NCBI GenBank assembly: GCA_018831055.1
Contig: JAHJRE010000197.1
Coordinates: 1-38,507, forward strand
Length of the DNA: 38,507 nucleotides
Direction of reading: 5' to 3'
Origin: Bacteroidota bacterium
Lineage (GTDB): Bacteria; Bacteroidota; Bacteroidia; Bacteroidales; B18-G4
Position numbers and translations under genes: made by a program. This document shows, piece after piece, positions 1 through 38,507 of this stretch; within the stretch, counting starts at the first letter, position 1; each line of letters starts with the position of its first letter. The notes under the pieces were generated by a model. It saw nothing but the letters and a program-made list of their open reading frames with translations, had not been told where the DNA came from and searched no databases.

Positions 1-705
1 ACTATGCTTCTAAAGGCTGTTGCCAACTCCATCGCTTTCAATCACCCGGAAGCCTATCTTATTGTGCTCCTGATCGATGAAAGGCCTGAAGAGGTAACAG
101 ATATGGAAAGATCGGTGCAGGCTGAAGTTATTTCTTCCACATTCGATGAACCTGCAGAAAGGCATGTAAAAATTGCAAATATTGTACTTGAAAAAGCAAA
201 ACGCATGACCGAATGCGGACATGATGTTGTCATTCTTCTCGACTCCATCACCCGCCTGGCCAGAGCATATAACACCGTAAGCCCGGCATCAGGCAAGGTA
301 TTATCAGGAGGCGTTGAGGCTAATGCCCTTCAAAAACCAAAAAGATTTTTTGGCGCAGCCCGAAAAATTGAAAATGGCGGCTCCCTTACGATTATTGCAA
401 CCGCACTCATCGACACCGGTTCCAAGATGGACGAAGTGATCTTCGAAGAATTTAAAGGAACTGGAAATATGGAACTTCAACTCGACCGCAAGCTATCGAA
501 CAAACGAATTTTCCCCGCCATCGACATTATTGCATCAAGTACCCGGCGTGACGACCTTCTCCTGGATAAGGAAACCCTTCAAAGAATCTGGGTACTCCGC
601 AACCACCTTGCTGATATGAATCCACTCGAAGCTATGGAATTCCTGAAAGATAAAATGAGGTTTACCCAATCAAATGAAGAATTCCTGATTTCTATGAATG
701 GATAA
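1..705 (+). CDS. rho: Transcription termination factor Rho (C-terminal part, cut by window start)
   Basis: Rho is a hexameric RNA-dependent ATPase that ends transcription at Rho-dependent sites. The reading frame is open at base 1, and the first visible residues ([12 protein letters not shown]) are those that directly follow the Walker A lysine-threonine in Rho, so the RNA-binding N-terminus and the P-loop lie outside the window. Visible parts are [14 protein letters not shown], the Walker B-like [16 protein letters not shown], the [21 protein letters not shown] segment around the Q/R loops, and the C-terminal [13 protein letters not shown] and RRDDLL motifs. The ATG at base 4 is an internal methionine, not the start. 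A terminator hairpin follows at 731-770. Identification is very secure. Confidence 0.97.
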
Positions 706-730
706 ACCGTTAATCTACAATATTTTCTCC

Positions 731-770
731 GGCCTGTTGCCCTTGGTGACAGGCCTTTTATTTTCCTTTT
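731..770 (+). terminator. Rho-independent terminator after rho
   Basis: A perfect 7-bp stem, ggcctgt (731-737) and acaggcc (749-755), with an 11-nt loop is followed by a T-rich run (756-770). The T-run lies on the plus side only, so it serves rho. The 3' end of the convergent mpl gene overlaps the T-run at 758-770. Confidence 0.8.
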
Positions 771-2122
771 AACAATGAGGCTGAAAAATCACGAACCTTT
801 ATCCCATCAAAATCACCCGAACTCATCATTAATAGATTCGTCCCCGTCCATGACAATCCCTTTAGAAATTGCTGCATTACCTTTGAATCATTGAATACAT
901 GCAGATCTGAATGAGCAAAGGCCTGGCGAACATCTTCAAAATCAAGCATTTTTAGCCCTTTTAAAGCAATTGCATGAGGATTAAAATAAACGGCAGCAAT
1001 ATCTGCCCCATGCATGGAACTCCCGTAATTCGTTAAAAAATCTTTACTTAAACTGCTGTATGTGTGTAACTCCAGACAAGCAACCAATCTTCTCTCAGGA
1101 TATTTCTGTCTGACTGCCTCAACAGTTGCCCGGACTTTTGAAGGAGCATGAGCAAAATCCCAGTAAACAGTGGACTCCTTGCTTTCATATACTTTTTCCA
1201 GCCTCCTGGATGCACCCCGGAATGTAGCTATGGCATTCAGAAAAGCTTCATCCGAAACCCCTAATTGACCGCAGATTTTCCAGGCCCCGGCAATGTTTTG
1301 AATATTATGAAGTCCAAATAAATCTAAAGGGTACCTTTTTTGATCGTATACCAGAAAATAATCCCCATTCTGAATATCAAACGGAACTTCCCGGTAAGGT
1401 ACGGCAGTTACACCAACGGGTAAGAAAGGAAGCAAATCAATCGCATTTTTATCACCCTCATAATATATATATATACCTCCTTTCTCTATACTACGTACAA
1501 ATATCATAAACTGTTCGAGGTAATTCTCAAAGGTTGGAAATACATTGTAATGATCCCAGGCAATCCCGGTTACCAGAGCAATGTCAGGATGATAGAGATG
1601 GAACTTTGGCCGGGGATCCAGGGGGGATGTCAGATATTCATCCCCTTCGAATACCGCTATGTTAGCTTTTTCATTCATGCCTACCATAACGTCAAATCCT
1701 TCCAGTTTTGCTCCTACCAGATAATCAAATAATATCCCCTCCTGCTTTAACACATGCATAACCATGGATGTGATGGTTGTCTTACCATGACTACCCGATA
1801 TAACCACTCTGGTCTTATTCCTGGTTTGTTCATAAAGAAATTCAGGAAAAGAATATACAGGAATTCCAAGCCTCCTTGCCTCGATGAGCTCAGGATTGTC
1901 AGCCTTGGCGTGCATACCTAATATTATTGCATCGAGATCCCCTTTAATCCTTTCTTTATTCCAACCGGCAGCATCTGGTAACAATCCTGATTCCTTTAAC
2001 CTACCCAGCGAAGGCTCAAATATTTCATCATCAGAACCGCTTACCTGGTTCCCCTTGTTTTTCAGTGCTATTGCCAGATTATGCATAACACTGCCCCCTA
2101 TTGCGATAAAATGATACTTCAT
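758..2122 (-). CDS. mpl: Mpl-type UDP-N-acetylmuramate:L-Ala-gamma-D-Glu-meso-DAP ligase (Mur ligase family)
   Basis: Likely joins recycled murein tripeptide to UDP-MurNAc in the cytoplasm, in peptidoglycan recycling. The protein opens with a Rossmann-like segment (YHFIAIGGSVMHNLA), has the ATP-binding GSHGKTT at residues 110-116, FEGDEYLTSPLDPRPKF in the central domain, and a DFAHAPSK motif in the ligase C-terminal part. This looks like Mpl rather than MurC, whose equivalent motif is usually HHPTE-like. The open frame extends to an ATG at 2167, but a Bacteroidota -7 element on the minus strand (2169-2176) would put the RNA start near 2162, so I chose the ATG at 2120-2122 (454 residues). It is divergent from cysH. 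Substrate specificity is inferred from family resemblance only. Confidence 0.88.
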   Translation of the reverse strand: MKYHFIAIGGSVMHNLAIALKNKGNQVSGSDDEIFEPSLGRLKESGLLPDAAGWNKERIKGDLDAIILGMHAKADNPELIEARRLGIPVYSFPEFLYEQTRNKTRVVISGSHGKTTITSMVMHVLKQEGILFDYLVGAKLEGFDVMVGMNEKANIAVFEGDEYLTSPLDPRPKFHLYHPDIALVTGIAWDHYNVFPTFENYLEQFMIFVRSIEKGGIYIYYEGDKNAIDLLPFLPVGVTAVPYREVPFDIQNGDYFLVYDQKRYPLDLFGLHNIQNIAGAWKICGQLGVSDEAFLNAIATFRGASRRLEKVYESKESTVYWDFAHAPSKVRATVEAVRQKYPERRLVACLELHTYSSLSKDFLTNYGSSMHGADIAAVYFNPHAIALKGLKMLDFEDVRQAFAHSDLHVFNDSKVMQQFLKGLSWTGTNLLMMSSGDFDGIKVRDFSASLLKGK

Positions 2123-2168
2123 TATTGCCGAATTATCAGGTTTAATTAAAATGATGTATTTTAGCATC

Positions 2169-2176
2169 CAAATTTA
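2169..2176 (-). promoter_or_regulatory. Putative -7 promoter element of mpl (TAAATTTG)
   Basis: The minus strand reads TAAATTTG, matching the Bacteroidota -7 consensus TAnnTTTG. No clear TTTG is seen at -33, where cysH begins. It predicts a leader of about 40 nt before the ATG at 2122. Confidence 0.45.
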
Positions 2177-2189
2177 TGATTATTAAGTA

Positions 2190-2921
2190 ATGGGAACCCA
2201 GGAAAGATTGGAACTAATAAACGATTATAACAATCTGCTTCAGAATTTTTCAGCCCATGAGGTTCTGCTCTTCTTCAATGATAAATATCATGGTAAAACA
2301 GCCTTTTCAACAAGTATGGGAGCCGAAGACCAGGTAATCACACAAATGATCTCTCATTATAAACTTGATATCAGAATTTTTACCCTCGATACAGGTCGAT
2401 TGTTCCCTGAAACTTATGAACTTATAGAAAAAACCAGAAACCGATACCATATTCTCATAGAAATATATTACCCCGATACACAAAAAACCGAGAAAATGGT
2501 CAATGAACATGGCATTAACCTGTTCTACCGTAGTATAGAAAACCGGAAACTTTGTTGTAATATCAGAAAGATCGAACCCCTGAGACGGGCTCTTCAAAAT
2601 ACCGACATCTGGATTACAGGATTAAGAAGTGATCAGTCTGTCACAAGAAAAGACAATCACCTTGTAGAGTGGGATGAAAACAACAAAATAATAAAAGTTA
2701 ATCCCCTTATAAACTGGTCGGAAAACGATGTATGGGATTATATAAAAAACAATAGTATACCATATAACAAACTGCATGACCAAGGATTTCCTTCCATAGG
2801 TTGCCAGCCCTGTACTCGAGCCATCAAATCTGGAGAAGACCTTAGAGCGGGAAGGTGGTGGTGGGAAAACCCGGATATGAAGGAATGTGGTTTACATAAC
2901 AACAAAAACAATAATACCTGA
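2190..2921 (+). CDS. cysH: Adenylyl-sulfate (APS) reductase-type sulfate assimilation enzyme, CysH family
   Basis: A 243-residue member of the PAPS/APS reductase family, which reduces activated sulfate to sulfite with electrons from thioredoxin. The nucleotide-binding loop STSMGAEDQV lies at about 40-49 and FTLDTGRLFPET at 64-75. The cysteine pattern CC (122-123) plus CxxC (205-208) is the [4Fe-4S] ligand set of APS-using enzymes, and the catalytic cysteine lies in the C-terminal KECGLH (C233). Together they point to APS rather than PAPS as substrate. No cysD, cysN, cysC or sulfite reductase gene is visible here. The ATG at 2190 gives a full-length protein. The gene ends 5 nt before the convergent stop at 2927. 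Confidence 0.92.
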   Translation: MGTQERLELINDYNNLLQNFSAHEVLLFFNDKYHGKTAFSTSMGAEDQVITQMISHYKLDIRIFTLDTGRLFPETYELIEKTRNRYHILIEIYYPDTQKTEKMVNEHGINLFYRSIENRKLCCNIRKIEPLRRALQNTDIWITGLRSDQSVTRKDNHLVEWDENNKIIKVNPLINWSENDVWDYIKNNSIPYNKLHDQGFPSIGCQPCTRAIKSGEDLRAGRWWWENPDMKECGLHNNKNNNT

Positions 2922-2926
2922 AAGGA

Positions 2927-5900
2927 TTAAGGTTCTATTTTTCCGGATATACCTGTGCGCTTTTTATCCTGCATTTTTTTTATAGATTTTTGATATTCCC
3001 TTAAATCTTTATTTGAAAAACCCAAGGTTGATTCAATACCACAAAGGGTTGATTTCCATACAAAGTTAAAATATGACTTCCGGTAATCCCTTTTGGCATA
3101 AATAGTTCCTGTCTTTAAATTCCGTAAAAGACGGGGATTATTTGATTTCAGAACAAGTTCGTTGGCCAAAAAAGCAAGCAACTCTGAGCTCACACCTCGC
3201 TTTTTCCCTTTTTCCCTGTTGTACAATGAAATCCTTAACTTTTCATACGGAAACAACAACTCTCCGGTTGAATAATCATTATTCCCGTTCAGTTTAAGTG
3301 TTCTAGCACTACCCCAACCCTTTTTAATTTCTACCCCGAACAAATTCCTGGTCATTTCTGAAAAAGAAGTCAGATCCATATTTCCCAGTGAGGCTGATAA
3401 TTGGAAAGTGTCGTTTTCAGCATGCAGCGGGAATAATATCTCTGCATTCAGAATGCCCTCCCCCATCAATCTGCCTGTGATCAATGCTTTCATCATAGAA
3501 TCATTCGCTTCGATCATGCCTCTGTTTACCACATTTTCAATTGTTCCGTTTATCCGGGAAAAGTATACCTCCCCGGGATATTTAGATCCTTCCACGTGCT
3601 CGTAATACCTTATTTTCCCGTCAATTAATCGAACCGAGTCGATTCTAAGGGGAATAGTAATACTGTTGAGCATACTTACCGGAAGTTTCCTCCTTTGGGT
3701 TTCGGGAAATGGAATACTTTTATCGCGAAATCCTTCGATTGCCGGATCCTTGATAAGAATTTTATTTATATAAACCTCTCCTGAGAATATAGAAAAATAG
3801 TCAACCCCAAGCAATTCAATCCTTGAAACAGAAATATTCATCCGGTCGGTCTGGTATCCCAAAACTTTAGCAAATGAGTATTTTGAATAATTCGGATGTA
3901 AATAAAATGAATCTATTGTCAGGGTATCTTGAAAAGACTTTAACTCACATTTCTCGAAACCAATATTATACATCCCCCCTTGTGTGGCCAAAGAGAATGC
4001 AGGAATCCTGAAACTACCATCTGTAATGCTCATTTTGTGTCCAAAATAACCTTCAGACCCAGGATTGTACTGAAATCCCCTAAATCCTAACGCAAACTCC
4101 TTTACATCCATCCGCTGAATCATTCCTGTATCTGTAAACTGGTTAAAAACTATACTCCCTCCGGATATCTGAAAGTTATCAATCTGAATTCCCCTGAAGC
4201 TTTCTCCTTCACTGAATTTCTTGCTTTCATGCGAAGAAGAATCAGGGAAATAACTAATCCTTAGGTTGGGATTTTTTACAAAGATATCCCTGACAGATAT
4301 GTCTGAGGAATTTATAATCTGTAAAGGATTAACCCCCTTAAGTAAAACTTCATCCACAATGACTTCATCAACTACGATAGGAAAATCTTTACTTTCCCGA
4401 TTAAAGTATGAGATATCAGTGAAATTTAAAGATTCCTCCCCGGAATTATAATCTGTCTCACCAATTGCCCATCTGCTTGTGTGATGACCTCCCCTAAAAT
4501 TTCCGATTGAAAACAAGTATTCACCGGTAAACTCCGGAAACTTGCCTCTTACAAATGGCTTTATTATTTTTATATCATTTCCACGAAAATTTATCTGCCC
4601 CTCCGCAAGAGCCTGATTCTCAACCTGGCTAGTTGAGTTATAATACCGGAATTTACCATCAATTATATATAGTGTATCAAGGGAGAAAACATTCAGAGGC
4701 AAATTGACATTTCCGTGTTTTTTAATTGACGAAGATTTCCACAAAGTGACATCCGGGCCATACACACATAACTCCCTTATTATCAATGACGAATCGAATT
4801 CAAAAAACTGCCATTGGCCTAGAAAGAGCCGTTGAGAAGTGAAAGAAATTGTAGTATCCGAAACATTAAACATATCCCCTCCCCGGATAAAGAAGATTTT
4901 TGAAGCATTTATCGAATCTTTCCCATAAATATTCAGGGTTTTAACCGAGATTTCTTCTTGTCCGGATTCGCTGATATAGTTAATATCTTTAAAAGTTATG
5001 GATGAGGGTTCCAGAATATCAATTACACCATTGACACCGTGTTCTGCCAATTTCATATGCCCATTTCTGCTATTTCGATCTACCAGAAAGAAATACCTCC
5101 AAGGCAGATCATAAACTCGCACTTCCCCTGCTTCTATCATTTTATCATTATCAGAATCCGAAAAGGTTATGACCGGATGTTGAACGGTAACCCTTCCTCC
5201 TTCAGAATTAAATTCCACGGAACGAATATTTGCATTAACATCGTTGCCATTTTTAAAAATTATTCCATTGAGCTTAAGGTTTATCCTTTCGGCAGGAAAA
5301 TCAGATCCTTCAGCATCCCGCCCGAATCCTTCTGTATTCAAATGACCCATCAATAACGAATATCCGAATTTTGCCTTATAAGAACCTTGTTGTCCATTTT
5401 TCTTTGACAACGAAACCCCGAATTCTCCATCCGATATCTCCACATGTTTGATCTCAACAGATTTTGGAATACCTATTTTAGCAGGATTACTCCCCGACAA
5501 TTCAGCCTCATTTTGACTCGCAAGTTTACCGTTAAGTTTAAATAACATTTTTTCAATAAGCAGGGTATCCAAAAGAACAGGATTACTTTGTAAAGCTTTC
5601 ACAGACAAACCTCTGAGCCTTAGGTAGGGTATTTCAACGTTTATGGCATCTTTTCCTGAAATAAATCCGGATTCTAAACCTGAAGATAATTTACCATCAG
5701 ACATGACCAGCAATTGCTTTGATCCATAATAGCCAATATACCCGGCATTAAATCGATTATATTCCGGAAAGCATATTTCAACAGACTCTGCCATCACGCA
5801 CATTCCGGAATCAGAGGCCCATCTTTTATGGTGAAAAACTGAACTCAAATCAATGGAGCCCGATTTTAAATCCAGTTGATTTACCTGGACTATGGCACCT

Positions 5901-6925
5901 TCATTCGTTGTCAAATGCAAATATAAATCCCTGATCAATAATGAGTCAGTACTGACAGGAAAATCATTTGATGAGTGAATTATCGCTTTTTTGTCTTTAT
6001 GATCGGTATCCGTTTTATCAGGAAAAGGAATGCTATAGCATAAAAATGCATTATTTACAGAAATTTTATTTAGATGTATTCCAGATAATATAGTTTTGAA
6101 ACTCATATTTTCCAGTAATATCTCTGGAATATGCAGTGATTTCTCACATTCCCCCGAATTTTGTAAAGCCTGGATTTCCAGAATTCTGAGATCAGATGAT
6201 TCTGAATTGTAACTAAGGGATTTAACTTTAAAATCATTCCAAACGCCCAATGAATGTAACTCAATGTCATTAAAGCAAAACTCAATATTTTGAAATTCCA
6301 GTGGGGAAATATCATCATTTAGTAAGTATTCATGAAAAACAATTTCTTCTCCTGTCAAACTAAAATCGTGAATGCATAAAGTATCTCCCGGGTTGCTGTA
6401 GATCTTAGCTTGTCCATGATTAATTTCCAACTCCTTAAAAATCACATCAGGAAACAAACGCCCCCGTCCTGAATATCCACGGTCAACATGTATGGTATCG
6501 GATGCTTTGTTTTTAGGTACGATAATATCAACAATAGGATTGTCGATGATAAACTTCCTGAAAATAAGCTTGTGAAGAAAAAGAAAATGAAAAGGACGAA
6601 AACCTGACAATTGCACATTCCCTGCACCAATCCTTAACAACCCGGCATTTCTCTCATTTTCCTGTGGTGACGATACTGTTCGGATTAAATAAGCATTATC
6701 GATATCAAAGGTCTGTGAATACAAATTAAAATCAATATCACTGATTTCCAGAAAATATTTGCCGGAAGATTCTACAAAGACAAATTCACTGACAATGCGA
6801 TGCAGTACAACTTCACGAATAAAAACATTAAAAAGGATCAAAAACAACCAGGATGATAACAAACCTGCACATAATATCACGAAACCAAATGCTTTGAAAC
6901 TGCTTTTTCTTTTTTTTATTACCAT
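2927..6925 (-). CDS. Very large AsmA/TamB-like envelope protein, function unknown
   Basis: 1332 residues. A basic N-terminus (VIKKRKSS) is followed by one hydrophobic segment at about 13-36, so the bulk should lie in the periplasm anchored to the inner membrane. The rest is rich in short beta-strand-like segments of the form 'I..S.....FSL' and 'IKDPAIEGF', without cysteine clusters or a recognisable catalytic motif. This architecture resembles AsmA/TamB/YhdP-like bridge proteins, which in other bacteria help move phospholipids between membranes or support outer-membrane assembly. I infer that class from overall shape only. The last 40 residues are basic. It lies 60 nt downstream of the phosphatase-fold gene on the same strand, so the two may be cotranscribed. 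Alternative: an unrelated beta-rich Bacteroidota surface-associated protein. Confidence 0.5.
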   Translation of the reverse strand: MVIKKRKSSFKAFGFVILCAGLLSSWLFLILFNVFIREVVLHRIVSEFVFVESSGKYFLEISDIDFNLYSQTFDIDNAYLIRTVSSPQENERNAGLLRIGAGNVQLSGFRPFHFLFLHKLIFRKFIIDNPIVDIIVPKNKASDTIHVDRGYSGRGRLFPDVIFKELEINHGQAKIYSNPGDTLCIHDFSLTGEEIVFHEYLLNDDISPLEFQNIEFCFNDIELHSLGVWNDFKVKSLSYNSESSDLRILEIQALQNSGECEKSLHIPEILLENMSFKTILSGIHLNKISVNNAFLCYSIPFPDKTDTDHKDKKAIIHSSNDFPVSTDSLLIRDLYLHLTTNEGAIVQVNQLDLKSGSIDLSSVFHHKRWASDSGMCVMAESVEICFPEYNRFNAGYIGYYGSKQLLVMSDGKLSSGLESGFISGKDAINVEIPYLRLRGLSVKALQSNPVLLDTLLIEKMLFKLNGKLASQNEAELSGSNPAKIGIPKSVEIKHVEISDGEFGVSLSKKNGQQGSYKAKFGYSLLMGHLNTEGFGRDAEGSDFPAERINLKLNGIIFKNGNDVNANIRSVEFNSEGGRVTVQHPVITFSDSDNDKMIEAGEVRVYDLPWRYFFLVDRNSRNGHMKLAEHGVNGVIDILEPSSITFKDINYISESGQEEISVKTLNIYGKDSINASKIFFIRGGDMFNVSDTTISFTSQRLFLGQWQFFEFDSSLIIRELCVYGPDVTLWKSSSIKKHGNVNLPLNVFSLDTLYIIDGKFRYYNSTSQVENQALAEGQINFRGNDIKIIKPFVRGKFPEFTGEYLFSIGNFRGGHHTSRWAIGETDYNSGEESLNFTDISYFNRESKDFPIVVDEVIVDEVLLKGVNPLQIINSSDISVRDIFVKNPNLRISYFPDSSSHESKKFSEGESFRGIQIDNFQISGGSIVFNQFTDTGMIQRMDVKEFALGFRGFQYNPGSEGYFGHKMSITDGSFRIPAFSLATQGGMYNIGFEKCELKSFQDTLTIDSFYLHPNYSKYSFAKVLGYQTDRMNISVSRIELLGVDYFSIFSGEVYINKILIKDPAIEGFRDKSIPFPETQRRKLPVSMLNSITIPLRIDSVRLIDGKIRYYEHVEGSKYPGEVYFSRINGTIENVVNRGMIEANDSMMKALITGRLMGEGILNAEILFPLHAENDTFQLSASLGNMDLTSFSEMTRNLFGVEIKKGWGSARTLKLNGNNDYSTGELLFPYEKLRISLYNREKGKKRGVSSELLAFLANELVLKSNNPRLLRNLKTGTIYAKRDYRKSYFNFVWKSTLCGIESTLGFSNKDLREYQKSIKKMQDKKRTGISGKIEP

Positions 6926-6985
6926 CGTTTCTCTGGTATCTCAGGTTTCCCTTACATTCAGGACTGCATTGTTATGAGATATTTA

Positions 6986-8041
6986 TCATCTGTCCACCAA
7001 AACCACATCTATGCATATCGGAAGGTGGTCACTAAATCCTCCCAAATACCTGCTTCCGCTAAAAGTCCGAAAAGGCTTTAATCCAGTATAATTTTCATCT
7101 TGGCATAACAAAAAATCCGGATGAAAAACCCTGGCATTTACATATGCAATATAACAACTTTTTCCTGGATTGGGCAATAAATTATCACTTATCAAAATTT
7201 GGTCAAAAGTAAACCACACAGCATTGAACTTCAGAGTTCCTGAGTAATCAATACTCTCCGACAGATTCACAATGAAGGTTTTTCTTCCATATAGGGTAGT
7301 GAATTTTTTCTCTGTAAGCATTAGAATACTTCTGTCGGAAGGATTGTCATTGAAATCACCCATGATAATAATATGGGGATTTGCTTTTAGTGAGTTCAAA
7401 GAATCCAGAATATTAATCAATGTATTTGAAGCATCAATCCTCCCATCTTCTGATTCAAGTTGACCTCCAAAACGTGAAGGCCAATGATTTACCAAAATGT
7501 AGATTGTATCATTATTATTGGTCTTCAGGCATGCACACAGGATTTTCCGGGTAGGTCGCTTATCGGATCTGAATCTTACTTTTGAATAACCATAGTTAAT
7601 TACTGACAAGAAATTCCTGTTATAAACGGCAGCAACATCTATTCCTCTTTCATCTGGAGAATCCTCATGGATAATATCCATATCCCAATTCAATAAAGGT
7701 GTGGAATAAATCAAATCCGTCAATACTTTTTTATTTTCAATTTCGGCCAGGCCGAGAAAATCAGGAGGCCCCTTTATTCCCATTGCTATTATGGTTTTCG
7801 ACAATAGTAAACACTTTCGTTGATAGCGTTCATTCGACCAGCCTTTAATGTTGGATGGAGTAAATTGGTCATCATTCGTTTTAGGGTCGTCGTAAGGATC
7901 AAAAAGGTTTTCAACATTGTAGAATCCAATACGCAGGGTTTTACCAGGATTATTTTTATTTTTTTTTGAAAAAAATGCTCCCGCTAAGGTTACCATTATA
8001 ACCAAAAAGGAACTAATCATAAAGATGCTTAATTTTTTCAT
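6986..8041 (-). CDS. Endonuclease/exonuclease/phosphatase (DNase I-like) family protein, exported or membrane-anchored
   Basis: 351 residues with an N-terminal hydrophobic segment (about 5-23) that looks like a signal anchor. The DNase I/EEP fold motifs are all present: FYNVENLF with N42 and E44, LAEIEN with E100, VNHWPSR with H186, GDFNDNP with D229 and N231, and the terminal SDHLP with D338-H339. These are the metal-binding and catalytic residues of the superfamily, so the enzyme should be an active phosphodiesterase or phosphatase. The substrate (DNA, RNA, nucleotide or phosphoinositide-like lipid) cannot be told. It heads a two-gene unit with the AsmA-like gene and is divergent from the ECF sigma gene. 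In its mRNA the start codon sits at the 3' edge of an imperfect hairpin (8041-8067). Confidence 0.88.
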   Translation of the reverse strand: MKKLSIFMISSFLVIMVTLAGAFFSKKNKNNPGKTLRIGFYNVENLFDPYDDPKTNDDQFTPSNIKGWSNERYQRKCLLLSKTIIAMGIKGPPDFLGLAEIENKKVLTDLIYSTPLLNWDMDIIHEDSPDERGIDVAAVYNRNFLSVINYGYSKVRFRSDKRPTRKILCACLKTNNNDTIYILVNHWPSRFGGQLESEDGRIDASNTLINILDSLNSLKANPHIIIMGDFNDNPSDRSILMLTEKKFTTLYGRKTFIVNLSESIDYSGTLKFNAVWFTFDQILISDNLLPNPGKSCYIAYVNARVFHPDFLLCQDENYTGLKPFRTFSGSRYLGGFSDHLPICIDVVLVDR

Positions 8042-8067
8042 AGGGACTTTTTCTTATTAGTTCCCTA
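8041..8067 (-). promoter_or_regulatory. Imperfect hairpin over the start of the EEP-family gene
   Basis: Inverted arms tagggact (8041-8048) and agttcccta (8059-8067) pair with one bulge around a 10-nt loop. In the minus-strand mRNA the first base of the start codon takes part in the stem. Whether it affects translation is unknown. Confidence 0.3.
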
Positions 8068-8197
8068 TTTGATGCTATATACCCCAGTAAGAGGACTCAA
8101 ATTCAAGATTATTTCCCCAAAAATCCCGTTTTAAAACAAAACTTATTTTTTTTATTGCCGTTTAAGTAAACAGGTTTACCCTGAATCATGCGAATTA

Positions 8198-8229
8198 TGA
8201 AAAAAAAATGAAAAAAAATGAAAAAAAAA
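8198..8229 (+). promoter_or_regulatory. Three phased A-tracts upstream of the ECF sigma promoter
   Basis: Three consecutive TG-A(8-9) units (A-runs at 8200-8208, 8211-8218 and 8221-8229) repeat every 10-11 bp, in phase with the DNA helix. They end 9 nt before the shared promoter element. Such tracts bend DNA and can act as UP elements. A similar pair lies upstream of the peptide gene at 13020-13037. Confidence 0.6.
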
Positions 8230-8238
8230 TTCAAGACG

Positions 8239-8271
8239 AAGGGTTACCTTTTGAAAATTTTGGAACTAATA
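8239..8271 (+). promoter_or_regulatory. Putative ECF-type promoter of the sigma/anti-sigma operon
   Basis: The element aagggttaccttttg (8239-8253) is followed 13 nt later by taa (8267-8269) within an AT-rich -10-like stretch. The same 15-mer with the same spacing to TAA precedes the small GG-peptide gene on the minus strand (13009-12979). This is what autoregulation by an ECF sigma factor would look like. It would place the RNA start only about 5-10 nt before the ATG at 8285. Confidence 0.55.
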
Positions 8272-8284
8272 AAAGGATAAGGAG

Positions 8285-8851
8285 ATGCATTACATTGAGG
8301 AATCGTTGCTTGAAGGCATACGATTAAACGATACGGATACATTAGAGTACATCTACAAGAAGTTTTATCCGGCAATCAAAAACTTTATTATCCTAAACAG
8401 TGGAGCAGAGGATGACGCAAAAGACATCTTTCAGGAGTCTATTATTGTCATCTATAGGAGACTTAAAAACGAAAAGAATTTTGCTATTTCTTGTTCCTTT
8501 AAAACATACATTTTTTCCATCAGCAAAAATTTATGGCTTAAAGAACTGGAAAGGCGAAAGATAGAACAGGACAAGATAAGATATACCGAAGATTTTGAAT
8601 CTGTCGACATTGAAACAGGGGAGAGCGTTTCAAGTCCGATTGAGGATAGATTTAAAATGTATCAGAATCATTATCTAAGTCTGAGTAAAGATTGTCAGCA
8701 AGTCCTGCGCTTATTTATGGAAAAGGTATCCCTGAAGGAGATAGCAAAAATCATGGGATACACAAGTGAGAAATATGCAAAAAAAAGAAAGTATCAATGC
8801 AAGGAGATTTTAGTCAAACGCATTAAAAATGATCCCTACTATAAAACTTAG
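8285..8851 (+). CDS. ECF-family RNA polymerase sigma factor
   Basis: 188 residues with the two-domain ECF layout. Region 2 covers about residues 16-90 (DTLEYIYKKFYPAIKNFI, then the acidic DDAKDIFQES core-binding helix and FKTYIFSISKNLWLKEL). Region 4 covers about 120-180 (LSKDCQQVLRLFMEKVSLKEIAKIMG followed by YAKKRKYQCKEIL, the DNA-recognition helix-turn-helix). It should redirect RNA polymerase to a small set of promoters, probably including its own, given the shared element at 8239. It is followed after 5 nt by a membrane TPR protein that looks like its anti-sigma factor. The ATG is preceded by ggag with no spacing, so initiation may not depend on Shine-Dalgarno pairing. Confidence 0.93.
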   Translation: MHYIEESLLEGIRLNDTDTLEYIYKKFYPAIKNFIILNSGAEDDAKDIFQESIIVIYRRLKNEKNFAISCSFKTYIFSISKNLWLKELERRKIEQDKIRYTEDFESVDIETGESVSSPIEDRFKMYQNHYLSLSKDCQQVLRLFMEKVSLKEIAKIMGYTSEKYAKKRKYQCKEILVKRIKNDPYYKT

Positions 8852-8856
8852 AGCAA

Positions 8857-9624
8857 ATGAAAAACATTGAAAACAGTCTTGTCGCCCTCATCGACCGCAA
8901 GATAAACAATGAGTTAACTGAAGACGAGCTCAGGAATTTCGATGAATTACTGGGCAACGATCCCGCACTTGACCAGGAGGTCAGACTTTACCAGGAAATA
9001 GACGAAGCGTTGAATGAAACTGATGTTATCGACTTAAGAAGTAATCTCGATAACATTTATCAGTTCACCCAACGTCCTGAGTCGACTACCATTGTCAGAT
9101 CACTGTTCAGGAGCAAGTTACACAGAATTGCGGCAGCTGCCTTCTTTCTTGTCCTTCTGTTTGGCAGCATTTCACTTTATTTCATGAATGCCGATAAGCC
9201 GGTAACGAATGAAAACCTTTTCAGGATTTATTATCAACCGGACGCTGCTTTGCTCATCCGTGGTCAGTCTGAAGACAAAATGCTGATCGAAGGGTTCCAG
9301 AAATATGAGACCCGGGATTACACTGCAGCTCTTGAATTGTTTAATAAAATCCTTGATCAGGATCCTAACAACATTCCAGTTCAGTTTTATGCAGGAATAT
9401 CCAGTATTGAAACAGGAAAATACAGGAATGCTCTGAAGCCTTTCAACAACATTGTTAATCAGAATCAAAACCTCTACCAGGATAAAGCCAAATGGTATGC
9501 AGGCCTTTGCTATCTGAAGCTCAATGAAAACGACAAGGCTTATGATATCTTTAAGGAAATAAGCAACAGCAACAGTGCTTATAAGTACAAAGCCAAGAAT
9601 ATCATAAAGAGTATTAACAGGTAA
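8857..9624 (+). CDS. Probable membrane anti-sigma factor with extracytoplasmic TPR domain
   Basis: 255 residues in three parts. A cytoplasmic acidic helical N-terminus (1-85) with NELTEDELRNFDELLGND resembles anti-sigma domains in Bacteroidota that lack the HxxxCxxC zinc motif. A single membrane segment lies at about 91-110 (AAAAFFLVLLFGSISLYF). An external part (about 139-240) has roughly three TPR-like helical pairs, such as YTAALELFNKILDQDPNN and YRNALKPFNNIVNQ. The position 5 nt after the sigma gene supports sigma sequestration at the membrane, with the TPRs sensing a partner outside. I infer that the partner could be the nearby TPR-CHAT protein or its peptide. Anti-sigma activity is inferred from context, not from a conserved motif. 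Confidence 0.72.
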   Translation: MKNIENSLVALIDRKINNELTEDELRNFDELLGNDPALDQEVRLYQEIDEALNETDVIDLRSNLDNIYQFTQRPESTTIVRSLFRSKLHRIAAAAFFLVLLFGSISLYFMNADKPVTNENLFRIYYQPDAALLIRGQSEDKMLIEGFQKYETRDYTAALELFNKILDQDPNNIPVQFYAGISSIETGKYRNALKPFNNIVNQNQNLYQDKAKWYAGLCYLKLNENDKAYDIFKEISNSNSAYKYKAKNIIKSINR

Positions 9625-9903
9625 ACCCCGGTAAGGATCATTTTCCCTGTATTTTTTTAATCACGACTCGGATATTGAATTTTGAAGTTACTTACTAAAG
9701 TTCTTTGTTTTTTGATATTGATTTATTGCAAACCATATAGTCAACCTCCCAAAAGTTGACTCCCTATGACCAGTTCATTAACAAAGTTGTTTAATTTTTT
9801 TTTCGGAAGGTTTTCAACCTCACAATAGACTTATGACTTAATCAGAAGCGGAAACTGTACTCACAGTTTCCGCCTTCTTTATCCCAAAAGAAAGCAACAA
9901 GAC
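9625..9903. other. Convergent intergenic region with two hairpins
   Basis: 279 nt between the convergent anti-sigma and TPR-CHAT genes. It contains a 7-bp stem agtcaac/gttgact (9739-9745 and 9755-9761) without a T-run, and the strong bidirectional hairpin listed separately. No convincing gene is seen. The only short ATG frame (20 codons from 9766) has nothing to support it. Confidence 0.6.
9844..9880. terminator. Bidirectional terminator hairpin between the two converging operons
   Basis: A perfect 10-bp stem gcggaaactg (9848-9857)/cagtttccgc (9864-9873) with a 6-nt loop extends through gaag/cttc with one bulge. It is followed by cttcttta on the plus side and ttctgatta on the minus side. It lies between the stops of the sigma operon and the CHAT gene and can serve both. 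Confidence 0.75.
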
Positions 9904-12696
9904 TTAATAAGATTTAATTTTTCGTTGGCGCAGAATCCAAAAGACTGATACCAGAATGATAACCAACCCCAGGGCCCCTGCCAGATAAGGCAGGGCCTTT
10001 TGTTTTTGATAAAGGGATCCATTATAACCTATATTGACATAACCGCTCCAGAGATAGGGATGTGCTGTAAGCATATCGGCAGTTGCAAGATATTCAAGTT
10101 TGGCCTTTTGCAGAGCAATATCAATCTCGTAGCCATCCGATAAATGCTGATAAAATAGTTTCATTAATTCCGATCCTGATTGATCCTCAACTGCCCAAAG
10201 TGTCATTACGATGCCTGGAACCCCCGCATAAAAGAATCCTCTGGCCAAACTCATTATACCTTCACCTTTCTGAAGCTTTCCAGATCCTGTATTACATGCA
10301 CTTAATACTGCCAACCTGGCTTTAAGATCCGCATTATAGATTTCATAAGTATTCAATAAACCATCTTTGTTTTCAGCAGTATCATTGTTTAATGTAAAAA
10401 CAAGCTGCGAGTACATTGGATTATCATCGTTGATCAGAGTATGCATCGCAAAATGTAAGACATCATATTGTGAAGCTTCTTTCCAAAATGCTTCTTCGGT
10501 TGCTTCATAATCCTGATATACTTTACCTTTTATTATACTGCTGATGCCAGAGGTCTCTTCTTTAACAAAGCGCAGGGGGACTAAATCGTATTTATAATTA
10601 CGACTGGCAATAAACTTACCGGTATCAATTACCGATACATTTTCATAGGTAGGAGCAAACGCCAGCAAATTCAATCTTTTTCCTTTTTCAATCTTTTTTT
10701 GCTGTATTAACATATTTGCCGAATATGAATAACTGACCGGGTGACTTCTTAATAAATACGGTAAATTTTTAAAATCAAATTCACCAGGAGCAGGCTCGGC
10801 GGTTAAAAGTACTTCAAAAGGAAGATATCCCAATTGATTATCCGGTATGATAATCAATCTTTTATTCTTTATTACAGGCTCGACATCTGAAAACAATAGT
10901 ACATATAAATTGTGCAAATTACCGTTTAAGTCATTATATTCTTCAATTCCAATATTTCCGAACCTGTTGTCTTTCAGTTTTGAAATTACGTTATCAAGTG
11001 ACTTATAAAAGAGTGAATCAATGTTCTTAGGGAAAATATCAAAATCGTTGCGGGTTATAACAAACATATAAAGCAACGTATCTGTCATAGTAAATTCAAT
11101 TATAGCTTCGTTCCGGGCAATCTGGCTTTGAATCTCTTCTACAGATGCTATTTTATTATCATATTTAAGTTCATAGTAATCGGGATACTCATCCTGAAGG
11201 AAAGTCATCAGACTATCGTATTGTCTACTTAACTCCAGGGCCTTACTCTGCCAACGTATTATCTTGCCAGTATCAGGTTCTCGTTTTTGTCTTTCCTCAT
11301 ACAACTTTTTATCATAAAAGTCTGCTTCTATAAGTATGTTCTTTTCAAAACGCTGCAATTTCTCCGGAATACCATATACTTGCTTGTTTTGTAAATCAAG
11401 TACAGCAGAAGACAAAACGGCAGCCTTGCCTTTTTCAGCCATTACAAATGCTGTCATTTTGTATTCGTTTTCCCCAGTATGCGTGTATAACTCATTACTT
11501 ACAATGAGGGCAGCATTATAGCTATCCCGGGCATTTTGAGTAATAAATAATTTACTCTCTTCATCAAGATATCCTCCACGCATCTTTTCTATCATGTATG
11601 CCAGGATATCATACACTTCCATACTCTCGATGAGCCATCGCCGATCTTTATTCCCACCCTGGAAATAAATCCTGGATAATGCTTCAGCCTTAAAACTCAA
11701 TGCACTCAGAAGCATTGTCTGCATTAACAGGTTATCCTTTTCGGGATTTTCAAAAATGCTTGTATCCTTGAAATTTTCCACCAGAGAGATAATTGAAAGC
11801 TGAAACATTTCAAGTGCTTTTCGATATTGGCCCTTGTCGAGATAATAACTTCCCTTTGGTTGGTAAACCCCTGAATGAAATGTGCTAAGAGGACCCAATA
11901 CTTCATCATAAAGCTGTATAGCCTTCTCAAAGTACTCCAGGCCGCTCTCATCTTTCCCCTGAAGAATTTTTAGTTGCGCAAGATTCAGATATGATTCACC
12001 CAATTTATAATTGCGCTCGCCAAAATACTTGATCTTATTGTCAATAGACTTCGTTGTATACTCCTCCGCCAGACTATATTCATTCAATCCGGCATAAGCC
12101 ATAGCGCAATTTGCAAATGCAACGGAAAGATCTTCCGGCTCATAATCCTCTTTAATCTCAATGCTTTTGAGGAACATCTCCAAAGCTCTACCGAATTCAC
12201 TCTGGATCAAATATATAATGCCAATATTATTGTAAACCTGAGCGGCACTCTTCATGCCTGAAGGGCTGGATAAAAAAATATTTAATGCATTATTATAATA
12301 GCGTAACGCCTGGAAATAATCTCCCTTGTCTTTAAAAACAATCCCTTTATTATTATAAACACTTGCTATATATAATTCTTCAGAATTCGAAGAAGAAAGG
12401 TACAATTTCTCAGCCTGATTAAAATAATCAAGCGATTCATCATACTTTCCCTGCAACCGGAAAAAAATTCCCAGATTGTTATATGCAGGTGCAAATGATG
12501 AATCGCTTGTAACGGCCTTTAGGAAATACATCCTGGCATCGTCAAAGTTCCCTTTTGCTGCAGCACTTCTACCAAGGCGGTTATACTCTTCCGCTGTTTT
12601 TTCCTCAGGGTTAGTAGCCTGCATACCTTTTGCCATCATAAAAAATGACAAAAAAATAGCAGTTAGGCATAAATTTGCGCACAAACGAACCTTCAT
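9904..12696 (-). CDS. Secreted or periplasmic TPR-CHAT protease-like protein with C-terminal membrane anchor
   Basis: 930 residues. A signal peptide (about 1-27, LCLTAIFLSFFMMAKG) precedes multiple tetratricopeptide repeats (about 35-330, for example AYNNLGIFFRLQGKYDESLDYFNQAEK). A helical middle region follows, then a CHAT domain (about 610-890). CHAT domains are caspase-like cysteine proteases. The catalytic pair is intact: His752 in HFAMH and Cys801 in LSACNTG, followed by GEGIMSLARGFFYAGVPGIVMTLW. A hydrophobic segment at about 901-922 with a basic tail RQRKIKSY would anchor the C-terminus, leaving TPR and CHAT outside the cytoplasm. A 47-residue GG-type peptide gene lies 69 nt upstream on the same strand, so the two are probably cotranscribed. 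I infer that the protease may cut that peptide or a TPR-bound partner; no substrate is proven. Confidence 0.9.
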   Translation of the reverse strand: MKVRLCANLCLTAIFLSFFMMAKGMQATNPEEKTAEEYNRLGRSAAAKGNFDDARMYFLKAVTSDSSFAPAYNNLGIFFRLQGKYDESLDYFNQAEKLYLSSSNSEELYIASVYNNKGIVFKDKGDYFQALRYYNNALNIFLSSPSGMKSAAQVYNNIGIIYLIQSEFGRALEMFLKSIEIKEDYEPEDLSVAFANCAMAYAGLNEYSLAEEYTTKSIDNKIKYFGERNYKLGESYLNLAQLKILQGKDESGLEYFEKAIQLYDEVLGPLSTFHSGVYQPKGSYYLDKGQYRKALEMFQLSIISLVENFKDTSIFENPEKDNLLMQTMLLSALSFKAEALSRIYFQGGNKDRRWLIESMEVYDILAYMIEKMRGGYLDEESKLFITQNARDSYNAALIVSNELYTHTGENEYKMTAFVMAEKGKAAVLSSAVLDLQNKQVYGIPEKLQRFEKNILIEADFYDKKLYEERQKREPDTGKIIRWQSKALELSRQYDSLMTFLQDEYPDYYELKYDNKIASVEEIQSQIARNEAIIEFTMTDTLLYMFVITRNDFDIFPKNIDSLFYKSLDNVISKLKDNRFGNIGIEEYNDLNGNLHNLYVLLFSDVEPVIKNKRLIIIPDNQLGYLPFEVLLTAEPAPGEFDFKNLPYLLRSHPVSYSYSANMLIQQKKIEKGKRLNLLAFAPTYENVSVIDTGKFIASRNYKYDLVPLRFVKEETSGISSIIKGKVYQDYEATEEAFWKEASQYDVLHFAMHTLINDDNPMYSQLVFTLNNDTAENKDGLLNTYEIYNADLKARLAVLSACNTGSGKLQKGEGIMSLARGFFYAGVPGIVMTLWAVEDQSGSELMKLFYQHLSDGYEIDIALQKAKLEYLATADMLTAHPYLWSGYVNIGYNGSLYQKQKALPYLAGALGLVIILVSVFWILRQRKIKSY

Positions 12697-12765
12697 ATTA
12701 CAAAACTATGAAATTTAGCTGTTGGCGCAGCCTAAAACAAAATAAAAAAATTGTCGGAGGATATC

Positions 12766-12909
12766 TTACAACCAGATATCGTCATCCTCCTCTTGCATGA
12801 GCTTGGTGGGATCGCTGTCGTTGATTCCCCCCCTGACCATGTTAAGTTCAGTGTTGTTGAGTACTGCAAAAGAATACTCCTGACCTTCAAAAAATTTTGA
12901 AGTTTTCAT
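12766..12909 (-). CDS. 47-residue peptide with double-glycine-type leader, upstream of the TPR-CHAT gene
   Basis: A short ORF starts at the ATG on the minus strand (12909) and stops at 12766. Its N-terminal part (MKTSKFFEGQEYSFAV) leads into LNNTELNMVRGG, which fits the classical double-glycine leader at every key position: L -12, E -8, L -7, V -4, G -2, G -1. The remaining 19 residues (INDSDPTKLMQEEDDDIWL) form a strongly acidic tail without cysteine and ending in an aromatic-hydrophobic WL. Such leaders are normally cut by C39 peptidase ABC exporters, none of which is visible here. A promoter element shared with the ECF sigma operon lies 70-100 nt upstream. That the frame is real is supported by the motif and the context. 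Its function (pheromone, CHAT substrate, bacteriocin-like peptide) is unknown. Confidence 0.72.
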   Translation of the reverse strand: MKTSKFFEGQEYSFAVLNNTELNMVRGGINDSDPTKLMQEEDDDIWL

Positions 12910-12978
12910 TTACTCACAATTTAAAAGTTCGACTTAGACTTAACTTATTCCCAAAAGATGTAGACTTATTGCAGTTAT

Positions 12979-13009
12979 TTATACGGTAGGAATGCAAAAG
13001 GTAACCCTT
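12979..13009 (-). promoter_or_regulatory. Putative ECF-type promoter of the GG-peptide/CHAT unit
   Basis: The minus strand carries aagggttaccttttg (13009-12995), identical to the element before the ECF sigma gene, then 13 nt and TAA (12981-12979) inside gtataaataa. It predicts an RNA start near 12970, a leader of about 60 nt for the peptide gene and read-through into the CHAT gene. Confidence 0.55.
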
Positions 13010-13019
13010 AAATCAAAAC

Positions 13020-13037
13020 TTTTTTTTGATTTTTTTT
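13020..13037 (-). promoter_or_regulatory. Two phased A-tracts upstream of the GG-peptide promoter
   Basis: Two A8 runs on the minus strand (T-runs 13020-13027 and 13030-13037 on plus) are spaced by 10 bp and end 10 nt before the shared element. This is the same arrangement as upstream of the sigma gene. Confidence 0.5.
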
Positions 13038-13053
13038 AAAGGAAAGAAGGAAG

Positions 13054-13070
13054 TAGTTGTAAATCAACTA
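13054..13070 (-). terminator. Possible weak terminator or processing hairpin after tRNA-Val
   Basis: A 6-bp stem tagttg/caacta with a 5-nt loop lies 21 nt past the tRNA 3' end on the minus strand and is followed by a pyrimidine-rich stretch. If it leaks, tRNA transcription would enter the GG-peptide gene. Confidence 0.35.
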
Positions 13071-13090
13071 TATAAGGTTAGATTTTTTTG

Positions 13091-13165
13091 TGGGATGCAC
13101 TGGGATCGAACCAGTGACCTCATGCCTGTCAAGCATGCGCTCTAAACCAACTGAGCTAGCACCCC
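13091..13165 (-). tRNA. tRNA-Val (anticodon GAC)
   Basis: A full cloverleaf is visible on the minus strand. The acceptor stem is ggggtgc/gcatccc with one G-T pair, the D arm gctc/gagc, and the anticodon stem catgc/gcatg with loop ttgacag (GAC, reading GUC). The T arm is actgg/ccagt with ttcgatc. The discriminator is A and no CCA is encoded. A TACATTTG -7 element lies at 13178-13185. Confidence 0.93.
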
Positions 13166-13177
13166 GAAAACGGAATG

Positions 13178-13185
13178 CAAATGTA
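13178..13185 (-). promoter_or_regulatory. Putative -7 element of tRNA-Val (TACATTTG)
   Basis: The minus strand reads TACATTTG, a full match to TAnnTTTG, ending 12 nt before the tRNA 5' end. The -33 position is a poor match. Confidence 0.5.
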
Positions 13186-13227
13186 AGAAATTTTCTACTT
13201 TTACATCCCTAATTTACTGAGAAACTA

Positions 13228-14670
13228 ATGAAAAAACTTTGCATTTATTTTCTGATTCTAACCTTGCAGGTAGTTACACATAAATCAATAATAGCCCAGG
13301 AAGGCTATAATATTTCATTTGAAATCAACGGACTCAACGACTCTATTCTTTTCCTGGGAAGCTATTACGCGGATAAGCTCACAGTTGAAGATACCGCTTT
13401 CTTAGATAACAGGAATCAATATGTATTCGAAAAAGATTCTTTGTTAGATGAAGGGGTATATTTTATTGCAAATCAGAATAAAGTCAAGATAATAGAGTTC
13501 TGTTTGAATGAAGATCAGTATTTTCAAATTTTAACGGATACCTCTGATTATATTGGTCTTGCAAAAATCAAGGACTCCAAGGCCAATCAGTTGTTTTTTG
13601 ATTATCAATCCATTTCCTCATCCCTCTTCCGGCAAATGAAAGAAAAAGAAGAACTATTAAAAACTACGAATAGCATTGAAATTAAAGCAAAACTTGAAGA
13701 AGACATAAATCAAATAAACAAAAAAAATACGGATTACAAGGAACAATTCATCCAAGATCACCCGGAACATATACTTTCAACTATCTTCCTTTTACTAAAA
13801 GAGCCAGAAATTCCCGATTCTATAAAACAAAGCAAAGAAGACTCCAGGGTAAAAGCATATAATTATTATAAATCTCATTACTGGGATAACATCAATTTTG
13901 ATGATCCCAGACTTATACGTACACCGGTGTTTTATAACAAACTAAACAGGTACTTTGAACAGGTCATCCCAAAACATCCTGATTCTGTAATCATCGAAAT
14001 CGATAAGATTATGGGAAAATCAATCAATAATGAAAACCTTTATAAGTTTTTACTTTTTGAGTTCACATCTACCTACGAGCAATCGAATATTATGGGATAT
14101 GATCAAATATTCGTTCACATGGTGGACAAGTATTTCAAGGATAAAGAATATTCCTGGGTAAGTCCAAGTATGAAAAAGAATATGGTAGAAAGGGTGGAAA
14201 GGATCAAGCCTCTTTTAATTGGAAATTTTGCACCGGAACTAATCCTTGTCGATACCAGCGGAAACTTCCGATCACTATATGAGCTAAGGCATGATTTCAA
14301 CATCATCATATTCTGGACTGTAACATGTGGTGAGTGTAAAAAGGAAATTTCCGCATTAAAGGAGCTACTACAAAATGACATTTACGATATCGGCGTGTTT
14401 TCTGTCAACACTGACACTTCCTTTTATAAGTGGAAAGAGTACATTCAAAAGTATGATATTGATTGGATAAACGTTAACGGTACAAGGAGCATAACCCGTG
14501 ACTATCATATCTTGTATGATGTTTATAAGACTCCAACGATTTATATTACCGACTCTAACTTTAAAATTATTGCAAAGCAATTGGATGGGAGACAAATCGG
14601 AGATTTTCTTACCAGATATAGAAAATCAGATCAGCATAAAAATTCTTTACCGGACCCTTCCAATAAGTAA
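13228..14670 (+). CDS. Exported TlpA-like thiol-disulfide oxidoreductase
   Basis: 480 residues. An N-terminal signal peptide (about 1-23, ending near SIIAQ) is followed by a beta-rich region typical of Bacteroidota thioredoxin-like exported proteins (about 25-125). A charged helical middle part (about 130-330) comes next, and then a C-terminal thioredoxin fold. The redox motif is WTVTCGECKKE, with C367 and C370 forming CxxC, preceded by GNFAPELILVDTSGNF as in TlpA/ResA proteins. The cis-Pro region YKTPTIYITD follows. It should reduce or exchange disulfides in the periplasm. Partners are unknown, since no cytochrome maturation gene is nearby. No cysteine lipobox is evident. It stands alone between tRNA-Val and the PKD gene. 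Confidence 0.85.
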   Translation: MKKLCIYFLILTLQVVTHKSIIAQEGYNISFEINGLNDSILFLGSYYADKLTVEDTAFLDNRNQYVFEKDSLLDEGVYFIANQNKVKIIEFCLNEDQYFQILTDTSDYIGLAKIKDSKANQLFFDYQSISSSLFRQMKEKEELLKTTNSIEIKAKLEEDINQINKKNTDYKEQFIQDHPEHILSTIFLLLKEPEIPDSIKQSKEDSRVKAYNYYKSHYWDNINFDDPRLIRTPVFYNKLNRYFEQVIPKHPDSVIIEIDKIMGKSINNENLYKFLLFEFTSTYEQSNIMGYDQIFVHMVDKYFKDKEYSWVSPSMKKNMVERVERIKPLLIGNFAPELILVDTSGNFRSLYELRHDFNIIIFWTVTCGECKKEISALKELLQNDIYDIGVFSVNTDTSFYKWKEYIQKYDIDWINVNGTRSITRDYHILYDVYKTPTIYITDSNFKIIAKQLDGRQIGDFLTRYRKSDQHKNSLPDPSNK

Positions 14671-14709
14671 GAAAACTTTTTTAGTTTATTGTCGTAATAA
14701 TTATGAGGG

Positions 14710-14734
14710 TTTGCTGAATAATTTTATATTTTTG
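14710..14734 (+). promoter_or_regulatory. Possible promoter of the PKD-repeat gene
   Basis: tatttttg (14727-14734) matches TAnnTTTG. A tttg (14710-14713) precedes it, but with only 13 nt between, shorter than the usual 17-23. It predicts a leader of about 40 nt before the ATG at 14779. Confidence 0.35.
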
Positions 14735-14778
14735 GGTTTTCTCATAAATTGGGCCTGTAATTAACTAATTGGAAAAAC

Positions 14779-17700
14779 ATGTTCACTGGCATTCAACTTG
14801 CAAAAAGATCCGGAACCAAAGCTTTGTTACCGCTTATAACTCTTTTGGCTTTTTGGAATAATGGTCCGGCATATTCACAATGCAGTGCTAATGCAAACTT
14901 TACGTTTACATTTCAGCAATGTGCAACTGTTCAATTCGTCGATCAGTCAAGCGCTGCTCCAAATTATACCATTGTACAATGGAGTTGGGATTTTGGGGAT
15001 GGAAATACTTCCACGATTCAAAATCCTGTTCATACCTTCAATCCCGGAGCAACTTATATTGTATCTTTGACTGTAACAGCAGATTCCAGTGGAGTTACCT
15101 GTACTGATCAAACAAGCAGAACTGTTACTGCACCAGACGAACCCAATGTTTATTTTACATGGAATCCCGAACCATCCTGTCTTGGTGAACCCACTTTTTT
15201 TTACGGAACAGCTGGGAATCCTATTGTGAGCTGGTACTGGGACTTTGATGATGGGCAGTTTTCTACTCTGCAAAACCCTGTCCATCTGTATCCACTAACG
15301 GGTACTTTTGACGTCAGCCTCAGTGTTGTGGATAATAAAGGCTGCACTGATACAATTATTCAGCAGGTTACGGTCGCAGATATTCCGGATGTCACTATAA
15401 CGGCGACGCCCAATCCTACTTGTTTGAACGAAATGACCAATTTCACTGGCAGTAGTTCCGCTTCTGTTACTTCATGGCAATGGAATTTCGGTGATGGAGG
15501 TTCTGCATCAGGACAAACCGTTAATCATACTTACCTGCAAACAGGCACTTTTAATGTCACACTTTCAGTAGTGGACATCAACGGATGCACTAATGTTGAA
15601 ACTACTCAGGTTACGGTCAATCCCTTGCCTTCACCTAATTTTATACATACAGGACCAGCCTGTCTTAATGATTCTGTTGTTTTTACAGATCTTTCGACTT
15701 CACCCAATGGTTATATTGTCAGGTGGCACTGGGACTTTGGTGATGGGAATTCGACCACCATCAATTTTCCACAAAGCCCAAATGTCTCCCATTTATATGC
15801 AAACCAGGGAACATTTCAAGTAACCCTCACCGTCACAGACTCCGACAGTTGCCAGAATTCCACCTCACGACAAGTTATCGTTGTTGCCAACCCTATAGCC
15901 AATTTTAATAATAGTATAGGTTGTGATGGAACTCCGGTTAACTTTTATGATTTAAGTTCACCCAATGGGGGAACAAACATTATTAGCTGGTATTGGGAGT
16001 TTGACGATCCCGCATCAGGTATTTTCAATACATCTCAGCTACAAAATCCAACTCATATTTTCACCACCTCTGGTATTTTTGATGTTATCCTAATAGTTGA
16101 GAATTCAAATGGCTGCTCTGATACTATCGTGAAACCCGTTAACATAAATGAATTACCAGATGTATCCATAGGAACAGATTCCGATACATCCTGTGTAAAC
16201 CAACCAATGCAGTTTTATGGTAATGGAACGAATATAATTTCCTGGTACTGGGAGTTCGGGGACGGAGGAACATCCGTACAGCAAAACCCAGTACATGTAT
16301 ACTTTACTCCAGGAACTTTTGTGGTTACATTAACTGCAACGGATAACAAGGGTTGCAGTAAAGATACCACAAGAATCATTTTCGTGAACGAGCAACCCAA
16401 TGCATCCTTTACTTATTCTTCACCTACATGTACCGGGTTCGGGATTGATTTTTATAATTTATCTACCACTCCAACAGGATATATAAATACCTGGCACTGG
16501 TATTTTGGAGATGGTACGGACACGTTAATACTTTTCCCTGACAATCCAGATGTCTCTCACATTTATGACATTGCAGGCTCTTATGTTGTTTCTCTTGCAG
16601 TTACAAACTCTACCGGTTGTATTGATTCGACTGTTAGTGAAGTTATTGTCGGACAAGGACCTGAAGCAAACTTCACTCATACGGGTTCACCATGTGAAGA
16701 TAACCTTGTTCAATTCATTGATCAATCAAATGGTTTCGGATACAATATTCAAGCCTGGTACTGGAATTTTGGAGACCCAACATCGGGTGCCAACAATACA
16801 TCTACTCTTCAAAATCCTTACCATATATATAATTATCCAGGAACCTACACAGTATCTTTACAGGTAACCAGTTCCAATGGATGTATTGATACAATATCTC
16901 AATCCATTGTAATTCACCCTTCTCCGAATGTTGCGTTCTTGTCTTCCCCAACAATCAAGTGTTACGGTGATACCGTTTTCTTTAACGTTGATCCCGATTC
17001 AACAGATATAGGAGCAGTGGCAGAATATTTCTGGGATTTTGGAGACCCTGCATCAGGAACTGCAGATACGTCGTCTTTGCCAAATCCCTGGCATATCTTT
17101 ACCGCATCCGGAACTTTCTATGTCACTATAACCATAATTGACACTATCGGTTGCGATCAGACATACGGACTCAATGTTTTGATAAATGATATACCTGATG
17201 CAAATTATATTTTCCAGCAAAACTGCGCAGAAGATTCAACTCTGTTTATCGACCGGTCTATTGCCGGATCTGCACCGATTACGCAATGGTTCTGGAACTT
17301 TGGTGATCCAGGAACCGCTCCGAACGACACATCCAATTTACAAAACCCCTATCATACTTTCAGTGGACCAGGAAGTTACTTCGTTTATTTCAATGTAACA
17401 GATAATAACGGATGTAATGATGAGGTCAGTAAATGGGTTACAATTTTTGATAATCCAAAGTCTGTTTTTTCTTATGACCAATCATGTAATCCTCCGGGAA
17501 CGATTTATTTCTCAGATGAATCTGTTAGCGGGGGGTCTGGAAGTCCTATACAAAGCTGGTTATGGGAACTTGATAATGGATATTTTTCAACTGAGGTAAA
17601 TCCTGTTTACACCTATTCGCTAACCGATACCTGTTATTTGGTTTCTCTTACCATCACTGATGAAAATTTATGTACGAATACAATTACTGATACGGTATGC

Positions 17701-19587
17701 GTTTTTGAAAACCTACAGGTTGATTTTTCATTCAACGATGTTTGTTTCAGGCAGAGAACTGTATTTACACCTTCATTTACCCCTGATAATGATTCTGTTG
17801 TAGCCTGGACATGGAATTTTGGTGATGGAACTCCGGTAATAAACACTCCTTTTGATACCATGAGCCATATGTTCACTGCACCTGGAAAATACCTTGTTGT
17901 TCTTAATGCAAAAGACATTCATAATTGTGTTTCAAGCGTTACACATCAGGTCACCGTTGATTCACTTCCAATTCCAAGGTTTATTGCAGACACTGCCTCA
18001 TGTAATTCGGCAACAAGATTTTTTGATCAATCCATTGGTGGAGGTGTTTTTGTTACCTCATGGTCATGGGATTTTGGAGATCCTTCTTCCGGTGCAAGTA
18101 ATTACGCCTTTATTCCTAATCCGACTCACTTATATGCTCCAATTGACAGTATTTACTATGTTAAACTTATAGTAACAAATGCACTTGGTTGCACAGATTC
18201 TATTATTCAGCCTGTCATTAAAGCACCTTGTTTAACAGCAGGATTCTATTATACAAAGTATCCGTTATGCACTGAAGATCCGATTTGTTTCACCGACACT
18301 TCTCATTTTTATGGAAATTCAGGAGGTCTAACACAGTGGGAATGGGACTTTGGAGATGGAAATACAAGTATCTATTCTCAGTATCAGGACAGCATCTGTC
18401 ATGAATACACTGATCCCGGCACTTATACTGTAAGGCTCGTCATCACAGCAATGACACAAGGAAGCAGCTTTTCAGATACTGCTTTCCGTACTGTTCAGGT
18501 CAGACAAGCTCCAACAGCCAATTTCACTTTTGTTGCTCCATGTATCAATCACACAACTGTGTTTACAAATACTACAAACACAAATGGAATCCCGGTAACA
18601 GATTGGCTCTGGGAGTTTAAAGATCCAGGCAGTTTCACGGATACATCGACAATGAAGAATGCCTCATACGAATATCCATCGATCGGAATCTATTACCCGC
18701 AGCTTACAGCAACGAACATACAAGGGTGTAAAAACACATTTATTGATACCATAGAAATTGTAAATCCCCCACGTGCAACTTTTGATTTTTCAAATGCTTG
18801 TATGGGAAATCCCGTATTCTTTACTGATGAATCAGACACTTCCGGTGGTGCGATAGCACACTGGTTCTGGAATTTTGGGAATCCCCTGAGTTATTCTGAC
18901 ACGTCTATCCTTCAAAACCCATCATACACTTATGATACTTCCGGAGTTTATCTGACAAGACTCATCATTACTGACATTTTGGGCTGCATGGATACAACAA
19001 CCAGAAATATTGAAGTATATAATAATCCCAAAGCAGATTTTGGAATTATTACCAATTACCGTGGAGAACAAGGTCAAATTTTTTGTGTTAATTATTCAGA
19101 AGGAGCCATAACATATGAGTGGGATTTTGATAATGGGATGACATCTGATGATACAGAACCCGTTGTTGCGTATGAAGATGACGGTGTATTTAATATCATG
19201 CTGGTTGCCTTTAATGAATACGATTGCCCGGATACTACCTATCTGAAATATGAGTTTATTTTCAAAGGCTTGTATATTCCAAATGCATTTGCTCCTACTA
19301 GTGATCTACCTGAAGTCAGGAAGTTTGAACCAACGGGGCATAATCTAAAGACATACCAGATTGAGATATTCAGTATGAAAGGAAACCTAATCTGGTCATC
19401 AAGCTCCATTACCACCAGTGGTGCGCCCAAGGAATCCTGGAATGGAACTTTTCTCGACGAACCTGCTCCCCCAGGAACTTATATCTGGAAAGCCAGGGCT
19501 ACTTTTAAGGACAACACAACCTGGCAAGGTATGGATGACGGTACGGGAAATTTCCGCAGATCTGGCACAGTCTTCCTTATTCGATAA
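14779..19587 (+). CDS. Giant PKD-repeat surface protein with gliding-type (CHU_C-like) C-terminal secretion domain
   Basis: 1602 residues. A signal peptide ends near AYSQ (about 34). I count 17 PKD-type repeats, each marked by a W-x-W-x-F-G-D-G or -D-P core, then NPVH-Y, then G-T-F-x-V-x-L-x-V and an N-GC pair. Conserved cysteines recur about every 75-90 residues and probably form one disulfide per repeat. The last 100 residues (IPNAFAPTSD, YQIEIFSMKGNLIW, SWNGTF, PPGTYIWKA) look like the type B C-terminal domain that sends proteins through the type IX secretion system and pairs them with PorP/SprF-like proteins. A PorP/SprF gene lies next to it but on the opposite strand. Its likely role is adhesion or gliding-related surface attachment, as with SprB-like proteins; the ligand is unknown. 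Confidence 0.9.
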   Translation: MFTGIQLAKRSGTKALLPLITLLAFWNNGPAYSQCSANANFTFTFQQCATVQFVDQSSAAPNYTIVQWSWDFGDGNTSTIQNPVHTFNPGATYIVSLTVTADSSGVTCTDQTSRTVTAPDEPNVYFTWNPEPSCLGEPTFFYGTAGNPIVSWYWDFDDGQFSTLQNPVHLYPLTGTFDVSLSVVDNKGCTDTIIQQVTVADIPDVTITATPNPTCLNEMTNFTGSSSASVTSWQWNFGDGGSASGQTVNHTYLQTGTFNVTLSVVDINGCTNVETTQVTVNPLPSPNFIHTGPACLNDSVVFTDLSTSPNGYIVRWHWDFGDGNSTTINFPQSPNVSHLYANQGTFQVTLTVTDSDSCQNSTSRQVIVVANPIANFNNSIGCDGTPVNFYDLSSPNGGTNIISWYWEFDDPASGIFNTSQLQNPTHIFTTSGIFDVILIVENSNGCSDTIVKPVNINELPDVSIGTDSDTSCVNQPMQFYGNGTNIISWYWEFGDGGTSVQQNPVHVYFTPGTFVVTLTATDNKGCSKDTTRIIFVNEQPNASFTYSSPTCTGFGIDFYNLSTTPTGYINTWHWYFGDGTDTLILFPDNPDVSHIYDIAGSYVVSLAVTNSTGCIDSTVSEVIVGQGPEANFTHTGSPCEDNLVQFIDQSNGFGYNIQAWYWNFGDPTSGANNTSTLQNPYHIYNYPGTYTVSLQVTSSNGCIDTISQSIVIHPSPNVAFLSSPTIKCYGDTVFFNVDPDSTDIGAVAEYFWDFGDPASGTADTSSLPNPWHIFTASGTFYVTITIIDTIGCDQTYGLNVLINDIPDANYIFQQNCAEDSTLFIDRSIAGSAPITQWFWNFGDPGTAPNDTSNLQNPYHTFSGPGSYFVYFNVTDNNGCNDEVSKWVTIFDNPKSVFSYDQSCNPPGTIYFSDESVSGGSGSPIQSWLWELDNGYFSTEVNPVYTYSLTDTCYLVSLTITDENLCTNTITDTVCVFENLQVDFSFNDVCFRQRTVFTPSFTPDNDSVVAWTWNFGDGTPVINTPFDTMSHMFTAPGKYLVVLNAKDIHNCVSSVTHQVTVDSLPIPRFIADTASCNSATRFFDQSIGGGVFVTSWSWDFGDPSSGASNYAFIPNPTHLYAPIDSIYYVKLIVTNALGCTDSIIQPVIKAPCLTAGFYYTKYPLCTEDPICFTDTSHFYGNSGGLTQWEWDFGDGNTSIYSQYQDSICHEYTDPGTYTVRLVITAMTQGSSFSDTAFRTVQVRQAPTANFTFVAPCINHTTVFTNTTNTNGIPVTDWLWEFKDPGSFTDTSTMKNASYEYPSIGIYYPQLTATNIQGCKNTFIDTIEIVNPPRATFDFSNACMGNPVFFTDESDTSGGAIAHWFWNFGNPLSYSDTSILQNPSYTYDTSGVYLTRLIITDILGCMDTTTRNIEVYNNPKADFGIITNYRGEQGQIFCVNYSEGAITYEWDFDNGMTSDDTEPVVAYEDDGVFNIMLVAFNEYDCPDTTYLKYEFIFKGLYIPNAFAPTSDLPEVRKFEPTGHNLKTYQIEIFSMKGNLIWSSSSITTSGAPKESWNGTFLDEPAPPGTYIWKARATFKDNTTWQGMDDGTGNFRRSGTVFLIR

Positions 19588-19915
19588 TAATCAGGAATCC
19601 AGACGATTAAGATTTTAGACAATGGCAGGTTTTCAATTGGACTCTGCGACAATCCATTTATTTTGAAGATCTGGATAATACCATAGTTTCCCAGAATTGG
19701 ATACATGCTTGGGACTAATGTGCGTTATACCATATTATATAATGGTATACAAAAATCCATAATGGATAATTAAAAATGCAGGTGACACATCTTTATAAAC
19801 TTACCAGGAAAGTATAAATATACAAACCTGTTTCATCTAAGTTAAAGGATCATTGAAATCCTTATTCGTCAAACTTGATGTATTTTAACAGAAGATTAAT
19901 TAGGGCAATATTCCT
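19588..19915. other. Convergent intergenic region with two AT-rich palindromes
   Basis: 328 nt between the PKD gene and the PorP/SprF gene. I see no gene. Two close inverted repeats stand out: tataccat/atggtata (19726-19733 and 19742-19749) and atccat/atggat (19757-19769). Neither has a T-run or a GC-rich stem, so ordinary intrinsic termination is not obvious. Confidence 0.55.
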
Positions 19916-20989
19916 CTAGAAAGGTGAGCATTCCATTCTTTCATACCCACGACGACTGCGAACTCCTGTGATACTGCTTCCTCCACCAATCAGAGAAATA
20001 TCATCAAACTCAAAAATCACAGAAATCTCATGAGAAGGACCAGTAAAGATATGTTCGGCATTTATTACCATATCATAGCTATACATAAACTTCACCCGTG
20101 AGTCATCGCCATTTACAGGGATATTAATACCACCCATCAGGGAAAAATGAGAATATTGGTCATATTCCAAAGTCTCATTTTTATACCAAGCGCCAATGTA
20201 TACTCTTGAGAAATATATATTCATTCCTACCATATAGTCATTCATTTTCGCCTGATTTTGGAAGAAAATTCCAGGATTGATCTTGAAATCTCTGGTCTTC
20301 TGATAGAATCCACTACTTTGTGAAAAATCAAAAATCAAGTCAAAATGCGCTACATATTTTCGGGCAAGCGGGGCATTTTTCCCTATAAATGATTCATTAG
20401 GACGTGTAAGATGATGGATTGCCCCTCCCAATGTACCAATGATACTATTATCACTCCCCTGGAACTGAAAAATCGTACCGAAAGAAAAATCAGGGTAGGT
20501 AACCCGATCATCAGAAGGTGGCACGAACTTCGTGTTATAAATGTTTCCATAAACCGGATCAAGCTGATCGGAAAATAGCAGTCCGTCCCAATCCATTCGT
20601 TTTTGAACAAATGCAGCGAGAAAACCGGTTTGAATGATCATGTTTTCATTGAGAGGGATCCTGACTGATGGTAGAAACCCAAACATATTGTTGCGGATAT
20701 ACCCTGAGGCTTGCCTGGTAGAATTAACTATAATCCCAATACCCCCTGCACCAGGCAAATTTCTTTCTCCTATATCGGCAGAGAAATTGTAAGAATTAAA
20801 TTTCGCCGGTATCTTAGTCCACTGTCTTCTGTAATTGAATCTTACCTTTAGTCCCTGTGTCAATCCAACATATGCAGGATTATAATAAGTGGGTGCATTA
20901 TAAAACTGGGAATAATCAGGATCCTGAGCAAAAACGCTGCTCAACATACAGGATAACAAAGTAATGCCGAGTAAAAGTTTTGTTCTCAA
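19916..20989 (-). CDS. PorP/SprF-family type IX secretion outer-membrane protein
   Basis: 357 residues. A signal peptide (MRTKLLLGITLLSCMLSSVFAQ) is followed by DPDYSQFYNAPTYYNPAYVG, the hallmark N-terminus of PorP/SprF proteins, and then alternating beta-strand-like segments up to the end, fitting a membrane beta-barrel. Family members sit in the outer membrane and hold type B C-terminal-domain proteins at the surface after type IX secretion. The neighbouring PKD protein is the obvious client, although the two genes converge rather than share an operon. The start is TTG at 20987-20989, because an in-frame TAA lies 15 nt upstream and no ATG lies between. A TATATTTG -7 element is at 21038-21045. 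Confidence 0.92.
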   Translation of the reverse strand: MRTKLLLGITLLSCMLSSVFAQDPDYSQFYNAPTYYNPAYVGLTQGLKVRFNYRRQWTKIPAKFNSYNFSADIGERNLPGAGGIGIIVNSTRQASGYIRNNMFGFLPSVRIPLNENMIIQTGFLAAFVQKRMDWDGLLFSDQLDPVYGNIYNTKFVPPSDDRVTYPDFSFGTIFQFQGSDNSIIGTLGGAIHHLTRPNESFIGKNAPLARKYVAHFDLIFDFSQSSGFYQKTRDFKINPGIFFQNQAKMNDYMVGMNIYFSRVYIGAWYKNETLEYDQYSHFSLMGGINIPVNGDDSRVKFMYSYDMVINAEHIFTGPSHEISVIFEFDDISLIGGGSSITGVRSRRGYERMECSPF

Positions 20990-21037
20990 CTTGAATGGAT
21001 TTTAGAGTTTATTGCATGGTGTTTAGTAAAATGACCC

Positions 21038-21045
21038 CAAATATA
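21038..21045 (-). promoter_or_regulatory. Putative -7 element of the PorP/SprF gene (TATATTTG)
   Basis: The minus strand matches TAnnTTTG exactly, placing the RNA start about 40 nt before the TTG start. No good TTTG is seen at -33. Confidence 0.45.
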
Positions 21046-21167
21046 ATGAAAACCTTAAAAAAAACACCATAATTAATAATTTTAACGAAGTATAAGATCA
21101 TTTGTTACAAACATTAGCTTCACACGATGATTTACAACCGCATGAACCTATGTTCAGACAGATTTTT

Positions 21168-21175
21168 TACCTTTG
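21168..21175 (+). promoter_or_regulatory. Putative -7 element of the DPP-IV gene (TACCTTTG)
   Basis: TACCTTTG matches TAnnTTTG. The predicted RNA start is near 21182, leaving a leader of about 48 nt. The -33 region is weak. Confidence 0.4.
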
Positions 21176-21229
21176 GCGTTTATAATATGGTATGAATAGA
21201 AGTTTTTTTATCTAAAAATCAGAATAGTT

Positions 21230-23416
21230 ATGAAATTACCCACATTCAGAAGTTTTGTTTTTCTTGTTTCTATCCTTTGGATTCCTGCAGTAATAGCGCA
21301 GGACGAAAAGCCGGTGCTTACACTTGATGATATTTTTAAGGCACCCAAGTTTTTCCCGCACATGGTTTACGGGTTAAACTCCATGAACGATGGAAAATCC
21401 TACTGTGTTATAGAAAGTGATTCTCTCAATGTTTACGATTACAAATCGGGGAAATTTATTAAAACTCTAGTTACGAAAAACGATCTCATTCCTGAAGGAG
21501 ACTCTGTACCTATTCGCCTTGAATCTTACACATTCAGCGATGACGAATCAAGAATCCTAATACCTACGGAAACTGAACCTATATATAGGCATTCATCCGA
21601 ATCAAATTATTTTGTTTATGACCTTAAGTCCAAAAAATTGCAATCCATATCTCAAAATGGTAAGCAGCGTCTGGCCTCTTTCTCTCCAGACGGGAGTCAG
21701 GTTGCTTTCGTACGTGAAAATAACCTGTTCATCGCCAAGCCATTTTTAGGGGAAGAAACTCAAATAACTCAGGATGGTAAGGATAGAAGTATCATTAACG
21801 GAACTACAGACTGGGTATATGAAGAAGAATTCGGATTTACTAAAGGATATTTTTGGTCACCAGATGGAAAACAAATTGCCTATTACCGCTTTGATGAAAC
21901 AGGAGTTCCGGAATATCAAATGCAAATATGGGGAAATCTTTACCCTGAAAACTATCAATACAAGTACCCAAAAGCCGGGGAAGACAATTCCCTGGTTACT
22001 ATACACGTATATAACATTTTAGAAGGCAGTACACAGATCATGGATCTGGGAGAGGAAACCGACCAATATATTCCCCGCATTAAATGGACAGCCGATGAGG
22101 GAATCCTTGCAATCCAGCGACTTAACCGATTACAGAATCATTTAGACATTCTGCTTGCCGATGCTTCCACTGGAAAAACCAAAGTGATATATACTGAGGA
22201 TAATCCTTATTATATAGACATTACAGATCACTGGACATTTTTGCCGGATCAGGAGCATTACATCATTACCAGTGAAAAAAGTGGATACAACCACATATAT
22301 CTTTATGATCTTAATGGGCAGGAAATACGACAACTTACTTCTGGCGAATGGGACGTTATAAATGTTACGGGATATGATTCCAGGAAAAAACTGGTTTATT
22401 ATGTCAGTGCGGAATCTTCCCCATTGAACCGGGACCTTTATTCCGTGGACATGGAAGGCAACAAAAGGTTAATTTCATCCCGAACCGGCACAAACGATGC
22501 AGAATTCAGCAAAACTTATGAATATTACATAAACACGTTCAGCGATGCCAATACTCCTCCTTATATTACTGTAAACAAATCGGATGGAAAAGAAATTCGC
22601 GTCATTGAAAACAATGAAGCACTGTTGAATCGAATCCATGAATATGGATTTTCACAAAAGGAGTTTTTTGAAATCACCACATCAGAGGGAATTCGGCTCA
22701 ACGCATGGAAAATACTGCCATGGAATTTCGAAATAGAGAAAAAATATCCAGTACTGATGACGGTGTATGGAGGTCCGGGATCTCAAACAGTAACCAATTC
22801 ATGGGGGTACGGTGACACCTGGTATCAATATCTGGCCGAGAACGGAATTATGGTTGTTTCGGTTGACAACAGGGGAACGGGAGCACGTGGACAGGAATTT
22901 AAGAAAATGACTTACTTACAACTTGGTAAATTTGAGACCCTAGATCAGATCGAAGCTGCAAGATATATCGTTTCTCTTGATTATGTTAATCCCGAACATA
23001 TTGGAATTTTCGGATGGAGTTACGGTGGTTATATGTCGACACTTTGCATAACAAAAGGTTCGGACGTATTTTCTACTGCTATCGCAGTGGCACCGGTCAC
23101 AAATTGGCGATATTATGACAACATTTATACTGAACGCTTTATGAGAACACCCCAGGAAAACCCTGGAGGTTATGATGATAATTCCCCGATCAACCATGTA
23201 GACAAGATGAAGGGCAATTATCTTCTTGTTCATGGCACTGGAGACGATAATGTTCATGTACAAAACACAATGGATTTAATAACAGCCCTTGTTGCGGCAA
23301 ACAAGCAGTTTGAACTTTTATTATATCCAAATAAGAATCATGGCATTTATGGCGGGAACACCCGTTATCATCTTTATACGAGGATGACTGATTTCCTGAT
23401 AAAAAGTTTAAAATGA
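21230..23416 (+). CDS. Dipeptidyl peptidase IV-type S9 serine peptidase
   Basis: 728 residues. A signal peptide (about 1-23, ending VIAQ) precedes a beta-propeller domain (about 50-470) and an alpha/beta-hydrolase domain (about 480-728). The catalytic triad is readable: Ser597 in GWSYGGY, Asp672 in HGTGDDNVH and His704 in NKNHGIYGG. The propeller carries DWVYEEEFG, the glutamate pair that in DPP-IV binds the free N-terminus of the substrate, so it should release X-Pro or X-Ala dipeptides. It probably acts in the periplasm or outside on peptides from extracellular proteolysis. It is monocistronic by position. Length matches bacterial DPP-IV (about 720). Very secure as an S9 family member, slightly less so as true DPP-IV. 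Confidence 0.93.
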   Translation: MKLPTFRSFVFLVSILWIPAVIAQDEKPVLTLDDIFKAPKFFPHMVYGLNSMNDGKSYCVIESDSLNVYDYKSGKFIKTLVTKNDLIPEGDSVPIRLESYTFSDDESRILIPTETEPIYRHSSESNYFVYDLKSKKLQSISQNGKQRLASFSPDGSQVAFVRENNLFIAKPFLGEETQITQDGKDRSIINGTTDWVYEEEFGFTKGYFWSPDGKQIAYYRFDETGVPEYQMQIWGNLYPENYQYKYPKAGEDNSLVTIHVYNILEGSTQIMDLGEETDQYIPRIKWTADEGILAIQRLNRLQNHLDILLADASTGKTKVIYTEDNPYYIDITDHWTFLPDQEHYIITSEKSGYNHIYLYDLNGQEIRQLTSGEWDVINVTGYDSRKKLVYYVSAESSPLNRDLYSVDMEGNKRLISSRTGTNDAEFSKTYEYYINTFSDANTPPYITVNKSDGKEIRVIENNEALLNRIHEYGFSQKEFFEITTSEGIRLNAWKILPWNFEIEKKYPVLMTVYGGPGSQTVTNSWGYGDTWYQYLAENGIMVVSVDNRGTGARGQEFKKMTYLQLGKFETLDQIEAARYIVSLDYVNPEHIGIFGWSYGGYMSTLCITKGSDVFSTAIAVAPVTNWRYYDNIYTERFMRTPQENPGGYDDNSPINHVDKMKGNYLLVHGTGDDNVHVQNTMDLITALVAANKQFELLLYPNKNHGIYGGNTRYHLYTRMTDFLIKSLK

Positions 23417-23430
23417 TTTTTCGAGGAAAT

Positions 23431-23461
23431 TTTGTAAAAAGATAAAAAACATCTATCTTTG
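23431..23461 (+). promoter_or_regulatory. Bacteroidota promoter of rpsU (TTTG-N19-TATCTTTG)
   Basis: tttg (23431-23434) and tatctttg (23454-23461) are separated by 19 nt, an exact match to the -33/-7 consensus of the Bacteroidota primary sigma factor. The RNA start should be near 23468, about 47 nt before the rpsU ATG. Confidence 0.8.
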
Positions 23462-23514
23462 CACCCTCAAAATTTTTACTATAACAATCCAGTTTTCAAA
23501 AAAGAGGTATTTAT

Positions 23515-23706
23515 ATGATTATTATTCCGGTAAAAGAAGGTGAAAGCATTGACAAGGCTTTAAAGAAATACAAAAGGAAGTTTGAAAAAACAGGCGTTGT
23601 AAAAGAATTACGTGAGAGGCAGAAATACACAAAGCCCTCTGTGATCAAAAGAGAAGAAAAGCTTAAAGCCATATATGTTCAAAAATTAAGGCAGGATATT
23701 TTATAG
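23515..23706 (+). CDS. rpsU: Small ribosomal subunit protein bS21
   Basis: 63 residues, opening IIIPVKEGESIDKALKKYKRKFEKTG and continuing with a basic ELRERQKYTKPSVIKR stretch. This is the usual Bacteroidota form of S21, which lies near the 3' end of 16S rRNA on the 30S subunit and takes part in start-site recognition. Length fits the family. A consensus promoter lies upstream and a strong terminator hairpin follows directly, so it forms its own transcript. Confidence 0.96.
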   Translation: MIIIPVKEGESIDKALKKYKRKFEKTGVVKELRERQKYTKPSVIKREEKLKAIYVQKLRQDIL

Positions 23707-23724
23707 CAAAATATTGTTTTTTTT

Positions 23725-23795
23725 AATAGGGAGAAACTTTGTTTCGGGGTATATTTTTTGTACATTTGAAACAAAGCTTTTTCCCTATTTTTTTT
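23725..23795 (+). terminator. Strong rpsU terminator with a promoter inside its loop
   Basis: Left arm 23725-23745 (aatagggagaaactttgttt plus c) and right arm 23768-23789 pair over about 21 bp with one mismatch and one bulge, and are followed by eight Ts (23788-23795). The T-run ends 4 nt before the recombinase ATG. The arms enclose a consensus promoter, listed separately. Confidence 0.85.
23738..23768 (+). promoter_or_regulatory. Bacteroidota promoter nested in the rpsU terminator (TTTG-N19-TACATTTG)
   Basis: tttg (23738-23741) and tacatttg (23761-23768) are 19 nt apart. Predicted RNA start is near 23775, inside the right arm of the hairpin, so new transcripts lack the left arm and should not terminate. 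The leader to the recombinase ATG (23800) would be about 25 nt. Confidence 0.65.
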
Positions 23796-23799
23796 GCGG

Positions 23800-24681
23800 A
23801 TGGTGAAGGGTAAATTTATTGACTACATACGTTACGAGAAAAGATTTTCACCCCATACAGTTACTGCTTACACCAGGGATTTGGAGGAATATTCCTGTTT
23901 TCTGGAAATGTTTTACGGTTTGAAGGCACCCGAAAAAGCGGAATCCTTTATGGTTCGTTCATGGGTAAGCAATCTCAGCGAAAATCGACTCAGTAACAGG
24001 TCAATTAGCCGTAAAATAAGCAGTATTAATGCTTTCTACAAATTTTTACTCAAGAAAGAGATACTATTGACTAATCCGGTTTCAGGGATTTTAACACCCC
24101 GTTCATCCAAAAAGCTTCCTGTATATATTGAGGAAAATATAATGGAAGACCTATTCAGTACTACTTTAAACAATAACGACTTTAATGAAATCCGTGACAG
24201 GATCGTTATGGAAATTTTATATAATACAGGAATACGGTCATCGGAGTTAATTGGATTAAAGGAAAGAGATATTGACCTCACGCAGAGTGTGATGAAGGTA
24301 TATGGGAAACGGAATAAGGAGAGAATAATTCCTTTAAGCTCCAGGCTTTTATCCGTCATCCAGGAATATCTAACCATCCGAAAGAACCAATATGGCATTA
24401 GCAGTGTTTATTTATTGGTAACCAAAAAAGGCAAGCCGTTATATCATAAAATGGTATACCGGATCGTTCATAAGCAACTAACAATGGTAACAACCTTAAG
24501 TAAGCGGAGTCCTCATGTGATCAGGCATACTTTTGCCACACACATGTTAAATCGCGGAGCTGATCTGAATGCCATCAAGGAACTGCTGGGGCATGCGAAT
24601 CTATCTGCAACCCAGGTTTACACGCACAATTCTGTTGAAAAACTTAAAGCCATATATAAACTGGCTCATCCCAGAGCATAA
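23800..24681 (+). CDS. XerC/XerD-type tyrosine recombinase
   Basis: 293 residues, the normal size for chromosome-dimer-resolving Xer recombinases. The N-terminal SAM-like DNA-binding domain covers about 1-85 (FIDYIRYEKRFSPHTVTAYTRDLEEY). The C-terminal catalytic domain holds the full active set: R146 (NTGIRSSELIGL), the beta-hairpin lysine near VYGKRNKERIIPL, H239 and R242 (HVIRHTFATHML), H265 (LLGHANL) and nucleophile Y274 (QVYTH). The ATG at 23800 is preferred over an in-frame TTG at 23794, which lies in the terminator T-run. The setting beside rpsU and hpf, with no mobile-element genes, argues for a housekeeping role. XerC versus XerD cannot be told by eye. Confidence 0.93.
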   Translation: MVKGKFIDYIRYEKRFSPHTVTAYTRDLEEYSCFLEMFYGLKAPEKAESFMVRSWVSNLSENRLSNRSISRKISSINAFYKFLLKKEILLTNPVSGILTPRSSKKLPVYIEENIMEDLFSTTLNNNDFNEIRDRIVMEILYNTGIRSSELIGLKERDIDLTQSVMKVYGKRNKERIIPLSSRLLSVIQEYLTIRKNQYGISSVYLLVTKKGKPLYHKMVYRIVHKQLTMVTTLSKRSPHVIRHTFATHMLNRGADLNAIKELLGHANLSATQVYTHNSVEKLKAIYKLAHPRA

Positions 24682-24704
24682 ACAAAATCAATGGAGGATT
24701 GAGT

Positions 24705-25004
24705 ATGAAAGTCAACATTAATTCTGTACACTTCAAAGCTGACAGGAAGCTGGAGGACTTCATCCAGCAAAAGATCGACAAGTTAACAAGCCATTATGAT
24801 GAAATTCTTGCGGGGGAAGTTCATTTAAAACTGGATAATAATGGCGAGCCTGAGAACAAGATTGCAGAGATTCGGCTTACTGTGAGAGGGTCTGATTTGT
24901 ATGCAAAAAAACAATCCAAATCTTTTGAGGAAGCAACCGATACCGCAGTAGAAGCTTTGCGGAGGCAGCTAAAAAAATACAAAGAGAAGATCCGTAGTAA
25001 ATAA
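24705..25004 (+). CDS. hpf: Short-form ribosome hibernation promoting factor (HPF/RaiA family)
   Basis: 99 residues from the ATG at 24705, which has a good ggagg (24694-24698) six nt upstream. An in-frame TTG at 24699 is less likely. The sequence KVNINSVHFKADRKLEDFIQQKIDKL, then IRLTVRGSDLYAKKQSKSFEEATDTAVEALRRQLKKYKEK, is the sigma-54 modulation/S30EA fold that binds the 30S decoding region and stabilises idle ribosomes in stationary phase. It lacks the C-terminal dimerisation domain of long HPF. It lies 23 nt after the recombinase gene and is probably cotranscribed with it. Confidence 0.94.
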   Translation: MKVNINSVHFKADRKLEDFIQQKIDKLTSHYDEILAGEVHLKLDNNGEPENKIAEIRLTVRGSDLYAKKQSKSFEEATDTAVEALRRQLKKYKEKIRSK

Positions 25005-25028
25005 ACTAACATTTATTTTTAAAATTTC

Positions 25029-25059
25029 TTTGTTATTATTCTGATAATTTATATTTTTG
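25029..25059 (+). promoter_or_regulatory. Bacteroidota promoter of the tRNA-tuf operon (TTTG-N19-TATTTTTG)
   Basis: tttg (25029-25032) and tatttttg (25052-25059) are 19 nt apart. The predicted RNA start (about 25066) falls inside the left arm of the hpf terminator hairpin, so the new transcript should not fold it. It should drive tRNA-Thr, tRNA-Tyr, tRNA-Gly, tRNA-Thr and tuf. Confidence 0.75.
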
Positions 25060-25060
25060 C

Positions 25061-25098
25061 AGACCTTTTTCAAAAAGGTCTGTTTTATTTAGTTTTTT
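25061..25098 (+). terminator. hpf terminator hairpin
   Basis: agaccttttt (25061-25070) and aaaaaggtct (25072-25081) are perfect complements around one base, so in practice an 8-bp stem with a 5-nt loop, followed by gttttatttagtttttt. It overlaps the start of the tRNA-tuf transcript. Confidence 0.8.
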
Positions 25099-25109
25099 GA
25101 CATAATGAA

Positions 25110-25183
25110 GCCGATGTAGCTCAGCTGGCCAGAGCAGCTGATTTGTAATCAGCTGGTCGGGGGTTCGAATCCCTCCATCGGCT
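25110..25183 (+). tRNA. tRNA-Thr (anticodon TGT)
   Basis: Acceptor gccgatg/catcggc, anticodon stem gctga/tcagc with loop tttgtaa (TGT), T loop ttcgaat. CCA is not encoded. First of four tRNAs in the leader of tuf, the same Thr-Tyr-Gly-Thr-tuf order as the E. coli tufB operon. Confidence 0.96.
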
Positions 25184-25201
25184 CGTGTTCTTTAAATAAC
25201 T

Positions 25202-25283
25202 GGGGAGATTCCAGAGCGGTCAAATGGGGCAGACTGTAAATCTGTTGGCGCAGCCTTCGGAGGTTCGAATCCTCCTCTCCCCA
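25202..25283 (+). tRNA. tRNA-Tyr (anticodon GTA)
   Basis: Acceptor ggggaga/tctcccc, anticodon loop with GTA (agactgtaaatct), and a long variable arm (tggcgcagccttcgg region), as expected for a class II tyrosine tRNA. 82 nt, discriminator A. Confidence 0.96.
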
Positions 25284-25359
25284 CATAAATTGTGAGAGTT
25301 AATTGATGAATAGCCAATTGAGGTTAGAGGTCTTTCACGGAAGTTCTTAATGATAATGT

Positions 25360-25432
25360 GCGGAAGTAGCTCATTTGGTAGAGCGACAGCCTTCCAAGCT
25401 GTAGGTAGCGGGTTCGAGACCCGTCTTCCGCT
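25360..25432 (+). tRNA. tRNA-Gly (anticodon TCC)
   Basis: Acceptor gcggaag/cttccgc, anticodon stem acagc/gctgt with loop cttccaa (TCC), T arm gcggg/cccgt with ttcgaga. 73 nt. It lies 76 nt after tRNA-Tyr; the spacer shows no gene. Confidence 0.96.
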
Positions 25433-25437
25433 CAAAA

Positions 25438-25509
25438 GCCATTGTAGCTCAGGGGTAGAGCACTTCCTTGGTAAGGAAGGGGTCAAGAGTTCAATTCTCT
25501 TCAATGGCT
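25438..25509 (+). tRNA. tRNA-Thr (anticodon GGT)
   Basis: Acceptor gccattg/caatggc, anticodon stem cttcc/ggaag with loop ttggtaa (GGT), T loop ttcaatt. Only 5 nt after tRNA-Gly and 50 nt before tuf, so it must be cut from a shared precursor. Confidence 0.96.
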
Positions 25510-25559
25510 CTGATAAAGATCAATCATCATTAGTGTAATTACTTAAATAAAGTTTTAAT

Positions 25560-26747
25560 ATGGCAAAAGAAACATTTAAACGTGAGAAACCGCACGTTAA
25601 CATTGGAACGATTGGTCACGTTGACCATGGAAAAACAACATTGACCGCTGCTATTACACTAAACCTTCAGGATAAAGGGCTGGCCACTTTCAAGTCATTT
25701 GATGAGATTGACAACGCACCGGAAGAAAAGGAAAGAGGTATTACTATAAATACTGCCCATGTCGAGTACCAGACCGAGAACAGGCATTATGCACACGTTG
25801 ACTGTCCGGGTCACGCTGACTATGTTAAGAACATGGTAACCGGCGCAGCCCAGATGGACGGCGCAATCCTGGTTGTAGCAGCAACTGACGGCCCTATGCC
25901 TCAGACCCGTGAGCACATTCTTCTTGCCAGGCAGGTAGGTGTTCCCAAGATCGTTGTTTTCATGAACAAAGTTGACATGGTAGATGACGAGGAATTGCTG
26001 GAACTTGTTGAGATGGAAATCCGAGATCTGCTTTCATTCTATGATTTTGATGGCGATAACACACCTGTAATCCAGGGATCAGCTCTTGGAGCCCTCAACA
26101 AAGAACCCAAATGGGTAGAAAAGGTTATGGAACTTATGGAGGCTTGTGATACATGGATTCCGCTTCCAGCAAGGGATGTTGACAAACCTTTCCTCATGCC
26201 GGTAGAAGACGTGTTTTCAATTACTGGTCGAGGCACTGTTGCTACAGGCCGTATTGAACAAGGGATAATTAACACCGGGAATCCGGTAGATATTATTGGA
26301 CTTGGAGCCCACAAACTGAAATCAGTTGTTACCGGAGTTGAAATGTTCCGTAAAATACTTGATGAAGGCCAGGCTGGTGACAATGCCGGTTTGTTGCTTC
26401 GTGGTGTTGACAAGGACGCTATCCGCCGTGGTATGGTTATCGCTGCACCTGGCTCCATAACTCCGCACACTTATTTTAAAGCTGAGGTTTATATCCTGAA
26501 AAAAGAAGAAGGTGGAAGGCATACTCCGTTCCACAACAGGTATCGTCCTCAGTTTTATTTCCGTACAACTGACGTAACCGGAGAGATTATTCTTCCGGAA
26601 GGAATTGAAATGGTAATGCCTGGTGACAACCTAACCATTGAGGTGAAGTTGATTTCAGAAGTTGCCATGGACAAAGGCTTACGTTTTGCTATCCGTGAAG
26701 GTGGCAGAACAGTAGGTGCAGGACAGGTTACAGAAATTATCGAATAA
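25560..26747 (+). CDS. tuf: Elongation factor Tu
   Basis: 395 residues, full length. GTPase that brings aminoacyl-tRNA to the ribosomal A site. G motifs are all present: GHVDHGKTT (19-27), the switch I threonine in [20 protein letters not shown], and NKVD in MNKVDMVDD. Domains 2 and 3 follow with [13 protein letters not shown] and the C-terminal end [22 protein letters not shown]. It sits in the tRNA-tuf operon and is followed by a hairpin and tRNA-Trp. Only one tuf copy is in this window. Confidence 0.99.
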
Positions 26748-26751
26748 ACTA

Positions 26752-26783
26752 TATATATGGTGGGGGTTACCCCTCCATATATA
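26752..26783 (+). terminator. Hairpin between tuf and tRNA-Trp (terminator or processing signal)
   Basis: tatatatgg (26752-26760) pairs with ccatatata (26775-26783) and gggg (26762-26765) with cccc (26770-26773), around one T-T mismatch and a 4-nt loop. There is no T-run, and the last base of the stem is the first base of tRNA-Trp. A processing or partial attenuation role is therefore as likely as termination. Confidence 0.45.
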
Positions 26784-26855
26784 CGGGTGTAGCTCAACTG
26801 GTAGAGTAGTGGTCTCCAAAACCATTGGTTGGGGGTTCGAGTCCTCCCACCCGTG
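26783..26855 (+). tRNA. tRNA-Trp (anticodon CCA)
   Basis: Acceptor acgggtg/cacccgt, anticodon loop ctccaaa (CCA), T loop ttcgagt, discriminator G as usual for tryptophan. It ends 18 nt before secE, so the two share a transcript. Confidence 0.96.
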
Positions 26856-26873
26856 CAACAAATTTTAGGTTAA

Positions 26874-27071
26874 ATGGCAAAACTTAAGATACAGGCTTAT
26901 ATAAAGGATAGTTATGATGAACTGATTCATAAAGTATCCTGGCCTTCATGGAGTGAGCTGCAGAGCAGCGCAATTGTTGTATCCATTGCTTCCCTCATAA
27001 TCGCTTTAATCGTTTATTTGATGGATATATCATTCCAAACACTCCTGGAACAGTTCTATAAGCTTTTTTAG
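26874..27071 (+). CDS. secE: Preprotein translocase subunit SecE
   Basis: 65 residues. An amphipathic N-terminal part with the conserved YIKDSYDELIHKVSWPSWSEL box is followed by one membrane segment (about 34-54, VVSIASLIIALIVYLMDISF). This is the short single-span SecE typical of most bacteria, which clamps SecY in the inner-membrane translocon. Its place between tRNA-Trp and nusG is the standard one. Confidence 0.97.
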   Translation: MAKLKIQAYIKDSYDELIHKVSWPSWSELQSSAIVVSIASLIIALIVYLMDISFQTLLEQFYKLF

Positions 27072-27125
27072 TGGTAGTTGCCTGGAATTTTTGTTATTTA
27101 TAACAATCAGAGTCCATTATTGGGT

Positions 27126-27668
27126 ATGAGCGAAAACGTGAAAAAATGGTATGTAGTCAGAGCGATTAGCGGGAAAGAAAAGAAAGTAAAGGAATATCTG
27201 GAAAATGAAATTAATCGTCTGAGCTTACAAGATTACATTTCACAGGTGCTAATCCCAACCGAGAAGGTATATCAGGTAAGAAAAGGAAAAAAGATATCAA
27301 AGGAAAGGAATTACTTTCCGGGATATGTTCTTATTGAAGCCGCCCTGGTTGGTGAAATACCCCATATTATACGCAACATACCGAACGTTCTGGGATTTCT
27401 TGGAACAAAAGGAGAGGCTGATCCGTTGCGACCATCCGAAGTAAACCGAATTCTCGGGAAAGTGGATGAACTTGCGGAGCAGGGTGAAGAGGTAAACGTT
27501 CCATTCATCGTTGGTGAATCAGTGAAGGTGATAGACGGACCATTTAACAGTTTCACCGGCATCATTGAAGAAATCAACGAAGAAAAGAAGAAACTTAAGG
27601 TCATGGTAAAGATTTTCGGAAGAAAGACACCATTGGAATTAAGTTTCATGCAAGTAGAAAAAGAGTAA
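27126..27668 (+). CDS. nusG: Transcription termination/antitermination protein NusG
   Basis: 180 residues from the ATG at 27126. The open frame reaches back to a TTG at 27078, but those residues ([11 protein letters not shown]) do not belong to the family. The NGN domain starts [24 protein letters not shown] and contains [22 protein letters not shown]. The C-terminal KOW domain carries [22 protein letters not shown]. NusG binds RNA polymerase beta' and links it to Rho or the ribosome. It lies directly upstream of rplK as usual. Confidence 0.98.
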
Positions 27669-27709
27669 AGTTGATTTAATTAAACGATTAACACAAGGAG
27701 CTTTCAAAA

Positions 27710-28165
27710 ATGGCAAAGGAAGTCAGCGGGCTCATTAAACTGCAAATCCGCGGAGGTGCTGCTAATCCATCCCCTCCCATCGGTCCGGCACTCGGTGCAA
27801 AAGGTGTTAACATCATGGAGTTCTGCAAACAATTTAACGGCAGGACACAAGATCAGGCAGGGAAACTTCTGCCGGTTATCATCACAGTATATAAGGACAA
27901 ATCCTTTGATTTTGTCGTTAAAACCCCACCGGTTGCTGTTCAGTTAATGGAAGTCGCTAAAATTAAGAAAGGTTCGGCTGAGCCGAACCGGCAGAAGGTT
28001 GCCACCATCACCTGGGATCAGGTAAAGACCATTGCAGAAAACAAAATGGTCGACTTGAATGCCTTTACACTTGAATCGGCAGTTAGTATGGTTGCCGGTA
28101 CTGCAAGAAGTATGGGTATCAAGATCAAAGGTGAATCTCCTTTTGCAAATACTGAAGGCAAATAA
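27710..28165 (+). CDS. rplK: Large ribosomal subunit protein uL11
   Basis: 151 residues. It starts [42 protein letters not shown], with the proline-rich NTD linker that contacts translation factors, and ends with the rRNA-binding domain ([15 protein letters not shown] through [12 protein letters not shown]). It binds the GTPase-associated region of 23S rRNA. aaggag lies 11 nt before the ATG. First gene of rplKAJL-rpoBC here. Confidence 0.98.
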
Positions 28166-28204
28166 CCGAACTGCTCAGACAATCACGATTAATTATTTGT
28201 GAAA

Positions 28205-28900
28205 ATGGCGAAACAGACTAAAAAACATCAGGATGCCCTGGAGAAAATTGATAAAAACAGGGTATATCCCTTGCTGGAAGCAATAGAAGTTGTGAAAGAT
28301 ATTACATATACCAAGTTTGATGCTTCCGTTGATCTGGATGTGCGCCTTGGGGTTGACCCCAGGAAAGCCAATCAGATGGTAAGGGGAATTGTTACTTTAC
28401 CTCATGGAACCGGGAAAACGGTTAGGGTTTTGGTGCTATGCACACCCGACAAAGAAGAGGAAGCCAAAGAAGCAGGCGCGGACTATGTAGGACTTGACGA
28501 ATACATCGACAAGATTAAGGGAGGCTGGACAGATATTGATGTTGTTATCACTATGCCTCCTGTTATGCCGAAAATAGGCCCCCTCGGAAGGATTCTAGGC
28601 CCACGGGGGTTAATGCCCAATCCGAAAACTGGAACCGTTACCATGGAATTAGGTAAAGCTGTGAAGGATGTAAAAGCCGGGAAAATCGATTTCAAAGTCG
28701 ATAAATACGGTATTATTCACGCTTCCATCGGTAAGGTTTCTTTTGATAAGGAAAAACTGCTTGATAATGCCAGGGAGTTGCTGCAAACTATTATTAAGTT
28801 GAAACCATCAGCAGCAAAAGGTACCTATATGAAAAGTGTTTTCATCTCAAGTACCATGAGCCCCGGTATAAAAGTAGAACCAAAATCAATAACTAATTAG
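28205..28900 (+). CDS. rplA: Large ribosomal subunit protein uL1
   Basis: 231 residues from the ATG at 28205; an in-frame GTG at 28199 is less likely. The L1 hallmarks are present: [34 protein letters not shown], then [25 protein letters not shown], and the C-terminal [21 protein letters not shown]. It forms the mobile L1 stalk at the E site. In other bacteria it represses its own operon by binding the mRNA leader. No copy of the rRNA-like target was identified here. Confidence 0.98.
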
Positions 28901-28932
28901 TTCCTTGATCATACATTAAGAAGCATTACGAA

Positions 28933-29454
28933 ATGACAAGAGAAGAAAAAAATCAGCTTATTGATTCTTTGACAGATCAGTTGTTGAATAACAACAATTT
29001 TTACCTGACGGATATTTCTAACCTTAATGCAGAAAAGACTACCGAGCTAAGGCGCTTGTGTTTCAGAAAACAGATTAAACTGCAAATGGTTAAGAATACC
29101 CTCCTGAAGAAGGCAATGGAAAGGACTGAAAGAAATTACGGTCCGCTGTATGATATCCTAAAAGGTACTACCAGCATCATGTTCTCTGAAACAGGAAATA
29201 CACCGGCCAGGTTGATTCAAGAATTCAGGAAAAAGAGTGACAAGCCAATACTTAAAGGAGCCTACATTGAGGAAATGACTTATGTGGGTGATGACCAGCT
29301 CGATTTCCTTTCGAATATCAAGTCGAAGAATGAATTAATTGCTGATATAGTATTACTGCTGCAATCGCCCATGAGAAATGTCATTGGCGCATTGCAATCG
29401 GGAGGCCAAACCATTCATGGCGTTCTGAAAACTTTATCTGAGAAATCAGAATAG
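28933..29454 (+). CDS. rplJ: Large ribosomal subunit protein uL10
   Basis: 173 residues. The N-terminal rRNA-binding domain has YLTDISNLNAEKTTELRRLCFRKQIKLQMVKNTLLKKAME, followed by the KGTTSIMFSET region. The C-terminal helix (NVIGALQSGGQTIHGVLKTLSEKS) is the mount for L7/L12 dimers. It lies 32 nt after rplA and 51 nt before rplL. Confidence 0.97.
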   Translation: MTREEKNQLIDSLTDQLLNNNNFYLTDISNLNAEKTTELRRLCFRKQIKLQMVKNTLLKKAMERTERNYGPLYDILKGTTSIMFSETGNTPARLIQEFRKKSDKPILKGAYIEEMTYVGDDQLDFLSNIKSKNELIADIVLLLQSPMRNVIGALQSGGQTIHGVLKTLSEKSE

Positions 29455-29505
29455 AAATTATTAAGTACTTAAAATACAGGTTTAAACAAATAAAGCATTA
29501 CGAAA

Positions 29506-29889
29506 ATGGCAGATATTAAAAAGCTTGCAGAAGAATTAGTAAATCTGACAGTAAAAGAAGTTAACGAACTGGCAGGAATTCTAAAAGATGAATACGGCAT
29601 TGAACCCGCCGCTGCAGCCACTGTAGTTGCAGGTCCTGGCGTAGCCGCCGGTGATGCCGCAGCTGCTGAAGTAGAACAAACTGAATTTGATGTTATTCTT
29701 AAAGCAGCCGGACAGAGCAAACTGGCTGTGGTTAAACTCGTGAAAGAACTTACCAGCCTTGGCCTCAAAGAAGCAAAAGAGCTTGTTGACGCAGCTCCAA
29801 AAGCCATAAAGGAAGGTATTTCCAAGGATGAAGCCGAAGCATTGAAAAAACAGCTTGAGGAGGCTGGCGCTGAGGTTGAGGTTAAGTAG
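29506..29889 (+). CDS. rplL: Large ribosomal subunit protein bL12 (L7/L12)
   Basis: 127 residues. N-terminal dimerisation domain ([29 protein letters not shown]), alanine-rich hinge (about 36-55) and C-terminal factor-binding domain ([56 protein letters not shown]). It recruits EF-Tu and EF-G to the ribosome. A two-part hairpin follows before rpoB. Confidence 0.98.
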
Positions 29890-29910
29890 TAGTTTGCCTG
29901 TTAGATCTAA

Positions 29911-29945
29911 AGACTGTCTTCAATGCTCCGCATTGGATTCAGTCT
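29911..29945 (+). terminator. rplL-rpoB intergenic hairpin (candidate attenuator or RNase III site)
   Basis: Outer stem agactg/cagtct (29911-29916, 29940-29945) and inner stem caatgc/gcattg (29921-29926, 29930-29935) are separated by a symmetric 4-by-4 internal loop. A modest pyrimidine-rich stretch (atttccttattt) follows. The position matches the partial attenuator and RNase III site of E. coli rplL-rpoB, which lowers rpoBC expression relative to the ribosomal proteins. Confidence 0.55.
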
Positions 29946-29995
29946 ATTTCCTTATTTAAAGTCAATATATACTACTAACCTAAAATCCTGAAAAA

Positions 29996-32900
29996 TTGGC
30001 AGCCAAAAAAGTAGAAAGAATCAATTTCGCATCCACCAAAATTCACACGGAATATCCTGATTTTCTTGATATTCAGCTTCAGTCGTTCCGGGATTTCTTC
30101 CAATTGGAAACTAATCCTGAAGACAGAATTAATGAAGGGCTGTATAAAGTTTTCGCAGAAAACTTTCCTATATCGGATGCGAGGAATAACTTTGTCCTGG
30201 AATTTCTGGATTATTTTATTGATCCTCCGCGATATTCCATGGATGAGTGTATAGCACGCGGGCTCACTTACAGTGTACCACTCAAGGCAAAATTAAAGCT
30301 CTATTGTACAGACCCGGAGCATGAAGATTTTGAAACCATTGTCCAGGATGTGTATCTTGGCATGATTCCATATATGACTCCCAAGGGTTCTTTTATCATT
30401 AACGGAGCAGAACGCGTTGTTGTTTCACAGCTCCATCGTTCACCCGGGGTATTTTTCGGAACCAGTCTTCATGCCAACGGACAGCAGTTATATTCAGCCA
30501 GGATCATTCCCTTTAAGGGATCCTGGATGGAATTCACCACTGACATCAATAATGTAATGTATGCGTATATTGACAGGAAGAAAAAATTACCTGTTACTAC
30601 GCTGTTGCGTGCTATCGGCTATGAAAGTGACAAAGACATCCTGGAAATATTTGACCTTGCCGAAGAGGTAAAAGTGAGTAAAGCATCACTTAAAAGGGTA
30701 TTGGGCAGAAAACTTGCTGCCAGGGTAATTCGTTCCTGGATTGAAGATTTTGTAGATGAGGATACCGGTGAGGTTGTTTCAATTGAAAGAACTGAAGTTA
30801 TCATCGACAGAGAGACAGAACTTGAGGAGCAGCACATTGATCAGATTGTTGACGCAGGGGTTAAAACCATCCTGATACACAGAGAGGATACGAATGCCAT
30901 CGACTACTCGATTATTTTCAATACTCTTCAAAAAGACACTGCCAACTCCGAAAAAGAAGCTGTTGAGTACATTTACCGGCAACTTCGTAATGCAGAGCCT
31001 CCTGATGAAGAAACTGCAAGGGGAATTATTGAAAAGCTTTTCTTTTCCGATAAAAGATATGACCTGGGTGATGTTGGGAGATACAGGATCAACAAGAAGT
31101 TAAACCTTGAAATCCCCGAAGATGTCAGGGTTCTGACAAAAGATGATATCATTTACATCATTAAGTATCTTGTTGAACTCAGTAATGCGAAAACGGAAGT
31201 TGATGATATTGATCATTTGAGCAACCGTCGTGTAAGAACCGTGGGAGAACAGTTATATGCCCAATTTGGAGTTGGTTTGGCCAGGATGGCGAGGACAATA
31301 AGGGAGAGGATGAACGTAAGGGATAATGAAGTATTCACTCCGGCTGACCTGATCAATGCGAAAACCTTGTCTTCTGTTATCAATTCGTTTTTTGGTACCA
31401 ACCAGTTATCCCAATTCATGGATCAAACCAATCCATTGTCGGAATTAACCCATAAAAGGAGGATTTCCGCACTGGGACCTGGTGGTTTGTCGAGGGAGCG
31501 CGCCGGATTTGAAGTTCGAGACGTACATTACACCCATTATGGTCGTTTGTGTACTATTGAAACACCTGAAGGTCCGAACATTGGATTGATTTCTTCGCTC
31601 TGCGTTTATGCCAAGATAAATAAGCTGGGATTTATTGAAACACCTTATCATAAGGTCCAGGAGGGGAAGGTATTAACCGAAGAGGAACCCATTTATCTCA
31701 GTGCTGAAGAAGAGGAAAACAAAATCATTGCCCAGGCCAATACTTTGCTTAATGATACGGGTATGATGATCCGTGAAAAAGTTAAAGCCAGGTATCAGGC
31801 TGATTATCCCATTATCGAACGGGAGAAAGTTGACCTTATCGATAGCGCTACCAACCAGATTGCATCTATTGCGGCCTCACTCATTCCATTCCTGGAACAT
31901 GACGACGCCAACAGAGCGCTCATGGGATCGAACATGATGCGTCAGGCCATACCTCTTATGATACCAGAAGTGCCTATAGTAGGTACCGGCATTGAAAAAG
32001 ATGTCGCTGTAGACTCGAGAATCCTTATCACTTCCGAAGGAGATGGAATTGTTGAATACGTTGATGCTAATGAAATCATTATTCGTTACACCCGTTTGGA
32101 AGAAGAAAAACTGGTAAGTTTTGATGATGATGTAAGAAAGTATTCTTTGACCAAATTTGCCAAAACCAACCAGAACTCATGTATGAACCTGAAACCTATG
32201 GTGAAAAAAGGTGATAAGGTGATCAAGGGTCAGGTACTATGTGAAGGTTATGGGACCAGAGATGGAGAATTGGCACTTGGGCGCAATCTCTTCGTTGCAT
32301 TTATGCCCTGGAAGGGATACAACTTCGAAGATGCAATTGTAATCAATGAAAAAGTTGTAAAAGAAGACCTGTTCACTTCCATCCACATCGAAGAGTTTAC
32401 GATGGAGGTTAGGGATACCAAAAGGGGTGTGGAAGAACTAACAAACGACATTCCCAATGTAAGTGCCGAGGCGACCAAGGACCTGGACGAGAGCGGGCTT
32501 ATTCGTGTTGGTGCCGAGGTTAATGAAGGAGACATCCTGATAGGAAAGATCACACCAAAAGGAGAAAGTGATCCTACTCCTGAAGAAAAGTTGCTTAGAG
32601 CCATTTTCGGAGATAAGGCTGGTGATGTGAAGAATGCATCCCTCAAAGCACCTCCGGGAATGAAAGGAACGGTTATCGAAAACAAGCTCTTCTCACGGGC
32701 TTTTAAAGACAAGAAGACTAAAACGAAGGAGAAGGATCAACTTACCCATATAGAAAGGGATTTTGAAAAGGCTTCTGTTGAGTTAAAAGCCAAATTGGTT
32801 GACAAATTGATGGTTTTGCTCAGCGGGAAAACATCCCAGGGTATATACAACCATTTTAAGGAAGAACTTGTTCCGAAAAAGGCCAAAATTACACACAAGG

Positions 32901-33805
32901 TTTTGTTGGCTCTTGATTACGGGATCGTTAATCCCAATAAATGGACTACTGATAAAAAGAAAAATGACCTGATCAAACAGGTTATTTATAATTATAACAT
33001 CAAACAGAAAGAGATACTTGGTGTTTATAACCGGAATAAATTTATTGCCACCGTTGGTGATGATCTGCCAAATGGGATTATTCAAATGGCGAAGGTTTTT
33101 GTTGCCAGGAAGCGTAAGTTGCAGGTTGGTGATAAGATGTCGGGGCGTCATGGAAACAAAGGCATTGTGGCAAAGATTGTACGTGAAGAGGATATGCCCT
33201 TCCTGGAAGACGGAACACCAATGGATATTGTTCTGAATCCTTTGGGTGTACCCAGTCGAATGAATCTCGGACAGATCTACGAAACTGTTCTTGGATGGGC
33301 AGGAGCCAAACTCGGACAAAAGTATGCTTCTCCGATCTTTGACGGTGCGACCTATGAGCAGATCAACAGTTATCTTGAACAGGCCAATCTTCCAAAGGAC
33401 GGAAAAGTATATTTACACGACGGAGAAACCGGTGAACGTTTTGACCAGGAAACTACTGTTGGTTACATTTACATGCTTAAACTTCATCACATGGTTGATG
33501 ACAAGATGCATGCCCGTTCGATTGGACCATATTCACTGATTACACAGCAGCCTCTTGGGGGTAAAGCTCAATTCGGGGGTCAGCGTTTTGGAGAAATGGA
33601 AGTCTGGGCCCTTGAAGCTTTTGGTGCTGCAAATATTCTCCAGGAAATCCTTACGGTAAAATCCGACGATGTTCAGGGTCGTGCCAAAGCTTACGAAGCG
33701 ATCGTCAAGGGTGAAGTTATGCCAAGGCCCGGCATACCTGAATCATTCAACGTTTTAGTACACGAACTTCGTGGGCTGGGTTTGAATGTAACCTTTGATT
33801 TATAA
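29996..33805 (+). CDS. rpoB: DNA-directed RNA polymerase subunit beta
   Basis: 1269 residues, full length. The start must be TTG at 29996: an in-frame TAA lies 15 nt upstream, and the next ATG (residue 82) is well inside the conserved N-terminus ([26 protein letters not shown]). The rifampicin region begins S472-Q473-F474-M475-D476 and runs through H486, R489 and S491. All positions equivalent to E. coli Q513, D516, H526, R529 and S531 carry the sensitive-type residue. [22 protein letters not shown] and the C-terminal [24 protein letters not shown] are the catalytic and clamp segments. rpoC follows after 53 nt. Confidence 0.99.
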
Positions 33806-33858
33806 AATCATCGCGTTCTGTGGCCTTTATATATTTTTAACTTAAACGATACGTTTTT

Positions 33859-36800
33859 ATGGCATTCAGAAAGGATTCCAAAATAAATAGCGAATTTTCA
33901 AGAATAACCATCAGCTTATCCTCACCCGAGCAGGTTCTTGAAAGGTCGTTCGGTGAAGTTCTAAAACCGGAAACGATCAATTACAGGACTTACAAGCCGG
34001 AACGGGACGGATTGTTTTGTGAAAGGATTTTCGGGCCGATCAAGGACTGGGAATGTCATTGCGGCAAATATAAGAGAATCAGGTACAAAGGGATTATCTG
34101 TGACCGTTGTGGGGTAGAAGTTACTGAAAAGAAGGTAAGAAGGGAGCGTACTGGCCACATACAGTTGGTAGTTCCCGTTGCGCATATCTGGTTTTTCAAA
34201 TCGCTTCCCAATAAAATAGGAGCTTTACTTGGATTACAAACCAAGAAGCTTGAGACAATCATATACTATGAGAGGTATGTGGTGATCCAGGCTGGCATTA
34301 AGGAAAAGGACGGGCTTGGTTTCATGGATTTTCTCACAGAGGAAGAGTACTTTGAGATCATGGAAACATTACCGGCCGACAACCAGTATCTGGAAGACAG
34401 TGATCCGAACAAGTTCATTGCCAAGATGGGGGCCGAAGCTATTCATGATTTACTGGGCCGCCTTGATCTCGACAGATTATCATATGATCTCAGACACAAA
34501 GCTTACAGTGAAACTTCACAGCAACGTAAGCAGGATGCTCTGAAGCGACTGCAGGTAATTGAATCGTTCAGGGATGCCAATACCCGTATTGAAAACAGGC
34601 CGGAATGGATGATTGTCAAGGTTGTACCGGTGATACCTCCGGAATTGAGGCCTCTTGTGCCCCTTGATGGAGGACGTTTTGCCACTTCCGATCTGAATGA
34701 CCTCTATCGCAGGGTGATCATCAGAAACAACAGATTGAAAAGGCTTATTGAAATCAAGGCCCCTGATGTGATCATGCGCAATGAAAAGCGTATGCTTCAG
34801 GAAGCTGTTGACTCTCTCCTTGATAATTCCAGAAAAGCAAATGCCGTTAAGACTGACTCGAACCGTGCCCTTAAATCACTCAGCGACAGCCTTAAGGGAA
34901 AACAAGGCCGGTTTCGTCAGAACCTGCTTGGTAAACGTGTCGATTATTCCGGTCGATCGGTTATTGTTGTAGGTCCCGAGTTGAAACTTAACGAATGCGG
35001 TATACCTAAAGCTATGGCCGCGGAGTTGTTCAAGCCTTTTATCATCCGTAAACTCCTGGAGCGTGGCATTGTCAAGACAGTGAAGTCGGCCAAGAAAATT
35101 GTTGACAGAAAAGATCCGGTAGTTTGGGATATTCTTGAAAATATTTTAAAAGGTCATCCGATTCTTTTAAACAGGGCCCCTACCCTTCACAGGCTTGGTA
35201 TTCAATCTTTTCAGCCAAAGCTGATCGAAGGCAAGGCTATTCAACTGCATCCTCTCGTTTGCACAGCTTTCAATGCTGACTTTGACGGAGACCAGATGGC
35301 AGTTCACGTGCCACTGGGCAATGCCGCCATCCTGGAAGCCCAAATCCTGATGCTGGCATCACATAATATCCTGAACCCTGCCAATGGTGCTCCAATTACG
35401 GTACCTTCACAAGACATGGTACTCGGGCTTTATTATATCACCAAAGCCAGGAAGAGTGTGCCCGAACATCCGGTTAAAGGAGAGGGTATGCGTTTTTATG
35501 GACCCGAAGAAGTTATTATTGCCTATAACGAAAAGAAGGTCGATCTGCATGCCATTATCAAGGTAAAGATTGATGATGTTGACGATAATGGTAAACCCAT
35601 ACGTCACGTTATTGAGACTACGGTTGGCCGTGTACTTTTCAACCAGATCGTACCAAAAGAGTACGGTTATATCAATGAATTACTGACGAAAAAATCTCTC
35701 CGTGATATTATATCCAAGGTTCTGAGAAGGACGGGAACCGCAAAAACAGCCCAGTTCCTTGACGATATCAAGCAGACCGGATTTATCATGGCGTTCAAAG
35801 GAGGTTTATCATTCAATCTCGGAGATGTTATTATTCCTGAAAGCAAGAAGGAGTTGATTGCAGAGGCCAATGCAGAGGTTGATGAGGTTCTGAATAATTA
35901 TAATATGGGATTCATTACCAACAATGAAAGGTACAATCAGATCATCGACATCTGGACACATACAAATTCATTGTTGACTACGAGCCTGATGCAAAAGCTG
36001 TCTACGGACAAGCAAGGGTTTAATTCAATATATATGATGCTTGACAGCGGAGCCCGAGGTTCCAAGGAGCAGATCCGTCAGCTTGCAGGAATGAGGGGAC
36101 TGATGGCAAAACCGCAGAAATCAGGTGCAACGGGAGGTGAGATTATTGAAAACCCAATCCTTTCGAATTTCAAGGAAGGCTTATCAGTTCTTGAATACTT
36201 TATTTCCACCCACGGTGCCCGAAAAGGTCTTGCTGATACTGCTCTTAAAACTGCCGATGCCGGTTATCTTACCCGCCGTCTTGTAGATGTCGCTCAGGAT
36301 GTGATCATCACTGAAGAAGACTGTGGCACTTTGCGCGGATTGACAATCACTGCACTGAAAAAAAGTGAGGAAGTTGTTGAATCACTATACGACAGAATTT
36401 TAGGCCGTGTTGCCTTACATGACATTTTCCATCCTCTCACTGGTGAAATAATCCTGGAAGCAGGAGAAGAGTTGGATGAACGGGCATCCAGGATCATTGA
36501 AGATTCTCCCATTGAATCTGTCGAAATTCGTTCGGTACTAACCTGTGAATCCAAAAACGGAGTTTGTGCCAAATGTTACGGACGAAACCTTGCTTCTGCA
36601 CAGATGGTTCAGAGCGGAGAAGCTGTTGGTGTTATTGCTGCACAATCAATTGGTGAACCAGGAACACAGTTGACACTTCGTACATTCCACGTTGGAGGTA
36701 CAGCATCCAATATTGCCGTTTCCTCAAAGCTGGAAGCCAAATACGAAGGGATTCTGGGCATAGATGAGTTAAGAACCATTCCCTTTAAAAATGCAGAAGG

Positions 36801-38145
36801 AAAATCATATGAGGTTGTTGTTGGCCGTAGCGCGGAAATGAGAATTATCGACCAGAAAACCAAGATAACTCTTACCTCCAGCAATATTCCTTATGGAGCT
36901 CACTTGTATTTCAAATCCGGAATGGATGTAAAGAAAGGTGAACTCATCTGTGAATGGGATCCATGGAATGCCGTCATTATTTCCGAATCAACCGGTAAAA
37001 TCAAATATGAGAATATTATTGAAGGTAAGACTTACCGTGTTGAATCGGATGAGCAGACCGGCTACCAGGACAAGGTTATTATTGAATCCAGGCAGAAGTC
37101 GAAGAATCCGACCATTCATATTGTTGATAAATCCGGTGAAATTATGAGGTCATACGATATACCGGTCGGAGCTCATATTACCGTTGAAGACGGTTCACCC
37201 ATACAAGCAGGGGTATCTATTGTAAAGATTCCCAGAGCTATTGGAAAATCCGGTGACATCACAGGAGGTTTGCCAAGAGTAACGGAACTTTTTGAAGCCA
37301 GGAATCCATCCGATCCGGCTAAGGTTGCCGAGATCGACGGTGTGGTATCCTTTGCAAAGAAGCTTAAGCGTGGTAACAGAGAAATTATTATTACCTCAAA
37401 AACAGGTGAACAAAAGAGTTATCTGATTCCTACATCCAAACAAATCCTGGCCCAGGAGAATGATTTTGTTAAAGCGGGAACTCCACTTTCCGAAGGAGCG
37501 TTAACACCATCAGACATCCTTGCCATTAAAGGACCTATGAAGGTGCAGGAATATATTGTTAATGAGATTCAGGAAGTTTACCGTTTGCAGGGGGTTAAGA
37601 TCAATGATAAACATTTTGAAGTTATCGTGCGCCAGATGATGCGCAAGGTTGAAGTAGACGATCCGGGCGATACAAAATTTCTGGAAGGGGAATTAGTAAA
37701 CAAGATTGATTTTCAGGATGAAAACGATGAAATCTTTGGAAAGAAGGTAGTAATTGATTCTGGAGATTCGCCCAATTTCAATGCCGGGCAAATTATCAGT
37801 GCCAGAAAACTCCGCGATGAAAATTCCATGCTGAGGAGGAAGGACAAAAAGCTGGTTGACGCAAGAGATGCACACCCTGCTACTGCACGTCAGGTATTGC
37901 AAGGGATTACCAAAGCTTCACTGCAGACAAACAGTTTCATTTCCGCAGCATCGTTCCAGGAAACCACCAAGGTCCTTACGCAGGCATCAATTCAGGCCAA
38001 GACTGACTCTCTGGCCGGTTTGAAGGAGAATGTTATTGTTGGGCATCTCATTCCTGCAGGAACGGGATTAAAAGAATATCAGGATATTATCGTTGGTTCA
38101 CAGGATGATTATGACATATTGATGGAAAGCAGCAGTAGCCAGTGA
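33859..38145 (+). CDS. rpoC: DNA-directed RNA polymerase subunit beta'
   Basis: 1428 residues, full length. The N-terminal zinc site is C66, C68, C81 and C84 (CHCG...CDRCG). The catalytic Mg2+ loop is NADFDGDQ with D474, D476 and D478, and the second zinc site uses C822, C896, C903 and C906. The trigger-loop region [19 protein letters not shown] follows, and the clamp/rudder [21 protein letters not shown] lies before the active loop. The insert between trigger-loop halves (about 960-1120) is the beta-sandwich type expected in this phylum. Cotranscribed with rpoB. Confidence 0.99.
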
Positions 38146-38166
38146 TCCGACAAAAAAACCTAAATT

Positions 38167-38484
38167 ATGACAGAACAAACGAAGAAAAACCAGATTAACA
38201 TTGAACTGAGTGAGGAAGTTGCCGAGGGTGTCTATTCCAACCTCGCAATGATCACTCATTCAAATTCCGAATTTATCATTGATTTTATTAAAATGATGCC
38301 CGGTATTCCCAAAGCCAGGGTTAAATCAAGGATCATCCTTACTCCTCAGCATGCCAAAAGGCTGTACAGAGCGTTAAAGGACAATATTTCCAAATACGAA
38401 AACATGTATGGAACTATTGACATACCCGAGGGTGGAGATATGATCCCGCCTTTTAGTCTGGGTGGTCCGACTCCTGAAGCATAA
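38167..38484 (+). CDS. DUF3467-family small protein
   Basis: 105 residues, starting 21 nt after the rpoC stop. The family signature is IELSEEVAEGVYSNLAMITHSNSEFIIDFIKMMPGIPKARVKSRIILTPQHAKRLYRALKDNI. There is no signal peptide or membrane segment, so it is cytoplasmic. Its function is not known to me. The position at the end of the rpoBC transcript is common in Bacteroidota and hints at a transcription-linked role, but this is inference. It ends 23 nt before the window edge. Confidence 0.88.
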   Translation: MTEQTKKNQINIELSEEVAEGVYSNLAMITHSNSEFIIDFIKMMPGIPKARVKSRIILTPQHAKRLYRALKDNISKYENMYGTIDIPEGGDMIPPFSLGGPTPEA

Positions 38485-38507
38485 CGGAATATTTAATAAA
38501 ATAAGAA

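Follow-up and report, generated by a model that had tools for sequence, protein, structure and literature searches.

Results

A sigma factor operon and a peptide-protease unit converge

The window analysed here, a 38,507-nucleotide stretch of a Bacteroidota contig, contains two converging transcription units. On the forward strand lies a gene for an ECF sigma factor of 188 aa (8285..8851, +), which in a profile search matched TIGR02937 over residues 19-178 (54.6 bits, cut-off 42.9) and PF04542 marginally below its cut-off (22.1 bits against 24). According to the ORF list it is followed after 5 nt by the gene of a single-span anti-sigma candidate (8857..9624, +), which combines an N-terminal helical domain, one TM segment, a conserved juxtamembrane segment (YYxP..R) and C-terminal TPRs. 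In the structural model, helices within residues 2-71 precede a single long helix (81-111), most of the scored relatives have one hydrophobic peak at about residues 85-100, and TPR families were matched in Pfam; the sequence-only reading had likewise described a one-span protein with TPRs. As far as anatomy goes, the features of a transmembrane anti-sigma factor are thus in place, namely a gene adjoining that of the sigma factor, one TM segment and an N-terminal helical domain. Among the Pfam matches listed (25 of 34 families, 39 members), none was to an anti-sigma family, and the anti-sigma factor profile NF052375 scored 20.9 bits, far under its cut-off of 100. The fold search covered residues 135-255, and the modelled TPRs resemble HOP-MEEVD, as they do many TPRs.

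The opposite strand encodes a TPR-CHAT protein of 930 aa (9904..12696, -), with a CHAT domain (PF12770, 173 bits, cut-off 24), matches to TPR families, a signal-like N-terminal stretch and a C-terminal TM stretch. The His/Cys pair, which had been described as intact, is so throughout the family: His748, His752 and Cys801 are invariant in all 59 aligned rows, 56 of them distinct. A signal peptide and a C-terminal anchor had also been proposed, and on the basis of hydropathy alone the rows agree, 46/59 having an N-terminal and 58/59 a C-terminal hydrophobic stretch; the protein is predicted to reside outside the cytoplasm. Its model has a pLDDT of 85.9 overall, falling below 50 in the loop that follows Cys801 (803-811). 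The best structural match was Csx29 (Z 28.2, 589 residues). DdvA matched with Z 21.5 over 569 residues, chain residues 373-991 aligning with residues 67-890 of the model (PDB 8rot, 8rw5), at low TM-scores of 0.24-0.25 and with a Z-score similar to that of TPR-only proteins such as LGN (22.9). For the C-terminal 411 residues, a sequence search of solved structures returned two chance matches. The protein is best read as a split relative of the Csx29 and DdvA switches that, judging from its retained dyad, is probably catalytically intact. Between the converging units, a consensus scan marked a terminator-like hairpin of 11 pairs with a T-rich tail (9848..9873, +); the region holds 7 hairpins of this kind, compared to 3.6 (sd 2.0) after shuffling.

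Upstream of the TPR-CHAT gene, and ending 69 nt before it, lies a small gene (12766..12909, -) for a 47-aa peptide with a double-glycine leader of 28 aa and an acidic core of 19 aa, INDSDPTKLMQEEDDDIWL, which is free of cysteine. The peptide scored 14 bits against Bacteriocin_IIc (cut-off 27.1) and had no match in NCBIfam or PHROGs. All four genes are therefore found where the sequence-only reading had placed them, with the ORFs, the gap and the protein families that it had given.

Both units share a conserved promoter element

The two units had been said to share a promoter architecture, and indeed AAGGGTTACCTTTT occurs as an exact 14-mer, resembling a -35 box, ahead of the sigma/anti-sigma operon (8239..8252, +) and ahead of the peptide-CHAT unit (12996..13009, -). 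In the latter, GTAT stands 15 nt after GGGTTACC; the -10 box of the sigma promoter is AACT, not GTA(T). With up to two mismatches, AAGGGTTACCTTTT was matched 7 times against 0.47 expected, and the 4.19-Mb genome contains the 13-mer AAGGGTTACCTTT 6 times, the reversed control not once.

The element is equally prominent in related genomes. Of the loci around related sigma genes we took the best 80, to which the locus counts below refer; they hold 54 sites of the promoter pattern, compared to 2 in reversed sequence. It lies upstream of the sigma gene in 39/80 loci (0 in the reversed or reverse-complement control), and these are distributed unevenly: 39/52 loci with the anti-sigma gene, 0/28 without. 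It also recurs 5' of peptide genes and precedes gingipain-type (C25) proteases in Marinifilum and Labilibaculum, a unit of HTH-like and HlyD genes in Labilibaculum, with a C39 gene 1.9 kb further on, and, on contig C24, two tandem small-RNA-like stretches of the window's family. When the window was searched for small-RNA targets with the reverse complements of the conserved stretches CCCAAATCT and TTGACCAG, the yield of 0 and 2 matches did not exceed chance; one of the TTGACCAG matches falls inside the anti-sigma gene, at position 8969. All Rfam matches remained under the gathering score (FopS, 20.4 against 56).

The sigma/anti-sigma pair predicts the presence of TPR-CHAT

A neighbourhood search, the check that had been proposed for the four-gene system, left it standing: a TPR anti-sigma-like gene is nearby in 52 of the 80 loci, immediately 3' of the sigma gene in 46, and a TPR-CHAT gene in 50. 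The two go together, CHAT being present at 46/52 loci with the anti-sigma gene, but only at 4/28 without (Fisher 5e-11); where at least 4 kb of flank was available on both sides, the counts were 39/42 and 1/14. Six of the 52 lack CHAT (L088, L095, L102, L128, L130, L145), some of them on short contigs, and a C39 exporter takes its place in L088, L095 and L130, as it does in L057 and L061. Among 60 genomes searched, 21 matched the window's sigma factor, the source genome included, and CHAT matches above 700 bits lay within 5 kb of such a sigma gene in 17/24 cases, compared to 2/27 for weaker ones. Contig C233 of the source genome carries another sigma/anti-sigma/CHAT set, and the proposed two-protein switch recurs across Bacteroidales and in one Cytophagales genome (Spirosoma). 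An M50 protease is encoded in the source genome, as in 14/14 control genomes.

Given this co-occurrence and the conserved promoter common to the sigma gene and the peptide(-CHAT) unit, the earlier proposal that the sigma factor switches on both peptide and protease has good support at the level of sequence.

Peptides and exporters accompany a subset of loci

Recurrence of the small ORF, which had been named as a further check, turned out to be partial: short, mostly acidic double-glycine peptides adjoin CHAT in 19/50 loci (reversed control 1/50), and none was found at the other 31. The 19 are a lower bound, because peptides truncated at a contig end, as in L129, escape the motif search, and they exclude the match in L112, which is the tail of CHAT itself. 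In all 80 loci the motif was matched 45 times, against 4 in reversed sequence; those in L088, L148, L149 and L162 are plainly unrelated, and many others are tandem copies, arrays of which reach up to six copies in a Marinifilum. In the window's family CHAT comes after the peptide behind one promoter; the peptide and CHAT genes of Marinifilum and Labilibaculum are divergent. The 26 aligned peptides, all with the GG by which the set was chosen, have a short N-terminal leader and cores of 12-38 residues, net negative in 25/26 and cysteine-free in 21/26. At E <=1, 13/26 match Bacteriocin_IIc and 9/26 ComC. TIGR04149 was matched in 10/26 (best E 1.6e-4).

In 11/80 loci a C39 peptide exporter is encoded within 10 kb; in L090, L106, L133, L139 and L146 it is found downstream of the peptide genes. 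The window has none, and the single C39 match of its genome is on contig C176. The presence of such an exporter in a genome means little by itself, as 8/14 control genomes have one. In one group of loci (Lentimicrobium-type), a secreted protein, about 410 aa long, replaces the peptide under the promoter; the one we scanned has a T9SS tail and a weak dockerin match. We considered the peptide as an essential part of the system and rejected this, given the 31/50 CHAT genes beside which none was found and the Lentimicrobium-type loci, where the promoter precedes the secreted protein instead.

Discussion

The gene identities, their co-occurrence, the shared promoter, the intact dyad and, in some lineages, the linkage of peptide and exporter are supported by these comparisons. 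Building on them, we infer a transmembrane sigma switch driven by a dedicated caspase-like CHAT protease, a model that in its entirety we give about an even chance of being right. The single-span TPR protein would use its N-terminal domain to keep the ECF sigma factor at the inner membrane, while the separate TPR-CHAT protease would reside in the periplasm, tethered by its C-terminal anchor. The TPR domains would read a signal, upon which CHAT would cut the anti-sigma protein, with the conserved juxtamembrane segment as the most likely site, and RseP-type intramembrane proteolysis would then free the sigma factor. The latter would drive transcription both of the operon that encodes it and of the peptide-CHAT unit, resulting in positive feedback, and also of small RNAs in the window's family. 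The double-glycine peptide would be a substrate of a C39 ABC transporter, which would trim and secrete it, yielding a short acidic core as the secreted product and a candidate ligand of the TPR domains. The sequence-only reading had suggested that protease or peptide acts on the TPR domain of the anti-sigma protein; Csx29-Csx30 and DdvA make this a plausible hypothesis by analogy. It counts against the model that CHAT is itself under the sigma factor and would therefore need basal expression to act first. The same holds for the lack of an anti-sigma family among the Pfam matches listed, the six anti-sigma loci in which CHAT was not seen, the limited share of CHAT genes with a peptide beside them (19/50), the AACT box in the window's sigma promoter and the low TM-scores of the DdvA match.

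A bolder version of this switch, which we consider rather unlikely, makes the exported peptide an autoinducer: bound by the TPRs of CHAT, of the anti-sigma protein or of both, it would cause a caspase-like receptor protease to destroy the anti-sigma protein, and the sigma factor would amplify peptide, exporter, protease and small RNAs. The tandem arrays speak for it, as do the peptide, exporter and sigma genes under one promoter type in Labilibaculum and the acidic ends of the cores, which resemble those bound by some TPR clamps. It is at odds with the 31/50 CHAT genes that lack a recognisable peptide neighbour, and a simple peptide-ligand model is further weakened by the secreted protein of about 410 aa that substitutes for the peptide elsewhere.

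CHAT could also act at the other end of the pathway. In an account that is possible, though we are inclined to doubt it, an envelope signal reaches the sigma/anti-sigma pair via another protease, and the role of peptide and CHAT is confined to regulon output, CHAT processing the peptides or other envelope proteins. In its favour, the promoter's targets are largely exported or export-related (peptides, C25 proteases, lipoprotein-like ORFs, the HlyD/C39 unit, the T9SS-tailed protein), with small HTH-like proteins, EamA and the small RNAs as exceptions, and in the window's family one promoter serves peptide and then CHAT. However, CHAT follows the sigma/anti-sigma pair more closely than the peptide does (50 versus 19 of 80), and the divergent peptides of Marinifilum and Labilibaculum count against this account as well.

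The leaders, the Bacteriocin_IIc and ComC matches, the C39 exporter near some loci and the co-regulated secreted proteases would suit bacteriocins, with sigma factor, CHAT and small RNAs providing induction and self-protection, but the short, negatively charged and mostly cysteine-free cores are unlike bacteroidetocins A and B, which makes this improbable. Quite improbable, too, is a defence or cell-death module, for which the fold match to DdvA and Csx29 could argue, both DdvA and Craspase regulating antiphage genes; DdvS is described as controlling a CBASS/CRISPR island in the available part of PMC12288465. Against it, PADLOC returned only weak TPR-type matches for the four proteins (PDC-S19, TPR) and a single match for nine other window proteins (PAPS reductase to BrxP), no defence gene was recognised in about 1.5 kb around 19 promoter sites from three genomes, at six of which a total of seven ORFs were scanned with Pfam, and CHAT is predicted to lie outside the cytoplasm. 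That the genes are unrelated neighbours with a promoter common by chance is refuted by the conserved synteny and by the promoter counts relative to controls; we found nothing in its favour and regard it as exceedingly improbable.

The transmembrane switch that we favour places CHAT proteases in a recurrent two-protein arrangement, their catalytic dyad retained by all aligned copies, and offers the juxtamembrane segment of the anti-sigma candidate as a hypothetical substrate. It provides a set of promoters suited to reporters, with Marinifilum and Labilibaculum as cultured hosts, and adds a group of small peptides lacking an assigned role; if the peptide were indeed the signal, this would be an ECF-sigma quorum system of Bacteroidota, read by a caspase fold.

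Relation to known systems

In titles and the starts of abstracts, with most subscription papers and preprints outside the scope, we recognised no description of an ECF sigma factor with a separate periplasmic TPR-CHAT protein and a double-glycine peptide. The earlier statement that no described system with exactly these parts is known needs a limit, because TPR-CHAT and sigma control are already connected in two experimentally studied systems, Craspase and DdvA.

A membrane anti-sigma factor that is degraded step by step, as proposed here, is familiar from E. coli sigmaE/RseA/DegS/RseP, where the C-termini of peptides switch on the first protease and small RNAs are driven by the sigma factor. 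There, however, the protease is a serine PDZ enzyme and the activating peptides derive from misfolded porins, without a dedicated gene, whereas here we find CHAT and a peptide gene of its own. DdvS/DdvA of Myxococcus xanthus likewise pairs an ECF sigma factor with a transmembrane anti-sigma factor, and the part of DdvA that aligns with our model (residues 373-991) is reported to be its periplasmic TPR-CHAT domain in a 2024 Sci Adv study. In DdvA, TPR-CHAT and the anti-sigma domain form one polypeptide, with an incomplete His-Cys site; in the window, two genes on opposite strands encode a separate TPR-CHAT protein, with a dyad conserved in 56/56, and an anti-sigma candidate with TPRs of its own. 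DdvS/DdvA is not known to have a peptide, exporter or small RNA of its own.

With bacteroidetocins and other C39-exported peptides, the peptides share the double-glycine leader and, in some loci, an adjoining C39 exporter. Bacteroidetocins A and B have 42 residues and four cysteines according to the available part of PMC6671954, and the 19-residue window core falls outside the bacteroidetocin pattern of a 42-48-residue mature peptide with cysteines; the cores here are short, mostly acidic, mostly cysteine-free and under an ECF-type promoter. EACC2/caspase neighbourhoods also combine ECF sigma, TPR and caspase-domain genes, but with other domains (EACC2, TRADD-N, DUF1822) and no double-glycine peptide in the portion of PMC8195603 available to us. 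From the accessible parts of their descriptions, BcpT is an anti-sigma factor with an outer-membrane barrel, unlike the window system (PMC9308784), and among Flavobacterium promoters the ECF motif has CGT as its -10 box, without mention of such a sigma system (PMC9723704).

A further parallel is Craspase of type III-E CRISPR (Csx29/Csx30/CASP-sigma), which likewise consists of a TPR-CHAT protease, a sigma inhibitor and a sigma factor. In the available portion of PMC10028731, Csx29 cleaves the sigma inhibitor Csx30, CASP-sigma motifs occur inside Craspase's own locus, and DegS-RseA-RseP is named alongside it. Craspase is RNA-guided with Cas7-11, as described there, whereas in the window CHAT is predicted to be extracytoplasmic and the inhibitor candidate is a membrane protein. 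Pfam scans of 17 window proteins matched no cas family. CHAT-linked sigma control is thus already known; the split membrane form proposed here, in many loci accompanied by peptides, is a new one.

A recurrent gene set of sigma factor, candidate anti-sigma and CHAT

All four genes lie where a sequence-only reading had placed them. The first (8285-8851, + strand) encodes an ECF sigma factor, since its match to TIGR02937 scores 54.6 bits against a cut-off of 42.9; 5 nt later follows the gene for a one-span protein with TPR family matches, the anti-sigma candidate (8857-9624, + strand). The - strand carries the gene for the 930-aa TPR-CHAT protein (9904-12696), which matches PF12770 with 173 bits at residues 595-890 as well as TPR families, and a reading frame for a 47-aa double-glycine peptide (12766-12909). 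By appearance, neighbouring genes of the window serve housekeeping and secretion (Mur ligase, PAPS reductase, PKD protein, PorP/SprF, DPP IV, integrase, EF-Tu, L10, six tRNAs).

A search of 60 genomes with the sigma protein yielded 31 places in 21 genomes, and in the neighbourhoods fetched for the 30 places outside the window, TPR anti-sigma-like and TPR-CHAT genes repeatedly stand beside sigma, bearing out the proposed association. When the CHAT alignment was compared with the same 60 genomes, 51 matches were obtained. A sigma gene lay within 5 kb of 17 of the 24 matches above 700 bits and of 2 of the 27 that scored lower (Fisher 5e-6). Of the 31 sigma places, 19 had a CHAT match above 700 bits within 5 kb; all these distances were counted regardless of contig ends.

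Scanning species genomes with the sigma alignment confirmed at least 514 stretches, of which the best 80 were used. Most of these are from MAGs of Bacteroidales or Bacteroidetes; Marinifilum, Labilibaculum, Lentimicrobium and a single Spirosoma are also represented, and a few of the 80 are places already seen in the 60-genome search. Within this best 80, an anti-sigma gene is found at up to 6 kb in 52 loci, CHAT at up to 8 kb in 50, and both in 46; CHAT accompanies 46 of the 52 loci with anti-sigma versus 4 of the 28 without (Fisher 5e-11), the loci not being independent of one another. For the 56 of these loci that have 4 kb of flank to either side, the figures are 39 of 42 versus 1 of 14. 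CHAT is convergent with sigma in 27 of the 50 loci, upstream on the opposite strand in 22 and co-directional in one.

A rapidly built tree of 95 sigma rows has CHAT on most deep branches, with a minimum of seven changes between presence and absence. One supported clade of 19 rows lacks it (L117, L120-L122, L124, L125, L134, L135, L137, L138, L141-L143, L148, L149, L151, L152, L162, L164), 12 of them with enough flanking sequence and 7 near contig ends; no CHAT, window-type anti-sigma or window-type promoter was found in this clade. The source genome itself holds a second sigma/anti-sigma/CHAT set on contig C233 (L058, 5607-9851), with all genes co-directional. Here the CHAT protein lacks the hydrophobic stretch at its C-terminus, and the 700 nt upstream of its gene showed no double-glycine peptide. 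In L047, a single 448-aa reading frame (3146-4492) matches both sigma and anti-sigma and is a possible natural fusion.

A shared promoter and its probable regulon

The common promoter suggested for both units is evident as an identical 14-mer, AAGGGTTACCTTTT, which opens the sigma unit at 8239 (+) and the peptide-CHAT unit at 12996 (-), with no third exact copy within the window. The 13-mer AAGGGTTACCTTT has six copies in the source genome (4.19 Mb, 342 contigs) and none in its reversed control. Two of the six lie in the window, two within reading frames on contigs C132 and C176, and the remaining two form an intergenic tandem pair on contig C24. GTAT follows GGGTTACC after exactly 15 nt at three of the four intergenic sites, where the sigma promoter of the window has AACT.

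Within the family of the source genome, GGGTTACCTTTN{11,13}GTA has 15 sites in 7 of 9 genomes (reversed control, 2), standing before sigma (3), peptide (5), small RNA (5) and two others, namely a lipoprotein-like and a secreted-protein-like reading frame. In the best 80 of at least 514 loci, a promoter of the window type precedes sigma in 39, all belonging to the 52 with anti-sigma, and in none of the reversed or complementary controls. A second promoter pattern, sought on both strands of the same 80 loci, gave 54 sites versus 2 in reversed sequence. Four more sites seem unrelated: setting aside L126 and L131 with their HTH-like reading frames, L142 and L164 lack any gene of the set, and in L105 a transporter lies 222 nt downstream.

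Two Marinifilum genomes contain 6 sites each of GGGTTACCTTTN{10,14}GGAATWA and one of Labilibaculum contains 7 (reversed control, 0); the pattern is absent from the two genomes that hold L090 and L106, where the promoters are different. Of the 19 sites, three each lie before the sigma operon, peptide arrays and a Peptidase C25 gene with propeptide, four before lipoprotein-like reading frames, and two each before small HTH-like proteins and an EamA transporter; one opens an HTH-like/HlyD unit with a C39 exporter gene 1.9 kb further on, and one is unclear. The HTH matches score below their cut-offs. The gingipain-type C25 proteases lie in L189, L202 and L203, two identified by scan and that of L203 by sequence likeness alone. 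In L194 and L196, the promoter is 160-205 nt upstream of the EamA gene, a leader seemingly long enough for another small RNA. Lentimicrobium-type loci (L094, L101, L109, L113, L114, L118, L155) have the promoter in front of a divergently encoded secreted protein of 403-430 aa as well; that of L113, the only one scanned, has a T9SS tail, an SdrD-like match and a weak dockerin match.

Small-RNA-like transcripts under the promoter

Downstream of each C24 site (L007, 5100-5430) the sequence resembles a small RNA gene, ending in a hairpin and T-run no more than about 100 nt away. The members of this small-RNA family (L007, L165-L173), with promoters mostly as for the window sigma, align well and share a terminator with loop TGGTC and the element AGATTTGGG. 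By eye, the terminator stem shows paired changes between copies (GAGCG/CGCTC to GGACAC/GTGTCC), and for three folds the stability exceeds that of shuffled sequences (z -2.6 to -4.2). Rfam has no family at threshold for them. With a covariance model, nine copies were detected, spread over 6 of 60 genomes; all six belong to the nine genomes of the family, and the 51 genomes outside it gave none under strict filters that may miss weak copies. G003 and G006 are new finds, since the other four genomes supplied the model. The small RNAs form tandem pairs in three of the six genomes and in all six adjoin a gene with the stretch AAIQGGA..VYFG, which we take to be a U32-type peptidase. The promoter is complete at five copies, has one mismatch at one (G006), is reduced to its -35-like part at one (G003) and is missing at two.

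Double-glycine peptides and a candidate exporter

In L042-L045, from the same family, a double-glycine peptide of 37-39 aa sits between promoter and CHAT. A motif search of the best 80 of at least 514 loci found 45 such small reading frames versus 4 in reversed sequence, placing a peptide within 1.6 kb of CHAT in 19 of 50 CHAT loci versus 1 of 50. Marinifilum and Labilibaculum carry tandem repeats of the peptide gene; in L092, six 97-nt copies are spaced 153-168 nt apart, of which five match the reference copy at 91-100% identity and the sixth at 72%. GG, which was a selection criterion, is invariant in all 26 aligned peptides. Their cores span 12-38 residues with negative net charge in 25 and zero in one, and five contain one or two cysteines. 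At E up to 1, the leader profiles Bacteriocin_IIc, ComC and TIGR04149 match 13, 9 and 10 of the 26.

A C39 exporter is present in 11 of the best 80 of at least 514 loci. It stands with HlyD downstream of the peptides in L090, L106, L133, L139 and L146. In L088, L095, L057 and L061 it immediately follows sigma/anti-sigma (no HlyD match in L061), and in L091, L123, L129 and L130 it is found some 7-10 kb off, on the other side of sigma. By eye, histidine-kinase-like reading frames occur between peptides and exporter in L106 (16564-17406), L133 (15331-16898) and L146 (10704-12233), and LytTR-like ones also in L133 and L146. Six of seven genomes of the family that were searched have a single C39 gene and G007 none; that of the source genome lies away from the window locus. 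Since 8 of 14 control genomes also carry a C39 exporter, its presence in a genome is weak evidence.

Structural relatives and a model of the circuit

H748, H752 and C801 of CHAT are kept in all 59 aligned rows (56 distinct). The best match of its AlphaFold model (34 rows, mean pLDDT 85.9) is the Craspase protease Csx29 (7y9x_B, Z 28.2, rmsd 6.2, 589 aligned), followed by separase; the Myxococcus anti-sigma DdvA also matches (Z 21.5, rmsd 12.7, 569 aligned). Foldseek ranks DdvA first by E-value, although its TM-scores stay at 0.24-0.25, and a Z of 22.9 is obtained for LGN, one of the TPR-only proteins matched; the DdvA match therefore hinges on the length covered and on the published description of DdvA. 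The loop that follows the catalytic cysteine (803-811) is modelled without confidence, which would fit a protease requiring activation. All 39 aligned anti-sigma sequences are built alike: a helical region at the N-terminus is followed by one TM segment, the segment YYxP...R immediately outside the membrane, and TPRs. A fold search with residues 135-255 of the anti-sigma model (pLDDT 85.5), the TPR part, retrieved YbgF, BamD and type III chaperones; among the Pfam families listed for the 39 sequences, no known anti-sigma domain matched the N-terminal domain.

The best-supported conclusion is that sigma drives its own operon and the peptide-CHAT unit. CHAT would most likely be the first protease to act on the candidate anti-sigma, as it tracks the sigma/anti-sigma pair more faithfully than peptide or exporter do, the predicted topology puts both protease and candidate substrate on the periplasmic side, the closest solved relative, Csx29, targets a sigma inhibitor (PMC10028731), and DdvA, another structural match, is an anti-sigma. 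The peptide is likely an exported product; a bold reading would give it a putative role as ligand.

Comparison with known systems

TPR-CHAT and sigma control are already combined in DdvA and Craspase, and our literature search found no report of a split form with intact dyad, dedicated peptides, linked exporter and small RNAs. We therefore regard the system as a variant of a known theme; a categorically newer reading would be less probable.
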